Below, one piece after another: positions 1-64,000 of a stretch of DNA of 64,000 nucleotides. Both the position numbers and the translations under genes were made by a program. Position 1 is the first letter of the stretch; the number at the start of each line of letters is the position of its first letter. The stretch comes from Terriglobales bacterium. GTDB taxonomy: Bacteria; Acidobacteriota; Terriglobia; Terriglobales; Acidobacteriaceae. Under the pieces are notes generated by a model, which saw only the letters and a program-made list of their open reading frames with translations, did no database searches and was not told the origin of the DNA. The DNA is taken from NCBI GenBank assembly GCA_025936825.1, contig JAICSO010000018.1, forward strand, positions 1 through 64,000, in the 5' to 3' direction.

Positions 1-177
1 ATTCTAAAAGCGGTGATCGAACATCCGAAGGCGTTCATTCTTCCTCAGAAGCTGGACCGAGCAAGATTAGTGCAGATCGCAACGCCAACGAAGAAGGAGA
101 GCACTGCAGCGGCAGCTACGGTGAGCGATGTGCTTGACCGCATTAACTCTGCCCCTCCCGAACCGGCACTGGCCTGA
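1..177 (+). CDS. C-terminal end of an unidentified protein (partial)
   Basis: An open frame runs from the first base to a TGA at 175-177 and gives the last 58 residues of a protein whose start lies outside the window. The tail is rich in Ala, Pro, Lys and Thr (for example KKESTAAAATVSDVL), which looks like a flexible C-terminus. No domain is recognisable in this fragment. It converges on the receiver-like gene on the other strand. Real coding is likely because the composition is protein-like, but the function is unknown. Confidence 0.45.
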   Translation: MLKAVIEHPKAFILPQKLDRARLVQIATPTKKESTAAAATVSDVLDRINSAPPEPALA

Positions 178-262
178 CCGGCGGCGCGCGAAGCACCTGC
201 GGTTCTCAGGACGCCGACCGGGAATATTTTTTCTATTCACACACAGATTAGAGTTGGGCTGT

Positions 263-655
263 CTACCCTTGCAGGATGGTGCTGATGAGAGTCTCTGGCC
301 CCTCCACTCCATGGACAAACGCGTCGGCGGATTCTGGTTTTTCAATTTTCATATTCGCGATCGCAATGATTCGCCCGTCGGTGCACTTCTCGCGGAAAGC
401 TCTCGCAAGTCGATTCCTGACCGGCTGCGGGAGAGAGTAACAGACCAACAGCACACCGCAATCCATTCGACTGATCTGTTCTAACGCGGTGCTCTCATCT
501 TCGGTGCTCAGTACCTTGAATCCAGCGCTTTGGAGCACAGCATTTCTGAGCCAGAGCAGTTCGTGATCTCCTCTCACTGAAACGATTTTGTCGCCTTCGC
601 GCAAGGATGCACAACACAGTCGAAAAGAAGTTTTTTCGGGGTGAGGTCCCAGCAT
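263..655 (-). CDS. Receiver-like (pseudo-receiver) domain protein
   Basis: The protein has the alternating pattern of a CheY-type receiver domain: a first strand (KIVSVRGDHELLWLRNAV), a helix and second strand (SAGFKVLSTEDESTALEQI), a hydrophobic third strand (CGVLLVCYSLP) and a late strand (GRIIAIANM). At the end of the third strand, where receivers carry the phospho-acceptor Asp, this protein has Cys-Tyr. Phosphorylation at the usual place is therefore unlikely, and a protein-interaction or degenerate regulatory role is inferred. The start is uncertain: the first 25-30 residues before the domain do not look conserved, and a TTG or GTG nearer 604 could be the true start. The gene is monocistronic and convergent with the partial gene on its left. 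Confidence 0.6.
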   Translation of the reverse strand: MLGPHPEKTSFRLCCASLREGDKIVSVRGDHELLWLRNAVLQSAGFKVLSTEDESTALEQISRMDCGVLLVCYSLPQPVRNRLARAFREKCTDGRIIAIANMKIEKPESADAFVHGVEGPETLISTILQG

Positions 656-826
656 AGTGGGAAGCCACCTTTGCGGCCATACCCACAACGCTGTAGATCA
701 GGAGGAAAGAAAAGCGGGTACTCAGGACCCGCGTAGGGTCGGATAGCCCTGAACAAAACCCACGGCTAGACGAGAATCTGGGCGCCGGTGAATAACCTCT
801 CAGAAATAGGCCGCGCGTCTCGGCGT

Positions 827-844
827 CTGATCAATTTTGATCAG
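827..844. promoter_or_regulatory. Palindrome, candidate Crp/Fnr-family operator
   Basis: CTGATCAA-TT-TTGATCAG is a perfect inverted repeat with 8-bp arms and a 2-bp centre. It lies about 180 bp upstream of the glycosyltransferase gene. Near-identical sites occur at 8791-8806 and 11169-11186. The arm spacing and symmetry suit a dimeric helix-turn-helix regulator. The link to the Crp/Fnr protein of this window is inference. Confidence 0.5.
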
Positions 845-1023
845 TGTTCACAGCCGGAAACCCGGATACTGGACTGGAAGATCTCTGTAAAGGCTTCCTT
901 CGTTAAATAGACGCTGGTTTCCTTTGCCCGCCGCATTTTTCGACGCTGACGAGCCGCCCTGGTTCTGGAATCTTAAGCGCACCGACGCTTAGCGACCCCA
1001 AGGCGATCAGCGACCCAGGACAA

Positions 1024-3441
1024 ATGATGTCAACAAAAAAGACGGCAGCTTCGACGGGAATACTGGAATTCGTGAAGCGGCCCCCTGTGGCGTCCAGAAA
1101 AAGTCCTGGGGAAGCGATTCGCCCGCGGTCGAGCGCGGGCCTCCCGAGCCGAATCGCTGTGATTGGCAACTATCTTCCCCGGCAGTGTGGGATCGCCACC
1201 TTTACCACCGACTTATGCGAGGCAATTTCTGCGGAGTACGGATCGGCGCGTCTGTTCGCCGTTCCGGTCAACGACACGGAATCGGGGTACGCCTACCCAG
1301 AGCGAGTGAGACTCGCACTGCAGCAGGATGATTTGTCGTCGTACGAACAAGCCGCTGACTTTCTGAACTTCACGAATTTCGATCTGGTATGCCTGCAGCA
1401 CGAATACGGAATCTTTGGCGGACCGGCAGGCAGTCACATTTTGACCCTGCTTCGCCGACTGAAGATGCCGGTTATAACTACTCTCCATACGGTTCTGCGA
1501 GAGCCGAATCCTGATCAGCGGCGAGTGATGGAAGAGATTGCCGGTATATCGGACCGTCTCATCGTGATGAGCGAGCTCTCATCGCAGTTCTTACAAGAGA
1601 TCTTCAAAGTGCCGGGCAGCAAGATTGACATGGTTCCCCACGGGGTTCCTGATTTGCCATTCGTCGATCCCAATTTCTACAAAGATCGTTTCGGTGTGGA
1701 AGGAAAAGCAGTTTTACTAACATTTGGACTGCTCTCGCCGAATAAGGGAATCGAGAACGTGATAAAAGCGCTCCCGGAGATCCTCTCGAAACACAAGAAC
1801 GTCATTTACATCGTCGCTGGCGCGACCCATCCGCACATTCTGCGCCGTGACGGTGATGTCTACCGAGCCTACTTGCAGCATCTTGCGAAAGAAATGGGCG
1901 TGGAATCGCAGGTGCAATTTAACAACCGATTTGTAAGCCCCACCGAAATGGCGGCATTTATCGGCGCCGCGGACATCTACATCACACCCTACCGTTTTGA
2001 AGCACAAGTTGTTTCCGGGACACTTGCTTATGCCTTGGGGGCAGGCAAAGCGATCATCTCGACTCCGTACTGGCACGCGATCGAGTTGCTGGACGATCGC
2101 CGGGGAGCGTTGGTGCCCTTTCAAGATTCAGAGGCGATTGCACGCAGAGCCGTCGAGCTGTTGGACACTCCCGCGATCCGGCATGGCATGCGCAAACGCG
2201 CCTACATTTATGCGCGCGACATGGTCTGGAAGCGTGTAGCGCAAGGGTACATGGCCAGTTTTGCGCAAGCCCGGAGCGATCGCTCCCTCCGGCCGCGGGC
2301 AATGTTTGCGGACGAATCAGCGGAGAAACATCTCGACCTACTGCCGACACTCAACCTGGACCACCTGCACCGGTTGACCGACGATACCGGCATGCTCCAG
2401 CATGCAACTTTCGCTGTGCCCAATTGCAGTGAGGGATACACCACCGACGATAACGCCCGCGCTCTGGTTTTGGCCGTCATGGTCGAACAGCAAGGGGAAG
2501 TGGAGTCAAAAGGAATCGACAAACTCACGTCGCGATACATGGCCTTTCTCGGCCATGCCTTCAATCCGGAAAACAACAGGTTCAGAAATTTTCTGACCTA
2601 CGCTCGCCAATGGACGGAGGCAACAGGTTCCGAAGATTCGCATGGGCGGGCGCTGTGGGCGCTGGGTACGGTTCTTGGCCGCTCGCGCAATGAGGCGCTT
2701 CGCGGTGCCGCTGGACGCCTGTTCGAGAATGCCGCCCCGGCTGTCCTTACTTTCAGCAGTCCCCGCGCGTGGGCATTCGCCCTACTTGGTATTCAGGAGT
2801 ACCTCAACCGTTTTCCAGCGGACCGGAACGCACAACACACGCGTTCGGCACTGGCTAACCGGCTCCTCGAACTTTATTTTTCGAATCAATCTCCGGAATG
2901 GAACTGGTTTGAAGATGTGCTGGCGTATTCAAACGCCAGACTGTCACATGCGGTGTTGCTTGCCGGCCGGAGCAGTTCGGATGCGAGCATGATCTCGGCG
3001 GGATTGGGAACACTCAGTTGGCTGTGCGAAGCTCAGCGTTCTCCGAATAGTGATCACTTTGTGCCGATCGGCTCGCAAGGCTTCTATCGGCGAGGACAAG
3101 ACAAGGCGCGCTTCGATCAACAGCCTCTCGAAGCCGGAGGTGCCGTATCCGCGTGCCTTGAAGCCTACCGCGCGACCGGGGAAGCTCGTTGGCTTCGCGA
3201 AGCGTGGTCTGCGTTTAACTGGTTCCTGGGCAAAAACGATCTGGAAATTGCCCTGTATGATCCCGCGACTGGCGGCTGCCGAGACGGCCTGCATCCGGAA
3301 CGCGTAAACCAAAACCAGGGAGCAGAGTCGACTTTAGCGTTCCTGATGGCGCTGGTCGAGATGCGTTCGCTGCAACCGCAACCTGGGGTCGACTTGTTTG
3401 CCGTTCGCGCCGATGAAGGCCTGATTGCTATTCATGAGTAA
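1024..3441 (+). CDS. GT4-type glycosyltransferase with C-terminal alpha-helical domain
   Basis: Residues about 40-420 form a GT-B glycosyltransferase. The N-terminal Rossmann half opens with RIAVIGNYLPRQCGIATFT. The C-terminal half carries LLTFGLLSPNKGIENVIKAL and the donor-binding region with YITPYRFEAQVVSGTLAYALG, as in family 4 enzymes using nucleotide sugars. Residues about 440-800 form a second, mostly helical domain (starting near LDHLHRLTDDTGMLQHA) that resembles an alpha/alpha toroid. The start is the ATG at 1024, with AGGA just upstream. A GH130 phosphorylase gene follows after 6 bp, so the two are probably one operon handling a mannose- or glucose-containing glycan. The exact sugar cannot be read from sequence. 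No signal peptide or membrane segment is seen, so it is probably cytoplasmic. Confidence 0.85.
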   Translation: MMSTKKTAASTGILEFVKRPPVASRKSPGEAIRPRSSAGLPSRIAVIGNYLPRQCGIATFTTDLCEAISAEYGSARLFAVPVNDTESGYAYPERVRLALQQDDLSSYEQAADFLNFTNFDLVCLQHEYGIFGGPAGSHILTLLRRLKMPVITTLHTVLREPNPDQRRVMEEIAGISDRLIVMSELSSQFLQEIFKVPGSKIDMVPHGVPDLPFVDPNFYKDRFGVEGKAVLLTFGLLSPNKGIENVIKALPEILSKHKNVIYIVAGATHPHILRRDGDVYRAYLQHLAKEMGVESQVQFNNRFVSPTEMAAFIGAADIYITPYRFEAQVVSGTLAYALGAGKAIISTPYWHAIELLDDRRGALVPFQDSEAIARRAVELLDTPAIRHGMRKRAYIYARDMVWKRVAQGYMASFAQARSDRSLRPRAMFADESAEKHLDLLPTLNLDHLHRLTDDTGMLQHATFAVPNCSEGYTTDDNARALVLAVMVEQQGEVESKGIDKLTSRYMAFLGHAFNPENNRFRNFLTYARQWTEATGSEDSHGRALWALGTVLGRSRNEALRGAAGRLFENAAPAVLTFSSPRAWAFALLGIQEYLNRFPADRNAQHTRSALANRLLELYFSNQSPEWNWFEDVLAYSNARLSHAVLLAGRSSSDASMISAGLGTLSWLCEAQRSPNSDHFVPIGSQGFYRRGQDKARFDQQPLEAGGAVSACLEAYRATGEARWLREAWSAFNWFLGKNDLEIALYDPATGGCRDGLHPERVNQNQGAESTLAFLMALVEMRSLQPQPGVDLFAVRADEGLIAIHE

Positions 3442-3447
3442 AAACCT

Positions 3448-4431
3448 ATGAGCGTTGCTGTTACCGTCCGCCCCGAATCGTTGCTTCTACGGCATCCTTC
3501 CAACCCGATCTTAAGCAGCAAGGATTGGCCCTATTCCATCAACAGTGTCTTCAATGCGGGAGCAACGCTGATGCCGGATGGCTCGACGTTGCTGCTCTGT
3601 CGCGTGGAAGACCGTCGCGGGTTGTCGCATCTTTGTGCGGCTCGATCTCGCAACGGCGTGGATCATTGGCAGATCGATCCTCAGCCGACGTTGATGCCCA
3701 ATCCGCAGGAATATCCCGAGGAGATTTGGGGCATCGAAGATCCTCGCCTAACCTTTGTTCCCGAGCTACAGCAATTCGCGGTGACTTACACGTCCTATTC
3801 CCGCGGCGGGCCGGGAGTGTCTCTGGCACTGACCAAAGACTTTCGGGCTTTTGAGCGATATGGCGTGATCATGCCGCCCGATGACAAAGATTCAGCGCTG
3901 CTGCCACGGAAAATCGGCGGTTATTGGGCTCTCATCCATCGGCCTATGACGCCGCTTGGCTCGCACATGTGGATTTCCTACTCCCCCGACCTACGCCATT
4001 GGGGGCGGCACAGACTCATGCTGGAGGCGCGGCGTGGCGCCTGGTGGGATGCAAACAAGATTGGGTTGTCGCCTCCGCCGATCGAGACTTCCAGAGGTTG
4101 GCTGGTGCTCTACCACGGAGTCCGGCATACGCCCTCCGGTTGTCTTTACCGGCTCGGCTTGGCCCTGTTCGATCTCGAGAATCCGGAAAAATGCCTGCTC
4201 CGCGGCGATTCGTGGATCTTCGGTCCCGAGGCGGAGTACGAGCGCAATGGTGATGTCAACGACGTAGTGTTCCCCTGCGGGTACACCATGAATGCCGATA
4301 AAGACACTCTCAATATCTACTACGGCGCGGCTGACAGTTCGATTGCCCTGGCCCGCGCTAGCGTAAACGCGCTTTTGACTTGGCTCGACGCCAATGGAGG
4401 TTTTGAACGAAGGCGAGATCAGGACCGATGA
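3448..4431 (+). CDS. GH130 family glycoside phosphorylase/hydrolase
   Basis: This 327-residue protein has the single five-bladed beta-propeller layout of GH130. Typical motifs are NPILSSKDWPYSINSVFNAG near the N-terminus, EEIWGIEDPRLTF in the middle and GWLVLYHGV with NDVVFPCG later. GH130 members phosphorolyse or hydrolyse beta-mannosides and related oligosaccharides. The acidic residue of the GIEDPR segment is the usual catalytic-acid region. The gene begins 6 bp after the glycosyltransferase stop, so the two enzymes are almost certainly co-expressed, one building and the other trimming or recycling a glycan. Its 3' end overlaps the start of a zinc-ribbon gene. Substrate specificity is not determined. 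Confidence 0.88.
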   Translation: MSVAVTVRPESLLLRHPSNPILSSKDWPYSINSVFNAGATLMPDGSTLLLCRVEDRRGLSHLCAARSRNGVDHWQIDPQPTLMPNPQEYPEEIWGIEDPRLTFVPELQQFAVTYTSYSRGGPGVSLALTKDFRAFERYGVIMPPDDKDSALLPRKIGGYWALIHRPMTPLGSHMWISYSPDLRHWGRHRLMLEARRGAWWDANKIGLSPPPIETSRGWLVLYHGVRHTPSGCLYRLGLALFDLENPEKCLLRGDSWIFGPEAEYERNGDVNDVVFPCGYTMNADKDTLNIYYGAADSSIALARASVNALLTWLDANGGFERRRDQDR

Positions 4432-4621
4432 ACCCACTGCATTGGATGATGCAGTTTGCCTCGAGTGTCATCATCGTCACAGAAGCCGCGTATTCACGAT
4501 CAACGAGCAAACGTATAAGGTTTGCACGGATTGCGGGCACGAATTCAGATTGCCAGATGCTTCACTGGGTACCAGCATTGATGAGGACGTTCGGATGCAT
4601 TTAAAGCCTCCTACGGTTTAG
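4394..4621 (+). CDS. Small zinc-ribbon protein
   Basis: This 75-residue protein has two CxxC knuckles (CLEC near residue 23 and CTDC near residue 43) separated by a beta-hairpin-like stretch, the arrangement of a zinc ribbon. It starts at an ATG inside the last codons of the GH130 gene (38-bp overlap), which suggests translational coupling. Its target is unknown. A similar two-knuckle protein is encoded at 10567. Confidence 0.6.
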   Translation: MEVLNEGEIRTDEPTALDDAVCLECHHRHRSRVFTINEQTYKVCTDCGHEFRLPDASLGTSIDEDVRMHLKPPTV

Positions 4622-4688
4622 GAATGTTTTGATGTTTTGATTCGCGACTGTGCGGTCCCAACCGCATGTCCTCACGGGTGGAGGAACG

Positions 4689-4859
4689 ATGACAGGGAAA
4701 CAATGGACTGTTAAAGACTTGCTGGAAGCTCTGAAACGGGTTCCCTTAGACGCAAAGGTCTATTACGAGATGGGTCCGAATGGGCCGGGAACGATTGGAA
4801 AAGCGCAGTACGTCAGGGTGTGGGGCGACGACGAGATGGGAGTGCTTCTGGACAGGTAG
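4689..4859 (+). CDS. Small hypothetical protein
   Basis: The frame is open from 4650, but the ATG at 4689 is preceded at good spacing by GTGGAGGAACG, a strong ribosome-binding site, and is taken as the start. The 56-residue product begins MTGKQWTVKDLLEALKRV and continues with VYYEMGPNGPGTIGKAQYV. This resembles small conserved bacterial proteins with an N-terminal helix and a beta-rich tail. No function can be assigned. Confidence 0.55.
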   Translation: MTGKQWTVKDLLEALKRVPLDAKVYYEMGPNGPGTIGKAQYVRVWGDDEMGVLLDR

Positions 4860-4991
4860 CGGTTCCCTTCTACCAAACGAAATCCAGCACCCGCTGCAGA
4901 GCTCGCAAGACAGGCTCAACGAAAAACTCGTACAGCAGGGTTCTTAGTGGGTGGTCCATTAGAAGGTCGCTTTTTCCTGCACGCAAAAAAG

Positions 4992-5153
4992 CTATTTGCG
5001 AGAATCTGAAGCCCAGAGTTGGAGTTTGCGGCCCTCTGCATCGGGGTGGCGTTTCTGCAGCCACATCAGCCGACGGTCGGCGACTGTTAGTTTCCAGCTG
5101 GGAGTTATCGGTTCCATCTTCGACCGCTGTGTGCTCTCCAGTCGCGCCATCAT
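4992..5153 (-). CDS. Small basic hypothetical protein, ATGA-coupled
   Basis: This 53-codon frame starts at ATGATG, whose first ATG overlaps the TGA of the upstream small gene (ATGA arrangement), and ends at a TAG at 4992-4994. The product begins MMARLESTQRSKMEPITP and contains a Trp/Arg-rich middle (SWKLTVADRRLMWLQKRH). The coupling and amphipathic composition suggest a real gene. A longer overlapping frame on the same strand (4870-5304) looks less protein-like. Confidence 0.4.
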   Translation of the reverse strand: MMARLESTQRSKMEPITPSWKLTVADRRLMWLQKRHPDAEGRKLQLWASDSRK

Positions 5154-5350
5154 GAGGTTTCCTCGCTCTTCGACTCAACTTCCTCTTCTTCTTTTGAGTA
5201 CCCGGTGGCGTCGTCAACGCTATGGCTTTGGTTGGAACCGGCTTCGTTTCCGGTTTGCGAAGAGTTGACATTCTTGATAACGCGCCAATCATCGACTTTT
5301 CCAAGCAGAGGGGCGGTGCCTGCGGATGGATCTTTCTTATCAGGAGCCAT
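5150..5350 (-). CDS. Small acidic hypothetical protein
   Basis: The ATG at 5350 is preceded by AAAGGATGAGATT, a usable ribosome-binding site, so it is preferred over the in-frame upstream start at 5416. The 66-residue product starts MAPDKKDPSAG, has a short conserved-looking core (LLGKVDDWRVIKNV) and ends in a Glu-rich tail. It is likely disordered. Its stop overlaps the start of the next small gene by ATGA, implying a two-gene unit. Function unknown. Confidence 0.5.
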   Translation of the reverse strand: MAPDKKDPSAGTAPLLGKVDDWRVIKNVNSSQTGNEAGSNQSHSVDDATGYSKEEEEVESKSEETS

Positions 5351-5598
5351 AAATCTCATCCTTTCAAACTGGTGCTGAGAGAAGTGTAAGGAATTCCAGG
5401 TGCGGAATCTGGTCAAAACCGCTCAGACGGACAAATGGAGACCCCTCTAAGCCGCGCAGCCGGTCGCGTCGCGGCGGTCAATATTGCTCAGTAATTTGAG
5501 AGTCACAGTCTCGATACTAGAAACGGATCGCACCAGGCAGGCGATGGTCCAGGAGAGTTCGGTTTCATGCGCTCCACCGGCGAACGGTCTGGAGGATT

Positions 5599-5775
5599 AT
5601 GAGTATCTACATGGTGGCATCCTTGGTTCTAATGCTTGTGTGGTTTCTTGGCTGGATTGTCTTTCGTGTGAATAGCGGACTGATTCATATTCTTCTTTGT
5701 GCCGCGCTGGTCTCATTCGTCTTGTACTTCTTCCGCGGCAGACATCCGGAAGCGGACCTGCGCATCAATCGCTGA
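5599..5775 (+). CDS. Small two-helix membrane protein, lmo0937-like
   Basis: A 58-residue ORF starts at ATG 5599 with GGAGG at 5591-5595. The product has two hydrophobic segments (VASLVLMLVWFLGWIVF and LIHILLCAALVSFVLYFF) joined by a short loop RVNSG, ending in a basic tail. The pattern, with Gly-X-Ile-His-Ile-Leu-Leu opening the second helix, matches the tiny lmo0937-type membrane proteins common in Acidobacteriota. Role unknown. Confidence 0.65.
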   Translation: MSIYMVASLVLMLVWFLGWIVFRVNSGLIHILLCAALVSFVLYFFRGRHPEADLRINR

Positions 5776-5843
5776 CAGCTGATCACCGAGATGTTGATTG
5801 GCTGCTTGAACTATTTGCGCCACCAGGTCCGACGGGAGAAACT

Positions 5844-5966
5844 ATGACCCCGCAATCCACAACTCAAGCAGCTAAACGGCAGAGGTTTGATCCCTGGTTC
5901 GGATTGAGCTTAGGGATGGTACTGATATCCGGGGCAGGATTGTTCTATATGTTCATGTATCGCTAA
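5844..5966 (+). CDS. Single-span small membrane protein
   Basis: The ATG at 5844 follows GGGAG at good spacing. The 40-residue product has a polar N-terminus (MTPQSTTQAAKRQRFDPW) and one hydrophobic helix (FGLSLGMVLISGAGLFYMFM). It follows another tiny membrane protein by 68 bp and may share its transcript. Function unknown. Confidence 0.5.
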   Translation: MTPQSTTQAAKRQRFDPWFGLSLGMVLISGAGLFYMFMYR

Positions 5967-6042
5967 CAGCGTGAACTAATGAACGCATGCTCGTCTTGCA
6001 TTGATCACCGCGGAAGCTGCCTAGATACGTTATGCTGACCAG

Positions 6043-6309
6043 ATGGATCATCTATTGGTGCTGCGGGACAAGATCGGACGTCCGCGAGAAGAGATCCCTG
6101 CTATCCAGAACCTGAATGAGCAGTTTCGGCGTGACGGCGTGAATGGAGCCCAGGTTCAAGTCGCTCACGGAAAAAGAATGGAACGCTTGCAAGCAATCCA
6201 GCAGGAGCTTGTTCAACTCGCAGACCTGGGTCGCAAAGTTGTCTCGACAGACCAAATGAGAGAAAAACACCGCACTCGCCTGCATCTGGTCAACAAACGA
6301 GCGTCGTAG
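6043..6309 (+). CDS. Hypothetical coiled-coil protein
   Basis: This 88-residue protein is highly charged and helical. Regularly spaced hydrophobic residues (MDHLLVLRDKIG and MERLQAIQQELVQLADLG) predict a short coiled coil. No catalytic motif or membrane segment is seen. It converges on the rpsU remnant. Coding is likely from composition, but the family is not recognised. Confidence 0.5.
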   Translation: MDHLLVLRDKIGRPREEIPAIQNLNEQFRRDGVNGAQVQVAHGKRMERLQAIQQELVQLADLGRKVVSTDQMREKHRTRLHLVNKRAS

Positions 6310-6336
6310 CTGTCGTCTGCATTCCCAGCGGGCAAC

Positions 6337-6533
6337 TCAGTCCTGATCCCTACGGACCTTTTCGCGGGCATGCTTTCGCGCCAGGGCTTCCTTCAAGCGG
6401 CGCTTCGCATCGGGCTCAGGTAATAGGAGTGGCGCTTTACTTCCTTGATAATGTCCTCCGTCTGGACTTTGCGCTTGAACCGCCGCAGGGCACTCTCGAT
6501 AGACTCACCTTCCTGCAATCGAACCTCTGCCAA
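6337..6533 (-). pseudogene. rpsU: Ribosomal protein S21 gene with a one-base frameshift
   Basis: Reading from a TTG at 6533, with AGAGG seven bases upstream, the frame gives AEVRLQEGESIESALRRFKR and then VQTEDIIKEVKRHSYYL, the classic S21 sequence. After codon 40 the frame runs into a TGA at 6395-6393. Shifting by one base near 6411-6416 restores the normal S21 tail (KRRLKEALARKHAREKVRRD) and a TGA at 6339-6337. The whole interval is 197 bp, one base short of the 65 codons plus stop expected. Either the copy is inactivated or a base was lost in sequencing. Without the shift the product would be 46 residues, lacking the basic rRNA-binding tail. Acidobacteriota often carry more than one rpsU, so loss of this copy could be tolerated. 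Confidence 0.85.
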
Positions 6534-6670
6534 ATCATGACCTCTAAACTAACACTCATCAAGCTTTCGCTATTCGGACCGAACATCCTTCAGTTGTTCC
6601 CGTCCAGCCCGAAATGGTGAAGCACTGCGTGCAGGACTATCTGGCAGACTCGCACATCCATCTCTCCGGC

Positions 6671-6883
6671 TTACCTGCTGGCGGATATGTTTTCGAGGTA
6701 AGTGTCACCCTTGGTTACACCCATCACCTCAGCCTTGGCTTCCAGCCAGTCGTCGAGAGCGTGCCCGTGTGCATACCCTTTTTTTTTGTACAGTTGATAA
6801 GCTCGGTTGCGAACTCTGTCTTCCAGTTCGGCGAAGCCCACCTTCCCGAAATCGGGGTGGGTGGGACTCAATCGAAGTTGCAT
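6671..6883 (-). CDS. DUF2934 family protein
   Basis: The product contains the DUF2934 signature: a helix starting VRNRAYQLYKKKG followed by HALDDWLEAKAEV. These small domains are abundant in Acidobacteriota and of unknown role. The start is taken as the ATG at 6883, preceded by GACGAGGTGGAAATC. A GTG three codons earlier is the longest possible start. The 70-residue protein is basic and probably soluble. Confidence 0.8.
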   Translation of the reverse strand: MQLRLSPTHPDFGKVGFAELEDRVRNRAYQLYKKKGYAHGHALDDWLEAKAEVMGVTKGDTYLENISASR

Positions 6884-6892
6884 GATTTCCAC

Positions 6893-7224
6893 CTCGTCTT
6901 TCCTGTTGTTGCACTAGTTCCTTAACCTTATTCGTGCCTAAAAACCCATACCTTCTTGCTGATATCGGTGGGGACCTAAGGCGGTGCTCGCTGGAGCTAC
7001 TTGCCGAACACTCCCTTGACCCTACGCTGAATCGAGACTGCGTTCAATGCCCGATAATGCGGCAAAAGCTGTCGGCGAGATGCGCACCAAATGGAGGCAG
7101 TGCCAGCCGAAACTGCACCTCCAGGCAATGCCATGATTGGAGAATAACCACCCACCGACCTCGACGTAGAATTACCTGTTTTATTGGCGTTTGCCGAATG
7201 GCGAATTGATACACTAAGGGTGCT
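6893..7224. other. Intergenic stretch without a supported gene
   Basis: Several overlapping short frames exist but none has both a ribosome-binding site and protein-like composition. A TACACT hexamer at about 7209-7214, upstream of the 7225 gene, could be a -10 element, but no well-spaced -35 is obvious. Confidence 0.4.
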
Positions 7225-7521
7225 ATGAAAGGTGTCGAGTTCTTGCGCACCGAACTTCGGGTTGGTCTCACCGCGTCAAAATTGCGCAGACTGCCAAAGA
7301 TGAAGCCAAGGCGGAATCGACATCGTAGAAACGCCCAAGAAGCCTATGAAGCGATTTTGCGTTTTCTCCCCAAGTTGACGCTCACTTCAAGGGAGGGCGA
7401 CGAGGTGCAATCCGACTTGGCCACGCTTAAAGCTGAACTTCAGAAACTAAGCGGAGGCAGAGCAGATGAAGGGTACAGCCGTTTAAAATTCGGGTTGAGG
7501 ACAGCCCATTACAGTCATTAA
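7225..7521 (+). CDS. Hypothetical basic protein
   Basis: This 98-residue ORF starts at ATG 7225. It has a basic N-terminal half (KMKPRRNRHRRNAQEAYEAI) and an amphipathic C-terminal half (DEVQSDLATLKAELQKLSG) that could form a helix or coiled coil. It is convergent with the 7536-7748 gene. No domain is recognised. Moderate support from composition only. Confidence 0.45.
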   Translation: MKGVEFLRTELRVGLTASKLRRLPKMKPRRNRHRRNAQEAYEAILRFLPKLTLTSREGDEVQSDLATLKAELQKLSGGRADEGYSRLKFGLRTAHYSH

Positions 7522-7535
7522 CTTCGTTCCCACAA

Positions 7536-7748
7536 TCATATTTTTCGATCTCTCCGCAAATTCGCCCGGGCCTCAGCTAGCGTCTTCTTTAGAACGTCCA
7601 TTCTAGCTCGAAGTTCTTTTCTCATTTCTTGCGACTTGCGCCGCAGTTCCCGCGCGCGTTGAAGATTATCGGTTCGCTCTCGGGATGCTCCCGGTGGAAG
7701 CTGTACGCAATGCAAAATCCAGGCATCCAGTTCCTCCGAGTGAGCCAC
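7536..7748 (-). CDS. Hypothetical Arg-rich helical protein
   Basis: This 70-residue protein begins MAHSEELDAWILHCVQLPPG and continues as an almost uninterrupted Arg/Lys/Glu-rich helix (ARELRRKSQEMRKELRARMD), predicted to be a coiled coil. No motif is known. The composition is protein-like and the overlapping frames are poorer. Confidence 0.45.
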   Translation of the reverse strand: MAHSEELDAWILHCVQLPPGASRERTDNLQRARELRRKSQEMRKELRARMDVLKKTLAEARANLRRDRKI

Positions 7749-8069
7749 GACCGGACTGCGCCGAGTGTGGCGGGGATGACAATACTCTTTTTGGCGACGG
7801 AATGGTGACCTAAATAGTGCTCTGGGTCGTCATGAGGATCCTGCCCTGACACTGTCCTTTGCCCCCGGTCGGCAGTGGGTCGCAGATCACACGAATCATT
7901 GGGAATTGCTGAGTCAGCCTGCCGTCTACGCACAAATCAAGTATTGGATGTCATCCCCGGGCAAGGTTTCTCCGAGATCTCGCATAGCGAACGCCTGAAG
8001 AGACAGCCGTTTAAATCCCAGGCCAGCCCGGGCTTACGCCGATGCCCGCCTCTTGGGACTAAACTGGTA

Positions 8070-8751
8070 ATGATGAACCATTCAGAAAGACCCGGGAAGA
8101 CGCGGCGATTCGACCCGAACACTTTTCTTGCAACCATCGGTGACGGCAGAAAGAATGTGAGCGTCGCCAGGAAACATGTCGTTTTTTCTCAAGGTGATAT
8201 AGCTGACGCGGTGTTCTACATAAAAAAGGGAAAAGTCCGGCTGACGGTAGTATCAAAGCACAGGCAAAGAAGCAACGATCGCGATCATGAGTGAGGCCAA
8301 TTTCTTCGGCGAAGGTGCATTGGCGGGGCAGCCTTTACGCATGGGATCCGCGGTTGCCATGACCGATTGTGAGCTCATGCGAATCGAGAAGAAGGCGATG
8401 ATGGAAGCGCTGCACCGCGAACATGCCTTTTCTGACGTATTCGTTGCTTATCTGCTGGCCCGCAACATACGTTATGAAGAGGACCTGGTTGACCAACTTT
8501 TTAATTCCAGCGAGAAGCGGCTGGCCCGAGTCCTGCTGATGCTGGCCCACTTTGGCAAAGAAGGAGTACCCCAGACGGTGGTTCCCAAGATCAGCCAGGA
8601 GACCCTCGCCGAGATGATCGGCACCACCCGTTCGCGCGTGAGCTTCTTCATGAACCGGTTCCGCAGATTGGGATTCATTCACTACTCAGGCGGCATCGAA
8701 GGCGGCCTGGAGGTACACAGCTCTTTGCTCAACGTGGTTCTGCACGATTGA
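8070..8751 (+). pseudogene. Crp/Fnr-family regulator interrupted by a one-base insertion
   Basis: Two overlapping frames encode consecutive pieces of one Crp/Fnr protein. From ATG 8070, about 60 residues cover the start of the cyclic-nucleotide-binding-like beta-roll (KHVVFSQGDIADAVFYIKKG). At about 8259-8264 (AAGCACAGGC) one extra base shifts the frame. The second frame resumes with ATIAIMSEANFFGEGALAGQ, and continues through the dimerisation helix to a C-terminal winged HTH (SQETLAEMIGTTRSRVSFFM). The 682-bp total is 227 codons plus one base, normal for the family after removing the extra base. No cysteine cluster for an FNR-type iron-sulphur centre is seen. Translation from ATG 8287 could still yield a beta-roll fragment plus HTH, but a working regulator would need the frame repaired. 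A palindrome resembling its likely target lies just downstream at 8791. Confidence 0.8.
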
Positions 8752-8790
8752 GTTCTAAACACCCCCGCCCTGGCGTCGGCTTTCCAGAAG

Positions 8791-8806
8791 TGGTCAATTT
8801 TGACCA
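8791..8806. promoter_or_regulatory. Palindrome, candidate Crp/Fnr-family operator
   Basis: TGGTCAA-TT-TTGACCA is a perfect 7-bp-arm inverted repeat with the same TT centre and arm pattern as the 827 site. It lies 40 bp after the Crp/Fnr gene and about 155 bp before the radical SAM gene, so it could control the latter. Confidence 0.5.
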
Positions 8807-8962
8807 GTTTTCCCACCTTGAGCGCGCGACAATTTTTTATGCGCCCGCTGTCCCGCATTTATGAACTGCTGAGCTGTTTCCGAACGTTAGCAAGTCCCAG
8901 ATTCATCGTTTGAGCGCAAGTGCAGTGCCCGATCCATCCCGGGTACAAGGAGGCAATCACGC

Positions 8963-10516
8963 GTGCGTGTTCATCTGATCAACCCCAGTGACGTCTCTTT
9001 TGGCACCGCCGTCATCACGCCGCGGTGGTTGTATGTTCTTGCCGCCGCAACGCCTTCAAGTTTCGGCGATCCTGTGCTCACCGACGAAACGCTTGAACCG
9101 TTCGATCCTGACGGCATTAAAGCGGGTGACGTCGTTGGCATTGGCATTCACACTGCCAACGCTCTCCGTGGGTTCACGATCGGCAAGATGGCACGCGAGC
9201 GAGGGGCGTATGTGGTGTTCGGAGGAATTCACGCGACGCTCTATCCGAATGAAGCTCACGATCTGGGTGGTGCGCACGCCGTAGTCAAGGGCGACGGGGA
9301 CCTCGTGTGGTCGAAGGTATTGGCCGACTGCTCTCGCGGAACTCCGCTGCTCGTCTATGAAGGCGGCCGCATTGATGCCTCCCACTTCTTGCCCGCGCGA
9401 TGGGACCTGGTGCCCCGGCGGAGCTACATGTGGGCGTCGGTTCAAACCGTGCGCGGCTGCCCCAAGCACTGCTCATTCTGTTCGGTCTGGCGGACCGATG
9501 GTCAGCGTCCGCGGCAGCGCTCGTCGGACGTGGTAGTTGAAGAGATCGTCCAACTGCGACGCCTTGGCTTTCGCTTCATCGCGCTGGCCGACGATAACTT
9601 CTATCCGGTGACGCTTACCGACATCCGCTTGGCGGAACAGCAGAACAACACGGCGCGAGTCAATGAATTGAAAAGCATCCGCGCTGAGCGGTTTGCCTTG
9701 ATGGAGCGCCTCGCTCAGCTTCCGTCCGACACTATCTTCTTTACCCAGATCACCATGGAAGCCGCAGAGGACAATGAGTTCCTTGATGCCATGCAAGCCG
9801 CGCACATCAAGGGCGCGCTGGTGGGCGTTGAGTCCGTGACCCCGGAAGGCTTAAAGGACGTGTACAAGGAATTTAATTGCGCCGGGGAAGATCTAGTGAC
9901 GCGCCTGAAGAAGTTCCGCCGCCACGGGATCTATGTGCTCGGCTCTTTCATATTTGGCCTGCCCAGCGACCGCCAACAGACCTTCGACGCGACGGCCGCG
10001 GTGGCATCCCGCGCGGAGATTGCCTTTGCCCAGTTTGTCATGCTGACGCCTTATCCAGGCACCGTCGATTTCATCAAGTGGGAGAAAGAGATGGAGGCGG
10101 CACAGGTGAAGGTTGCCGGGATTCCGATCACCCGTCGCTGGCTTATCCCGTTGGGCCTGCGGCCCAAGCTCTATTGGCCTCATCCCACGATGTCGGGTGA
10201 GGAGATTCGCCAACGCACCCAGTCCGTGTGGGACAACTTCTATGGCTTGAAGTCGATATGGATGCGCTCTCGTTTTATAAAGTCGCTGCGTGCGCGCCTG
10301 GCTTTCGTTTTGATCTCGAAGATCTATAGACAAATGTACGCAGACACGGGGATCGCCACCGACAGCGCACGCGTCTCGAGGTCCGCACAGTGGGCACGAT
10401 GGTTAGCGAGACCCTGCCAGCGACTGTTTGCCGGTACCCCTATGCCGCTCCTCCAAGTCCCCAAACGCCGGAGTGAAGATGTCGGCATGGGGCTGACTAC
10501 GCTTCAGGCGGACTGA
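8963..10516 (+). CDS. B12-binding domain radical SAM enzyme
   Basis: Residues about 1-140 resemble the Rossmann-like cobalamin-binding domain found in B12-dependent radical SAM proteins, with GDVVGIGIHTANALRG and YVVFGGIHATLYPNEA. The radical SAM motif CPKHCSFC follows, with Cys166, Cys170 and Cys173 as ligands of the 4Fe-4S cluster. Later segments (ALVGVESVTPEGLKDV and GIYVLGSFIFGLPSDR) fit the rest of the TIM barrel. The start is GTG at 8963, with a strong AAGGAGG at 8947-8953. Such enzymes methylate or rearrange lipids, cofactors or antibiotics; the substrate here is unknown. The gene stands alone downstream of the Crp/Fnr remnant and the 8791 palindrome. Confidence 0.88.
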   Translation: MRVHLINPSDVSFGTAVITPRWLYVLAAATPSSFGDPVLTDETLEPFDPDGIKAGDVVGIGIHTANALRGFTIGKMARERGAYVVFGGIHATLYPNEAHDLGGAHAVVKGDGDLVWSKVLADCSRGTPLLVYEGGRIDASHFLPARWDLVPRRSYMWASVQTVRGCPKHCSFCSVWRTDGQRPRQRSSDVVVEEIVQLRRLGFRFIALADDNFYPVTLTDIRLAEQQNNTARVNELKSIRAERFALMERLAQLPSDTIFFTQITMEAAEDNEFLDAMQAAHIKGALVGVESVTPEGLKDVYKEFNCAGEDLVTRLKKFRRHGIYVLGSFIFGLPSDRQQTFDATAAVASRAEIAFAQFVMLTPYPGTVDFIKWEKEMEAAQVKVAGIPITRRWLIPLGLRPKLYWPHPTMSGEEIRQRTQSVWDNFYGLKSIWMRSRFIKSLRARLAFVLISKIYRQMYADTGIATDSARVSRSAQWARWLARPCQRLFAGTPMPLLQVPKRRSEDVGMGLTTLQAD

Positions 10517-10566
10517 GATGTCCAATGTGACCATCGGACGCGAACCTCATTGTAGTAACTACGAAT

Positions 10567-10773
10567 ATGGTGCATAGGTATTGTCTTGAGTGCGGTGGTG
10601 AATTGGTCTTGGCGTTTCGGCCGGCGGACAAAGCATGGCATAGTCCTGGGGATGGGGCTCAGCCGAAGCCAGCCAAAAGCTGGCGATGCAGCACCTGCGG
10701 GCATGAATTCACCGCCGAACAGCTTCGCTCGGGCAAGCCTCAGAATTCCGCCAAGGTAGAGCAGCAGCCTTAA
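10567..10773 (+). CDS. Small zinc-ribbon protein
   Basis: This 68-residue protein has CLEC near residue 6 and CSTC near residue 41, each two-Cys knuckle followed by Gly (CGGELVLAF and CGHEFTAEQL), as in a zinc ribbon. It lies 50 bp after the radical SAM gene on the same strand. It is similar in size and layout to the 4394 gene, though not obviously a duplicate. Its partner is unknown. Confidence 0.6.
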   Translation: MVHRYCLECGGELVLAFRPADKAWHSPGDGAQPKPAKSWRCSTCGHEFTAEQLRSGKPQNSAKVEQQP

Positions 10774-10897
10774 ACAAACGACTACCAAGTCCTCGGTACT
10801 TCGATGCGCCCTGCGTTCGTGAACTTGCGAGCGTGAAAACACGTACACTAGGGTATGCATACCGATAAAACAGCTCAACGCAGCCACGATCGAGCGC

Positions 10898-11098
10898 TTG
10901 GGAGAACAGAGTGGTTGGTTGCTGAAGAGGTACAGATCCGAGTTAGCCAAAGATCCTGATAGCCAAGCAACCAAATCGTCGCGAAGCAATTTGATTGCTC
11001 TGCTGCATACCATTCATGTGGTTTATGGAGCTTCGATCTCTGGAGATGTGACCAACGCCTTACGTTCTACAGATCTTCCAGCCGACTCGGATAAATAG
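10898..11098 (+). CDS. Hypothetical small protein, start uncertain
   Basis: The frame encodes GEQSGWLLKRYRSELAKDPD and then NLIALLHTIHVVYGASISG, which looks like a folded helical protein. The only in-frame start is a TTG at 10898 without a good ribosome-binding site. The open frame continues upstream to about 10859 (KQLNAATIERL), where no ATG, GTG or TTG is present. The ATG at 10855 is in another frame, so a frameshift or an unusual start is possible. Function unknown. Confidence 0.35.
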   Translation: MGEQSGWLLKRYRSELAKDPDSQATKSSRSNLIALLHTIHVVYGASISGDVTNALRSTDLPADSDK

Positions 11099-11168
11099 CC
11101 CACAAATAAACCCCAATCTCCTGCAACATACGTGGAACTGCTTTGCTTGCATCAGAACAGACTGAAGT

Positions 11169-11186
11169 CTGGTCAAAATTGATCAG
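11169..11186. promoter_or_regulatory. Near-palindrome, candidate Crp/Fnr-family operator
   Basis: CTGGTCAA-AA-TTGATCAG has the same 8-bp arms as the 827 site, with one mismatch between arms, and the complementary AA centre. It sits in a region without a confident downstream gene. Confidence 0.4.
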
Positions 11187-12168
11187 AACAAAACCACGGA
11201 CTGTTCTGGAGTTGGAGCTGTCAAACGTTCTTGCGGGGCCGCTTCGTTAGTATGTTCTCGGGGGGAGGGCAAGACTTTTGAAGGGCCCCGTAAGCACTTT
11301 CAAGGAGCTTCCCATGATGTCGCCGGAAATGGGTCCTAACCGCTTGAACATGAAGTTCTCGGAGTCCGGAAGGAAGGTACTGATTCATCTCGTACGCGGA
11401 CTTCCACCGAAGATCAGCCGGGACAGGAAGACGATTACGATCACCTCCCCAGATCGTTTTCCAGTGCGCACCAAGCCTACCAAGCCGTAGCTGGCCAGGA
11501 GTCACTCGCTCCTCAAGTCGCGCGGGACGCGGTCCATCTCAACACGTCGCGCAGCCTCAACGGATTCGACCCTTGTCATTGGCGTAGCTCGATTTTCTGT
11601 GCAACCAACCTGGCCCGTTTTGATAGCTCGTTTGAAAGACTCATGTCGCATTTTCCCCGAATGGAGGAAGCGCGATCGTCGAGTGTCCCTCTTTGGCTTG
11701 AACGTCTTACGATCGAAAAGCCGCCCTACGCATGTCCCGAACTGAAAGATAAATTCCCCCGGCGTCCGAACAGGTGGGCTAGGCCCATTCTGCCATGGGA
11801 ATAGCCGTTTCTGATCATCGGTTAAGGTCCAGGGAGCACCTTCACGTTAGTCTCGGGCCAGAGCTCCAGTCTGTAATCTCCACCTCTTCCAAGACTAGTT
11901 CTCGGTGTTCGCGTCTTCCCCACGCTGCCTGCGTTGGGTGTACGCCCTTCTGCCAGGGCTCGGGCGGGCGCTCGAGCTCATGCGCCGGTATTGCGCCAAA
12001 CAACAGCAAACCCGAAAAAGCGTTTGGCACACACCGCGCCGCTCCTCGCGCCCTGACACCCTCCTGCGGCCGTGTTTTCTTCCTTTCACCGTCTCCGCCT
12101 GCTTTTTCTCCGCTATCGCTCCCCAGTGAAAGAAAAAGCAAGCCGGAAGACGGCAGAAAGGAAAAATC
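11187..12168. other. Gene-poor junction between chromosome and mobile region
   Basis: No confident gene is seen. A plus-strand frame at 11278-11490 (70 aa) overlaps a minus-strand frame at 11221-11505 (94 aa), and neither is convincing. A frame free of stops runs from 11340 to 11804. Its only ATG is at 11643, and its end looks protein-like (SVPLWLERLTIEKPPYACPE), so it may be a gene remnant. The left end of the mobile element probably lies here, but I could not find a copy of the tRNA-fMet repeat to mark it. Confidence 0.4.
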
Positions 12169-13107
12169 ATGAAATTAGAGGAAATCAAGAACAAAACCAA
12201 CGAAGCAGTCAGCTATCTCGTCGAGGCTCTTGAAAAGGGTCAGAGTGAGGTGTTGAGCGAGTATTTGAATGCAATGGCGCGGTTTCACCAGTACAGCTTT
12301 GGGAACATCATGTTAATTGCTCGCCAGAGGCCGACGGCAACTCGGGTTGCCGGAATCCGCACTTGGAACTTGCTTGGCCGCTTCGTTAGGCGCGGAGAGA
12401 AAGGCATTTTGATTCTGGCTCCTATGGTCGGGGGTGAGAATCAGCAGAGTGATGCGGTCGCTACGGAGATCGCAACCGACAACGCAGCCGATGAACGTAA
12501 ACGGGAAGCGCAGCTATATGGGTTTCGTGCCGTGTACGTGTTCGATGTCAGCCAGACCGAAGGCAAAGAACTGCCCAGCCTAACCGATGTCGAAGGCGAT
12601 GTCAGCGGCTATCGCGAGAGACTCGTTGAGTACGTCGAGAGCAAGGGCATAAAACTCAGCTACTCGGAGAAGATTGCACCCGCGAAAGGCTTGTCTTCGG
12701 GCAAGCGAATCACTCTGCTGACCGGGATGCAGCCAGCTGAGGAGTTCTCGACTTTGGTGCATGAGATGGCACACGAGATGTTGCATCGCAGTGAGCGCCG
12801 GACTCTAACCAACAAAGAAGTACGCGAGACCGAAGCCGAGGCCGTCGCCTTTGTGGTTTGCCAATCGATTGGACTTGAAACCGGAACCGCTTCTGAGGAT
12901 TACATCCGACTCTGGAATGGCAGCGCCAAGCTGTTGCAGGAGAGCTTGGAAGTAGTGCGGCGAACCGCTTCCGTAATTCTTGGCGGAATCGTCCCCAAGC
13001 CTGCAGCGACAATAGACGGAGATGCCGTCGCCAATCTCCAACCCTCTAACACGTATGCATCTCAGCCGTCAATGACGGCTGAGGCGGCGTCTGTTAGTGC
13101 ATTCTGA
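12169..13107 (+). CDS. ArdC-like antirestriction protein
   Basis: Residues about 1-110 match the ArdC N-terminal single-stranded-DNA-binding domain: AMARFHQYSFGNIMLIARQR, then RTWNLLGRFVRRGEKGILIL. The C-terminal half is a zinc-metalloprotease-like domain with the HExxH motif in VHEMAHEMLH, followed by EVRETEAEAVAFVV, whose Glu would complete the zinc site. ArdC proteins protect incoming conjugative DNA from restriction in the recipient. The ATG at 12169 follows AGAAAGGAAAAATC. The gene faces the convergent MobF relaxase gene and marks the left part of the mobile region. The Ala/Pro/Ser-rich C-terminal tail is not conserved in type. Confidence 0.8.
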   Translation: MKLEEIKNKTNEAVSYLVEALEKGQSEVLSEYLNAMARFHQYSFGNIMLIARQRPTATRVAGIRTWNLLGRFVRRGEKGILILAPMVGGENQQSDAVATEIATDNAADERKREAQLYGFRAVYVFDVSQTEGKELPSLTDVEGDVSGYRERLVEYVESKGIKLSYSEKIAPAKGLSSGKRITLLTGMQPAEEFSTLVHEMAHEMLHRSERRTLTNKEVRETEAEAVAFVVCQSIGLETGTASEDYIRLWNGSAKLLQESLEVVRRTASVILGGIVPKPAATIDGDAVANLQPSNTYASQPSMTAEAASVSAF

Positions 13108-13171
13108 AACGGAAACCATCCATTTGGGAGTGAAAATGCGGCGCAGCAACGACTTGTGGCCGCTTGCGGAT

Positions 13172-15982
13172 TCACCTGCTCAAAGTATCCGACTGGTCAA
13201 GTTCTGGCGGACGACGCAAGTGCTGCGCACTTGCGCCGTCTCGATCATCAGAAACTGCATTCATTGAAGAACTAGCGCGTGAATCTCCGCCCCCACTACC
13301 CAGGCGCGGTTGTGCATGCCGCTCGGCGAAGGTCTCCCGAGCTGGCTGCTCGCCTCTTCCTCGCAGCATCAATTCGTGAGCGGATTGTCGGTGATCGGAA
13401 CGTGCGACAGAATCGGAGAGCCGTTCCTTATCCGTCGTAACTACTGTTAGCCGATGGCGTCCGCGTGAAGCCGCCACGTAGAACGATTGTCGCCGCATTC
13501 CATCGGCTGAAATAATTACGTGATCGACCGATTTGCCCTGACTGCGATGAGCTGTGACCGCGTAGCCATGGGCGAATTGCTTGTAGTTCTGCGGCAGTAC
13601 TCGACCATCTTGCAGGTGAATCCGTTGTTTTTCGTCAACTGCAGAAACCGTCACCAACTCCCCATTCACTGCCCTAAAACCCGGCTCACGCCGGTTTTCC
13701 AGGAGCAGCAGCTTGTCGTTTGGGGCAATCTCGATCTTCGAACGCTCGTACACGTCAAAGGCTTTCGCCTGTTTTGATGTAAACGTCCGCTCTTCGCCTC
13801 GGGAATTTCGGGCAACAACCGTTTTTCCCTTACGGCCGACTACCTCCAGCGTCTCGTTCTTGTTCACGCCTTTTACGGCCCGATGAAACTTGAGTACTTG
13901 TCCTGATTGGTAATTCCGCGAGGCTTGCTTCTGTGCCGTCGTCCAATTCAGGGAAACGTGTCTTTCTACTTCAATACTGGCCCCCAGCTTGCCTGATCGC
14001 GAGCGTTCTCCGCGAATCGCCGCCGTAATTTGCTCGATGTCGTCGTGTGTCGCAGCGACAACCAGGACATTCGGGTTTTGTCCTTTCGCGTTGAGCTCCA
14101 TATTTGCGTCTGTGTATGCCTTCTGGACCGCCTCGGCGCGATCTTCCCAAGAAACCTCTCGAATTGCTCCCATTCCGTCGAGCTTCGCAATCCCCTGTTC
14201 TGGATCGCGACGCAGCTCTTGCACTGCTTCACGGTATTCAGCGCTTGACTGGCGTTGGACTTGAGTCAGCAACACACTTTTGAGGCCTGATTCCTTCTCC
14301 AGGAGTCGGAGCGCATCCGTTGATTCGACGCTACGGATTTGGCGCGTGTCGCCACTGAATACCAGTCGCGCCCCTTGATCTTCCGTCAACCTCAGCAGGT
14401 CGGACATTTGCCGCCCTGAAATCATTCCCGCCTCATCGGCGATTATGACTTTGTCTGAAAGATTGGTATGAGCTCTCTCGTCTTGCAGAAGGCGCTGTAT
14501 GGTCATTGCGTCGTTAAACCCGACTTTTTGCAGCTCTTCGACGGCGCTCATGGTCGGAGCGACTGCAACAACTTCGCGCCCGCTTTCGTTCAGCGCCCGG
14601 TGAAGTTCCTGCAACGTGGCAGTTTTTCCGGTTCCCGCAGCACCATGAATGTTGACTGCCAGGTCACGACTTCTCAGAACAAAGTCAACGGCCTTCCGTT
14701 GCTCAAGACGCAATTGGCTGGACAATTCGATTTCGACGTTGCCGAGCGAGTTAAACTTGCCAATGCCCCCATCAATACGGGCAATCATGTCGTGTTCTCG
14801 TTGAAGTGTTTCGCGGGTGGCAATGTCTTTTCCCGCGCGGAGCAATTCGCCGCTACTTTCCTCAAACGCGAAAGTGCCCCTGAGTTGATCTAAGTCGATC
14901 CGCCCACGGCCATGCCGCAATGCTTCGGTAAGCAGCTCATGATCGCGGGCAACCGAAACGCGCTCGAATACGTGTTGTTCGGCATACTCCAACGACTCCG
15001 TTGAGGATTCCGGCTCGCGCTCAGGTTGTCGGGATGAGGCTTCTTCCCGAAGTTCCGTGAGATCGAAGGCTTCGTCCGGACTCAGCCGTTCGTGCTGTAG
15101 ACGATACACCTCGTCAGTTGAAATCTCCACCAGCTTGTCAGCTCGTGATTCTCGTACCAGGACTGCCACTTCGTTGTCGGTCGGCTTGCGTCCATTCACC
15201 TTCGTGAACTCGTCTATTGCCCGGTCACGCTGGTGACTGCGTTGACTGTATTTCTCAATAAGTTCATGAGACACACCCTTGATCTCGAATCCCAGGTCCT
15301 TGCCTTTGGCATCGCGACGGTCCTCGACTTCGTACCCCAGGCTTCGGACTTCGCGAGCCAGAGCATTGCGGTATACCTCTGTCAAATAAGCCCGCTGCTC
15401 ATAGATGTCTGAGGCCTGTAGTGCTTTCCAGCTCCCTTCTGTGCCGTCGTACGTCAGGTTGGCTGCAACCGCATGGGTATGTAGCTGAGGGTCAAGTTCG
15501 CGGCTGGTGTCATGGTGATAGACCGCAAGCACCAGATTGCTGGTTGTGCGGTCGCTGTTTCCTCCGTCCTTTCGGACGCGACTCGCTGCCTGCAGTTCCA
15601 GCTCTTTGAGTGTCTCGTCGACGGCTTTTCGATGGGCTTCGATGAGCCTCTCATCGCCACCTACTTTCGCCATCACAGAAACGGATTTTGGAGCGGAAAT
15701 GGTGAAATCGTAGAGATTGCGGCCACGGCTCTGTACAGTTCCATCCGCTCGAATGCGGTGCGCGCTGTGCCGCTGCCGAAGAAAGTTCCCGGTGCTTGGA
15801 TCCAGTCCTTGCCGCACACCTTCAAAATCCGTGGGCTCGACTTCACCTGACAGTCCCAGCAGTTCTGCTCCGCGTCCCTGCCAGGTGCCGACGACCCGCT
15901 CGCCTTCGGCGTAGTAATCGCTGTGCTGCAAGTGCCGCTCGGAATAGCCTGATCCGTCCGACATCGCGCGAATGGTCAGCAT
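13172..15982 (-). CDS. MobF (TrwC-type) conjugative relaxase-helicase
   Basis: The N-terminal relaxase domain (about 1-290) carries a tyrosine pair at residues 23-24 (SDYYAEGE) and the three-histidine metal site His156, His168 and His170 (HHDTSRELDPQLHTHAV). These would nick and bind the transfer strand. Residues about 420-850 form a RecD/TraI-type helicase, with Walker A at 447-454 (GAAGTGKT), a DEAG Walker B (KVIIADEAGM) and a late motif TAHRSQGKSVDHV. At 936 residues it is a full-length family member with no internal stop. Transfer would begin at an origin beside it, and the hairpin-repeat region just upstream (16026-16127) is the best candidate. No coupling protein or type IV secretion genes are visible, so the element is probably mobilised by a helper or its machinery lies elsewhere. 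Confidence 0.92.
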   Translation of the reverse strand: MLTIRAMSDGSGYSERHLQHSDYYAEGERVVGTWQGRGAELLGLSGEVEPTDFEGVRQGLDPSTGNFLRQRHSAHRIRADGTVQSRGRNLYDFTISAPKSVSVMAKVGGDERLIEAHRKAVDETLKELELQAASRVRKDGGNSDRTTSNLVLAVYHHDTSRELDPQLHTHAVAANLTYDGTEGSWKALQASDIYEQRAYLTEVYRNALAREVRSLGYEVEDRRDAKGKDLGFEIKGVSHELIEKYSQRSHQRDRAIDEFTKVNGRKPTDNEVAVLVRESRADKLVEISTDEVYRLQHERLSPDEAFDLTELREEASSRQPEREPESSTESLEYAEQHVFERVSVARDHELLTEALRHGRGRIDLDQLRGTFAFEESSGELLRAGKDIATRETLQREHDMIARIDGGIGKFNSLGNVEIELSSQLRLEQRKAVDFVLRSRDLAVNIHGAAGTGKTATLQELHRALNESGREVVAVAPTMSAVEELQKVGFNDAMTIQRLLQDERAHTNLSDKVIIADEAGMISGRQMSDLLRLTEDQGARLVFSGDTRQIRSVESTDALRLLEKESGLKSVLLTQVQRQSSAEYREAVQELRRDPEQGIAKLDGMGAIREVSWEDRAEAVQKAYTDANMELNAKGQNPNVLVVAATHDDIEQITAAIRGERSRSGKLGASIEVERHVSLNWTTAQKQASRNYQSGQVLKFHRAVKGVNKNETLEVVGRKGKTVVARNSRGEERTFTSKQAKAFDVYERSKIEIAPNDKLLLLENRREPGFRAVNGELVTVSAVDEKQRIHLQDGRVLPQNYKQFAHGYAVTAHRSQGKSVDHVIISADGMRRQSFYVAASRGRHRLTVVTTDKERLSDSVARSDHRQSAHELMLRGRGEQPARETFAERHAQPRLGSGGGDSRASSSMNAVSDDRDGASAQHLRRPPELDQSDTLSR

Positions 15983-16025
15983 GGAAGAACAACCTCAACA
16001 ACTCACTTTGCAAATAGACACCATC

Positions 16026-16044
16026 CCTAAGCCTTCGGCTTAGG
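16026..16044. other. Hairpin, candidate oriT element
   Basis: CCTAAGCC-TTC-GGCTTAGG is a perfect 8-bp inverted repeat with a 3-base loop. It lies 44 bp upstream of the relaxase start, in the divergent gap before the HTH gene. MobF relaxases recognise an inverted repeat next to the nic site near their own gene, which makes this the most likely oriT hairpin. The nic position cannot be placed. Confidence 0.5.
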
Positions 16045-16061
16045 TTCGGTGCAGCGTCCGC

Positions 16062-16123
16062 TGTGCGGAGGCTTCGCGGTCAATTTGCGGTGGATTTGCG
16101 GAGTGTTCGCGGCCTCTTTGCGG
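16062..16123. repeat. Six 7-bp direct repeats on an exact 11-bp period
   Basis: Copies of TKYGCGG begin at 16062 (TGTGCGG), 16073 (TTCGCGG), 16084 (TTTGCGG), 16095 (TTTGCGG), 16106 (TTCGCGG) and 16117 (TTTGCGG). The 11-bp step puts all copies on one face of the helix, as in iterons or parS/operator arrays bound cooperatively. They lie between the hairpin and the 16187 gene, whose product or the ParA partner system could bind them. Confidence 0.7.
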
Positions 16124-16186
16124 AGCTTCGGCCATCCTTTCTGGTTGCGTTCAGCGTCTGTTCTTAACAGCAGTTTTGGAGATCGA

Positions 16187-16645
16187 ATGAAGCCGCAATT
16201 TGAAGCCATTCTCAAAACCTTGCCTCCGCAAACACCGCGCTCGCGGTTACATCCCTATAGCGAGCTAATTCGTGAGATGCGAAAACGCAAACGTTCTTAT
16301 CGCGAAATCACTGAAGTCTTGCGCGATCAGTTTGGGTTGAAGGCAGGCATCAGCACCGTCAGAGATTTCTTGCGAGCCCAGACGAAATCAAAAACGAAAC
16401 ACCGCGAACGAAACAATCACAACTTGCACACCACGAGGAACAGGAAAGCACTTACAGCAACAAATAAGGAACGAGAAGCACTGGCAGGCACTGCAAGGAC
16501 ACAGAAGGCGTTTGAGAGCACTGAACGACATTTTCAGGAATCAATGCAATCACGTTTGTCAAAACTTTCGAACAGGCCACGCTTTGAATACAACTCTGAA
16601 GAGCCGTTGCGCATTCTGCGTAAGCAGGGAGAGCACGATGACTAG
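16187..16645 (+). CDS. Predicted HTH DNA-binding accessory protein of the mobile element
   Basis: The ATG at 16187 follows TTGGAGATCGA and is preferred over the in-frame upstream start at 16049, which would run through the repeat array. The N-terminal part (HPYSELIREMRKRKRSYREI then TEVLRDQFGLKAGISTVRDF) reads like a helix-turn-helix with an Arg/Lys-rich first helix. The C-terminal half is Lys/Thr/Arg-rich and probably disordered. Its position 60 bp after an 11-bp-phased repeat array and directly before a ParA-like ATPase suggests a centromere- or oriT-binding partner. It overlaps the ParA gene start by 8 bp. No firm family match is claimed. Confidence 0.55.
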   Translation: MKPQFEAILKTLPPQTPRSRLHPYSELIREMRKRKRSYREITEVLRDQFGLKAGISTVRDFLRAQTKSKTKHRERNNHNLHTTRNRKALTATNKEREALAGTARTQKAFESTERHFQESMQSRLSKLSNRPRFEYNSEEPLRILRKQGEHDD

Positions 16646-17429
16646 CGATACCTCTACAGAACGGTTACAGCCTGAGATGAAGCTTCCGGTGTCAGTAGTA
16701 CCAATGCAGCAGGCCACAGAGCGCGTGATCCTGACAATGGGCGGCAAAGGGGGAGTCGGTAAGACTAGCTTCATGCTCGCACTTGCCGAATGGTTCGCCA
16801 CGCAGAAAGTCGAAGCCAAGTTGCTCGACCTCGACTCCGAGAACAAGACTCGTGGCAGCCTGTCGCACTACTTCAACAGAGGCGCGATAAAAGTAAACAT
16901 CCACACAGCAGCAGGCCTGGATTCGTTCGTTGACTACATCGAGGGTGGCACTTCGATTCTGTTGGCCGACATGGGAGCCAGCTCTGGCCAGGTCACATAC
17001 GGCTGGTTTGATTCCATGTTCGAGGACGTTCAGGCACTCGGCGTCAGCTTTACTGCAATCGGAATCGTCACGCCCGATCCCGCCAGTGTTGAAAGCGTGT
17101 TGAGTTGGGCTGCACACCTGCAAGATCGGGTCGAGTACATCATCGTAGAGAATGCGATCGCTTATCCGGCAGATTTCACCTACTGGCGCAAGAGCGAACA
17201 GGCTCACCGATTCCGCCAGGCTTTTAATCCCGTTGTGCTGACGATGGAGTTCCGTCTGCCGGAACTGGAAAATGCGGCTCGACAGCACGGAATCACTCTC
17301 AGCGAGATCGCCGAGCGCAAGCACGGCATACACGAACTGCAACGGGCTTCGCTCGTGCTTCGCGCTCAGAGCTACCGCAGGCGACTGTTCGAGGAAATTG
17401 AGAAAGCGAAACATCTGCTCTTGCCATGA
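16638..17429 (+). CDS. ParA/MinD-type ATPase of the mobile element
   Basis: The start is ATG 16638, with GGGAGAG just upstream and an 8-bp overlap with the preceding gene. The protein has a deviant Walker A motif (GGKGGVGKTS) in its N-terminal third, then LLDLDSENKT and a Walker-B-like strand SILLADMGASSG, typical of ParA/MinD/TraL-type ATPases. The 263 residues suit the family. In this setting, between a putative DNA-binding protein and a membrane protein in a MobF element, it could act in partition or, like IncP TraL, in transfer. The next gene overlaps by ATGA, so the three genes form one operon. Confidence 0.8.
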   Translation: MTSDTSTERLQPEMKLPVSVVPMQQATERVILTMGGKGGVGKTSFMLALAEWFATQKVEAKLLDLDSENKTRGSLSHYFNRGAIKVNIHTAAGLDSFVDYIEGGTSILLADMGASSGQVTYGWFDSMFEDVQALGVSFTAIGIVTPDPASVESVLSWAAHLQDRVEYIIVENAIAYPADFTYWRKSEQAHRFRQAFNPVVLTMEFRLPELENAARQHGITLSEIAERKHGIHELQRASLVLRAQSYRRRLFEEIEKAKHLLLP

Positions 17430-18274
17430 ACGACGAAGGCAAAATCGCAGACCGGACCTTCAAAGAAGCGGATTTCATAGACGAGATCGCGGAACTACTG
17501 CCAGCGGAACAGCGCCCATTGTGGTATCGCGACATGGCGCATCTTCGCCGCCTGCCCGCCGAGGACGAGCTACTGCGAATTGCACGCGCGATGGGATTTC
17601 TGGCGCTGATTACGAGGCAAGCCCCGGTTGCAATTGCTCAAGAGCGCGAAAAACTGATGGCAGCCTTAGAACACGCAATCAGCTCAACGAATGCAGCCCG
17701 CCAGGACACGATCAGGTTCCATCGTGAAGTCGAAAAGCGCTTGGCTACTATGCCCCAAGAAATAGCGGAAGGCATGAACCCGGCAGCCGTCGCTGCCATA
17801 CTCGCTGAAAGTCTGCGCCAGCAGTTCGCGCAAAGCGGCCTACCTGAAACTGCTCAAGCACTCGCTATCATCGGCAAGACCACCGCACAAACCGCAACTG
17901 AATTTGACCGTTCCTCACGGCAGCTACTCAATGATTGGAGGAACACCTCAAAACGATTTAGCGACGCTTTCGCCGATATGCGGGAAATGATCGACGATAC
18001 AACAGAAGCGGCAAGAGAAGCGGCGCAAGCATTAACCAAGACGTTCCTCAGGGAATATAGATGGTCGGTTCTGATGCTATGCGCGTCAGCACTGATGCTC
18101 GGATTCAGTCTGGGAATTATCTGGCATCGCTGGATTAGCTCAACGGGGTCAAGCCCGTCTTCAAATATTCCAACGACTTCTCAGCCCTCAGCCATAGAGC
18201 CACATCCTTCTGCCAGCAGTCAGCAAGAACACAAACCACATCCGCCGAGACCACGCCATGAGACCGCCCAATGA
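17426..18274 (+). CDS. Membrane-anchored coiled-coil protein of the mobile element
   Basis: The ATG overlaps the stop of the ParA gene (ATGA). The 282-residue protein is mainly helical, with a long predicted coiled coil (about residues 65-210, for example DTIRFHREVEKRLATM). One membrane helix follows (WSVLMLCASALMLGFSLGII, about 215-235), then a Ser/Pro/His-rich tail. The shape recalls conjugation or mobilisation accessory proteins encoded after the ATPase, but there is no recognisable family. It is likely anchored in the inner membrane. Its 3' end is 300 bp before the integrase start chosen here. Confidence 0.6.
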   Translation: MNDEGKIADRTFKEADFIDEIAELLPAEQRPLWYRDMAHLRRLPAEDELLRIARAMGFLALITRQAPVAIAQEREKLMAALEHAISSTNAARQDTIRFHREVEKRLATMPQEIAEGMNPAAVAAILAESLRQQFAQSGLPETAQALAIIGKTTAQTATEFDRSSRQLLNDWRNTSKRFSDAFADMREMIDDTTEAAREAAQALTKTFLREYRWSVLMLCASALMLGFSLGIIWHRWISSTGSSPSSNIPTTSQPSAIEPHPSASSQQEHKPHPPRPRHETAQ

Positions 18275-18531
18275 AACTGCCACTCCCAACAATCCGCATG
18301 ACGCCAGCCCGAACAAACCGCAGGTAAATTCTTCTTTCGTTTCTCCGGGCAGCAAACCGGAACCGCGAAGGCTCCGTCAAGGGACAAGTCCGCTGACGCG
18401 GTTCGCTCCGCTCACCCGTGACCGACCCTTCGCCGTTCCCGTCCAACCCGCCGCTACGAAACGCAAGAAGAAAAACGAAGTATCGCCCACAATCGAACTC
18501 GCAAACGTCGCTTCATCCGCAGGACATTCGG

Positions 18532-18570
18532 GTACAATCATGCTGCCATCCGTCCCGCAGACAAGGAGAT
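18532..18570 (+). promoter_or_regulatory. Likely integrase promoter -10 and ribosome-binding site
   Basis: TACAAT within GGGTACAATC at about 18532-18537 is a good -10 box without a clear -35. AAGGAGAT at 18563-18570 precedes TTG 18576 at normal spacing, and this pair decides the integrase start. Confidence 0.45.
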
Positions 18571-18575
18571 TTCCT

Positions 18576-19748
18576 TTGAAGCGGAAACGGTATCAAGCCG
18601 GTTCTTTACACCGGAAGAAAAGAAACAGAGGTTCAGACGTGTGGGTATTGCGATATCGCGAGTCGCGGCAGGGCGGCGCTCAAGCACATCGCAGCATCAT
18701 CATCGGAACAGTTGATGAATACCCCACGAAGGCCAAGGCTCAGAAGGCTGCCGAGGCGCTTCGTTTAACCCTCAACAGCGACTACAAACCTGCAAGTGTC
18801 TCCACCATAGCAACACTCGTTGACAGGTACATCCTTGAAGCAATGCCTGAACGCTACTCGACTACCAAAAGCTACACCTCCTATTTGAACGGGTTCATCA
18901 AGCCAAAATGGGGCGATTATGACCTCGTTACTCTGGGCCAGAACCCATTCTGGGTGGAGAAGTGGCTTCGAGCATTACCGAACGCACCGAAAACCAAAGC
19001 ACACATTAAGGGCCTCATGCACCGCTTGTACGAGTACGCAATGAAATGGCGCATGATGTCCATTCAACGAAACCCCATGCAGTTGGTCGAAGTGAAAGGT
19101 GTCTCCAGAAGAATGCGAAAGCCGAAGGTATTGACGGTGAGGCAATATCATTTGCTCTTACCGCTAATTCCGGAACCTTATCGCACGATGGTGGTAATCG
19201 CTCAATGCCTAGGCCTCAGAATTAGCGAAATTCTCGGCCTGCAATGGCGCGATGTTGATTTTGAATCGCTTGTTCTTCGAGTCGAAAGAGGAGTGGTTCA
19301 GGGTCATGTGGATCGCGTCAAAAGCGAATATTCCGAAGACGATGTTCCACTTGATCCTGCAATTGCAGACGTATTGCGGCACTGGCAAAAAGACTGCCCC
19401 GCAAGTGCTGAGGGCTGGTTATTCGCGAATCCAGCAACCCACAAGCCGTATCACGCTAGTGAAATCTGCAAAAACTACATACGGCCCGCGGCAGAAAAGC
19501 TCGGACTCGGGAAAATTGGCTGGCACACCTTTCGCCACACCTACAGGACGTTGCTTGATGAAACAGGCGCGCCCATGAAGGTGCAGCAGGAGCTAATGCG
19601 CCACGCCAACATTCAGACCACTATGAACGTGTACGGATCGGCGATGTTGGAAACTAAGCGAACTGCGAACAGCAAGATCGTTCGCATGGTTCTCTTTCCG
19701 TCAATTCCAAGGAAAAATGAAAAGGGCCGCTCGTCAGCAGCCTCTTAA
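18576..19748 (+). CDS. Tyrosine recombinase / phage-type integrase
   Basis: The frame is open from 18258, but the strong AAGGAG before TTG 18576 and the typical integrase opening (KRKRYQAGSLHRKKRNRGSD) identify that start, giving about 390 residues. An N-terminal SAM-like core-binding domain (about 75-170) is followed by the catalytic domain. It holds the first Arg in CLGLRISEILGLQW, the HxxR box in WHTFRHTYR, a late His in LMRHANIQTT and the nucleophile Tyr in MNVYGSAM. The stop is 57 bp from tRNA-fMet, the usual position for an integrase next to its attachment site. Related short repeats (TGTTCCC or GTGAACA) flank the tRNA on both sides and could be its arm-type sites. It appears intact. 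Confidence 0.9.
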   Translation: MKRKRYQAGSLHRKKRNRGSDVWVLRYRESRQGGAQAHRSIIIGTVDEYPTKAKAQKAAEALRLTLNSDYKPASVSTIATLVDRYILEAMPERYSTTKSYTSYLNGFIKPKWGDYDLVTLGQNPFWVEKWLRALPNAPKTKAHIKGLMHRLYEYAMKWRMMSIQRNPMQLVEVKGVSRRMRKPKVLTVRQYHLLLPLIPEPYRTMVVIAQCLGLRISEILGLQWRDVDFESLVLRVERGVVQGHVDRVKSEYSEDDVPLDPAIADVLRHWQKDCPASAEGWLFANPATHKPYHASEICKNYIRPAAEKLGLGKIGWHTFRHTYRTLLDETGAPMKVQQELMRHANIQTTMNVYGSAMLETKRTANSKIVRMVLFPSIPRKNEKGRSSAAS

Positions 19749-19765
19749 TGTTCCCTATTGTTCCC
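19749..19765. repeat. Two TGTTCCC repeats, candidate integrase arm sites
   Basis: TGTTCCC occurs at 19749-19755 and 19759-19765, 10 bp apart, between the integrase stop and tRNA-fMet. The reverse complement GGGAACA is the same as the last repeat of the array at 21470-21512. Confidence 0.55.
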
Positions 19766-19805
19766 TCGCCGTTTGGGGCGATTCCTCGTAACCTGCTGAA
19801 TCTTT

Positions 19806-19882
<77 letters not shown>

Positions 19883-19934
19883 ATGTAATGCTATCACAGG
19901 TTTAGCGTGATTCTCTCGCGACCCAAATACAATT

Positions 19935-19953
19935 TGTGAACAAAATGTGAACA
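19935..19953. repeat. Two TGTGAACA repeats, candidate left arm sites
   Basis: TGTGAACA occurs at 19935-19942 and 19946-19953, spaced 11 bp, about 54 bp inside the left att core. The same octamer occurs twice at the other end of the islet. Confidence 0.65.
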
Positions 19954-20021
19954 AAATTCACTTCCTGCGTTCCGCAGATTCGCACTTCCAATAGAGCCGA
20001 GGAGCCGTACTTTGCGACGGT

Positions 20022-20993
20022 CTATGGGATCTCTTGCTTGATAATTCTCGCTTTCGGTTTGTTCCAGTCGGAGACATCCAGTTCGACATCGACCGTAAGA
20101 ACGGGAAAATCGATCGCATAGAACTCATATCGAAGATCCCAGATCCCTCTCGTGATCGGCAGCAAGGGCGCTTGATCGAGATCAAGCGCCGTGTTCAGAA
20201 GTACCTGTCTCTCTTCAGGCATTGCCACAAGCTCAACCATCGCTCCGCTGGCGGGAGGAACCGACAGAATCAGGCTGCCCGGCTTGCTATAGGTGCCGAC
20301 ACAAAGCATGTCGAAGGCTTCCCACGACTTGGGAAAGATCGTGTGGGAAAAACCTGGTCTTGCTGTGGTCTTTAATGGGCTTCTGATCGGGCACGGAGTC
20401 AATGGCCCTCCAGAAGGCCCAAGCTGGGAGAGTCTAGCAGTAGCCTCCAAGGCAGCAATATCGGGACGTTGATTCCACACATCCATGTACAAGAATTGCC
20501 CCACTAGATTTCCATACCGAATAACTCTGTCCTCAAAGCGAAGCCCGTCTGCTCGTAAGCGTCGGGAGTAGTCGGTCATCCATTTCGCGCGATCGAGAAC
20601 TCGCTCGACCGTCGCGCAGCAATCGCTAACGTCAAGAAATGTTTCGGTGTTGATTCCCATGTACTTGAGTAGTCCTTCAGACAGGATGCCGTCTTGATTA
20701 ACGACCAGTATTTGGTCAAAGCCGAGCGAATATGCGATCGCCAACTCCTGATTCGAGAACAATGATCCTCGATACTTCCCGCAGGGGAGCATCTCACGGC
20801 GAAAATTAACGAACAAATAGCAGTCGCTGTTCTTCAACTCTCGAATGATTCCGCGATTGATATCCAGGATAGTCTGAACATCCACGGCGATGTAGACGTC
20901 AAAACCACGAGTTTCAAGGAGCTTGCCCAGTCTTCGAGCAACTTCTTGTTCCTCCGGTCGTTGACCGCAGCTAAGAAACACCCTGGCTTTCAT
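20022..20993 (-). CDS. TIR-like domain protein, candidate defence effector
   Basis: Residues about 1-130 have a TIR/SEFIR-like Rossmann pattern: first strand KARVFLSCGQRPEE, a helix, strand FDVYIAVDVQ, a helix ending at a third strand SDCYLFVNFRRE, then SLFSNQELAIAYSLG and QILVVNQDG. Glu83, in the helix after a Ser-containing loop, sits where NAD-cleaving TIR domains carry their catalytic Glu; this is inference. Residues about 150-323 form an unrecognised, strand-rich second domain. The ATG at 20993 begins at the first TIR strand but has no clear ribosome-binding site. The open frame reaches 21074, overlapping the upstream gene, so coupling from that gene is possible. It is the second gene of a two-gene operon inside the tRNA islet, a typical setting for anti-phage systems. 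It is not recognisably Thoeris: no ThsA-like gene is present. Confidence 0.6.
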   Translation of the reverse strand: MKARVFLSCGQRPEEQEVARRLGKLLETRGFDVYIAVDVQTILDINRGIIRELKNSDCYLFVNFRREMLPCGKYRGSLFSNQELAIAYSLGFDQILVVNQDGILSEGLLKYMGINTETFLDVSDCCATVERVLDRAKWMTDYSRRLRADGLRFEDRVIRYGNLVGQFLYMDVWNQRPDIAALEATARLSQLGPSGGPLTPCPIRSPLKTTARPGFSHTIFPKSWEAFDMLCVGTYSKPGSLILSVPPASGAMVELVAMPEERQVLLNTALDLDQAPLLPITRGIWDLRYEFYAIDFPVLTVDVELDVSDWNKPKARIIKQEIP

Positions 20994-21024
20994 TCTGGGT
21001 AGTATGCCAGAACGGAGTGTGGTT

Positions 21025-21444
21025 CTACTGTACAGTGCATTGACGAGACGACCAGGGTACTCCTTTCGCCCCATGTTCAGCCCAGAGGGCTATTTTCTCG
21101 AACGGAACGTTCAGTGTAGTTTTCCGATTCTCGTCATAGACAACGAGCGAAAGCCGGAAGTCCGCGGAATCGAGCAACCAGAACAGGTTTTCTAACCGCT
21201 TCTGCCTTAGGCAGTCGATTCCTTTTGGACCTACCTCAAGCAGGTAGACCGTGTGCGTGTTGAAATCTATGTCCCACGCATCTGCCACGAGTGGAAGCCG
21301 TCTGGGGTGATCCTCGCTAGCTAGATATGCTAGAAATCCGCCGAGCGTGAACCCACGCGGTGATTTCGAGCCTGTCACGTAGTGCCAACATCGGGAATCA
21401 TCCGCCTCAATGATTTGTCTAACAACATCGTCATTCGCCGTCAT
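21025..21444 (-). CDS. Unknown 139-aa protein, partner of the TIR-like gene
   Basis: The ATG at 21444 has a strong ribosome-binding site (AAGGAGAGAGGCG). The protein is mixed alpha/beta, beginning MTANDDVVRQIIEADDSRC. It has a central strand-rich part (LVADAWDIDFNTHTVYLLEV) and a later segment RLSLVVYDENRKTTLNVPF. No family is recognised. A D-x(n)-E-V-G-x-K arrangement in the middle is only superficially like a PD-(D/E)XK nuclease and is not claimed. The stop is 31 bp before the TIR-like start, so the genes are almost certainly co-transcribed. By position it may be the sensor, regulator or partner of the TIR-like protein. Confidence 0.6.
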   Translation of the reverse strand: MTANDDVVRQIIEADDSRCWHYVTGSKSPRGFTLGGFLAYLASEDHPRRLPLVADAWDIDFNTHTVYLLEVGPKGIDCLRQKRLENLFWLLDSADFRLSLVVYDENRKTTLNVPFEKIALWAEHGAKGVPWSSRQCTVQ

Positions 21445-21469
21445 CGCCTCTCTCCTTCAAATCACTTTT

Positions 21470-21512
21470 TGTGAACAGGACTGTGAACAATTGAGTGAAC
21501 AAAATGGGAACA
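21470..21512. repeat. Four phased GTGAACA-type repeats, candidate right arm sites
   Basis: TGTGAACA at 21470-21477 and 21482-21489, AGTGAACA at 21494-21501 and TGGGAACA at 21505-21512 are spaced 12, 12 and 11 bp, one helical turn apart. They lie about 95 bp inside the right att core and upstream of the two-gene operon, so they could also influence its promoter. Confidence 0.7.
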
Positions 21513-21606
21513 AAACGCGCAAACTACCGCTCTAACATTTTCAATGGGTTACAAGGTGGATCCGAAGAGAGGGTCAACGGAATCAACGGCTTAGAAATTT
21601 GCTCGA

Positions 21607-21648
21607 TGGGTTATGAGCCCAACGAGCTACCAGACTGCTCCACCCCGC
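21607..21648 (-). repeat. att core copy 2 (orphan 5' half of tRNA-fMet)
   Basis: This is an exact 42-bp copy of 19840-19881. It lacks the T arm and the 3' acceptor strand, so it is not a tRNA gene. It lies directly downstream of the promoter at 21655-21683 and marks the right end of the islet. Confidence 0.9.
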
Positions 21649-21654
21649 AGTTCG

Positions 21655-21683
21655 ATGATAGCAACCGTGTTCTGGAGCGTCAA
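21655..21683 (-). promoter_or_regulatory. Stranded tRNA-fMet promoter
   Basis: On the minus strand TTGACG (21683-21678), a 17-bp spacer and TATCAT (21660-21655) make an almost ideal sigma-70 promoter. Its start point would fall at the edge of the orphan tRNA half. It looks like the original tRNA-fMet promoter, now separated from the intact tRNA by the islet. Confidence 0.7.
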
Positions 21684-21861
21684 ACGGCCGCAGCAACATT
21701 TCTGTACAGCTTGTGCTGTTTGAGATTTACAGATTAGAAGGATTTTTGTAGCGAGCCATAGAAGTGCGGCTTTTGTTGGCAGCATGAAAACGGTCTAATG
21801 ATCGAGGACACCGCGTTGCACATGGCAAACTCGTTCTGAAAAGCCAGCACTATTCGGGCGC

Positions 21862-22692
21862 TTACGATTTTGAGCTTCTGACGCTGGTCTTCAGCTTGCG
21901 CACTTCGTCGAGATTCAATCGTCGGAATTCGCCGGGAGGAACGTCGAGAGTTAAGGGGCCGTAGCGGACCCGCTTGATCTTCTCGACGTGGTGTCCTATC
22001 TCTTCGAACATCTTTCTGAGCTGGCGATTTTTGCCTTCGATCAGGGTGACCTCGTACCACGGGTTCTCGGACTCCTTGATCACGCGGATCTTGGCAGGGC
22101 CAGTGCGGACTCCCTGGCGTTCCGATAGGCGAGCCCGCCGTGAACCAGGTTTGGTCGGACCGCCCGAAGCAGCGTTCGTTTGTGCCTCGCTCGATCCCAA
22201 TCCAACGCGTGACTCCGGAATCATTAGTCCACGGCGCAGCTTCTGCAGTCCAGCTTCACTCGGCATCCCGGCAATTTTCACGAGGTAGACTTTTTCTACG
22301 TGCGAGGCAGCTTTCATCAGTGCGTGCGCCAGTTCGCCATCATTGGTGAGGAGCAACAAGCCTTCGCTGCCATAGTCGAGGCGGCCCACGGGATAGACAC
22401 GCGCATGAATCCCACGCAGAAGGTTCATCACGGTCGGCCGCCCCTGGGGATCGCTCACCGTCGTCACATATCCCTTGGGCTTGTTCATCAACAGATAGGT
22501 GTGCTGCTCTGCGCCGCGCAGCAACTTGCCATTGACTCGGATGTGGTCGTTCTCGGGATCAGCCTTTGTACCGAGCTCGGTGATGGTCCGTCCGTTCACC
22601 TCAACTAGACCCGAGGTGATCATCTCCTCGGCTTTGCGTCGCGAGGCGATGCCGGCGGCGGCAATGATTTTTTGCAGGCGTTCGGCTGACAT
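21862..22692 (-). CDS. rluB: 23S rRNA pseudouridine synthase, RluB-like
   Basis: An N-terminal S4 RNA-binding domain (ERLQKIIAAAGIASRRKAEE) is followed by the RsuA/RluB catalytic domain. The catalytic Asp is in VGRLDYGSEGLLLLTNDG. The partner motif EGKNRQLRKMFEEIG and the MNKPKGYVTT segment are also present. These enzymes isomerise a uridine in the 23S peptidyl-transferase region. A Ser/Thr/Gly-rich insert of about 25 residues (EAQTNAASGGPTKPGSRR) lies between the core motifs. It is the last gene of the minus-strand block M50-trpS-scpA-scpB-rluB, 93 bp after scpB. The tRNA islet ends some 200 bp beyond its stop. Confidence 0.88.
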   Translation of the reverse strand: MSAERLQKIIAAAGIASRRKAEEMITSGLVEVNGRTITELGTKADPENDHIRVNGKLLRGAEQHTYLLMNKPKGYVTTVSDPQGRPTVMNLLRGIHARVYPVGRLDYGSEGLLLLTNDGELAHALMKAASHVEKVYLVKIAGMPSEAGLQKLRRGLMIPESRVGLGSSEAQTNAASGGPTKPGSRRARLSERQGVRTGPAKIRVIKESENPWYEVTLIEGKNRQLRKMFEEIGHHVEKIKRVRYGPLTLDVPPGEFRRLNLDEVRKLKTSVRSSKS

Positions 22693-22785
22693 GCTAACGA
22701 AAGAGTATCAGGAACTTCGTCCAAATTGCCTTCACGATTGCGGGGAGACTGCGACTGTGGTCGCTGATTGACGCGAAAATGAGAC

Positions 22786-23505
22786 TCACGCGCTTTTTTC
22801 GGCTTCCGCCTGGCTAGCTTCTGCGGGATTTTCGGCCGCGTCGGTGCTGTTTTGTTGCGTATCAGCTTGTTCCGTTGAGTTTGGCATGAATTCGGCGGTA
22901 GCGGCCGCAGTGTTTTCCGCCGGCAACAGATCGCTTTGGAATGACTCCGCGACCAATTTCTCGAACTCTTCCATGCTGGGAAGTTCGTTGACGTCTTTCA
23001 ATCCGAAGCGGAGCAGGAATTCTTTCGTGGTCTTATAGAGGATGGGGCGGCCAACTACCTCTTTGCGGCCTGAAGTAGTGATCAGCTTGCGTTCCAGCAG
23101 CGTTGCGATTACACCGCTGGAATCCACACCGCGGATTTGGCTGATTTCAGGTACGGTGACCGGTTGCTTATAAGCGATGACAGCCAATGTCTCCAACGCA
23201 GGCAATGAAAGGCGGATCGGCGGCTTCAGGCTCTTCGCGAACGAGCGCACTAGGTCGTGCTGCTCGGGCTTGGTGGACATGCGGTATCCGCCGGCAACTT
23301 CGCGAATTTCGATACCGTGCACGTCGGTGGAGTATTCCACCTTAAGTTCGGTCAACGCTCGTAAAACTTCCGAGCGGAGTTCGGTTGCATCGGCGATGCC
23401 GGATGAATCCTTCACCAATTGGGCCATCTGGTCCACGGTGATTGGCGTTTCGGCCGCGTAAATGATGGCTTCGAGTTGTGGCTTGAGGCTCATGTTGAGG
23501 ACCAT
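22786..23505 (-). CDS. scpB: Segregation and condensation protein B
   Basis: The product shows ScpB's two winged-helix domains: MSLKPQLEAIIYAAETPITV at the N-terminus, and later ALETLAVIAYKQPVTVPEIS then RGVDSSGVIATLLERKLI with VGRPILYKTTKEFLLRFGL. ScpB binds ScpA and SMC to form the bacterial condensin. The Ala/Glu/Gln-rich C-terminal tail of about 45 residues is a normal extension. Either ATG 23505 or ATG 23493 could be the start; the shorter fits the family better. scpA lies upstream, separated by an inverted repeat. Confidence 0.92.
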   Translation of the reverse strand: MVLNMSLKPQLEAIIYAAETPITVDQMAQLVKDSSGIADATELRSEVLRALTELKVEYSTDVHGIEIREVAGGYRMSTKPEQHDLVRSFAKSLKPPIRLSLPALETLAVIAYKQPVTVPEISQIRGVDSSGVIATLLERKLITTSGRKEVVGRPILYKTTKEFLLRFGLKDVNELPSMEEFEKLVAESFQSDLLPAENTAAATAEFMPNSTEQADTQQNSTDAAENPAEASQAEAEKSA

Positions 23506-23528
23506 TGAGTCATTAAATCATCGGATCG

Positions 23529-23576
23529 TTGAATCATTGTTCCGGGCGTATGCGCCTGTTGTATTCAATGATTCAA
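23529..23576. repeat. Inverted repeat between scpA and scpB
   Basis: TTGAATCATTG (23529-23539) and CAATGATTCAA (23566-23576) are perfect 11-bp inverted arms. Additional AATGATTCAATGACT-like repeats lie alongside, and a GGGCGTATGCGCC hairpin sits inside. This looks like a dispersed, non-coding repeat. Confidence 0.5.
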
Positions 23577-23608
23577 TGACTAAATGATTCAATTCTCCAA
23601 GCTCCGTT

Positions 23609-24490
23609 TCATCTCCAATCGTCTCTTACCGCTTCCTGGTTCTTCATCACTTCTTCGAAGTGCGAATGTTTGCGAATCAGGATTTCGCCGAACAGTCGCT
23701 CCTGCCGAAGTTGGATTGCCTGTAGGCGCACGAGTTCCAAAAGCGCCAGGAACATGCACACCAGTGCCTGCCGCGACTGCACGCCAGAAAGCATCTGCTT
23801 CAGACGGATTGGGCGATCTTCAAGCGTGAGCCGGCGCCGTAGATACGTGATCATCTGGGCGACGGTGACCGTCTCCTCGTTGACCTCGATCATCGGCCGC
23901 GTGCGTACGCGCTCGAGCACCTGCTGGAACGTCTTCACCAGGTCAATGACGTCGGCGGCGATCTCCGGTTCGGCGCCTTCAGACTGCATGAACTCACGGA
24001 TTGCGGGGTTCGTACGCACCGCGTCTTCGATTTGCTGTTTCTGGAGAAGCATTTGAGCGGCGGACTTGAACTTCTCGTGCTCGATCAGCCGGTTCACCAG
24101 TTCCGCGCGCGGGTCTTCCTGCGCTTCAGAGGCGACGGCCGGATCGCGCGGCAGCAACATCTTCGACTTGATGTGAATCAGGACGGCGGCCATATAGATG
24201 AACTCGGCCGCAACATTCACGTCCAGTTCTCGGAGGCGTTCTACGTAGGTCAGATATTGCGCAGTGATCTTCGCGATGGGAATGTCGTAAATGTCGATGT
24301 CCTGCTTGCGGATGAGGTCGAGCAGGAGATCGAGCGGGCCTTCGTAGACATCGGTGACGCTGACGGCGAAGGGAAAGTCGCTGTCGTTCTTGGACGCAAC
24401 CGGGACCGGACCGGCACCGGAAGCCGTCCTCGTCGCGTTTTCTGCGACGTGGTTTTGATCTTCTGTCCGAATTTGCGCTTCCCGCGCCAT
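23609..24490 (-). CDS. scpA: Segregation and condensation protein A
   Basis: The core begins VYEGPLDLLLDLIRKQDIDI, the standard kleisin N-terminal motif that contacts SMC. It continues PIAKITAQYLTYVERL and AAEFIYMAAVLIHIKSKMLL. The C-terminal winged helix (GEILIRKHSHFEEVM) binds the other SMC head. The first 45 residues are a low-complexity extension. It is upstream of scpB and downstream of trpS, separated from trpS by a hairpin cluster. Confidence 0.92.
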   Translation of the reverse strand: MAREAQIRTEDQNHVAENATRTASGAGPVPVASKNDSDFPFAVSVTDVYEGPLDLLLDLIRKQDIDIYDIPIAKITAQYLTYVERLRELDVNVAAEFIYMAAVLIHIKSKMLLPRDPAVASEAQEDPRAELVNRLIEHEKFKSAAQMLLQKQQIEDAVRTNPAIREFMQSEGAEPEIAADVIDLVKTFQQVLERVRTRPMIEVNEETVTVAQMITYLRRRLTLEDRPIRLKQMLSGVQSRQALVCMFLALLELVRLQAIQLRQERLFGEILIRKHSHFEEVMKNQEAVRDDWR

Positions 24491-24675
24491 GTGGGTAGTG
24501 CCGTCCCTCCGGGACTCGGTCGTCCATCTGTCTACCCGGGGCTTACGCCCCGGGCTTTATTCTTACGCCGCTTTGCGGCTGATCTGTCCACCCGTCGAAC
24601 AACTACAAACCATTTGTCATCCTGAGGCGGCTTCAGCCGCCGAAGGACCTATGCATTTCGATTCAGTCCTTGCAT
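24491..24675. repeat. Cluster of three hairpin repeats
   Basis: Perfect hairpins are CCCGGGGC-TTAC-GCCCCGGG (24535-24554), GCCGC-TTT-GCGGC (around 24567-24579) and GGCGGC-TTCA-GCCGCC (around 24626-24641). The last is within TGTCATCCTGAGG...GAAGGACCTATGCA, a dispersed repeat often seen in Acidobacteriota (my recollection, not searched). They separate trpS from scpA and could slow or end transcription. Confidence 0.6.
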
Positions 24676-25695
24676 CTAGCCGTCCAGCTTCAGCGACATG
24701 CCCATCGCGTCCCGAACTTCGTCCATCGTTGCCCCAGCATTCTTGCGGGCCTGTTCGGAACCATTCTCCAGAATATCCCATGCCAGCCGCGGGTTTTCCT
24801 CATATTTCTTTCGGCGCTCCTGCATGGGATTCAGAATGTTAACCAGCGCGTCGGCGGCCCAACTCTTGCACTCGATGCAGCCAATCCCCGCACTGCGACA
24901 CCCGACGTTCACTTTTTCATTCGTAGTCGCATCGCTAAAGATCTTGTGCAGATCGCCGACGGGGCAAACGTCGGGATTGCCCGGATCTGTCCGGCGCACA
25001 CGCGCAGGATCGGTCACCATTGTCTTGAGTTTTTGCCGAACGACCGGTTCGGGATCAGTCAGCATGATGGTGTTGCCGTAGGATTTCGACATCTTGCGAC
25101 CATCGGTACCATGCAACTTCGGCGCGGGGGTGAGCACGGTTTGCGGCTCAGGAAAAACAGGCGCGTTTTTGCCGTAGAAATTGTTGAAGCGCCGAGCAAT
25201 CTCGCGGGTTAGTTCCACGTGCGCAGCCTGGTCCTCGCCGACCGGAACGAAATCCGCTTTATATAAAAGGATGTCCGATGTCATCAGCACCGGATATCCG
25301 AGAAAGCCGTAGGTGCTGAGGTCTTTACCCGTAATGTTTTCCTGCTGTTCTTTGTACGTGGGCACGCGCTCCAGCCAGCCAAGCGGGGTAATCATCGACA
25401 AGAGAAGATGCAGCACAGCATGATCTGGAACGTGTGACTGGATGAACATCACACAACGCGCAGGATCAAGTCCTGCTGCCAGCCAATCGAGCAGGACATC
25501 GATCGAATTCTGCTTGACCTGTGAGGTGTCGGCGTAATCGGTGGTAAGAGCGTGCCAATCCGCGACGCAGAAGTAACACTCGTGCTCATCCTGCATCTTC
25601 ACCCAGTTGGCCAGGGCGCCAACATAGTTGCCGAGGTGGAGCTTGCCGGTCGAGCGCATGCCGCTCAACACCCGTTTTTTTCTTGGCTGGGTCAT
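24676..25695 (-). CDS. trpS: Tryptophanyl-tRNA synthetase
   Basis: This is a class I synthetase with the HIGH-equivalent SGMRSTGKLHLGNYVGA near the N-terminus and GRKMSKSYGN as the KMSKS loop. TrpRS-specific features include VPVGEDQAAHVELTREIARR. At 339 residues from ATG 25695 it has the normal length. That ATG overlaps the stop of the upstream M50 protease gene (ATGA), so the longer frame to 25764 is not used. It charges tRNA-Trp in the cytoplasm. Confidence 0.95.
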   Translation of the reverse strand: MTQPRKKRVLSGMRSTGKLHLGNYVGALANWVKMQDEHECYFCVADWHALTTDYADTSQVKQNSIDVLLDWLAAGLDPARCVMFIQSHVPDHAVLHLLLSMITPLGWLERVPTYKEQQENITGKDLSTYGFLGYPVLMTSDILLYKADFVPVGEDQAAHVELTREIARRFNNFYGKNAPVFPEPQTVLTPAPKLHGTDGRKMSKSYGNTIMLTDPEPVVRQKLKTMVTDPARVRRTDPGNPDVCPVGDLHKIFSDATTNEKVNVGCRSAGIGCIECKSWAADALVNILNPMQERRKKYEENPRLAWDILENGSEQARKNAGATMDEVRDAMGMSLKLDG

Positions 25696-26369
25696 GCGCC
25701 AAGCATCCGAACGAAAAAGTTTCTCGCCGGCACGAATAGTATGCCTAGTACCCTGCCGCCCCAAATGAACAGGAGCAATAGCCCAAACATCCCCACCACG
25801 TCATACGCTCGCTGAATCCCCTCGGGCAAAAAATGCCTTATTACGTGGCTGCCGTCGAGCGGCGGCACCGGAAGCAGGTTAAAAACTGCTAGCAGAACAT
25901 TGATTTCAAGCATCGAAAAAAACAAAAGACACACCGGTTCGAGCGGCGAGTTCGATCCTGGCAAGATCCCATTCGCGAGCGCGGAGACGATGACCCTCCC
26001 GCTCATGGACGTATTTTTCACCGCCAGCAGCGCTGTGACTGCACCAAACGCAACTGCGAAATTGCTGATCGGGCCGACGACAGAAGTCAACACGTCATCG
26101 AGAACGGGGTTCTTAAAATTGTTCGGATTTACTGGCGTCGGCTTCGCCCAGCCAAGAATTCCCCAGCCCGAGAATGCCGCAATGGCCGGCAGCAAGATCG
26201 TTCCAATCAGATCAATGTGCTTGATCGGATTCAGCGTGATCCGTCCCAGCATGCGCGCCGTGGGATCTCCCCGCAGGTTCGCCATCCAGGCATGCGCCGA
26301 CTCGTGCACGCTGATGGCAAACAGAAACGCAATGATTTGGTAGACGATTAAGACGTGTTCGAGGGTCAT
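25692..26369 (-). CDS. Site-2-protease-like M50 zinc metalloprotease
   Basis: A polytopic membrane protein with the metalloprotease motif HESAH in the first helix (FAISVHESAHAWMANLRGD) and the conserved NLLPVPPLDGSHV segment, whose Asp completes the zinc site in a later helix. It has about five hydrophobic segments and 225 residues, as in the small YwhC-type M50 group. Members cleave membrane proteins within the bilayer; the substrate is unknown. It heads the minus-strand operon with trpS and overlaps it by 4 bp. Confidence 0.88.
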   Translation of the reverse strand: MTLEHVLIVYQIIAFLFAISVHESAHAWMANLRGDPTARMLGRITLNPIKHIDLIGTILLPAIAAFSGWGILGWAKPTPVNPNNFKNPVLDDVLTSVVGPISNFAVAFGAVTALLAVKNTSMSGRVIVSALANGILPGSNSPLEPVCLLFFSMLEINVLLAVFNLLPVPPLDGSHVIRHFLPEGIQRAYDVVGMFGLLLLFIWGGRVLGILFVPARNFFVRMLGA

Positions 26370-26597
26370 TCCGGCTTGGTTTTGATACTACCATGCGGGC
26401 TCGGACTGCAGGCCCAAGTCCAGCGTTAGTACTGGCTTTCTCGGATTCACCACAATGACACAAAGCCCACACGAAGGAAGTTCAACTTGAACCGCAACGT
26501 ACGCCAAGATCGCAAAGGCGAACTACTCAACTTACAGGAATTTTCAGGTCTTCCCTTTGCGTGCTTTGCGCTTTTTGCGGTTGGATTTTCGTCGGTG
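26370..26597. repeat. Gap with a 28-bp imperfect inverted repeat
   Basis: ACCGCAACGTACGCC... at 26491-26518 and its partner at 26554-26581 (ending CTTTTTGCGGT) match at 21 of 28 positions when one is reversed. Their CGCAAAGG/CCTTTGCG ends are exact. No gene is seen. It looks like a member of a dispersed palindromic repeat family. Confidence 0.5.
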
Positions 26598-27179
26598 TTA
26601 TTTCTGGATGAGCGTGACCTGGTGCTGGCCAACGACAGCGCTGTCGATTCGGTCCGGCAACTTGAACCGGGAATCAATCCCAATGTTTGGATTGCGCGGC
26701 TGGATGTACTTCTCCACGAAGAGTTGTAATACGAAATTCGGGACTTCCACTCCGTCGAGTGAAACCGAATCAATGTGAATATATCCCTGGCCGGTGCGAC
26801 CATAAGCGTGTGCCTCTGCGTTGACATCGTGCACGCCGCTAAAAATGCTGAGCAGCGGATTGGAAGAATGAATACCGGCCCGCACCTGATCGAAGTCAAC
26901 CTTTGCGGTGCCGCTGATCGTGCCCTGAGAGCCGGTCAGGTGCACGGAGTTCACCCCAGCCGGAAATTGCACCTCGTCAGACGCTAGATACGCGTTGATT
27001 TCAGCTTCGGTGAGTACTGTAGGAGTGGGACTCGGATGGGCCGCCCGGCCATTTGTCTCCAGACGCGCGATCTTCCGGTTGATGCTGGCCAGCTCGGGGG
27101 AAGTATTATTGTTGGCGGCAAAGGCGGAAAGCCCCACAAACAGCACACATGACAGGAGTCGCAGAAGAGACAGCTTCAC
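26598..27179 (-). CDS. Secreted hypothetical protein
   Basis: A signal peptide (KLSLLRLLSCVLFVGLSAFA) precedes about 170 residues. These include VLTEAEINAYLASDEVQFPA and a beta-rich segment (SVHLTGSQGTISGTAKVDFD). The GTG start overlaps the AsmA stop by GTGA, so it is translationally coupled to that gene and may act with it at the cell envelope. No named family is recognised. Confidence 0.65.
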   Translation of the reverse strand: MKLSLLRLLSCVLFVGLSAFAANNNTSPELASINRKIARLETNGRAAHPSPTPTVLTEAEINAYLASDEVQFPAGVNSVHLTGSQGTISGTAKVDFDQVRAGIHSSNPLLSIFSGVHDVNAEAHAYGRTGQGYIHIDSVSLDGVEVPNFVLQLFVEKYIQPRNPNIGIDSRFKLPDRIDSAVVGQHQVTLIQK

Positions 27180-29737
27180 GGTTTTAGAGAGGCCTCGGCA
27201 TTCGGAATTGCGGAAACCCGCGTCTTGGCGAACGTGCCGCTGATTACGTATCCGCCCGCAGCTTCGGTTACCGCCCTCAGGTTCAGAGATCCGCCGAACG
27301 ACGCAGTTCCGCTGACCGTATAAACCTCGCTGGCAGTGGTAAGTTTCGCGTCGCGGAAGGAAATGGTGCGGTCTCTCAGATGCAATGCGCCCGAGAAATT
27401 TTCAGCCCGTAAGGGCCCCGACTCGCGAGTGAGTACGATGTGCGGAAACATCCCGCCACTCACGTCGAATTGGGCTGTCAGATCCGCGGAGTCGAGCAGG
27501 TCTTGCCAGTTTGAACCAGCCGCCTTGAACTGATAGTTGGCGTCACCGGAGCCCTCGACCCAACCATCGTGCATAAGGTTTGCGAGAGTCGACAGCGAAA
27601 AGCCGCCGAAGCTGCCCTCGCCCGAATATTGGGGCGGTTTAGCGGCGAAGTCCGCCTTCCACGTCCCGGACGCCTTGCCGTCGAGGCATTCGGTTTTGAA
27701 TCCTGACAGCGTGATTTTCCCAGCGTCCAACGAAAGATCGGACGTGAAGTGATCGCAGGTGGCATTGCCTAAGATCAGCTTATCGACGACAATTTTCCCG
27801 CTAGCCTTTGTCCGGACGAGATAGGAAGGCTGGTCTCTTCCCAAAGAGAGAATCCGATACCACGCCTTTGGTCGTTGCGATGGATTAAGCAGACTGTTCA
27901 GCGAGCTGGCCGCCAGTTTGTCCGTATGCAGCTTAAACTGCAGTTCGCAATTGTCAGCACTCGCGCAAGGTCGAAGAACCCGTAACGAGCCATGCCAAGT
28001 AGAATCGGCGGTTTCGGCGGAGACGTTCTGGACGGTTATTGCCCCTTGGTCGATCGCGAGATCGGCGGCAGCAATTTTTATCGGTGTATTCACTCCTCGA
28101 ACCTGAGCCCGCACTGCATGGAGATGCGCGCTGCCAATGATCTCGGGGCGTTCGTGACTAAACCATTCCCCGGAGAACCTGAGGCTCACATCCGCAGTAC
28201 CGTCCCCCGAAAATGCTAGCGTCGGTAAGCTTACCGCTCTCGCCGTCGCCAGAATGCGGTTAATAGCTGCGCCCCCTCGAAGAGAGCCGCTATACCCAGA
28301 TCGAGTCAGCGTGGCTTGCGCTGTGAGCGGGCCCGCTTTGCCCGACGCAAGATTGACAGGGCCAAACTCGGCCCGAAGTTCCTGAGGAGGCAAACTGACC
28401 GCCGGCAGAGTTGCCGCCGCGCGTTTCTTCCCATTCGCACGGTGTTTGTCTTTAGCGGTCGAGTTCTCCACACCATTGGACACCGTGAATGGCACAACCC
28501 CAAATCCGATAGCGTCGGCGCCACCTCGCCCAATTTCGAGATCATCAATCGATCCGCTTCCCTGTACTGAAATCGGCTGCTGCGGATCGGTCCGTTGGAC
28601 CCGAATTGTCGAACTCACATCCCCATTCACCTGGACATCGACAGGAAACTCGGGCCTGGCGTGCTGAAACAAATTGATCACGGACTCGGCAGGAGCCCGA
28701 TTCGCCACCAGCCACAGGTCAGCTTTGGTGAAAAGGTCCCCGTTGAGCAAGATCCCCGAGGCACTGCCTTTGGCCTGGATGTAACCACCGTCGACAGGGC
28801 CGGAGCAATCGAGATCAATCATCTCTCGAGTAGGAGGATCATATTCGGCCGCACAGTGCGCAGCCAGACGCAGGCTGCCTCCGCCAATAACATCCTGGCG
28901 ACGAAAATCATCAGTGGAAGCGTCTGCGGAAATTTTCAATTGATCTGGAGTGCCGAGAATCGTCCCTGAAAGCAGTGCGGCGCCGCGCCAAGGCTTTTCT
29001 GTGCCGTACATGAGCTTCGAGACCTGTCCCAGTTGGGCTTGCTTCCACTGAAAGGAAATTTGAATCGGCGTTTCGTGGACCTGCGCCGATCTTCTCCACC
29101 GCCCATTCACATTCACAACGCCCGTGTCGGTGAGGTTGGCATCAGTGCGGATTGGGCGCGCCTGAAGCCGCGCACCCCAGGTGTTCTCGGAATCCTGCCA
29201 GAGTGCCAGTTGAGCATTCGTGAGTGCGAAGTGAGTTTTTTCGGTGCCGATCTTGAAATTGACTCGCGCGTCGCTGGCCTCGATATAAGGAAAGCCCGGC
29301 GCAGCACTTCCCCGCGCCGAGCCTGTTGGTGCAAGAGAACTATGGGAGGTGCGGTCGACCAAGTCCTCGAGGTTCCATTTGCCGTCAGAATTGCGGGTTA
29401 GATTCAGGCTGGGTTCGCTCAGGCTCAGACGAGAAATTTCTATGTGTCCCCGCAACAGGGCGCCAAGGCTGAGTGCTGCGGTTACATCGGGCGCGCGCAC
29501 CAGCGGCTCCGCGCCAAACGCGGGATCATCTTTGACCAGCAGGTCGTCGATCTCGAAGCCAGGCCGGGGAAGAAAGCGCAGGCGGACGTAGCCAACTTGC
29601 ACATCGCGGCCGACAGCCTGCGAAATGGAATTTGAGACTCTCGCCCGCATCCATCCTGCTCCTGGTCGCAACAGATACAGCGCCAGAAGCAGAAGACAAA
29701 ACGCGCCAATCACGCGTTTGGACAGCAGTCGTTTCAC
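27176..29737 (-). CDS. AsmA-family envelope protein
   Basis: This 853-residue protein begins with one membrane anchor (VIGAFCLLLLALYLLRPG), followed by the AsmA N-terminal pattern VRLRFLPRPGFEIDDLLV and ISRLSLSEPSLNLTRNSDGK. The rest is long and beta-rich, as in bridge-like AsmA proteins implicated in lipid transport to the outer membrane. The C-terminal AsmA_2-like part includes LADLTAQFDVSGG-type strands. The GTG start overlaps the upstream lepB stop by GTGA, and its own stop overlaps the next gene, so it is embedded in one operon from rnc downward. Confidence 0.85.
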   Translation of the reverse strand: MKRLLSKRVIGAFCLLLLALYLLRPGAGWMRARVSNSISQAVGRDVQVGYVRLRFLPRPGFEIDDLLVKDDPAFGAEPLVRAPDVTAALSLGALLRGHIEISRLSLSEPSLNLTRNSDGKWNLEDLVDRTSHSSLAPTGSARGSAAPGFPYIEASDARVNFKIGTEKTHFALTNAQLALWQDSENTWGARLQARPIRTDANLTDTGVVNVNGRWRRSAQVHETPIQISFQWKQAQLGQVSKLMYGTEKPWRGAALLSGTILGTPDQLKISADASTDDFRRQDVIGGGSLRLAAHCAAEYDPPTREMIDLDCSGPVDGGYIQAKGSASGILLNGDLFTKADLWLVANRAPAESVINLFQHARPEFPVDVQVNGDVSSTIRVQRTDPQQPISVQGSGSIDDLEIGRGGADAIGFGVVPFTVSNGVENSTAKDKHRANGKKRAAATLPAVSLPPQELRAEFGPVNLASGKAGPLTAQATLTRSGYSGSLRGGAAINRILATARAVSLPTLAFSGDGTADVSLRFSGEWFSHERPEIIGSAHLHAVRAQVRGVNTPIKIAAADLAIDQGAITVQNVSAETADSTWHGSLRVLRPCASADNCELQFKLHTDKLAASSLNSLLNPSQRPKAWYRILSLGRDQPSYLVRTKASGKIVVDKLILGNATCDHFTSDLSLDAGKITLSGFKTECLDGKASGTWKADFAAKPPQYSGEGSFGGFSLSTLANLMHDGWVEGSGDANYQFKAAGSNWQDLLDSADLTAQFDVSGGMFPHIVLTRESGPLRAENFSGALHLRDRTISFRDAKLTTASEVYTVSGTASFGGSLNLRAVTEAAGGYVISGTFAKTRVSAIPNAEASLKP

Positions 29738-30516
29738 CGGACTACCTTAAAGGTCCTACTCCAGCGAGTCTCGTCAAAAAAATGCAGGACGGTGTGGAAA
29801 AACGCGGCAATCCTCTGCCCGAAATCCCTTTGCAGGTACTGATCCTCTGTAGATGTGAACGACCAGTAAATGAACATGGGGCGTCCAATCACGTGGTCTT
29901 GCTTGATGAACCCCCAATAGCGGCTGTCGAGGCTGACGTCGCGATTGTCCCCCATCCCAAAGTAGCTGCCGGGAGGAACCACAATGTCGCCGTTTTCGAT
30001 GTGCGACCCCATGGTCAGCTTCCACTCGTCAATCACATTGCTGTTTTCGTCAGGAGGGACCGCAGGAAAATTGTCGCGGTAAGGATCGTAGGACGTCCCG
30101 CCTTGGTGTTGAACGTATCCTTGTTCGCTCAGCTTCTCGCCGTTGCGATACACCTGCCCATCGCGCAAATGAATATGGTCCCCAGGGACGCCGATAATGC
30201 GCTTGACGATGTACATGTCGGGAGTGCGCGGGTCCATCGACAGAAAGACGACGATGTCGCCGCGATGAATGTCGGTGTACTTGACAATCGGCTCAATCCA
30301 ACTCGTCTTCGGGGCAAACTGTTCCCGATTCACGAAAACATGGTCACCAATCAGGAGCGTGTTCTCCATCGACGACGACGGAATTTCGAACGCCTGGAAG
30401 ATGAACGTAATAATAAAGAGGCCGGTTACCAGCACTCCGGCCAGCGAAGCCAGGAACTCGACCGTAGTTTCACGCGGTTTCTCTTCGTCAACCTTATCTT
30501 TGTCTTTCTTCTTCAC
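29734..30516 (-). CDS. lepB: Signal peptidase I (copy 1)
   Basis: An N-terminal membrane helix (LAGVLVTGLFIITFIFQAF) precedes the catalytic Ser in IPSSSMENTLLIGDHVFVNR. The catalytic Lys is in YIVKRIIGVPGDHI, and the box GDNRDVSLDSRYWG is complete. The enzyme removes signal peptides on the periplasmic face. At 260 residues it is normal in length. It is one of two tandem lepB genes that differ clearly in sequence, so the duplication is old and the substrates may differ. Confidence 0.93.
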   Translation of the reverse strand: MKKKDKDKVDEEKPRETTVEFLASLAGVLVTGLFIITFIFQAFEIPSSSMENTLLIGDHVFVNREQFAPKTSWIEPIVKYTDIHRGDIVVFLSMDPRTPDMYIVKRIIGVPGDHIHLRDGQVYRNGEKLSEQGYVQHQGGTSYDPYRDNFPAVPPDENSNVIDEWKLTMGSHIENGDIVVPPGSYFGMGDNRDVSLDSRYWGFIKQDHVIGRPMFIYWSFTSTEDQYLQRDFGQRIAAFFHTVLHFFDETRWSRTFKVVR

Positions 30517-30538
30517 TCGCCTTCCTCGGAGGAGAGAT

Positions 30539-31294
30539 TTACTTTACAAGCCGGAAAGTCCTGTTCCAGCGGGTGATCTGCAGGATATGGCTCAGCGCAT
30601 ACAGGAACCGGTTAAGTTTATCACTGGCAGTGAGTTGCACACCGGGCGGATCAGGATTGTGAATCGACCAGTAGATCAGCAGCGGCCGACCAACAATATT
30701 CTCGCGTGGCACAAATCCCCAGTAGCGGCTGTCCAGGCTGTCATCGCGGTTGTCGCCCATCACGAAGTAATACCCTTCAGGAACGATGAGTTGATTGTCT
30801 ACAACCAGCTTCTGCATCTGGGTCCACCAGGTGCCGCTCACCGATGGCATTACAGCCAGGTCGAGCCGCGGGAACTCGTCGCGATATGAATCGTGCGGAC
30901 GAAAGTAATGCGCATATGGCTCGTTGAGCGGTATGCCATTCACATAGACCCTACGGTCAATCAGGCGGAGCTTGTCGCCTGGAATGCCAACGACTCGCTT
31001 GACGAAATGGACGCTGGGATCGACGGGATAGTGAAACACGATGATGTCGCCGCGGCGAACTGGCCGGTAAGGAATGACCTTGTCCCAGAGGCCGTCCTGA
31101 CCGAAGTGGAGTTTGTCGACAAGCAGATAGTCGCCAATCAGAAGTGTATTCTCCATCGACTCGGAGGGAATTTGAAACGCCTGCACAATGAAGGTCACCA
31201 CGAAAATCGCGATTACGAGGGTGCCGGAAAGCGACTTGATCACCTCACTCCACGAAGAGGAAGAATGCGTATGCTGCGGTTGGCCCTCGGTCAC
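30539..31294 (-). CDS. lepB: Signal peptidase I (copy 2)
   Basis: The order of motifs is as in the neighbour: membrane helix (SGTLVIAIFVVTFIVQAFQI), Ser box IPSESMENTLLIGDYLLVDK, Lys box HFVKRVVGIPGDKLRL and GDNRDDSLDSRYWGFV. All catalytic positions are present. The GTG start overlaps the rnc stop by GTGA. Both lepB genes follow rnc, an arrangement also seen in proteobacterial lepB-rnc operons, though in reversed order here. Confidence 0.93.
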   Translation of the reverse strand: MTEGQPQHTHSSSSWSEVIKSLSGTLVIAIFVVTFIVQAFQIPSESMENTLLIGDYLLVDKLHFGQDGLWDKVIPYRPVRRGDIIVFHYPVDPSVHFVKRVVGIPGDKLRLIDRRVYVNGIPLNEPYAHYFRPHDSYRDEFPRLDLAVMPSVSGTWWTQMQKLVVDNQLIVPEGYYFVMGDNRDDSLDSRYWGFVPRENIVGRPLLIYWSIHNPDPPGVQLTASDKLNRFLYALSHILQITRWNRTFRLVK

Positions 31295-32061
31295 GCTGGC
31301 TCCCCGCCCGTGACGCGCGAATCAAGGTATTCGAGTACCTTCCGCGCTGCATCCTGCTCGGCATTTTTCTTGGTGGATCCCTCAGCCTTGGCGGTGTACT
31401 CCACTTCACCGTTCGAGCCGGTCAGCAACCGCGCTTCGATGGTGAAAGTCTTGCGGTGCTCCGGCCCAGATTCCTTCACCAGAGCGTAGCTCGGCTGGGG
31501 ACGCCCACCGGCCTGCAATCGTTCCTGCAACGCCGACTTGTAATCCGTCACTTTGCCCGCCGTCCCGAGCGACACGAAATGCTGCAACTCGGGCCAGACG
31601 ACCTGTTTAAGAATGATGGAGCGCACAATTTCAAGTCCCGCATCGAGATAGACCGCGCCCAGCACAGCCTCAAGCGCATCTACCAGGAGCGCCGCTTTCG
31701 TGCGGCCGCCACTCTTCTCTTCCCCGCGGCCAAGCCGAAGGTATTTCCCCAGCTCCAGGCGTTCGGCGATGTGAATCAGATGATTCTTGCTGACCAGGTG
31801 AGCGCGCAGTTTCGAGAGCTGCCCTTCACTGAACTGGGGAAATCGACGGAACAGTTCTTCCGTCGTGACCAGGCTCAGCACCGCATCGCCCAGAAATTCC
31901 AGTTGCTCGTTGTCCTCCGCACGTTCACCACCGGCACGCTGCGCCTCCAATTCTCGCGCCTGTGAGCTGTGGGTTACCGCCTGCTGCAGTAATTTCAGCG
32001 AGGAAAACTGATGACCGAGGGACTGTTCGAGGAAGGAGAGCTCTGACGATTGTGTAATCAC
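31291..32061 (-). CDS. rnc: Ribonuclease III
   Basis: The catalytic domain carries the signature NEQLEFLGDAVLSLV with the metal-binding acidic residues, and LLVDALEAVLGAVYLDAG as the second acidic helix. The C-terminal double-stranded-RNA-binding domain starts near DYKSALQERLQAGGRPQPSY and ends AEQDAARKVLEYL. At 256 residues it is typical. It processes rRNA precursors and double-stranded RNA. It is the first gene of the rnc-lepB-lepB-AsmA run and follows the TPR genes by 11 bp. Confidence 0.94.
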   Translation of the reverse strand: MITQSSELSFLEQSLGHQFSSLKLLQQAVTHSSQARELEAQRAGGERAEDNEQLEFLGDAVLSLVTTEELFRRFPQFSEGQLSKLRAHLVSKNHLIHIAERLELGKYLRLGRGEEKSGGRTKAALLVDALEAVLGAVYLDAGLEIVRSIILKQVVWPELQHFVSLGTAGKVTDYKSALQERLQAGGRPQPSYALVKESGPEHRKTFTIEARLLTGSNGEVEYTAKAEGSTKKNAEQDAARKVLEYLDSRVTGGEPA

Positions 32062-32072
32062 GCTTGCCGTAC

Positions 32073-32993
32073 CTAATTTCCCTGAGGTGCCGGAGAATTG
32101 TCATTGGCAGGAGGTGCGACGTCCGATCCACCTGCGGCACTTCCCTGCGCCACCAACGCTGTCAGCCGGTCACGCTCATTCTTCGCCACTCGAGCCACTT
32201 CCGTCCCGTCCTTCGAGAGCTCGATGGCTCGATTTGCTTGCGCCAAAGCGTCCTCATATTTCTTCTGCTGATCAAGCGCCAGCGCCAAACGCAGCACAAG
32301 AACGCTGTCGATATTCGCTGGATCGGCCTCGATAGCCTGCCGCAACGATGCTTCCGCGTCCGGATACTTCTCTTCCTTATATTGCACCGTGCCTATGATG
32401 CCCAGAGCAGAAGCCTTGAGATATTTCTTATAGACGTCGACACGGTCTGCGGGAGTGCCGACCGGAACGATGAGATCGGTATCAATGGTCCTAAGGGCAT
32501 GTTGCGCATTCGCGAGGGCCTGCTCCATCCGTTGATCACGATCCAAATCCATCGCAGTGGTGTGCTCCTCCTGGACTTCAGCCACCGAGAGCAACGCTTC
32601 CGGATCGTCGTTGTCCAGTTCCAGGACCTTCAGCGCCGCCTCCATCATCTTTTCCGGCTCCGCAGCTGTCCGATAGCCTTTCATGCTCGCGCGATAGAGC
32701 AGGACTCGACAATCACTGTCGGGAAACTTCGCGGCAAAGTCCGCCGCCGCCTTCGCCATCGCTTCAGGATCCTGCTTGTTGGTAATCGCGGCTTGATACG
32801 CCACATATTCTTCGTGCGTCTTGGCTTTGATCGGCAAGTGCGGTTTTGAATGCTGCGCAGTTCCCGGGGACGGAGGTGCTGTAGTGGATGGCGTAGGGGC
32901 AGTCGTCTCGTCGACGTTACCACTCTGCCCGTTCAAGGCACTGACAGAAGTCGCGACCAGCAAGATCATCATCCACTTTATGTGCTGCCTCAT
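32073..32993 (-). CDS. Secreted TPR-repeat protein
   Basis: ATG 32993 opens a signal peptide (HIKWMMILLVATSVSALNG); the longer frame to 33275 is not used. After a Thr/Pro-rich linker come tetratricopeptide-type repeats, for example LLSVAEVQEEHTTAMDLDRD and AEASLRQAIEADPANIDSVL and DALAQANRAIELSKDGTEVA. The location is probably periplasmic. It starts 10 bp after the stop of another TPR gene. Acidobacteriota encode many such proteins of unknown role. Confidence 0.75.
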   Translation of the reverse strand: MRQHIKWMMILLVATSVSALNGQSGNVDETTAPTPSTTAPPSPGTAQHSKPHLPIKAKTHEEYVAYQAAITNKQDPEAMAKAAADFAAKFPDSDCRVLLYRASMKGYRTAAEPEKMMEAALKVLELDNDDPEALLSVAEVQEEHTTAMDLDRDQRMEQALANAQHALRTIDTDLIVPVGTPADRVDVYKKYLKASALGIIGTVQYKEEKYPDAEASLRQAIEADPANIDSVLVLRLALALDQQKKYEDALAQANRAIELSKDGTEVARVAKNERDRLTALVAQGSAAGGSDVAPPANDNSPAPQGN

Positions 32994-33003
32994 AGTCTCG
33001 ATC

Positions 33004-34575
33004 TCACTGGCCGGAGGAATCGGAATTGTCGGTATCGTGTGCCTGCCCTTTGGCGCTCTTCGGAGGCTCGTACGCCTTTTGGATTCCCTGCTCCGCTGCG
33101 GCTTTGGCTTCGGGAAGCGATGCGCTCGCCTCCACGGCAGATTGGTAATGACGGATGGCCTCGGCGCGGTCAGGACCATTCTCTTGGTCGTCCTGCAAAT
33201 CCAGAATTCTTCCCAGATATATGTGCGACCACGCAACCACTTGCGAATCCGTGGTCGAGCGCAGGGCCTGCTCAAAATACTGCTTCGCTCCCTTAATGTT
33301 TCGATTGAGAGAAATTTGAGCGAGAATAAAAAGTGCTCGGCCGGGGTCTTCCCCCTTCTCCGAGAGCGCTTCCTTGGCTAGCTTTTCCGCCCCCTCAGGA
33401 TCACCAGCAGCAAGCCGTTCCTGCGCGTTGATGAGAATCTTACCGGGTTTCGGACGCGCCAACTGCAAGAGTTCCGGATCGGCGGCGGCGGCAAACTGGA
33501 TTTGTCCCGCTTGCTTCTGCTCTTTGCGCACATCGATCCTTGCGATCATCACCCCGACGGCATTTCGGAATCCGACATCTTCCTTTTCGAACTGCTGCAG
33601 ATTGTCGTAGAAGTAGCGGGTCAGAACGAATCCCTGGCTCATCGATTCCTGTACGGCGCGTTCCTGAGCCGCAACCGAGGCCTTCCTTCCTCCCAAGGTG
33701 CGCGCCTCAATCGCACGAATCACGCATTCGGTGGTCAACAGAACCGCGTCACCCTTGAAACTTTCATCCATTGGCGCCAGTTTCAGCGAGTCCAGGAGCG
33801 GGCTGAGGTTCGCCAGATTGCCGGCATATCGGCCCACCAACGGATCAACCAAATAATGAAGGTAAGCGTGATGAATTTGGTCGGTCTTCAACGCCACTTT
33901 GGCGCCCGGCGAAATTACCACATAATAATTGTCGCCATAACTGCGAGCGTTCACTTCAGACGGAGCGCCGAGCGGTTCCAGCAAGATCGTGAACGTACGG
34001 CCACCATAACTCCCGGACGGCAAACGCAGATAGAGTTCTGTATCCCGAATCATGGTCGCCAAAACTTCGCGATAGCGCTCACTCAGGTCTGCGTATTCCT
34101 TCTGGTGCTCTTGCCAGATGTCGTGAACACCCACCTGGGTATAAAACTTGGCGAGCAGCGGAACAAGGCCCAGCACCGCACTGGCGTCAGGCGGCAGGTC
34201 GGCTTCTTTCACCTTGGGAGCAAATGCCGGAGGAGGATCGAGATAAAGCGCGAGCGAAACATACTGCGACAGAGTGTGCGTGTCGTCGCTGAGGAGATGG
34301 TCGCGATAAAAGCCACAGATCGAACTCGCGGCATCCTTGGCTGTATCTGAGGCCTCGACCTGGCGTCCTATTTCGTCGCGAACGGTTTGGCGAAGAGCGT
34401 CCGAGGAGCCGAGTTCGGCGTCGTATCCACAATTATTAATGGCAGCGAGCACAGTGAAGAGCGTTTCGCTCTGACCGATGCTGACCGGGGTGCCCTGTGC
34501 CGTAAGCAGGGCGGGACAGACAGGTATCAAGACGGCGGCTATGGCAATGCGCCGGAAAAGCAGCTTGGAAATCAG
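33004..34575 (-). CDS. Secreted TPR-repeat protein, probable CTG start
   Basis: The standard-codon frame would begin at TTG 34530, in the middle of a hydrophobic stretch. Reading 15 codons further to CTG 34575 gives a perfect signal peptide (ISKLLFRRIAIAAVLIPVCP then ALLTAQG). GGGAGG sits five bases before that CTG, so the CTG is proposed as start. The mature protein has a large helical N-terminal domain of unknown type, and C-terminal TPRs such as AQERLAAGDPEGAEKLAKEA and AKQYFEQALRSTTDSQVVAW. It ends 10 bp before the second TPR gene, so both are co-expressed in the envelope. Confidence 0.7.
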   Translation of the reverse strand: MISKLLFRRIAIAAVLIPVCPALLTAQGTPVSIGQSETLFTVLAAINNCGYDAELGSSDALRQTVRDEIGRQVEASDTAKDAASSICGFYRDHLLSDDTHTLSQYVSLALYLDPPPAFAPKVKEADLPPDASAVLGLVPLLAKFYTQVGVHDIWQEHQKEYADLSERYREVLATMIRDTELYLRLPSGSYGGRTFTILLEPLGAPSEVNARSYGDNYYVVISPGAKVALKTDQIHHAYLHYLVDPLVGRYAGNLANLSPLLDSLKLAPMDESFKGDAVLLTTECVIRAIEARTLGGRKASVAAQERAVQESMSQGFVLTRYFYDNLQQFEKEDVGFRNAVGVMIARIDVRKEQKQAGQIQFAAAADPELLQLARPKPGKILINAQERLAAGDPEGAEKLAKEALSEKGEDPGRALFILAQISLNRNIKGAKQYFEQALRSTTDSQVVAWSHIYLGRILDLQDDQENGPDRAEAIRHYQSAVEASASLPEAKAAAEQGIQKAYEPPKSAKGQAHDTDNSDSSGQ

Positions 34576-35127
34576 GCGGGCCTCCCTCAGCCAGACTGGG
34601 ACGAGTGGTTCTCTGAGAGAAGTTTAAGAGCTTCAACGGATGGGGTCAAACCAACCCGGGGATAGCGGATAGAGTGATCCAACGCGGCCCTCCCCTGGGG
34701 AGCGGGAACTGGGAACCGGGACATCGGGGCTGGGAGCCTTCAAAAATCTGCAAAAGCGAAACCGCCGCGCCCGCTCCCGAAGTGTCGCGGAGAATCTCCT
34801 CCGACCATAGCGTACTCGGATCGCTATTATTAGAGCTTCACCTTACGCAGTAGCAAACGAAACGGTACGAGCAAAACTGTCGATACACTAGGTAAGCTGC
34901 GAATTTCCATTCTTATGGGGTGCCGCACCTTCTGCGATTCTCAAGTACAACCGCGTCTAGCAGGGGAGGTTCGGTTTCATTTCTTGCGCGGAAGCTCGCG
35001 CGGAATTTTCTCAACGGAAGCCGGACGATTGCAATGCTTCGCAAAAGGTGTCACCGGACCGGCACCCCCGGTGGAAGCAGGTTCGACAAAACTCCACGAG
35101 AATGTGAGGCGCCCACAGAAAGGCGGC
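34576..35127. other. Gap without a supported gene
   Basis: Only overlapping short frames are seen (for example 34915-35154 plus strand), with compositions like non-coding DNA. No clear promoter, terminator or RNA was recognised. Confidence 0.4.
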
Positions 35128-35358
35128 TCAGGCGGCGGAGCCGTAGCTGAATAATTTGTTCAAGTACTTGTCCTTGCAACGCTCCGAACAGAAATGCACC
35201 GCAAGAGGATGCACAGCCTGCGCGTCCGACCACGCGGAAAGAATGTTTACCTCGCGCCTTTCCGAGACCGCGCCTACACTCTCGGCCGCGGAGCCAAGAA
35301 TCCACTGCTGGTCCGGTTTCTTCACGCGTCCACAGATATCACAAGTGAAAGTAACCAT
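35128..35358 (-). CDS. Small putative zinc-binding protein
   Basis: ATG 35358 follows GGCGAGGCACAT and starts VTFTCDICGRVKKPDQQWIL. The pairs CDIC near the start and CSERC near residue 60 could bind one zinc ion, as in a treble-clef or FCS-like finger. The C-terminal part (LAVHFCSERCKDKYLNKLF) supports this. The longer frame to 35442 lacks support. It is monocistronic and its role is unknown. Confidence 0.6.
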   Translation of the reverse strand: MVTFTCDICGRVKKPDQQWILGSAAESVGAVSERREVNILSAWSDAQAVHPLAVHFCSERCKDKYLNKLFSYGSAA

Positions 35359-35687
35359 ATGTGCCTCGCCAAACGTTAGATGCAGCTTTAATGGGATGGT
35401 TGATTCGAGGAGATGCCTTGCATCGCACTTTCCGGGGCTCAAGAATCGAACTAATCCTCACCATAATGTTTGTTGATGCTGACGTGAGTTCTGTAACGCT
35501 CACCGCCGCTGGCTACGCTCGCACGTGAGCACCCGGGCAGAAAAACACCTTGGCCGTGATGCAGAAGATGCAAACCTTAGGCCTGCTCGTTCTGAAGAAC
35601 GATTTCTGCGCGTACTTCTTCGTGAGTGGCGAGATTGCAAACGTGGGAACAGTCAATTAGGCTAACAATTGCCTCTTACCTATCCAA

Positions 35688-35775
35688 GCCGGGATGGCGG
35701 AACTGGCAGACGCAGCGGACTCAAAATCCGCCGGTACTTGGTACCTTGGGGGTTCAACTCCCCCTCCCGGCACCA
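35688..35775 (+). tRNA. tRNA-Leu (anticodon CAA)
   Basis: An 88-nt gene with encoded CCA, acceptor stem GCCGGGA/TCCCGGC, anticodon loop CTCAAAA (anticodon CAA) and the long variable arm of a class II tRNA. The T arm contains GTTCAAC. Confidence 0.95.
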
Positions 35776-35838
35776 TGCCTCAGAGAAGAGGGAACTCGCG
35801 TAGATTCCCCGCTAGCAAAGCTCAATCGAGCAATCCTG

Positions 35839-36039
35839 GTGCTTGAGAATACCGGAGGCGGCAGTTCGCGCGCCCGGCTTTCGGGTCGTAGAACGATGTC
35901 GCAAGAAGCACGAAACCGAATTGCTGAGTCTCTCAGACGGCGCTGGGCAATGGTGAAGAGAGCAACCGCTAAGCGGATGCGTACCCTCTCGCAGCCGCAA
36001 GACCCAGGGTCGTTGCCGCTCAGAAGGCGAGATGGGTGA
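35839..36039 (+). CDS. Small basic protein with RRTMS-type helix motif
   Basis: A GTG at 35839 opens a 66-residue frame with LSGRRTMSQEARNRIAESLR followed by RWAMVKRATAKRM. A similar Arg-rich helix (RRxMSxxARxRIAxAxxxRW) recurs in small acidobacterial proteins and may bind DNA. The larger frame starting at 35626 runs through tRNA-Leu and cannot be right. The start is uncertain. Confidence 0.4.
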   Translation: MLENTGGGSSRARLSGRRTMSQEARNRIAESLRRRWAMVKRATAKRMRTLSQPQDPGSLPLRRRDG

Positions 36040-36161
36040 AGTTCAGAGCGACAAAAACGGTGATTGTTCTTCAAATGGGAGTGCATGGCTGCCGTTTGCT
36101 GTGAAAACCGACCTGCGTTCGAAATCATGCAGCAATTTACGTCGTCGCGAATCTAATCATT

Positions 36162-37268
36162 GTGAGAAATCGCGGTCGATTAGTTCGCTTCATCGTCATT
36201 GTTCAATGCATTCTTTTTCTGGCTCACTGGCTGCTCTACAGGACCTGGACTTTTCAGGAACATGCGTCCGGCTCGATCTGGTTGAGCGTAGGCCTGGGCT
36301 TCCTTTCGATAACGTTCATTTCGGCTTCGCTGCTGGCTTTTAATTACACCAACGCGGCCGTGCGATTTTACTATCGCATCGCGGCGGTATGGGCAGGGTT
36401 GCTGAGCTTTCTCTTCGTCGCAGCTGTTTGCGCCTGGGCAGTTTTTGCCGTGACCAGCGCAGTCGGAGCTCCTCTAAATTTTCATCGCCTCGTCGAACTC
36501 CTCTTTGGAATCGCCTTGCTCGCCGGACTCTCGGGGGTTATAAACGCGAGCCTGACCCGCATCACTCGAGCCACGGTGCGCCTGGCGAATATGCCTGTGG
36601 CGTGGCGCGGACGCAGGGCCGCGCTCATCAGCGACCTACATCTGGGTCACGTGCGCAACGGGAACTTTCTGCGCCGCATGATTGCGAAAATTCTGCGCGA
36701 AGAGCCGCATGCGGTCTTCATTGCCGGAGATTTATATGACGGCACCGCCATAGACGCGATGAAGGCTGCAGCGCCGCTAAGCAAACTGACAGCTCCGCAC
36801 GGCGTTTATTTTGTCGCCGGAAACCATGAGCAATTCCGTGACGACAGCAAATATTTAAACGCCGTGCAGGCGGCGGGCGTACGTGTGCTGCACAATGAAA
36901 AAGTGGAAGTTGACGGATTACAAATCGCCGGTGTGCCATATCGCCTTGCGTGGGAACCGAACGTCTTCGCCTCGGTGCTGCGCGCCCTGCATCTCGACCC
37001 TGACCGCGCCAGCATTCTCCTTACGCATGCTCCTGATCACCCTGAGATCTCCGAGGCTGCCGGCGTAAGTTTGCAGCTTTCCGGACACACGCACTTGGGC
37101 CAGTTCATTCCCTGGAGTTGGATCGCCAAACGCATTTACCGGCAGTTTGTGTACGGGCTGAGCCAAATCGGAAGGATGCAGGTTTTCACGTCCAGCGGTG
37201 CTGGCACTTGGGGACCGCCGCTGCGGCTCGGCTCCAATCCAGAAATCGTATTGCTGCAGTTCGAATAA
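36162..37268 (+). CDS. Membrane-anchored metallophosphoesterase
   Basis: Three or four N-terminal membrane helices (about residues 8-135) precede a calcineurin-like phosphoesterase domain. The metal and catalytic motifs are in order: LISDLHLGH, FIAGDLYDG, VAGNHEQF, LLTHAPDHP and LSGHTHLGQ. The arrangement matches the YkuE/YaeI-like group that cleaves phosphodiesters such as those of lipid-linked or nucleotide substrates. GTG 36162 is the start of the longest frame. It is convergent with the secreted protein gene on its right; substrate unknown. Confidence 0.88.
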   Translation: MRNRGRLVRFIVIVQCILFLAHWLLYRTWTFQEHASGSIWLSVGLGFLSITFISASLLAFNYTNAAVRFYYRIAAVWAGLLSFLFVAAVCAWAVFAVTSAVGAPLNFHRLVELLFGIALLAGLSGVINASLTRITRATVRLANMPVAWRGRRAALISDLHLGHVRNGNFLRRMIAKILREEPHAVFIAGDLYDGTAIDAMKAAAPLSKLTAPHGVYFVAGNHEQFRDDSKYLNAVQAAGVRVLHNEKVEVDGLQIAGVPYRLAWEPNVFASVLRALHLDPDRASILLTHAPDHPEISEAAGVSLQLSGHTHLGQFIPWSWIAKRIYRQFVYGLSQIGRMQVFTSSGAGTWGPPLRLGSNPEIVLLQFE

Positions 37269-37443
37269 GGCCTCAAGCTTCTGGGCTTGAACAGCCGCAC
37301 GCCCGAAACCTGACGAGATAGACGGAGTAGACAGCCGAAAAAAGAGCTGACCTGCTGCCCATGTCTAGTGCAAACCGGTCAACCGCGCGTCAACGCTCGC
37401 TTCAGATCTATTTGCAACGGATATTCACATTCAATGTGAAAAA

Positions 37444-37507
37444 CTTGGCGGGAAAAGAAGAGACGCTGTGACATTGGTTATGCTCCAGTCTCCCGCTCCT
37501 GCGAGGG
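37444..37507. repeat. Duplicated structured element, copy A
   Basis: About 64 bp closely match 40459-40521. The central CTGTGACATTGGTTATGCTC is identical in both. The arms flanking it differ in a way that keeps pairing (GCGGGA with TCCCGC here). The element ends 20 bp beyond the stop of the secreted minus-strand gene. Confidence 0.6.
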
Positions 37508-37527
37508 CGTAGACCTTCGAGACGTTG

Positions 37528-39285
37528 TTATGGACGCGACAAGGTCAGCGTTTCGCCCTGCTCGACCGAGCCTGTTCGGCAGCGGTTCACCGGAAGCGCT
37601 CCAAACCAGAATGCGGACAACTCGGCGGGATCCGCAACCAAACAGAGCGCGTAAACTCCGGGTTCGATCGCTTCAATAGATGATGGCGCGTGGCTAGCAG
37701 CATCCGTTTGGTTACCGCTCCAGCCGACAATTGTGCCAACTGCTTCGATGGCTCCTTTGTGCACGAGGTAAGGCGTTATCGAGCTGTCGGAAACGTGGCC
37801 AGGAGATTCGAGGTTAAGAACCAACATCCCTCCCGAGGTATCTAACTCGATTGTGTTTGCATCGGGCTTTTTGTCGTTGTCACGTGAGACTTGTAAGCGC
37901 ACCATCTTAAGGGCGTACCCTTGCGCGGCAACCGTCAGACCGACTTCTGCCGTCCCCGGCGGCAATTTCACTTCGAAGTGACCGTTCTGATCAGTGCGGG
38001 TGAACCAGTGCGGTGTGCCCGGAGGAACCCACACCTGCACCGCAGCACCCGCCACCGGACCGTGGCTGGACATCACATAGAACGGGACACGTTCAGAGGG
38101 ATTGAGAACCAGTTTGAGTTCGCTCTCGGTTCCCTCCGCGATCTGAAACGGCATTGGATCAGAAACGCCGTCAATTGACTCTGCCGTCGCGGCATATTTT
38201 CCTGGAGACAGATCTTCTAGCTCAAAACCGCCGCTGTCGTCAGTGGCCGTCGAGATTTTGGCTCCGTTACTGATCTCTTCGAGTGTCACTTCCGCATTGT
38301 TCTGCCGTTTCCCAGTCTCGGAGACCACGATGCCGTGCACAGCAAAGAGAGGTAGCGTCAGGTCCAGCCATGCGCTAGTCTCGCCAATTGTCCGCACGCT
38401 AACACCCACAACGCGTCGGCTGATCGGCGGATTCGCAGCACGCGCCTCGACGGTCCATTTGGTTTCGTCGACGCCAGGCGTGACAGGCACCACTCCTTGG
38501 AAGAAACCGTTGCCGTCACTTATCAGCGTTACTGGCTCGCCGCCTGCCTCGTTGTGAAAGATCAGCCGGGCCCGCACGGGTTTTGTGCTGAGCCGTACCT
38601 GACCCGATAGCTGCATAAATGGCAGAGTCAATCGTAGAGGCCCGCTGTTTGCGCTCAGGTTGAAGAACCTCTGTAACCACGGCCTACCGTCGGAGCTGCT
38701 AACGTCGAAGCGATAGTTTCCGGCAACCATGCCGCGCCGTTCCCATCGCCCCTCCGCTGCAGTGGTCTCATGGTCTGCGATTCGTCTCAAGCGCGGCATC
38801 GTCGCGTCCACTGTGAGCTTCCATGGCCGACCGTTAGGATCGAGCTTTGGAGTGATCACGACCCCGAGTGTTAAGTCGTCTAGTAGCAGGGGAGAATGAA
38901 TCCGGATGTCATCGCTCTCTTGCACATCCACTTCACGAACGGCACTCGCCGTAGCACATTCGACACTCAACACGTATTTGTTAGCCGGAATAGCAGCGAA
39001 ATGAAACTCGCCAATCTGGTTCACCGGAACTGAAAAGCTGGTTTTGGGGTCGGGCACTCTTTCAAGGTCGGTATCTGGTGCGCCACGCCGGTCCACCTCG
39101 GCTCGCAGCGTTGCGCGACAAGGATTGGGTGGGTTCGAACCATCCCTTCGAACGGCTCGCCCGGAGACAGATGCTGCTTCTGCCTGCGAACTGAAAACTG
39201 CGAATGCCACGAGCAGTACTGTTCCGATCAAACTCCTGGGTATGCGTTTGACGGATAAACGATCTGGCCGGCTCAAGGTCTGCAC
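37528..39285 (-). CDS. Secreted protein with carboxypeptidase-regulatory-like repeats
   Basis: A signal peptide (LIGTVLLVAFAVFSSQAEA) is followed by several beta-sandwich repeats of the CarboxypepD_reg type: VSVRTIGETSAW...FAVHGIVVSETGKRQNNAEV, GGFELEDLSPGKYAATAES and RTDQNGHFEVKLPPGTAEV. Such proteins are abundant in Acidobacteriota and are usually exported or surface-bound with no known catalytic role. It is 585 residues, single gene, minus strand. Structured element copy A lies just after its stop. Confidence 0.78.
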   Translation of the reverse strand: MQTLSRPDRLSVKRIPRSLIGTVLLVAFAVFSSQAEAASVSGRAVRRDGSNPPNPCRATLRAEVDRRGAPDTDLERVPDPKTSFSVPVNQIGEFHFAAIPANKYVLSVECATASAVREVDVQESDDIRIHSPLLLDDLTLGVVITPKLDPNGRPWKLTVDATMPRLRRIADHETTAAEGRWERRGMVAGNYRFDVSSSDGRPWLQRFFNLSANSGPLRLTLPFMQLSGQVRLSTKPVRARLIFHNEAGGEPVTLISDGNGFFQGVVPVTPGVDETKWTVEARAANPPISRRVVGVSVRTIGETSAWLDLTLPLFAVHGIVVSETGKRQNNAEVTLEEISNGAKISTATDDSGGFELEDLSPGKYAATAESIDGVSDPMPFQIAEGTESELKLVLNPSERVPFYVMSSHGPVAGAAVQVWVPPGTPHWFTRTDQNGHFEVKLPPGTAEVGLTVAAQGYALKMVRLQVSRDNDKKPDANTIELDTSGGMLVLNLESPGHVSDSSITPYLVHKGAIEAVGTIVGWSGNQTDAASHAPSSIEAIEPGVYALCLVADPAELSAFWFGALPVNRCRTGSVEQGETLTLSRP

Positions 39286-39330
39286 GGGTTCAATCCACTT
39301 AGCTTGGACGATCTGAAGCGCTCAGGAATT

Positions 39331-39356
39331 GGGGCCGGAGTTCGCTCCCGGCCCCC
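39331..39356 (-). terminator. Hairpin downstream of the xylanase gene
   Basis: GGGGCCGGAG-TTCG-CTCCCGGCCCC is a strong GC hairpin with one bulged base, 12 bp after the GH11 stop. No clear T-run follows, so its function as an intrinsic terminator is only likely. Confidence 0.45.
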
Positions 39357-39367
39357 GTTTCAAAACC

Positions 39368-40057
39368 CTACTGCTGCCACGTGGTTACGTTCGAACTGCC
39401 ATTGCTTCCGAATCCTTCGGTCGCCATGATCTGATAATTCATTGTTCCCAGACTCATGCCATGGCTTCTCCACGCGTTCACGTGGTTGGCGAAAGTGATG
39501 GTATTGTTGCTGCCCAGGCTTCGATTGGATGTACGGACGCTCCAGAACTGCGTGAAAGGTCCGTTGCCTAGAATGTTTGGGCCGCTCTTGCTGACTTTAT
39601 AGATGTTGTACGTGCCACCATCGCTGTTTACCGTTCCCAAGGACTGGGCTCCGTTGCCTGGGGGCGTAAAAGGGCCGTGACTGTCCACCACGTAATACTC
39701 GACCAACGGGTTGGTGGACCAACCGTACAGGGCTAAATATCCGTTTGAACCCGGAGAAAAGTTGCCGGCGTTGTAGCCGACAACTCTGCTTGTCGAGCCC
39801 GGATTCCAGCCTTTCCCGGCGACCATATCTCCGCTGGAACCAAGACTCCAAGTCGTGCTGTAATTGCCGCCGCCAAAATTACCGGTCATGGTCATGCATG
39901 CCGATCCGGAACTCAAAAAGAACGAATAGAAAAATCCGTTATTGGTTCCAGTTTGGTTGCTGCAGACGGTTTGAGCTTTTGACTGCTGCGCGAGACCAAA
40001 GAACAACGAGGTCGAAACCAGCAGCACTATCATCCTGAATAGTCTTTCTGACTCCAT
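39368..40057 (-). CDS. GH11 endo-1,4-beta-xylanase, secreted
   Basis: The ATG at 40057 has a strong AAGGAGGTAGCTA before it and opens a signal peptide ([20 protein letters not shown]). The mature part matches the GH11 jelly roll: [18 protein letters not shown] with nucleophile Glu120, [40 protein letters not shown] and [12 protein letters not shown] with acid/base Glu214. Length (229 aa) is normal, with no carbohydrate-binding module. It cleaves xylan outside the cytoplasm, and with GH36 and GH31 genes at the right end it points to hemicellulose use. A long gene-free leader precedes it. Confidence 0.93.
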
Positions 40058-40829
40058 TAGCTACCTCCTTGTGGGGATCCGGGCTGCTCGGCCCGGCATA
40101 TTTGAGGATCACCAAAGACGGACACCGTCCGTGGGTTCGGCCCCAGAGCCAATTGTCTGGTTCGGGCAACTCCGGTGACTGTGCATCAACCCAGCGATTG
40201 TCTCTTTGTTACTCCGATCGAGCCGCTCTGGTTTCGGCTTATCGATCGGGCAACTCAGATGCATGTACCCCAGGCGAAGTTTTCTTTCTCAATCACCTAA
40301 AGCGATTTAGATTCGATTTAGGTTCACAGTAACGATTTGCTGGCAGCCGGGGCAGGAGCTTCGCCGCCCACGCGGCAGAGTACGAGAGTTCGAGGTAACA
40401 CGAATCGGAAACAATTCCCAATCAACGGCTGTTTGCAAGGGGAATTTCGTGTTAAAAAGCTGGCGGGAAAAGAGAAAGGCTGTGACATTGGTTATGCTCC
40501 AGTCGCCAGCTCCTGCGAGGGAGCGAACGTCGTGGATACATGTACCGTCACAGCCCTTGATGTAATCACTGCTTTCGCAGTTCCAAACCCCAACTGTTCC
40601 TCGCAGAAGCAGTCGGTTTTTTCGGGTTTGGTTACCCTTCGGGTTGCCCCGCCGAGCAGATCACTCAGCTTACTTCGGACTGGCCCGTTTTATTTAGCCA
40701 ACCCTTTCAGCCGTCGACGTGAGCAACATTAAAGAGTTGTTCCAGACGTGTCAACGCAGTTTTTGCCGGAAACTCAAGATTTCTGTGAAAGCTTTTGTGG
40801 AAAACAGGGACGCATTTCTCGACTTCCTA
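40058..40829. other. 770-bp gene-free leader upstream of the xylanase
   Basis: No convincing ORF is present. On the minus strand GAGTTGCCCGA occurs twice, about 80 bp apart, within imperfect hairpins. Structured element copy B (40459-40521) is inside. The length and structure suggest a regulated 5' leader or several promoter elements for the xylanase, but no known riboswitch class is recognised. Confidence 0.45.
40459..40521. repeat. Duplicated structured element, copy B
   Basis: This second copy of the 37444 element has the same centre (CTGTGACATTGGTTATGCTC) and flanking arms GCTGGCG/CGCCAGC, which pair perfectly. Both copies continue with TCCTGCGAGGG. Confidence 0.6.
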
Positions 40830-41645
40830 TTAGTTCTGTTGCAACGGCTCCGATGCAAGGTTCAGTAACTCTCGCTCTTGGGGCGAAAAGCTGTCATAAA
40901 GATCAGAGTTGAGATAGCGCTCGCGAGCGGCCGGAGGTATCGCGCGCAGAAGCTGAATCGCGTTCTTCACCGCTGGCCGCAGCTCGTGCGAATTTTGTGG
41001 AGTCGAGGAGATCACTTCGATCTTCGGTGTCGTAATCACTGGACTTTCGTCCGGCGACCGGTTGTCCTCGCTGCCGCTAGTTAGAGGATGTCGGTCCCGA
41101 TAGTCATTGGGAGCACTCGAAGGCTTCGGCCGTGTGTTTTCACGATTTGGTTCTGAGGGCGATTTGTCGGCGCAACCGTTGTCTGGGTGACGATAGTCGG
41201 GACGGCAACGATCGCGGTCAGTACCATCTTCGTAACGTCGTTGATAATCGCGATCGTCGGGATAGTAATCGTACGGATAGTAGTAAGAATAGGGAGCGCC
41301 CCAGAACCACGGATTCCAATACGGCCACGCGCCGAACGCAAAGCCCCAACTGTACCAAGGGTAGCCGAAGCCGCCAAAGAAGGGGCCGTGGCGGAATCCG
41401 TCAAAGCCTCTACCTCGAAAACCACCGAAGCCGTTGTGAAAACCGCCAAAGCCGCTGCCACCGCGAAGGCCTCTGCCGTTGCTGAATCCGCCAAATCTGC
41501 CACCGTGACCAAAGCCGCCGCCGTGGAAGCCGGCGCCTCCACCATGGAAACCGCCACGCTGGGCAAAGCTAGTTGGAGGGACGCAAGCGAGAAAGAGAGA
41601 GAGCGCCAGGGAAAAAGAGATATTCAGAAAGAAGGTGCGGTTCAT
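40830..41645 (-). CDS. Secreted Gly/Phe/His-rich protein with Pro/Tyr-rich middle
   Basis: A signal peptide (NISFSLALSLFLACVPPTSF) is followed by about 60 residues of FHGGG-type Gly/Phe/His repeats. A Trp/Tyr/Pro-rich stretch comes next (YYYPYDYYPDDRD), then an acidic linker. The C-terminus has a short conserved-looking segment, AIQLLRAIPPAARERYLNSD. The repeat part is likely disordered and surface-exposed. The ATG overlaps the stop of the preceding small gene (ATGA). The opposite-strand frame at 41187-41837 is a mirror of the repeats and is rejected. Confidence 0.65.
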   Translation of the reverse strand: MNRTFFLNISFSLALSLFLACVPPTSFAQRGGFHGGGAGFHGGGFGHGGRFGGFSNGRGLRGGSGFGGFHNGFGGFRGRGFDGFRHGPFFGGFGYPWYSWGFAFGAWPYWNPWFWGAPYSYYYPYDYYPDDRDYQRRYEDGTDRDRCRPDYRHPDNGCADKSPSEPNRENTRPKPSSAPNDYRDRHPLTSGSEDNRSPDESPVITTPKIEVISSTPQNSHELRPAVKNAIQLLRAIPPAARERYLNSDLYDSFSPQERELLNLASEPLQQN

Positions 41646-41848
41646 GGGACTTCCTCCAACATCATTGAGATGTCCCGAGAGATGTCCCGAGCCTCTTCAT
41701 TCGCCGTCGAAAGAGATGCCTTGACGAATGAGTTGAGTTCCCCAGCACAGGAATTGTACACCTGGGTCGCGTGCCGAGAGTCATTCACGGTGCAGATCAG
41801 AACCGCCTCAAGCGTCGTGATGCCTTGTCCGACATGACCGGTGCGCAT
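41642..41848 (-). CDS. Small hypothetical protein, coupled to the next gene
   Basis: This 68-residue protein starts MRTGHVGQGITTLEAVLICT and ends in an acidic helix (TANEEARDISRDISMMLEEV). It is coupled by ATGA overlap to the Gly-rich secreted protein gene. No domain is recognised. The overlap and composition give moderate support. Confidence 0.45.
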   Translation of the reverse strand: MRTGHVGQGITTLEAVLICTVNDSRHATQVYNSCAGELNSFVKASLSTANEEARDISRDISMMLEEVP

Positions 41849-41929
41849 GGCAAAGTCGTTCGACCTCGCGCTAACGGCAGGGAAAAACGGCAGGTGAATG
41901 CGGTAAGTGATTGAAAGTATGGTGAGCGC

Positions 41930-41995
<66 letters not shown>

Positions 41996-42583
41996 TGAAT
42001 TGTCGATAGAAATTGAAGCCAGGCTTTCGCGGGGTGTTCCAGCGAAGAGTGCTGCTTCATGCCTTCACGCGAACTTCTGTGAGGGACTGGGCACAATCAG
42101 TATATCAGCCAACGAGTTTTCGGCGACAGGTCGCGATCGCTATCGGTACCCGCAGCTTTTAACGGGAAAACTTAACACTCTCCGATTTTGCTGAATTCAC
42201 AGCCACCCTTCGTTCGTTGATTGCTCACGCGAGTTGGCACGACTGAAATCGATGAGGAAGCAGAAGGCACTCTTAAGCAAATTCACTGTCTTGTTTGCGC
42301 TCCCCTTCAGCGCTCCACTCCAGTTTCGATTGACAGCGAATCGCAAAACCTAGTTGAGGGCTCCCGGTGACTGTAATATACGGTTTGCGCGACTTCTTTT
42401 GGCTCGACTGTTGGCTGAGTTGAACCTGAATCAATTTGCGCAGTCTGATCGCCATTGCGCATATTAGTTGGAAGACCCTGGCCCCCCATTTCTAACGTAA
42501 GTTTGGTTGATGATGCATAACCGTTCGCTGAGAACGCCCAGCATCCCAAAGCAGAGCACCCGCATCGAAGCCTGCGCGGAGGT
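41996..42583. other. Gap between tRNA-Lys and the kinase gene
   Basis: No supported gene. The minus-strand frame at 42307-43068 is a shadow of the kinase gene. The region must hold the promoters for tRNA-Lys and the kinase, but I see no clear consensus elements. Confidence 0.35.
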
Positions 42584-44056
42584 GTGTTCGTGTCGCTGAT
42601 ACTCGCGGTCGATGACGAAAAATCGGGCTTGTACTTCCGCAAGTTGATCCTGGAGCACGCGGGCCACTCCGTGCTAAGCGCAACCAACGTTGAAGAAGCG
42701 ATGCAATTGTTCCGCAGCAATGCGGTCGATCTGGTAATCACGGACCATCTGCTGGGACGAAAAACCGGCGCGGAAATGGCCAAAGAAATGAAGCGCCTGA
42801 AGCCGGAGATCCCGATCGTTCTGCTATCGGGAACCACGAGCGATCCCGAACTCGATGGCGCCGACGCTTTCCTCAGCAAGACAGAAGGGCCTGAGGACCT
42901 GCTGACAATCGTGAACGACTTGCTGCATTCCAAGTCCTCGACAGTGCTTTCAGAACGAACCAAGCCAGAAGCGATTCCGCTGCCGACGCTTCTTACCGCC
43001 ATCGTAGAGGATTCGGACGACGCGATCTTCAGCAAGACGACCAACGGCATAATCCTGACGTGGAACAAAGCTGCGGAGGCAATGTATGGCTATCGCCCGG
43101 ACGAAATCATCGGGCAAAACGTGTCGATACTACTGCCGCCGAATCGGCCAAATGAGGTGAAAGAAATTCTCGAAAAGCTCCAGGGCGGAGAGCGCCTGCA
43201 GCATTTCGAGACCACTCGCAAAACCAAAGACGGCCGCATCCTGAACGTCTCGCTGACGATTTCTCCGGTATGCGATGCAAGCGGAAATGTGATTGCCGCC
43301 TCAACCATTGCGCGCGACATCACGCAAACCAAGCAGGCGGAAGAGGCACTGCGGAATTCCGAGCGGTTCGTGATTGCAGGACGAATGGCAGCAACCATCG
43401 CGCACGAGATCAACAACCCGCTTGAGACGGTCACCAACATTGTTTATCTCTTGGGCAAGAATCAGACTCTGGATGAAACCGCGCGAGGGTATCTGAAGGT
43501 TGCCGATGAAGAACTGCGGCGCGTGGGCCAGATCACGCGCGCAACCCTGGGGCTGTATCGAGATCGCGATACTTCGCCAACGCAAATCAGTGTTGTGGGT
43601 CTGCTAGAGACCATCCTTATGCTGTATCAGAGACAACTCCAGGCGGTTGGCGCGAAGGTCGAAACTAGATTCCGGTCTGCGGGGATGTTGCGGGGAGTCT
43701 CGGGAGAATTGCGGCAAGTATTTTCCAATTTGATAGCGAATGCCATTGACGCGCTGGAAAAAACCGGCACGCGCATTTGCCTTCGAGTACACGATGCCGT
43801 GGATTTGCGACAACAGAGAGCCGGGCTCAAAGTGACCGTTGCTGACGATGGCGCCGGTATGACTCCGCAAACTGTGTCGAATCTGTTCCAGGCGTTCTAC
43901 ACCACAAAGGGATCCAAAGGTACCGGTGTGGGTTTGTGGGTGAGCCAGGGCATCGTGGCAAAACATGGTGGCTGGATTCGGGTAAGAAGCCGAACCGGCA
44001 CGCGTCACGGCACATGCTTCGTGGTGTTCCTGCCGAAAGAAGTGGCTAGTGATTAG
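42584..44056 (+). CDS. Receiver-PAS-histidine kinase
   Basis: Domain order: N-terminal receiver (about 1-120) with LILAVDDEKSG and the phospho-acceptor Asp in VDLVITDHLLG; PAS domain (about 140-255) with ILTWNKAAEAMYGYRPDEII; dimerisation helix with the phosphorylated His in MAATIAHEINNPLETV; and an ATPase domain with ADDGAGMTP and GTGVGLWVSQGIVAKHGG. There is no membrane segment, so it is a cytoplasmic hybrid sensor. The start is GTG 42584 or GTG 42590. No partner response regulator lies next to it; the 3D-domain gene downstream is separate. Confidence 0.88.
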   Translation: MFVSLILAVDDEKSGLYFRKLILEHAGHSVLSATNVEEAMQLFRSNAVDLVITDHLLGRKTGAEMAKEMKRLKPEIPIVLLSGTTSDPELDGADAFLSKTEGPEDLLTIVNDLLHSKSSTVLSERTKPEAIPLPTLLTAIVEDSDDAIFSKTTNGIILTWNKAAEAMYGYRPDEIIGQNVSILLPPNRPNEVKEILEKLQGGERLQHFETTRKTKDGRILNVSLTISPVCDASGNVIAASTIARDITQTKQAEEALRNSERFVIAGRMAATIAHEINNPLETVTNIVYLLGKNQTLDETARGYLKVADEELRRVGQITRATLGLYRDRDTSPTQISVVGLLETILMLYQRQLQAVGAKVETRFRSAGMLRGVSGELRQVFSNLIANAIDALEKTGTRICLRVHDAVDLRQQRAGLKVTVADDGAGMTPQTVSNLFQAFYTTKGSKGTGVGLWVSQGIVAKHGGWIRVRSRTGTRHGTCFVVFLPKEVASD

Positions 44057-44392
44057 TGACTAGTGGCTCGTTTCTAACAAATTCTGTTCGTTCTCACGGG
44101 CGCAACTTGTAAGCGGATCCGGGACGCTCATTACCAGTAACCATTACTCGCTCCAAGGCGTTGCCCACCCAAATTGCGCAACATTCTGCAGCGTTACCGC
44201 CCCGATGACTTACCGAAATAATCAGTAATTTTCGCCAGAATTTCCCGTAACGGCGGGAACATCCCGTCCGGCGAACTCCTTGTCAGCAAAGGTGTTTCCA
44301 GCAGTTTTGGTGTTTATTACGACCGCTCTGGGCAACCCCTCCCGAATGGCAACCTGCAAGCACTTCTAACCCTCCATTGACGGAGGTGCCTT
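44057..44392. other. Gap before the 3D-domain gene
   Basis: No gene is seen. TTCCCG-TAACGG-CGGGAA at about 44246-44263 is an inverted repeat that could be an operator. AGTGACTAGTGGCT-like tandem words follow the kinase stop. Confidence 0.4.
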
Positions 44393-44974
44393 ATGACAAA
44401 ACGACACTTCGCAATGGCGCTTTTAGTTACTTTCGTTCTCGCTGGAAGCATTACCCTGCGTAGTTTCGAAAGCCACAGAAACGTACAACGGGTGCAGGAG
44501 CTCACGGCTCAGTTGCAGCGCACCCAAGGGGAACTGGAACAGACGCGCGTGCAGTTGGCAGATGCCAATCGCAAGCTGGTGTTCCTTGAAGCCACCAAGG
44601 CTCGCGTGCAGGTGACCGCTTACGCATTGACTCCTGACTTCGGGCCGGATCCGGTGTTCTCCAATAATTCCCCTGCCCGCACTGCGTACGCCGTACCGAA
44701 GCACACGCTTCCTGCAGAGAAGGTGCTGAATGTGGCGCTCTCTCCACTAGCGGAGCGGAAGCTGCACGCCAATCTCAATGACACGATTGTGCTGACCACG
44801 CGCCGCGGAGGCAAGCGCTATGTGGGTCGCTTTGTGGACCGCACCGCGCAGAGCGAAACCCGCCCAGTCGTGGACGTTCTCTTTGCGGATGCGCACCAGG
44901 CCCGCATCTGGGGGCGCCAAACCTTCTACGCAGTCAACATTTCCCGCCGTGACTCGCCCTTCCGGGCTGAGTAA
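44393..44974 (+). CDS. Secreted or anchored 3D-domain (RlpA/MltA-like barrel) protein
   Basis: An N-terminal hydrophobic segment (HFAMALLVTFVLAGSITL) is followed by a coiled coil (VQELTAQLQRTQGELEQTRV), then a small double-psi barrel of the 3D type. The last part, VGRFVDRTAQSETRPVVDVL with FADAHQARIWGRQ, keeps the conserved Asp residues that give the 3D domain its name. These domains bind or cleave peptidoglycan. The first ATG is preceded by TGACGGAGGTGCCTT. The 193-residue protein stands alone. Confidence 0.7.
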   Translation: MTKRHFAMALLVTFVLAGSITLRSFESHRNVQRVQELTAQLQRTQGELEQTRVQLADANRKLVFLEATKARVQVTAYALTPDFGPDPVFSNNSPARTAYAVPKHTLPAEKVLNVALSPLAERKLHANLNDTIVLTTRRGGKRYVGRFVDRTAQSETRPVVDVLFADAHQARIWGRQTFYAVNISRRDSPFRAE

Positions 44975-45137
44975 ATCTCTACCAGAAGTGCTCTGGATCG
45001 AAGCCGCGCTGCCTCGATTTGCATCTATATGCCCTTAATGCGAATAGAATAGAGCTTCTACAAAGCTCGCCGGGATGCGATGATTCCGACCCTATCGCAA
45101 GGACGAAGCGCAGGGCAGCCGGCAAGATCCAAGCACG

Positions 45138-46640
45138 ATGATTTCGCGAAAGATGCAAAAAACAATCTGTGAGCAGTCGATGCCGGCTCCTTCGAGTTCC
45201 TATGCTGGTTGGCGAACCATTGCACTAGCCATCGTAATGATGACCGCCGTGTGCGCCGCGCAGCAGTCTGGCGAATCAGAGAGCCCGACGTATGGTCCAA
45301 GTGGAGCTGCAACTCTCAGTTCTGGGTCTCAAAGCGTGTACTCCGGAAGCGTTCCCGAAGGCCAGGCCACGGGAGAGGTGCTGCCGATCTCATTCAAAGA
45401 GGCAATTGACCGCGCGTTGCGAAATAACCTCGGACTGTTGATCGGAAGCGACAACCTGCTCGCGGCCAAAGGCCAGAGATGGCAAGAGTTGAGTCATCTG
45501 CTTCCCAACATCAGTGCGTCAGCAACACAATCGGCGACGCAGATTGACCTCGCGGCACTCGGCTTCCGCTTCAATTTTCCGGGCGTGTCGCCAGTGGTGG
45601 GACCGATTGGAACATTCGACGCGCGGGCCTATTTGACTGCACCGGTTTTCGACTGGCATGCAATCCAGCGCGAACGAGCAGCCCAGGCGCGGGAATCGGC
45701 TGTGCAGCATGATTACAAGAATGCGCGAGAACTCGTTGTGTTGGCGACCGGCAACGTGTATTTGCTTGCGATTGCTGCCAGCGCGCGAGTCGATGCTGCG
45801 CAAGCACAACTCGAAACGGCGCAAGCACTATTCAACAAGGCGAAAGATCAGCAAGCAGCAGGAGTGACGCCGGCGATTGATGCTTTGCGCGCGCAGGTGG
45901 AATATCAAGCCCGGCAGCAGGAACTCATCGTCGCTCGCAATAATTACGCGAAACAAAAGCTGCAAGTGGCGCGCACAATTGGATTACCTCCGGGGCAGGA
46001 GTTCAATCTCACGGACAAAGCCCCCTATGAGCCGCTGGCGCCCCTTGGTTTGGATGAAGCGTTACGTCGTGCATATCGGGATCGGCCGGACTACCTGTCG
46101 GCCGTGCAGCAGGTTCTCAGCGCAGAACGGCTCCGAAGCGCGGCCACGGCGGAACACCTGCCCACGCTCGACGTCAGTGGAAATTACGGTGCTGCGGGCG
46201 TGAACATCGGTAATTCGCATGGCGTCTTTCTCGCGGGAATGACTCTTCAAATCCCCATCTTCGCCGGTGGCCGGTCCCGTGCCGATGCACTGCAGGCTGA
46301 AGCTGCGTTACGCCAAAGCCGTCAGCAACTGGAGAACCTGCGGACGCAGATCGATTATGAAATTCGTACTGCGCTACTCGACTTGAATGCGGCGTCCGAT
46401 CAGGTGCGGGTCGCAAAAAGTTCCCTCGATTTGGCGAACCAGACGCTGGAACAGGCCCGCGATCGCTTCACGGCGGGCGTGGCCGACAATCTGGAAGTCG
46501 TGCAGGCCCAAGAGACAGTGGCCGCCGCAAATGAAAACTACATTGCGAGTCTCTATGCGCATAATGTGGCTAAGGTCTCTTTGGCGCGGGCGATCGGGTT
46601 TGCAGAGCAGGGCGTGAGATTGTACCTGGAAGGCAAGTAA
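45138..46640 (+). CDS. TolC-family outer membrane efflux protein
   Basis: After an N-terminal signal region (TIALAIVMMTAVCAAQQ), the protein shows two TolC repeats of helical hairpins: SFKEAIDRALRNNLGLLIGS, AQAQLETAQALFNKAKDQQA, and GLDEALRRAYRDRPDYLSAV with ASDQVRVAKSSLDLANQTL. It forms the outer membrane channel of a tripartite pump. The HlyD-type adaptor gene follows 3 bp after the stop. No inner membrane pump gene is nearby, so the pair must work with a transporter encoded elsewhere. Confidence 0.88.
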   Translation: MISRKMQKTICEQSMPAPSSSYAGWRTIALAIVMMTAVCAAQQSGESESPTYGPSGAATLSSGSQSVYSGSVPEGQATGEVLPISFKEAIDRALRNNLGLLIGSDNLLAAKGQRWQELSHLLPNISASATQSATQIDLAALGFRFNFPGVSPVVGPIGTFDARAYLTAPVFDWHAIQRERAAQARESAVQHDYKNARELVVLATGNVYLLAIAASARVDAAQAQLETAQALFNKAKDQQAAGVTPAIDALRAQVEYQARQQELIVARNNYAKQKLQVARTIGLPPGQEFNLTDKAPYEPLAPLGLDEALRRAYRDRPDYLSAVQQVLSAERLRSAATAEHLPTLDVSGNYGAAGVNIGNSHGVFLAGMTLQIPIFAGGRSRADALQAEAALRQSRQQLENLRTQIDYEIRTALLDLNAASDQVRVAKSSLDLANQTLEQARDRFTAGVADNLEVVQAQETVAAANENYIASLYAHNVAKVSLARAIGFAEQGVRLYLEGK

Positions 46641-46643
46641 TTC

Positions 46644-47906
46644 ATGGCAGACGAAACTCAAACACAAAATCATGCAGCGGAAGTTGACGAGCACCGCAGC
46701 CCCGCGCTATCCGACCGTGATTTGAAGTGGAAGGAATTCCGATCACGGAATCCGCGTTTGCGGATGTTCATTATCGTTGGTTTGGTTGTGCTCCTGGTTG
46801 CCGGCTTCTTTCTCTGGCGCTACTTCAACAGCTATGAATCGACCGATGACGCGCAGATTGATGGACACCTGAACCCGGTGAGCGCGCGTGTGGGAGGGCA
46901 CGTCCAGAAATTAATGGTCGATGACAATCAGTATGTCCAGGCGGGGCAGCCACTGGTGCAGATTGACCCCCGGGATTACGAAGTCGTGGTAGCGCGGGCG
47001 AAAGCGGATTACGACAACGCGGTAGCCGAGGCGCAGGCGGCGGGAGTGAACGTGCCGATCACCTCCACCAGTACGACTAGCCAACTGGCAGCGGCAAACG
47101 CCGAAGTTACCACCGCAGAGGCGTCGCTGGCTGCCGCCCGTCAACAATACGACGCAGCGAATGCTCAGATGGCACAAGCAGAAGCCAACAACGTGAAAGC
47201 GCAGAATGACCTTGCGCGCTACAAGCAGCTAGTTTCGAAGCAGGAGATTTCACAGCAGCAGTACGATCAAGCCTATGCGGCGGCGCAGGCTGGAACCGCA
47301 GCCGTAGACGCGGCTCGTGCAGCAGCATCAGCCGCACAGCAGCAGATCAGGGCAGCACAGAGCAGAGTCACGCAAGCCCAGGCGAACCAACGTGCCGCCG
47401 GAACAGGGCCGCAGCAAGTGAAGGCCATCCGGTCACGAGCCCAATCTGCGGAAGCCCAGGTAGAAGCTAAAAAGGCGGCTCTCGATCAAGCGCAACTGAA
47501 CCTGCAATACGCCACCATTGTGGCGCCGGTGAATGGCGTGGTCACGAGCCGCACCGTTGAAGTTGGCCAGAATGTGCAGCCGGGTCAGGAACTGATGCGA
47601 ATCATCAATCTTGACGACATCTGGGTCACTGCCAACTTCAAGGAGACGCAGTTGCGCGACATGCGCGTCGGCCAGCCGGTCACGATTCATGTGGACACGA
47701 CGGGGCAGGATTACAAAGGCCACTTGCAAAGTATCGCCGGCGCCAGCGGCGCGGTGACAAGCCTGTTGCCGCCCGAGAATGCCACCGGAAACTTCGTCAA
47801 AGTGGTACAGAGAATTCCAGCAAAGATCACCTTTGACGCGGGAGAAACCCGGCAGCACGTCTTGCGGCCCGGCATGTCGGTTGAACCCAAGGTCTGGATA
47901 CGGTAA
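46644..47906 (+). CDS. HlyD/EmrA-family membrane fusion protein
   Basis: One membrane helix (LRMFIIVGLVVLLVAGFFLW) is followed by the biotinyl-lipoyl half (DDAQIDGHLNPVSARVGGHV). A long Ala/Gln-rich coiled-coil hairpin comes next (AQAEANNVKAQNDLARYKQL), then the second half with LQYATIVAPVNGVVTSRTVE and the beta-barrel (RVGQPVTIHVDTTGQDYKG). This is the EmrA-type adaptor linking a major-facilitator pump to TolC. It is in an operon with the preceding TolC gene. The cytidylate-kinase-like gene follows closely but is probably unrelated in function. Confidence 0.9.
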   Translation: MADETQTQNHAAEVDEHRSPALSDRDLKWKEFRSRNPRLRMFIIVGLVVLLVAGFFLWRYFNSYESTDDAQIDGHLNPVSARVGGHVQKLMVDDNQYVQAGQPLVQIDPRDYEVVVARAKADYDNAVAEAQAAGVNVPITSTSTTSQLAAANAEVTTAEASLAAARQQYDAANAQMAQAEANNVKAQNDLARYKQLVSKQEISQQQYDQAYAAAQAGTAAVDAARAAASAAQQQIRAAQSRVTQAQANQRAAGTGPQQVKAIRSRAQSAEAQVEAKKAALDQAQLNLQYATIVAPVNGVVTSRTVEVGQNVQPGQELMRIINLDDIWVTANFKETQLRDMRVGQPVTIHVDTTGQDYKGHLQSIAGASGAVTSLLPPENATGNFVKVVQRIPAKITFDAGETRQHVLRPGMSVEPKVWIR

Positions 47907-47919
47907 AGTACACGGCGCC

Positions 47920-48549
47920 ATGTTTCGGGTAATCACCATCGAGCGCGAGTACGGCTGCGGCGCGGGTGAAATCGCAAAGCAGTTGGCTTCCAAGTTGGGA
48001 TGGAAACTTTGGGACCGCGAGCTCACGGAAGAGATCGCTCGAGTCGCAAAAGTCGACACTGCGGCCGTTTCCAGATGTGATGAACGCATGGATAGCCGTT
48101 TCCAGCGGCTGGTGAAAGTCTTCTGGCGCGGCAGTTACGAGCGCAGCACGGACCTGGATCTGGAAAGATCATTCGGTGCAGACCAGATGGTCGAAATCGG
48201 CGAGCAGGTCATGCGCGAAATCGCCGACCGGGGGAATTGTGTAATCGTCGGTAGAGGCGCGCCCTATCACCTGCGCGAACGCCGCGACGCTTTTCACGTG
48301 TTCATGTACGCCCCGCGCTCTGAAAAGCTGCGCAGAGTCCAGCAGTTGGGAAAGCGCCTGCGCGAAGCCGAAGAACTGGTCGACACCATCGACCGCGACC
48401 GCATTGAATTCATCAAGCACTACTTCGGCGCCGACTGGCCGACTCGATCGCTTTATCACATCATGATCAACACCAGCATGGGGGACGCGAACGTAATAGC
48501 TTCCGTCCTGCACACCATGCGCACGCTGGAAGAGCGAAGAAGCGCGTAG
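47920..48549 (+). CDS. Cytidylate-kinase-like protein
   Basis: ATG 47920 opens VITIEREYGCGAGEIAKQLA, a P-loop variant found in the cytidylate-kinase-like family (PF13189). The next motif is LASKLGWKLWDRELTEEIAR. The lid and nucleoside region includes ADRGNCVIVGRGAPYHL and HVFMYAPRSEKLRRV. The family's substrate is unclear. At 209 residues it is full-length. It lies 13 bp after the HlyD gene and may share its mRNA. Confidence 0.82.
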   Translation: MFRVITIEREYGCGAGEIAKQLASKLGWKLWDRELTEEIARVAKVDTAAVSRCDERMDSRFQRLVKVFWRGSYERSTDLDLERSFGADQMVEIGEQVMREIADRGNCVIVGRGAPYHLRERRDAFHVFMYAPRSEKLRRVQQLGKRLREAEELVDTIDRDRIEFIKHYFGADWPTRSLYHIMINTSMGDANVIASVLHTMRTLEERRSA

Positions 48550-48800
48550 AGACAGCCGCCTCGGGTGTCCAAGCGGTGAGCGATGAGCGGACAAGGCTCT
48601 GTTTTAGGGCCCGCTAATGCTTAGCTAGGATAAGCATGCTGCATAGAATCGGACTGCGAGCTTCGCTCGCCCGGACAGCCGAGGGCGGTTGTCCCTACGT
48701 GCCTGCATGAGAAGATAGAAGCAGGCATGCCCCATCTGCTCGATCGGGCAAGGTTTGCTTTTGGCCAACGACCAACAGCCAATAGCCAACAACTGTTTTC

Positions 48801-50828
48801 ATGATCCAGCTCAACTCTGCCGGAAAACGCTACGGGCACAAACTGCTGTTCGAGGGTGCTGATCTGCTGATCACGCCGCGCGACCGGTTGGGGCTTGTGG
48901 GCGCGAACGGGACTGGAAAATCCACGCTGCTGAAGGTTCTGGGCGGACTGGAGTCGCTCGATTACGGCAACGTGAGTGTTGCAAAAGGGCTCACCTTTGG
49001 CTACCTGCCGCAGGATGGCTTGAGCCTCTCGGGTCGCACCGTGTTTGCAGAGTGCGCGTCGGTGTTCGAGCACCTGCGCGACATGGAGCGTGAGCTCGAG
49101 CAACTCATGAATCGCATGTCCGAGGTGGACCATACCTCGACGGAGTACAACAACATTGCGGAGCGGTATCACACGATCGAGCACGAATTTCGTGTGCACG
49201 ACGGCTACGCGATCGAGGCGCAGGTTGGCACGGTACTCGCCGGCCTGGGATTTCGTCCAGAAGATTGGCACCGGCAAACGGAGGAGTTTTCCGGCGGATG
49301 GCAGATGCGCATCGCGCTCGCCAAACTGCTTCTTCAAAAACCGAACCTGTTGTTGCTCGACGAACCGACCAACCATCTGGATCTCGAGTCACGAAACTGG
49401 CTGGAAGAGTACTTGGTCAATTATCCGTTTGCGTTCGTGCTTATCTCGCACGACCGCTACTTTCTCGATATCACCATCAACCGCATCGTCGAGATATGGA
49501 ACAAGAAAATTTGGACGTATGCCGGCAATTACGAAAAGTATCTGTGGCAGAAGACACAGCGTCAGGAGCAGCTCGAGGCCGCGTACAAGAATCAGCGGGA
49601 GCGCATTGAGCAGTTGGAAGTTTTTATCAACCGCTTTCGTTACCAGGCGACGAAGGCAAAGCAGGTGCAAAGCAGGATCAAAGAACTGGAGAAGATCGAG
49701 CGCATCGAACTCCCGGAAGAAGAAAAGACAATTCATTTCTCCTTTCCGCAGCCCAAGCCGAGCGGCAGGATTGTGGCGGAATTCAGCGGAGTCGCGAAAT
49801 CGTATAACCAGAGACGGGGTGGGTCGGACATTCTTGTCCGACAGGGAGCCGAGGTGGGCCAGCCGGACACGAATGTCCGGTCCACACACGAAGTCTTCCG
49901 CGACGTGAACTTCATTGTGGAGAAAGGCGATCGCATCGCACTGGTTGGGGTAAATGGCGCTGGAAAATCGACATTGATCAAGCTGCTCGCTGGAATCGAG
50001 CCGCTGAGTGCAGGCGAGTACAAGCTTGGCTACAACGTCCAGTTCGATTACTTCGCACAAGACCAGTACAAAGAACTAGATCAGGAAGCGCGCATCCTCG
50101 ACGATCTTGGCCGGGTTTCGCCCGCTTCACGCGAAACCGAGTTGCGCAGCCTGCTCGGATGCTTCCTCTTTTCTGGCGATGATGTTTTCAAGCGAATAGG
50201 TGTTCTCTCGGGCGGAGAACGCAATCGCTATGCATTGCTGCGAATGCTGCTGCATCCCGCGAATTTTCTGCTCCTGGACGAGCCGACCAATCACCTCGAC
50301 ATGCGTGCTAAAGACGTCCTGCTGGAAGCGTTGAGCAAGTACACGGGCACGGTAGTGTTCGTTTCGCATGATCGATATTTCATCGACAAGCTGGCGACGC
50401 GAGTCTTCGAAATCGGCGGCGGCCACGTGGACGTTTATCCGGGCAATTACGAGGACTTTCTCTGGCGCAAGCAGGGCGGAGCGGAGAAGTTGCAGGAGGA
50501 GGTGTCCGCGACAACTGCGCATCGGCAGGAACCGGGCAATGGCAATGCGGGGACGGCCCGTCCAACGGAGCAAAGCTCCGCCGACTGCGACAAGACGGGC
50601 AAGCGCCTGAATCCGATCAAGCGCAAACAGATGCAAGAGCGCGCTTCGGAACTAGAAAAACAGATTTCAGAACTGGAACATCAGATCGCGCAGTGCGAGG
50701 CAGGACTGCAGAATTTCGTCAGCGCCGATGAGACCGTGCGCCTGACCCGCGAACTGGATTTGCACCGCACAGACCTAAATGCACGCATTGCCGAGTGGGA
50801 GCAGATTGGGCAGGAACTGGAAGCGTAG
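48801..50828 (+). CDS. ABC-F ATPase (Uup/EttA-like)
   Basis: Two ATP-binding cassettes without membrane segments: the first with GANGTGKST, EFSGGWQMRIA and LLLLDEPTNHLD, the second with GVNGAGKST, LSGGERNRYA and LLLDEPTNHLD. A basic linker with a coiled coil joins them, and a C-terminal coiled coil (ASELEKQISELEHQIAQCEA) ends the protein. Such proteins act on the ribosome in translation or antibiotic protection. The second cassette contains an extra segment of about 24 residues (SDILVRQGAEVGQPDTNVRS), encoded by a palindromic DNA repeat at 49818-49887. The C-terminal linker also looks repeat-derived (EQSSADCDKTGKRLNP). The reading frame is intact. Confidence 0.92.
   Translation: MIQLNSAGKRYGHKLLFEGADLLITPRDRLGLVGANGTGKSTLLKVLGGLESLDYGNVSVAKGLTFGYLPQDGLSLSGRTVFAECASVFEHLRDMERELEQLMNRMSEVDHTSTEYNNIAERYHTIEHEFRVHDGYAIEAQVGTVLAGLGFRPEDWHRQTEEFSGGWQMRIALAKLLLQKPNLLLLDEPTNHLDLESRNWLEEYLVNYPFAFVLISHDRYFLDITINRIVEIWNKKIWTYAGNYEKYLWQKTQRQEQLEAAYKNQRERIEQLEVFINRFRYQATKAKQVQSRIKELEKIERIELPEEEKTIHFSFPQPKPSGRIVAEFSGVAKSYNQRRGGSDILVRQGAEVGQPDTNVRSTHEVFRDVNFIVEKGDRIALVGVNGAGKSTLIKLLAGIEPLSAGEYKLGYNVQFDYFAQDQYKELDQEARILDDLGRVSPASRETELRSLLGCFLFSGDDVFKRIGVLSGGERNRYALLRMLLHPANFLLLDEPTNHLDMRAKDVLLEALSKYTGTVVFVSHDRYFIDKLATRVFEIGGGHVDVYPGNYEDFLWRKQGGAEKLQEEVSATTAHRQEPGNGNAGTARPTEQSSADCDKTGKRLNPIKRKQMQERASELEKQISELEHQIAQCEAGLQNFVSADETVRLTRELDLHRTDLNARIAEWEQIGQELEA
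49818..49887. repeat. Palindromic repeat inserted in frame in the ABC-F gene
   Basis: Two hairpins, GTCGGACA-TTCT-TGTCCGAC (49823-49842) and CCGGACA-CGAA-TGTCCGG (49863-49880), lie within a larger imperfect palindrome whose ends read GGTGGGT and TCCACAC. The length keeps the reading frame. Confidence 0.75.
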
Positions 50829-50856
50829 CTCTCGCTAGTTGCAGCAAAAGAAAACG

Positions 50857-50876
50857 GGACAGCCAAAGCTGTCCCA
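50857..50876 (-). terminator. Intrinsic terminator of the helix-hairpin-helix gene
   Basis: GGGACAGC-CAAA-GCTGTCCC is a perfect 8-bp stem. On the minus strand it is followed by GTTTTCTTTTG, a T-rich tail. It lies between convergent stops, so it may also help end the ABC-F transcript. Confidence 0.75.
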
Positions 50877-50897
50877 TAGCATTCCGATTTGCCGGAT

Positions 50898-51248
50898 CTA
50901 CTTCTTACCCGCTGTCGCCTGATGGGCGATGATCATGTCCTTGATCTTCTCGTACGTTGCCTGCGGAATCACCTTCTTGGTCACGAGATCGCGTTTCGTG
51001 CGATACGGGCGGTTGTCGATGATCTTCTGCGAATAGGCATCGCCAATTCCCGGCAGCGCCTGAAGCTGATCTTTCGTGGCGCTGTTGATGTCCAGCTTTT
51101 CGCTCGCAGGAGTGGCGGTTTTCGCTTTTGCGGTTGAAGTGGTCTGGGCTTTTGAGTTCGAGGTCCCGATGCTCGACTGCGCGGACAAATTGGCTGTGAG
51201 AACGATCGCTAAAACAGTTGTGAAAAGAACAATCCACGACCTACGCAT
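50898..51248 (-). CDS. Secreted helix-hairpin-helix protein, ComEA-like
   Basis: ATG 51248 has AGGAGG at ideal spacing and opens a signal peptide ([20 protein letters not shown]). After a Ser/Thr/Ala linker comes a helix-hairpin-helix domain: [20 protein letters not shown] then [17 protein letters not shown]. ComEA-type proteins bind incoming DNA in the periplasm during transformation. Only the HhH domain is present, so the competence role is inference. It is monocistronic, with a terminator just after it. Confidence 0.82.
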
Positions 51249-51279
51249 AGTTCCTCCTGTAGAAGCTAACGAAAACCTG

Positions 51280-51396
51280 CACCACAAAGGACACTGAGTT
51301 ACACAGAGGAAGAACACAGAGGAAAAAAAGCAAGATTTGAGTCGGTGCTCCTCTGTGGCGTTATTCTGTGTCCCTCTGTGCCCTCTTTGGCGGGTT
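51280..51396. repeat. Imperfect inverted repeat between gdh and the HhH gene
   Basis: GGACACTGAGTTACACAGAGG and AACACAGAGGA on the left face CTCCTCTGTGG and TTCTGTGTCCCTCTGTG on the right. It looks like a dispersed CACAGAGG-type repeat family. No gene is present. Confidence 0.55.
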
Positions 51397-51441
51397 CGGG
51401 TTTTTCATCCAGCACTCGTGTGCGGCCAAACGCCCCACTCA

Positions 51442-52704
51442 TCAAGCGTAAATTCCGCGTTGGCGCACGGTGTACGCTACGCGGTCGATGGCTAGCATGT
51501 AAGCCGCGATGCGATTGTTGACGCTGTGAGTGTCGGCGTAACGGACCACGTCATTGAACGAACTGATCATGATGTCTGCCAATTGTTCATTCACCACCGA
51601 CTCCTTCCAGAAATATCCCTGGCGGTCCTGCACCCACTCAAAATACGACGTTGTGACGCCACCGGCGTTGCAGAGGATGTCTGGAATGACAAAGACTTTG
51701 TTGGCGGCCAGGATTTCGTCGGCCGCAGCAGTGGTGGGGCCGTTGGCGCCTTCCGCGAGAATCTTGCAGCGGATTTTGGCGGCATTTCGGCTGGTGATCT
51801 GATTCTCGGTTGCGGCCGGAATCAGGATCTCGCACTCGCTCTGGAACAGCTCCGTCGGATCGGCCTTCTCAGCTTCAGTGAATCCAGCGAGCGTGCGGTT
51901 CTTCTCGCGATAACTCCACAGCGCCTCAATATCGATGCCCTTCTTGGTGTAGATCGATCCATCCACTTCGATGATGCCGATAATCTTGTATCCCGCTTCG
52001 TGCATGAGGCGCGCAGCGTTCGAACCAACGTTGCCGAATCCTTGAACGATAACGCGCGTATTTTCGGGACGCAGGCCAAACTTCTTGATCGCCTGGTCGC
52101 AGGTGATCATAATGCCGCGACCAGTCGCTTCGCGGCGGCCGCGCGATCCACCGATATTGATCGGCTTGCCGGTCACGACAGCCGTGACTGTCTGGCGCAT
52201 GTGCATGGAGTAGGTGTCCATCATCCACGCCATGACCTGCTCGTTGGTGTTCATGTCGGGCGCTGGGACGTCTTTCTCCGGACCAATAAATTCGACCAGT
52301 TCCGCGGTATAGCGGCGGGTCATACGCTCCAATTCACCGGGCGACATTTTGTGCGGATCGCAAATGATTCCACCTTTCGCACCGCCAAACGGAATATTCA
52401 CGACGGCGCACTTCCAGGTCATCCAACTGGCGAGCGCGCGGACTTCGTCGAGAGTGACGTCCGGCGAATAGCGCACGCCACCTTTCGCTGGGCCACGGGC
52501 GATGGAGTGCTGCACGCGAAAGCCGGTGAAAACTTCGAGCTTGCCGTTGTCCATCGACACCGGGATGTGAACGATTAACTCACGATTGGGATACCGCAGG
52601 ATCTTCACCAGGCCTTCGTCAAGGTTGAGCTTCTTTGTAGCGGCATCGAAACGGGCGGACTGAGCCTCCCAGGGATTAATTTCCTGCTCAAGAGAAACGG
52701 TCAT
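51442..52704 (-). CDS. gdhA: Glutamate dehydrogenase
   Basis: ATG 52704, with GGAG seven bases upstream, gives a 420-residue hexameric-type enzyme; the longer frame to 52863 has no support. The catalytic region includes [20 protein letters not shown], with the dicarboxylate-binding Lys, and [13 protein letters not shown] with the catalytic Lys. The substrate/cofactor segment is [14 protein letters not shown], and the Rossmann motif is [20 protein letters not shown]. It interconverts glutamate and 2-oxoglutarate using NAD(P). Coenzyme choice cannot be fixed here. It is monocistronic. Confidence 0.94.
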
Positions 52705-52997
52705 AAATTCTCCGATGATTGCTAACTTTCGCTCCGCGGTATGAAAACGAGGACCGGGTGCTGGGCAGAAGGCGCGGAGCAGAACCCGGCTGCGGCCAGC
52801 AGGCAAACGTCCCATCTTATGCGCGACCATTGGGGCTTGCAAGCTGAGTGCATCTTCCGGCACACCTGGTTACCCGGAAAAGTAGCCCTAATCCATACAA
52901 AAGCACACGACGTCAACATCCGAGGTGAAGCGCACGAGCTGACCATAAATCATTGAATGTAAAAGGGTTATACAGGGACGTCGATTAAAAGGAGAGA

Positions 52998-53927
52998 TCA
53001 CAAATGAGCTTGCACCAGTTCCAGCGCCCTGCTTTGGGCATCAGGCTGACTCCCAAACCCAGAAATCCAGTTGACTTCTGGTTCTCGACGAAACCAGGTC
53101 ATCTGTCGCTTCGCGTAGTTGCGATGGGCTTGCTGAACGGCCGTGATCGCATCGGGTTCGGTGAGCTGCCCTTTTAGCAACTGCAGAACCTGACTGTACC
53201 CGATGGACGAAAGGGGACGCGCGGACTCGCCGTATTTCGCGAGCAGGCGCCGGGTTTCCTCGATCAGTCCTTGTTCGAACATCTTTACGACCCCCTGGTT
53301 GATGCGGGCGTAGAGTTCGGGGCGTGCCGGATCGAGTCCGATTCGAAGGATGCGAAATCCTCTCAGTGGCTCGCGGCCTTCCTGCCACTGTGCGCTCATG
53401 GGACGCCGCGATGCCAGGCAAACCTCAATCGCACGGATCAGCTTTGGCGTGTCGTTGGGGTGGATCTTCTGCGCTGCAATTGAATCAAAGCGCGTCAGAA
53501 TCTTATGCAAGTGCTGCGGCCCATTTTGCGCAGCCTTGTCACGCAGTCTTTCGCGCAGTTCTTCAGATCTTTCCGGACCAGCAAAGAGCCCGTCGAGCAG
53601 CGCACGCAAATAGAGACCTGTTCCACCTACAACAATGGGGATCGCCCCGCGTGACGAAATTTCTTTGACAACTGCACGCGCCTGGCGCGCGTACTCGCCG
53701 GCCGTTGTGTAAGAAGCGGGATCTAGCGTGTCGAGCAAATGATGAGGAGCGCGGGCTCGTTCTTCTGCCGTAGGCTTGGCGGTTCCGATCTCAAACTCGC
53801 GATAGATCGCGACCGAATCGCAGTTGACGATTTCGCCGCGGAAACGCTCCGCCAGCGCGATCGATAATGCAGTCTTGCCGCTGCCGGTAGGTCCGAGAAT
53901 CGCAACCAGGAGTGGATCGCGGCTCAA
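52998..53927 (-). CDS. miaA: tRNA dimethylallyltransferase
   Basis: The P-loop AILGPTGSGKTALSIALAER is followed by NCDSVAIYREFEIGTAKPT with the catalytic Asp and substrate site. PHHLLDTLDP, VVGGTGLYLRALLDGL and RNYAKRQMTWFRRE complete the family pattern. The 309-residue enzyme adds a dimethylallyl group to A37 of tRNAs reading U-starting codons. The start is a TTG directly after the TGA of a small upstream ORF (zero-base gap), so translation is probably coupled. A pseudouridine synthase gene lies further upstream. Confidence 0.94.
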   Translation of the reverse strand: MSRDPLLVAILGPTGSGKTALSIALAERFRGEIVNCDSVAIYREFEIGTAKPTAEERARAPHHLLDTLDPASYTTAGEYARQARAVVKEISSRGAIPIVVGGTGLYLRALLDGLFAGPERSEELRERLRDKAAQNGPQHLHKILTRFDSIAAQKIHPNDTPKLIRAIEVCLASRRPMSAQWQEGREPLRGFRILRIGLDPARPELYARINQGVVKMFEQGLIEETRRLLAKYGESARPLSSIGYSQVLQLLKGQLTEPDAITAVQQAHRNYAKRQMTWFRREPEVNWISGFGSQPDAQSRALELVQAHL

Positions 53928-54092
53928 TCAGCGAGCGCTCCAATTGATGTGGTGCCAGGACCGGGTAACAGTGATCGCGAGGATGAGGATGACGATAAGG
54001 ATCAGCCCGAGCGTTTCCATAGCTTGAACGGAACGCTGCGGAGTTGCCCCCTTTGTGGCTCGCCGCGCTCGCAGTTGGTCAATGCGACGCAT
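53928..54092 (-). CDS. Small single-span membrane protein
   Basis: ATG 54092 opens a 54-residue frame with an Arg-rich N-terminus (RRIDQLRARRATKGATPQRS) and one strong membrane helix (LGLILIVILILAITV). An alternative ATG at 54020 leaves just the helix. It fits exactly between the pseudouridine synthase stop and the TTG of miaA, suggesting an operon position. No known family. Confidence 0.5.
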   Translation of the reverse strand: MRRIDQLRARRATKGATPQRSVQAMETLGLILIVILILAITVTRSWHHINWSAR

Positions 54093-54101
54093 GCCAAGAT
54101 T

Positions 54102-54839
54102 CTATGCCATGACGCGGCGGAGATTGCCTACTTCCGTGCGAGTGAGCTCGCGCGTGGCCCCTTTTGGGAGATCTTCAAGTTGCAGCGGTCCTATGGCGAC
54201 CCTGATCAGCCGCAGCACCTCGACCTCGAGAGCCGAAAACATGCGGCGAATCTGCCGGTTCTTGCCTTCATCGAGGGTGATCTCCAACCAGCAGTTCTTG
54301 TTGCCTGCCCGCAGTAAGCGCGCACGTTTGGCTTTGAGCAAATCACCGCCCTCAGTGACTCCCGCCGTTAAAGCGAGAAGAAGCTGTTTGTCGGCCAATG
54401 CTGCGATCTGGACGTGATAAGTCTTATCCAGATGAGTTGCGGGTTCAGTGATGCGCGCGGCCCACGCGGAATCGTTGGTTAATAGCAGCAGCCCTTCGCT
54501 AGCCTTGTCCAGCCGCCCGACTGGGGCCAGCCATTGGGAGTCCGCTGGCAGCAGCGAATACACCGTCTGCCGGCCCTTCTCGTCGCTCGCGGTGGTCACG
54601 AAGCCACGAGGTTTGTTTAGCATCAAGTAAACCCGGTCAGCCGTTTTGATTATTTGTCCGTTAATGCTGATCTCGTCTTTTTCGATCCGCACCGGACCCT
54701 CTGGATCGCGCACCTGCCTGCCATTGACGCGGACGTGCCCTTGATCAATCAGGCGTCCGGCAGCCGATCTGGAGCAATAGCCGAGTTTCGAGAGGGCTCG
54801 TGCCAAGCCGGTGGATTGGCGAGGTTGGGTTGGTTTCAT
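54102..54839 (-). CDS. RsuA/RluB/RluE-family pseudouridine synthase
   Basis: An S4 domain (LARALSKLGYCSRSAAGRLI) precedes the catalytic domain, with Asp in VGRLDKASEGLLLLTNDS, the MLNKPRGFVTTASDEKG strand and EGKNRQIRRMFSALE. It is 245 residues and a second member of the same family as the 21862 gene, though quite diverged. Target could be 16S or 23S rRNA. Followed by the small membrane ORF and miaA, making an RNA-modification cluster. Confidence 0.86.
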   Translation of the reverse strand: MKPTQPRQSTGLARALSKLGYCSRSAAGRLIDQGHVRVNGRQVRDPEGPVRIEKDEISINGQIIKTADRVYLMLNKPRGFVTTASDEKGRQTVYSLLPADSQWLAPVGRLDKASEGLLLLTNDSAWAARITEPATHLDKTYHVQIAALADKQLLLALTAGVTEGGDLLKAKRARLLRAGNKNCWLEITLDEGKNRQIRRMFSALEVEVLRLIRVAIGPLQLEDLPKGATRELTRTEVGNLRRVMA

Positions 54840-55018
54840 TGTCGCTGGATCGGAGGATCGTATTTTCGAAACCTATTCATTCCGTTGTCGGCCCTGCCCT
54901 TGCTACTCGAAATATTTTTGCATTTTTTCTTCCCAATGCCCTAGTTCCGGTGCAATAATGCGTGGACTTTTCGAGTACATTAATTCTGTGGTGAAATTCC
55001 AGGGGCTTGGTCGCGTGT

Positions 55019-55357
55019 ATGTGGGCTGAAAAACTCTTCGCTGGAGTGCTCCGAGTACTGACTCCACTCGGACCGCGGTATCTGAAACCTTCAATCTGGC
55101 AGCGCATTTATCTGATGTGGGTCTTCCGCAATTTTCAAACATTGCCGTTCAAGGTCCTGAACAGACGGCAACAGAGACTTATCGAGTCAATGTGCGACGA
55201 GAACCGGTTTGTCGCGTGGGGGGTGGGGTTCGACGATGCACCGCTCCTGGGGACGCTCGAACAGCGACCGCCCGCACATGCAACGGCACCAAAGCGCGCG
55301 AATGCATCGGTCGAAGATACGGTCAGACCATTTGCAGCGGAAGCGAGGCGTCAGTGA
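55019..55357 (+). CDS. Hypothetical conserved protein
   Basis: The product begins MWAEKLFAGVLRVLTPLGPR and continues YLKPSIWQRIYLMWVFRNFQ then LPFKVLNRRQQRLI. The even, Trp/Arg-rich composition looks conserved. No domain is named. ATG 55019 is chosen; a TTG at 55007 gives four more residues. A terminator lies 26 bp past the stop. Confidence 0.65.
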   Translation: MWAEKLFAGVLRVLTPLGPRYLKPSIWQRIYLMWVFRNFQTLPFKVLNRRQQRLIESMCDENRFVAWGVGFDDAPLLGTLEQRPPAHATAPKRANASVEDTVRPFAAEARRQ

Positions 55358-55383
55358 GAGAATCGCAAACATTCATGCAACAA

Positions 55384-55409
55384 AAAACGCCCGATTAAAT
55401 CGGGCGTTT
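55384..55409. terminator. Bidirectional intrinsic terminator
   Basis: AAACGCCCGATT-AA-ATCGGGCGTTT is a strong stem with A-run and T-run on the two sides (AAAAAACG and CGTTTCGCTTTT). It sits between the convergent 55019 and trxA genes and would end both transcripts. Confidence 0.88.
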
Positions 55410-55426
55410 CGCTTTTATGCTTGCAA

Positions 55427-55759
55427 TTATCCGATGTGTTTATCGAGCGCTTTCTGGATTTGCTCTTTCGGAACGTAGCCGACAATTTGCTCTTTCACCT
55501 GACCGCCCTTGAACACCAGCAGCGTTGGGATGCCGCGTACGCCGTAACGCATTGGGGTCGCATTGTTGCGGTCCACATCCATTTTGCCAATCTTCACTTT
55601 GCCGGCGTATTCGCTGGCCAGTTCGTCAACGATGGGAGCAATTGCGCGGCACGGACCACACCAAGCCGCCCAAAAGTCCACTAGCACGGGAGTGTCGGAC
55701 TTCAAGACATCCTGGTCAAAATTCTGGTCTGTTACTTCCACAATTCCTTGTGCCGCCAT
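55427..55759 (-). CDS. trxA: Thioredoxin
   Basis: This 110-residue protein has the active site WCGPC in [20 protein letters not shown]. The cis-proline is in [13 protein letters not shown], and the C-terminal helix ends [12 protein letters not shown]. Cytoplasmic disulphide reductase. The ATG at 55759 follows TTGCGGAGGAAAC. The terminator at 55384 lies 17 bp after its stop. Confidence 0.95.
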
Positions 55760-56239
55760 GTTTCCTCCGCAATTGTATGTCGAACCTTTTATCGTACCAC
55801 TGCATTGGATGCAATAGGGACAGGGTAGGACTCAGGCTTCAGCCGTCAGGGTTCAGGTCTTAGATCTCAGGGTTTAGACGCGAAGCTCTCAATCGCTGTT
55901 GCGAAACAACGAGAGTGGTTATGCGTTTCAAAAGAAAAAAGGTCGTTTTCTGGAGATTGAAGGTGTGCGCGTAATCTGCGATTCGGATGTCAGTTAAGTC
56001 CAGGACGCCTGAGACCTAGGACCTGCGACCTGAGTTAAAAAGGCGTCCCGAACCCTAGTCCAGGACGCCCGGCAGCCCTCCCCCAGAACTGCCAAACCAC
56101 AACTGGATATTAGAAAAGCCTTACTTAGGTGTAAATGTCACTTTAGTAATCCGCGAGAGTTCCAAACGGGGGTTTGGAGCAGGTTACCAATGGGCCGTAC
56201 AAACCGTGCATTCGTGGACAAGAGCTCCGAGCAGAGAGG
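55760..56239. other. Gap with simple repeats and a GGCGTCC hairpin
   Basis: No gene. Repeated words like TCAGGCTTCAG, TCAGGGTT and GACCTAGGACCTGCGACCTGAG suggest a dispersed repeat. GGCGTCC...GGACGCC at about 56042-56069 can form a hairpin. Confidence 0.4.
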
Positions 56240-57841
56240 TCATTTGCGAGACCACGTTTGGCCGCCGTCGGCTGTGACCCACGTTTCAGAGCTGGAAGTG
56301 GTAAGGACCACGTGCTGCGGATCGACGATCTGTATCTGCGTAATGTCGTCGTGAAGCTTTTCGTCTCCGCGCGCCGGAACAACGTGGATCCAGTGCTGCC
56401 CGGCATCGGCTGAGTGATACAGGACCCCAGAATTGCCTCCCGCCCAAATGAGGTTGAGGAGCGACGAAATCGCGCGGAATGTCGGTCCCGTAGCCACCGA
56501 AACCGGCTGCCAGCTCTTTCCGCTATCGACCGAGCGCTGTACCACGCCTTGCGGTGACAGCGACCACTGCCAAACGGGCGCCGACACAGCCCTGGCCAAC
56601 GCAGGAACAGGCTGCGCCGCCGCGTGGTTTGCGCTTTTGTTTTTTTTTGCTTTCTGAACCTTGATCGGCGCCGATTCCACTTCCAATTTTTGTGATTGGA
56701 TTTGGTTAGCGCTCTGCTGTTCGTCGCTTTGCAACGCGATTTGCTGCTGCGCCTGCTGGTCTACTTCCGGCACGGCCGCCTCGACGCTTACCACTTCGGC
56801 GGTTGCTCCGGGCGCAAGCTTGGCATCGACGCTTACGGGCTGGTTCGCTAGCACGGCTACTTGCTGCAACTGCGTTTCGCGGAATCCAAGAGCGTTGAAT
56901 TGGAACTGGTAATTCCCTACCGCCAAGTCATCCAATGAGTACTTCCCGGCTCCATCGGCTGTAACGGTTCTCGAGCCCACAGGACCGAGCGCAGTGACCT
57001 TGGCATTGGGAATAACCGCGCCGGAAGCATCGAAAACTGTACCGTTGACAGAACCGTTGAAGGCGCTGTCCTTCTTCGCAGCAAAATCGCTTAAATTAGC
57101 GCTGTACGAAGAAGGTCCAATGGTACCGCCGACCGTCGCACCCCCGGGGGCACCGCGACTCACTCCCGTTCCTGCCACCACAGGAGCATTTGTTACCGGC
57201 ACGGCGGGGGGAGACATCTGCTTCAAGTTGGCGACGTTTCGTCCGTTGGTCTCAAGTTTCTGGAGTGACCGCGGTTCGACCTTGGCTTCCATTGCCGCGG
57301 ACGCGTTGACGCTCACCTCGCCGGAATCCCCAAACGACATGGCCCCTTCTGGCTTCGCCGTGATGTGCTTTGGTTCGGCGTAACCCGTGCTGGCGGGCGC
57401 GTGAACGGGCGCGGGCAACTTGTCGCGCATTTTTGTTAATTCAGCGGGAGTTTTTTCGGCCGCGACGATGGCGTCAGTAGCAGCGGAACTCGTGGTCTGA
57501 GGAACGTGCTTTGCTACCTGTTCGGTTCGGGGCGATTGATGCCGTGAGACCAGGAACACGGCCGCTATGACAATGCACGCTGCGAGCGTCCCCCAACGTA
57601 GAGCAAAGACTGAACGCGGCTTTGGCACAGAAACAACTCCCTGCGACTCTGCGTCCACAGGTGCTGCCAGAAAAATAATCTCACGGCAATCCGAGCAGGT
57701 CGAAAGGTGCTGCAGGACCGATTCGCGCTCGCTTTCAGACAGGGCATTCTCGGCAAAGGCAGAGAGCACTTCGCCATGAGGATGCGCCCCAGCAACCTGA
57801 GTCTTCAGCCGGTCGGCAACGATTTTTTTCAGCGGGTCCAT
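56240..57841 (-). CDS. Zinc-finger membrane protein with sensory-like outer domains (putative anti-sigma)
   Basis: The cytoplasmic N-terminus has a zf-HC2-type anti-sigma zinc finger: HGEVLSAFAENALSESERES then VLQHLSTCSDCREI, with the His, Cys, Cys ligands. One membrane helix (LAACIVIAAVFLVS, about residue 90) follows. The outer part holds a carboxypeptidase-regulatory-like domain (VNGTVFDASGAVIPNAKVTA, about 265-345) and a C-terminal BNR/YCF48-like propeller segment (WQWSLSPQGVVQRSVDSGKS). It begins 16 bp after the sigma factor stop, so it is very likely its regulator. The domain fusion of anti-sigma and two extracellular modules is unusual but seen in Acidobacteriota. Confidence 0.82.
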   Translation of the reverse strand: MDPLKKIVADRLKTQVAGAHPHGEVLSAFAENALSESERESVLQHLSTCSDCREIIFLAAPVDAESQGVVSVPKPRSVFALRWGTLAACIVIAAVFLVSRHQSPRTEQVAKHVPQTTSSAATDAIVAAEKTPAELTKMRDKLPAPVHAPASTGYAEPKHITAKPEGAMSFGDSGEVSVNASAAMEAKVEPRSLQKLETNGRNVANLKQMSPPAVPVTNAPVVAGTGVSRGAPGGATVGGTIGPSSYSANLSDFAAKKDSAFNGSVNGTVFDASGAVIPNAKVTALGPVGSRTVTADGAGKYSLDDLAVGNYQFQFNALGFRETQLQQVAVLANQPVSVDAKLAPGATAEVVSVEAAVPEVDQQAQQQIALQSDEQQSANQIQSQKLEVESAPIKVQKAKKNKSANHAAAQPVPALARAVSAPVWQWSLSPQGVVQRSVDSGKSWQPVSVATGPTFRAISSLLNLIWAGGNSGVLYHSADAGQHWIHVVPARGDEKLHDDITQIQIVDPQHVVLTTSSSETWVTADGGQTWSRK

Positions 57842-57857
57842 AACTGCTGCAAAGCCC

Positions 57858-58787
57858 CTAATGGCGGCCTTCGCCTGCTTTTGCCCCTTTCTCTGAGAAC
57901 GCTCCAGGCAACGATTCTTGCGCCAAACTGGCCCTGATATCCAGGGCCAGATCGCGCACGTCGGTACTCAGCGCCTCTTCGGCTTGGCGGCGGCTAAGAC
58001 CAAGTTTCGTCAGATTTTTCAAGATCTGTTTGTGCAAGTTCTTAATTAGTTTCTCCACCTTGCGACTGATCGTGGACTCATGCACACGCAGAGTTCGTGC
58101 AATGTCCGCCAACGTACGGTTGTCCAGGAAATAAGAAGAGAGAACGAAACGTTCTTCGGAAGACAGACTGCGTAGCGCGTCGTCGGTAGCTCGCGCCAGT
58201 GCAGGATCGGCGACTGGAGCCTCATTCTGCTCAGGCGCGGCAAACTGAACGCCTTCTTCCGATTCTTCGTCGAGACTCACCAACCGTCGCTGCTTGCGAT
58301 AAGTGTTGACGTATTCCTGGGCAAGCACCGTACGAAGCCATCCATCGAGCGAACCGCGCCCGTTGTAGAAGCGTAATTTCGAGACGCGTTCCTCGTCGCG
58401 AACTTTTGTGCCGTACAGGTCCGCGTAGATGCAGTCGGCTAGTTCCCGCCCGGACGAATCTTCGCGCGTTATCTGCCGAGCGACGTCGTAGAGCTTCTCG
58501 CGAAAGCGCAGCATAAAGACTTCCCACGCGCGCTCATTCCCTGCTGCGCATGCCCGCGCCAGAATCAGGTCTTCTACCCGCAGAGTCAGACAAAATTCTT
58601 CCAGCTTTGCGGCATTCTTCGCCGCAAGCCCCTTTAACAGATCCAGGAATTGCTCGGGCGCGAAGGCAAATTCCGCCGCCCGGCTCTGGGTATAGAGACC
58701 GGCAAGTGGCTCAGTGAGCGCTGGTGCAGGGGCCTGGCCCGGCATGGCTTGATCGGCGACGGACATGCTCTCTTCGGATGCTACCAA
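57858..58787 (-). CDS. Sigma-70-family (ECF-like) RNA polymerase sigma factor
   Basis: Sigma region 2 spans about residues 70-150: ACAAGNERAWEVFMLRFREK then LRFYNGRGSLDGWLRTVLAQ. Region 4 (about 210-255) has RSLSSEERFVLSSYFLDNRT and the HTH LADIARTLRVHESTISRKVE. An N-terminal extension of about 60 residues is Ala/Pro-rich. The start may be ATG 58787 or the Met at residue 8. It is encoded just upstream of the zinc-finger membrane protein, the usual ECF sigma/anti-sigma pairing, and diverges from the ARPP-1-like gene. Confidence 0.87.
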   Translation of the reverse strand: MVASEESMSVADQAMPGQAPAPALTEPLAGLYTQSRAAEFAFAPEQFLDLLKGLAAKNAAKLEEFCLTLRVEDLILARACAAGNERAWEVFMLRFREKLYDVARQITREDSSGRELADCIYADLYGTKVRDEERVSKLRFYNGRGSLDGWLRTVLAQEYVNTYRKQRRLVSLDEESEEGVQFAAPEQNEAPVADPALARATDDALRSLSSEERFVLSSYFLDNRTLADIARTLRVHESTISRKVEKLIKNLHKQILKNLTKLGLSRRQAEEALSTDVRDLALDIRASLAQESLPGAFSEKGAKAGEGRH

Positions 58788-58922
58788 TTATTAGACGCAA
58801 GAGCGCGGATTTTTGGCGTTCCAAAGGTAAGAACAAGCAGGTCCGGACCTGCCGCATAGCCGACGAGACAAGGCGCAGGGGCAAATTGCGCTTGCGCCTT
58901 GGTATGCACTGCGGGAGGCACT

Positions 58923-60026
58923 ATGAACAAGATTTGGATTTCTATAGGCATTTTACTGACGGTGATAGGTCTGGCGCTCGTGGTCCCCTGCCTGAAGGCT
59001 GGCGGCACCAAGGCAGCAGGCGGTTATCAGGTACTCGCGCCCATTCGGAATGGCAATCTCACCATTTTCCCTGTGGTTGCAGACACCTCCCACGATACGT
59101 CCCAGTTCCTGACGCTGGATGAGGGATTGCGGTCGGGCGACGTCGTGGTGACTGAAGCCGGGAATGCCGGCCCGCTGGTAAGGCCGCGCCCTGGGCACCC
59201 GGTGTGGGATGAACATCCGCGCGGAGGAGCACAGGTCAATCAGCTTGTACTGATCAACAACTCCAAGCGTCCTCTTCTGTTGTTGGCCGGTGAGATCGTG
59301 ACCGGCGGCAAGCAAGACCGCATCATTGGCAAAGACCGGCTGGTTCCGGCGGAGAGCGATCCCGTGGACCTCAGCGTGTTCTGCGTCGAGCCGGGGCGCT
59401 GGGTCGCGCGGTCCGAAAAATTCGCGGCCCCCATGGCAATGGTCCAGCCGTCGGTGCGTGCAAAAGCGATGGCCGACAAAGATCAGCAGAAGGTATGGAA
59501 CCAGGTGGGACAGGCACGCACGGCCATGGCTGAGACGGTGACAGTGCAAGCGGGAGCAGTCGCCGCGGCACCAATTCAAACGGATTCGTCGTATGCCGGC
59601 GCTGTCGACAATACAGCGGTAAGAAAACAAATCGACACCGTCGCAGCTCCCGTGCAGCAGCAATATCAAAGCGTGATTCGTCAATTGCGCGACCGTCACG
59701 CAGTCGGTGTTGTGGTAGCTGTAAACGGCCAACTGATCTGGGCTGACGTCTTTGCCAGTACGAGCCTGCTGGAAAAGTACTGGCCTAAACTCGTGCGTTC
59801 GTACGCGGCCGAGACCTTCTCGCAGCAAGGGAAATCCACGGCGGTGGATATGCATGCCGCACAGGAATTCCTCGACCATCTTGATGGGCGGAGAGAGATT
59901 GTCGAGAAAGAGCCAGGCTTGTATCAGCACTCTGAGATCACCGGCGACGGCTACAAGGTTTTCGCGCTGACATCGCTGCTGCCCAGCACCGGGTTCGATT
60001 TGCACGTGGCCAAGATGGCGGAATGA
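58923..60026 (+). CDS. ARPP-1 (DUF6569) domain protein, exported
   Basis: ATG 58923 has GGGAGG five bases upstream and opens a signal peptide or anchor (NKIWISIGILLTVIGLALVV). The domain pattern LVLINNSKRPLLLLAGEIVT then GGKQDRIIGKDRLVPAESDP is characteristic of ARPP-1. Later parts include VVVAVNGQLIWADVFASTSL. The family's role is unknown; the name refers to association with other domains. It is divergent from the sigma factor gene, so shared control is possible. Confidence 0.75.
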   Translation: MNKIWISIGILLTVIGLALVVPCLKAGGTKAAGGYQVLAPIRNGNLTIFPVVADTSHDTSQFLTLDEGLRSGDVVVTEAGNAGPLVRPRPGHPVWDEHPRGGAQVNQLVLINNSKRPLLLLAGEIVTGGKQDRIIGKDRLVPAESDPVDLSVFCVEPGRWVARSEKFAAPMAMVQPSVRAKAMADKDQQKVWNQVGQARTAMAETVTVQAGAVAAAPIQTDSSYAGAVDNTAVRKQIDTVAAPVQQQYQSVIRQLRDRHAVGVVVAVNGQLIWADVFASTSLLEKYWPKLVRSYAAETFSQQGKSTAVDMHAAQEFLDHLDGRREIVEKEPGLYQHSEITGDGYKVFALTSLLPSTGFDLHVAKMAE

Positions 60027-60219
60027 GATTCCATAGCACAGTGTTGGGCAACGCAAACACATGCTTCGTGCGGATATTCCCGACGTGATTGAAAAAGCGA
60101 GGAAATACTTAACCGGCTCAAGTTGACTCAAGTCGCGCGGTTCGTGAGGCTCAACGAGCACACCAAATCTAATCAACTGCGCTCACCGCGCACTCGGCAA
60201 CGAACACGCGGCGGTGGGC

Positions 60220-62400
60220 TTACATCCTTGGGTGTGCCGTTACGAGGCACGCCATGTGGGTTCGCGGAAAGTTCACGCGGAAACCGCCTTCCACCGAATC
60301 CACACTGATGCCGAGGTCAGCCGGGTACAGGAGTTTGGGGTTTTGGATTGGTGCCTGCATGGTTATGGACGCTGCGCCGTCAATTCTCCAGATTCCGATC
60401 AAGATTTGGTCCGGCGAACGCATCCCCAACGCAATTGGTGCGTCTGAATCGGTTACATCCGGCATCCCAAGCGGATAAAACGGTACAGCTGTCGGAATGT
60501 GCTTACGCAGGGTGTCTTTATAGATACGGATGCCCTCTGATACTTGGGCTGCCACCGCCGCTGAAAGCGAATCCAGACGGCCGCTCTGGTGAATGCGACA
60601 CATCATCGCCGTAACCATATTGAAGCTGGCATGATCAGCGTTCGCATTCGCCAAAGGATAGGACCAGATCGCCAGTTGCTCGGGCAGAACGGCGGCGGAC
60701 GCACCCACCAGGATGGCGGGGAGCTTCAGATAATTCTCTTGGTCAGTCATAGACTGCAACTGCAGGCGACTCAGCATGGCGTAATCCATGCGCCCACCAC
60801 CACTACCGCAGTTCTCGATGGTCAGGTCGGGATAGCGGCTCAGGATACCCTCGAGCCACGCGAGATGCGCCCGGTTGTGCTCGAGCAACCCTTGTCCGAA
60901 GCTGTCGGCGTTAAGTTCGGTCCCCTGCAATGTATCAACGTTGTAGTCCATCTTGATGTAGCCGACGCCATATTCATTCACGAGCCTCGCGATTACCTGG
61001 TCGAGATAAGAGCGCACTTCCGGATTGCGGAAGTCGAGCATATAACGCGAATTCTTCAACACCCTTTTCCCATGCCGCATCAGGAACCAGTTGTCCGGCT
61101 TCTTTGCGAGCTGGGATTTCGCGCCCGCGACCTCCGGTTCCAGCCATAATCCTGGGACCATTCCAACTTGTCTAACCTGGTCGAGCACAAACTTCAATCC
61201 GCGAGGCCATCTGGTGGCGGACGGTTCCCATGCGCCAATGGTCTGGCTCCAATCTTCGTTGGCTTCGGCATACCAGCCGGCATCGATGACGAAATATTCG
61301 CAACCCGCTTTTGCGGCAGAGGCAATGAGTGGCAACTCCTTGGCTTCCGTGGGATCACCCCAAAGGCAGTTCATGTAGTCATTAAAAATGACCGAACATT
61401 TCGCATTATCTTTCCGTGGCTGGATGCATGCAGCACGTCGATATCGCGTCAAGACCTCGATGGCTTCACTGAACCCGCCGCGAAGACATCCAAGGGCTAC
61501 CGGGACAGTCTGGTAGGTTTCTCCCGGCTTCAGATTCTTCCATGCTGCGGCATGGAGATCGTCCGGGCCGCCAAGATACGCGTAGACATCGTCAGCGTTG
61601 TTACTGCGAGCCGAAACGTTCGAGATCTCCCAGTACCAGGACCCATTGTGTTCGATTTGCCAGAACCAGATCAGCCCCAGCTTCGTGTTTTCGGCCATTG
61701 CCATCGGCAAATAGCGCTCTGTGGACCAACTGCCCACACTGCCCGCTCGCGCTTGCGACCCACTCGTACGTTCGTTCTCGACAAAACCCATCTCTGATGG
61801 GCGGAGCTTATGCCACTGTCCTTCCGACATCCAGCTATTAAACGCAACGTGGATTCGGAGTTCGCGGTCATACTTCTCTGGGTCAGCCAGTCCGTGAAGC
61901 ATTGCGGAGCTCAGGAATTCGATCCCAACCGGCGAGCTTCCTTCATTGATTACGCGGCAATACCGGCGCACAACAGGTATGGCGTCAAAAGCTTCGTAAA
62001 CAGATTCCACGCGCAACTTCAGTTTCTCGTCAGTGTGCGTACACACCAGGCGCTTGCCTCCGGGCCTTGCCTCTTCTTTATGTCCAGCAAACAGAAGCCG
62101 AACTCCGGGCTGTCCCGTGCCGGATTTCATGCCCTGGTCGGGCGAATTTTCGCCACTGCACTGAATCGCAACCTCCACGCCTGACGAGTCGCCGGGAGTC
62201 GACGCCTTATCACCAGCGGGGACGATACGTCGCTGTCGCAATCTCCCGTTCTTTACATCGAACGGGAAAATCAGTTCACCGGAGTTCCATTCAAACGGTT
62301 CCGCATCACCTGACGTGGCCATTCCCAAAGCACGAGGAGTGAGTGCCCCAAGTGCGGCTGCACTGCTCGAAATGAAGAACGTCCTTCGATCGATTAGCAC
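60220..62400 (-). CDS. GH36-family alpha-galactosidase, exported by Tat
   Basis: The N-terminus has a Tat-type signal (DRRTFFISSSAAALGAL). A beta-sandwich (about 40-320) is followed by the GH36 barrel. CEYFVIDAGWYAE holds the strand with a substrate Asp. YIKMDYN carries the nucleophile Asp485, and ENCGSGGGRMDY the acid/base Asp539. At 726 residues it is full-length. It removes alpha-galactosyl side chains from polysaccharides or oligosaccharides. It follows the GH31 gene by 20 bp in one operon, consistent with joint side-chain removal from hemicellulose. Confidence 0.92.
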   Translation of the reverse strand: MLIDRRTFFISSSAAALGALTPRALGMATSGDAEPFEWNSGELIFPFDVKNGRLRQRRIVPAGDKASTPGDSSGVEVAIQCSGENSPDQGMKSGTGQPGVRLLFAGHKEEARPGGKRLVCTHTDEKLKLRVESVYEAFDAIPVVRRYCRVINEGSSPVGIEFLSSAMLHGLADPEKYDRELRIHVAFNSWMSEGQWHKLRPSEMGFVENERTSGSQARAGSVGSWSTERYLPMAMAENTKLGLIWFWQIEHNGSWYWEISNVSARSNNADDVYAYLGGPDDLHAAAWKNLKPGETYQTVPVALGCLRGGFSEAIEVLTRYRRAACIQPRKDNAKCSVIFNDYMNCLWGDPTEAKELPLIASAAKAGCEYFVIDAGWYAEANEDWSQTIGAWEPSATRWPRGLKFVLDQVRQVGMVPGLWLEPEVAGAKSQLAKKPDNWFLMRHGKRVLKNSRYMLDFRNPEVRSYLDQVIARLVNEYGVGYIKMDYNVDTLQGTELNADSFGQGLLEHNRAHLAWLEGILSRYPDLTIENCGSGGGRMDYAMLSRLQLQSMTDQENYLKLPAILVGASAAVLPEQLAIWSYPLANANADHASFNMVTAMMCRIHQSGRLDSLSAAVAAQVSEGIRIYKDTLRKHIPTAVPFYPLGMPDVTDSDAPIALGMRSPDQILIGIWRIDGAASITMQAPIQNPKLLYPADLGISVDSVEGGFRVNFPRTHMACLVTAHPRM

Positions 62401-62420
62401 TATTGTTTACCGGAAGCCTT

Positions 62421-64000
62421 TCACTGCGCATTGTTCACATTGGCAGTTGGCATGTGAACGGCGACTTCCTTCCCATCGTACTCAACGGTTGCATCCGGAT
62501 CACCGGTTGGCTCAACCCCTGTTCCGCGCCCTTCCCTAACGACCACGAAGTGGAACGTTCTGTGATCCAGCATCCCCGGGAAGGTTCCGCGACGAGCTCC
62601 AACGCTAAGCGTTTGAGAATGGTCGTCCCAGTGAATCGGAATGACAGAATACGCCCCGTGCTCGTAGTCGTAATTGTCGCCCTCATCCTCGTACAGTGAG
62701 AAGTTGGAGTCTGCTCCGGAATAAATCCTGATCTCAAGCGGATCAGCCTTGGCGGCACTGGATTCGACGCGAGGCTCCATGACGACCATCGAGCCAGATT
62801 TCCCGAATATAGGAATACGGTCAAGTGGGGCATCGGCGGTGATAGTCTGCCCGCCACTCACGCGCTTACCTGTCCAGAAGTCCAGCCAATCAGCGCCGGC
62901 CGGCAGATAAACACTCCTCTGCGTGGCTCCGGAAACGGTTACCGGATTGATCAGTAAATTGGGCCCAAACATGAATTCATCAGAGACTCCGCGACTCTGG
63001 GGATCAGACGAAAATTCAAGCGGGAGCGCCCGCATCAGGGTCTCGCCGCGATTGGTCACGCCCCACGCTGACGAATAAATGTAGGGCAGCAAACGATAGC
63101 GCAGCTCGTCATATTGCGTGAGAACCTTCTCCGTTTCAGGTCCGTAGTTCCAAAGCTCCGCGTTTGACTTGTAACCGTGGACCCGAAACAGAGGGCAAAA
63201 AGCGCCGTACTGAAACCAGCGGATCAGCAGTTCGTGGAAGGTGTCGGATGTGTACTGATCGTCCGGCCGAAAGAAACCGCCGATATCGGTTGTCCAATAC
63301 GGCAATCCTGACATGCTGAAACTCAGCCCAGCTGCAATTTGTCTTCGCAAAGTGATCCAATCGCCAGTAATGTCACCTGACCATGAGGCTGCCGCGTTCC
63401 TCTGCTGACCGGCAAAAGCGGAGCGCGTCAAAATCATCACCCGCTTGCGGTCTGTAGTCGCACGTTGACCTTCGTAGATGGCCTTGGTTACGTAGAGCGG
63501 ATACGCATTGCGCACCGACTCGCCCGGCCCGAGAAACGTCTGCTTTCCCTTGAGCACATCAAATTCCGGCTCCGATGCATCCATCCACCAGCCATCCATA
63601 CCGTACTGAAAAATTCCACGATTGAGTTCAGACCAGAAAGTAGTCTGAGCTTTAGGGTTGAAGAAATCCGTCCAGGGAGTGCCTGGAATCATCAGGTTCT
63701 GTGCAGCCATCCTTTTATAGACATCTGTGTCTTCGCCGAAGCGTGACCAGATAGAAATCATCATGTGCAGGTTGTCGGCATGCATCTGGTCGAGCATTTC
63801 CTTAGGCTGCGGATAGTGGTCCTCATCAAACTTCATGGCGCTCCAGCCATATTTTCCCCAGTACTGCCAATCTTGGATCAGGGCGTCGACTGGAATATTT
63901 CGCTTACGGAATTCGGCCGCAGTATCCAGGATTTCCTGCTGGCTGTGGTAGCGCTCACGGCACTGCAAATATCCGTACGCCCACCGGGGAAATAGCGCGG
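62421..64000 (-). CDS. GH31-family alpha-xylosidase-like enzyme (partial, 5' end outside)
   Basis: The frame is open to the right edge and reads ALFPRWAYGYLQCRERYHSQ at the boundary, the normal strand-1 motif of the GH31 barrel. The nucleophile is in MDGWWMDASEPEFD (Asp near 63581), and the acid/base Asp in ASWSGDITGDW. The segment DASEPE rather than DMNEP favours alpha-xylosidase over alpha-glucosidase. C-terminal beta domains (LPAGADWLDFWTGKRVSGGQ) are complete. The N-terminal domain and any signal peptide are outside the window. Together with GH36 it is probably part of a xyloglucan or hemicellulose locus continuing to the right. Confidence 0.9.
   Translation of the reverse strand, partial: ALFPRWAYGYLQCRERYHSQQEILDTAAEFRKRNIPVDALIQDWQYWGKYGWSAMKFDEDHYPQPKEMLDQMHADNLHMMISIWSRFGEDTDVYKRMAAQNLMIPGTPWTDFFNPKAQTTFWSELNRGIFQYGMDGWWMDASEPEFDVLKGKQTFLGPGESVRNAYPLYVTKAIYEGQRATTDRKRVMILTRSAFAGQQRNAAASWSGDITGDWITLRRQIAAGLSFSMSGLPYWTTDIGGFFRPDDQYTSDTFHELLIRWFQYGAFCPLFRVHGYKSNAELWNYGPETEKVLTQYDELRYRLLPYIYSSAWGVTNRGETLMRALPLEFSSDPQSRGVSDEFMFGPNLLINPVTVSGATQRSVYLPAGADWLDFWTGKRVSGGQTITADAPLDRIPIFGKSGSMVVMEPRVESSAAKADPLEIRIYSGADSNFSLYEDEGDNYDYEHGAYSVIPIHWDDHSQTLSVGARRGTFPGMLDHRTFHFVVVREGRGTGVEPTGDPDATVEYDGKEVAVHMPTANVNNAQ

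What the first reader, a model, noticed from the sequence alone, without database searches (positions are those of the whole stretch)
21655..21683. tRNA-fMet promoter separated from its gene by the islet
A near-consensus TTGACG-N17-TATCAT promoter points into the orphan tRNA half at 21648. The intact tRNA 1.8 kb away has only weak promoter-like sequence. Insertion seems to have moved an initiator tRNA under islet-supplied control, tying a translation-initiation gene to islet occupancy.
Basis: partly seen in the sequence, partly recalled or inferred. Interest (0 to 1): 0.7.

Follow-up and report, generated by a model that had tools for sequence, protein, structure and literature searches.

The report
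Initiator tRNA severed from its promoter
In this bacterium, two small mobile DNA elements appear to have rebuilt the only gene found for the tRNA that starts every protein, leaving the gene's own strong promoter stranded 1.8 kb away in front of the element's cargo genes; this 5'-replacing arrangement is known but rare in bacteria.

Summary
TTGACG-N17-TATCAT (21683-21655, minus strand) is the native initiator-tRNA promoter. The same extended-minus-10 promoter directly precedes the intact fMet gene in same-genus relatives. A matrix built from 25 relatives' promoters ranks it first of 127,920 positions in the window. It now fronts only an orphan 5' half (21648-21607). The sole intact initiator gene found (19882-19806) lies 1.77 kb downstream with only an extended minus-10 (TGATAGCAT) and no minus-35. 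The intervening unit X carries two genes on the promoter's strand: a TIR-like protein and a 139-aa protein. It has no integrase. Both ends carry GTGAACAAAATGKGAACA arm-type repeats found nowhere else in the 6.5-Mb genome. So X is best read as an integrase-less integrative islet that replaced the tRNA's 5' half and promoter. The 3' half adjoins a second element with MobF relaxase and tyrosine integrase, so the intact gene is probably a chimera of two mobile elements. Orphan 3' halves are common in relatives (at least 11 of 60); the tested orphan 5'-half junction occurs only here among 398 family genomes. Whether the tRNA is transcribed from the residual minus-10, by read-through from the stranded promoter, or both, is untested. 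Verdict: real, a rare variant of a known kind.

The parts
21655..21683 (-). Native initiator-tRNA promoter (TTGACG-N17-TATCAT, TG extended -10), now stranded
21607..21648 (-). Orphan 5' half of tRNA-fMet (42 bp identical to the intact copy; the base before it is T where the intact gene has C); not an Rfam tRNA
21607..21617 (-). Anticodon-loop core (CTCATAACCCA), probable crossover site, displaced copy
19840..19850 (-). Anticodon-loop core (CTCATAACCCA), probable crossover site, copy inside the intact tRNA
21471..21512 (+). Right arm of islet X: repeated GTGAACA/GGGAACA arm-type sites
21025..21444 (-). Islet ORF, 139 aa, no known family, preceded by AAGGAGAGAGGCG-ATG
20022..20993 (-). Islet ORF, 323 aa, N-terminal TIR-like domain (below curated cut-offs); start set by homologues (longer ORF runs to 21074)
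19936..19953 (+). Left arm of islet X: GTGAACAAAATGTGAACA
19888..19896 (-). Residual extended -10 TGATAGCAT upstream of the intact tRNA, no -35
19806..19882 (-). Intact initiator tRNA (CAU), the only one found in the genome; 5' half from islet X, 3' half adjoining element E1
19749..19765 (-). E1 integrase-proximal arm-type site GGGAACAATAGGGAACA
19725..19742 (-). Terminator-like hairpin downstream of the intact tRNA
18258..19748 (+). Tyrosine integrase of element E1, tail to tail with the tRNA
12169..17429 (.). E1 mobilisation genes: ArdC-like, TrwC/MobF relaxase (13172-15982), ParA-like ATPase

Best explanation
The segment X (about 1.77 kb) is a small integrase-less integrative islet that recombined into the anticodon loop of the single initiator tRNA gene. 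Unlike the usual tRNA-targeting elements, which carry a replacement 3' half, its attachment site carries a replacement 5' half. The host's own promoter and 5' half were therefore left at the far edge of X, and the rebuilt gene sits behind islet DNA. A second element, E1 (MobF relaxase plus tyrosine integrase), occupies the other side in the usual way, so its 3' half completes the gene. Shown: native identity of the promoter, its displacement, the matched terminal arms of X, the single intact initiator gene found, and the layout. Inferred: that X moved by site-specific recombination, probably with an E1-type integrase acting in trans or in cis; that the intact gene is transcribed from the residual extended -10 and/or by read-through from the stranded promoter; and that the stranded promoter now drives the islet's 139-aa/TIR-like operon, which has no consensus promoter of its own.
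For: Promoter identity in relatives without the islet and its matrix rank of 1 in 127,920. Orphan and intact 5' halves share 42 bp ending at the anticodon core, and leaving out X gives promoter-5' half-3' half without a gap. GTGAACAAAATGKGAACA arms occur at the two ends of X and nowhere else in 6.54 Mb with up to 2 mismatches. A related doubled GGGAACA motif sits at E1's arm and at a 3'-half junction on another contig. Orphan 3' halves occur in at least 11 of 60 relatives, showing the site is an anticodon-loop integration hot spot. A homologue of the TIR-like gene sits beside an integrase and tmRNA gene in G157. The initiator hallmark GGGCTCATAACCC occurs only at the two window copies.
Against: X has no integrase and no second example of the whole islet was found. 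The tested orphan 5'-half junction has no counterpart in 398 family genomes, so the event rests on one case. The collinear similarity of the X and E1 attachment arms is weak (10 of 300 shuffles reach it for one arm, 25 of 300 for the other). No transcription data exist. The distal end of E1 is not in the window. No relative carries the empty gene at this same chromosomal place; in relatives the gene lies elsewhere.
Confidence: 0.75

Rival explanations
1. The promoter is displaced but not lost: the intact tRNA is expressed mainly as the last part of a long transcript that starts at the native promoter, runs through the orphan half and the two islet genes, and is processed by RNase P and other nucleases. 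Islet occupancy then changes tRNA output only mildly. (Compatible with the integration history above; it differs on who drives the gene.)
For: Orphan half, 139-aa ORF, TIR-like ORF and intact tRNA all lie on the same strand. No terminator-like site on that strand lies between 21655 and 19882, and one lies just after the tRNA at 19742-19725.
Against: A 1.77-kb leader may be cut short by Rho-dependent termination (general knowledge). In the shuffles roughly one terminator-like site would be expected over this length and strand, so its absence is weak evidence. No RNA data.
Confidence: 0.4
2. The intact tRNA's upstream region is the native one and the half at 21648 is an imported duplicate with a foreign promoter.
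For: The gene is found elsewhere in relatives, so the rluB neighbourhood at 21862-22692 is not itself proof of nativeness.
Against: The promoter at 21655-21683 matches same-genus relatives closely, while the intact copy's upstream region lacks the -35 that 25 of 30 relatives' copies have.
Confidence: 0.03
3. The duplicate half is an assembly artefact or a chance segmental duplication rather than site-specific integration.
For: Draft assembly of 141 contigs; the repeat is only 42 bp.
Against: A 42-bp repeat is short for a misassembly, the repeat ends at the anticodon core used by other elements at this gene in many relatives, and matched arm repeats flank X on both sides.
Confidence: 0.05
4. 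X is not a separate minimal unit but the decayed end of a larger element whose integrase was deleted.
For: No integrase in X; E1 next door is an integrase-bearing element and the genome holds other integrases related to E1's.
Against: X's genes fill almost all the space between the two arms with no integrase remnant, and both arms are present.
Confidence: 0.3

Closest known systems
tRNA-gene genomic islands with tyrosine integrases (Islander type, PMC4383910)
   Same: Intact tRNA gene plus displaced fragment in the same orientation at the island's other end; crossover apparently in the anticodon loop. Islander's rules accept a 5' fragment lying upstream of the gene.
   Different: X has no integrase and at 1.77 kb lies below Islander's 2-kb floor.
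pTN3-like 5'-half integration (archaea) and the few bacterial cases reviewed in PMC8371274, which cites Williams 2002
   Same: The element brings the 5' half, so the rebuilt tRNA gene is no longer next to its own promoter.
   Different: In pTN3 the integrase promoter drives the tRNA and the integrase gene is split. Here there is no integrase in X, the target is the sole initiator tRNA found, and the stranded promoter faces the cargo genes.
Cis-mobilizable elements (CIMEs) in tandem accretion with ICEs/IMEs (term occurs in PMC5704250 and PMC7563491; definition from general knowledge)
   Same: Attachment-like sites at both ends, no recombination or transfer genes, adjacent to an element with relaxase and integrase at the same tRNA.
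   Different: X brings the opposite tRNA half and its arms run in the opposite orientation to E1's; mobilisation not demonstrated.
TIR-domain anti-phage proteins (Thoeris ThsB/ThcB-like)
   Same: Weak N-terminal TIR-like match.
   Different: Scores are below curated cut-offs where these exist, and there is no partner gene of a known system.

Membership tests
Integrative island in a tRNA gene | Intact tRNA gene and displaced fragment, same orientation, correct side | tested here: met
Integrative island in a tRNA gene | Uninterrupted gene (promoter directly before intact gene) in relatives | tested here: met
   Met at gene level in relatives; no relative with the same chromosomal neighbourhood was found
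Integrative island in a tRNA gene | Integrase gene inside the island | tested here: not met
   X encodes only the TIR-like and 139-aa proteins; the integrase belongs to adjacent E1
5'-replacing integration (pTN3-like) | Element supplies the 5' half and upstream DNA of the rebuilt gene | tested here: met
5'-replacing integration (pTN3-like) | Rebuilt tRNA expressed from an element promoter (integrase promoter) | not testable with these tools
   Only a residual extended -10 is seen; no RNA data
5'-replacing integration (pTN3-like) | Integrase gene of the element, split on integration | tested here: not met
   No integrase gene in X
Cis-mobilizable element (CIME) | Flanked by att sites, lacking recombination and transfer modules | tested here: met
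Cis-mobilizable element (CIME) | Att sites related to those of the neighbouring helper element | tested here: inconclusive
   Doubled GKGAACA motif shared, wider alignment weak
Cis-mobilizable element (CIME) | Excision or co-transfer with the helper | not testable with these tools
   needs excision PCR and mating
Thoeris / TIR defence | TIR profile above curated cut-off and partner gene | tested here: not met
   TIR_2 20.1 bits against 28; ThcB4 15.6 against 220; PADLOC ThsB E=0.00018

The most novel reading that the evidence does not exclude
A defence-type islet without its own integrase or promoter integrates inside the cell's only initiator tRNA gene, takes over that gene's strong promoter for its own operon, and relocates the rebuilt initiator tRNA, assembled from two mobile elements, to the end of that operon, so that protein-synthesis capacity and the islet's expression become coupled.
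Probability: 0.25. Interest if true: 0.75.

Novelty: new variant of a known kind. Interest (0 to 1): 0.55.

Why it matters
[quoted passage not shown] Here what looks like a single-copy, essential tRNA gene lost contact with its promoter and the lineage survives. That gives a natural experiment on how much initiator-tRNA promoter strength matters, and a clean candidate for promoter capture by a minimal islet.

Tried and rejected
Looked for an empty site at the same chromosomal place next to rluB in relatives: none of the rluB loci scanned has a tRNA within the flank held (up to 1.5 kb), so the neighbourhood is not conserved. Looked for E1's far end in the window: no third core copy; a likely end lies on contig C54 at 3829 with an E1-like arm, but the C119 and C54 ends do not overlap. 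Scans of the genome collection with either islet protein found nothing; plasmids gave none. AlphaFold of the TIR-like protein without an alignment was poor (mean pLDDT 37), so no fold search was made. The G021 5' half first looked like a second orphan but is a tRNA split by a group I intron. ARAGORN's second tRNA-Met at 21555-21648 is spurious: Rfam's tRNA model finds only the intact copy. Williams 2002 itself is not held in the library and is cited through the review.

Full report
What is there. On the minus strand, reading right to left, the order is: rluB (21862-22692); a TTGACG-N17-TATCAT promoter with a TG extension (21683-21655); an orphan 5' half of the initiator tRNA (21648-21607); a 139-aa ORF (21444-21025); a TIR-like ORF (20993-20022); the intact initiator tRNA (19882-19806); a terminator-like hairpin (19742-19725); and, tail to tail, a tyrosine integrase (18258-19748, plus strand). 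The two 5' halves share 42 identical bases ending at the anticodon core. The base just before them, tRNA position 1, is T in the orphan and C in the intact gene.

Is the promoter real and native? A generic consensus scan cannot say: two sites were found against 2.8 expected in shuffles. Relatives can. The intact fMet genes in same-genus genomes G004, G001 and G003 are directly preceded by a close variant of the same promoter, for example GTTTGACGCTGCATAGCACGGTTGCTATCAT in G004 against GTTTGACGCTCCAGAACACGGTTGCTATCAT here. Twenty-five of 30 relatives' gene copies carry TTGAC in the same slot; the script printed 25 of 31 because one row was this genome itself. A matrix from those 25 promoters, excluding this genome, scores 21683-21655 first of 127,920 positions on both strands of the window. 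The best full promoter score upstream of the intact gene (19883-19960) is matched or beaten by 0.6% of all positions. The intact gene keeps only an extended -10, TGATAGCAT, at the native distance from the tRNA. As a -10 alone it is in the top 0.026%, but nothing fits at -35.

Is the intact gene the only one? A search with the 79-base gene finds one intact copy, this orphan 5' half and two orphan 3' halves. The initiator-specific anticodon stem-loop GGGCTCATAACCC occurs only at the two window positions; one looser match on C21 is not in a tRNA. The assembly is 99.67% complete but in 141 contigs, so a second copy in an unassembled repeat cannot be fully excluded.

What separated them? Leaving out the 1,767-bp unit gives promoter, 5' half and 3' half in one uninterrupted gene. 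The unit ends in GTGAACAAAATGTGAACA on one side and GTGAACAAAATGGGAACA, in a longer cluster, on the other. These are the only occurrences in the 6.54-Mb genome with up to two mismatches. Doubled motifs on both sides of a core are what tyrosine-integrase arm sites look like. E1 has GGGAACAATAGGGAACA beside its integrase, and a similar doublet lies beside a 3'-half junction on contig C54. X's doublets lie on the plus strand and E1's on the tRNA strand. This suggests that X uses the same kind of attachment site turned round on the dyad-symmetric anticodon stem-loop, which would explain why it carries the 5' rather than the 3' half. The wider alignment supports this only weakly, so it stays an inference.

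The gene is probably a chimera. E1 carries a TrwC/MobF relaxase, an ArdC-like protein, a ParA-like ATPase and an integrase, the anatomy of an integrative mobilizable element. Its integrase lies tail to tail with the tRNA 3' end, as at the orphan 3' half on C54, whose integrase is 52% identical. In that usual layout the 3' half belongs to the element. The working initiator gene would then consist of X's 5' half and E1's 3' half, with the host's own 5' half stranded at 21648 and its 3' half displaced or lost. The E1 part is inferred from layout.

How rare is it? Orphan 3' halves occur in at least 11 of 60 relatives. The strict orphan 5'-half junction pattern is found only in this genome among 398 of the family; that pattern would miss orphan halves whose next base is A or whose tRNA sequence differs. 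[quoted passage not shown] Islander's rules (PMC4383910) allow 5' fragments but reject islands under 2 kb.

How it probably works. No other sigma-70-type consensus lies on that strand between 21700 and 19700, and no terminator-like site lies between the stranded promoter and the intact gene. The simplest reading is that the stranded promoter drives a leader containing the tRNA half, then the 139-aa protein (preceded by AAGGAGAGAGGCG-ATG), then the TIR-like protein, with some read-through into the intact tRNA. The intact gene also has its own weak extended -10. The share of each source is unknown. Because excision of X would rejoin promoter and gene, the change is in principle reversible.

Cargo. 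The TIR-like protein falls below curated cut-offs for TIR_2 and Thoeris families. Homologues with 56-59% identity exist in G157 and G610, and in G157 the gene sits beside an integrase and tmRNA gene. It is thus a rare gene with at least one relative in a mobile setting; a defence role is plausible but untested. The 139-aa protein had no homologue in 150 family genomes.

Noticed in passing
L065 4974-5183 (genome G021, contig C249): In relative G021 the initiator tRNA is split in the anticodon loop by a group I intron (Rfam RF00028, 52.5 bits, E 2e-12); no uninterrupted fMet gene was found there.
   Followed up: partly
G021 loci L068 (3' half at about 6522) and L069 (3' half at about 1954, minus strand): G021 also carries two further copies of the intron end plus tRNA 3' half on other contigs, so the intron end or the intron-bearing gene may be multi-copy.
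   Followed up: no
L002 and L003 (contigs C54 and C32): Two orphan fMet 3' halves in this genome, each with arm-like sequence, one followed by an integrase; they suggest a tandem array of elements at the initiator tRNA broken over contigs.
   Followed up: partly
window 21649 versus 19882: tRNA position 1 is T in the orphan half and C in the intact gene; relatives vary among C, T and A at this position, which faces A72, a determinant of initiator identity (general knowledge).
   Followed up: no
L081 1431-3633 (genome G157): Homologue of the islet's TIR-like protein directly beside a tyrosine integrase and tmRNA gene.
   Followed up: partly
L103 (genome G610, contig C42 9553-10473): Another homologue of the TIR-like protein with one stop inside the match, possibly a decaying copy.
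   Followed up: no
window 12169-18274: Integrative mobilizable element with MobF (TrwC) relaxase, ArdC-like protein and ParA-like ATPase next to the tRNA.
   Followed up: partly
L048 about 1501-2757 (genome G025): Intact fMet gene with an orphan 3' half only 1.2 kb downstream and no integrase-sized recognisable gene between: another very small tRNA-bounded unit, of the usual orientation.
   Followed up: no
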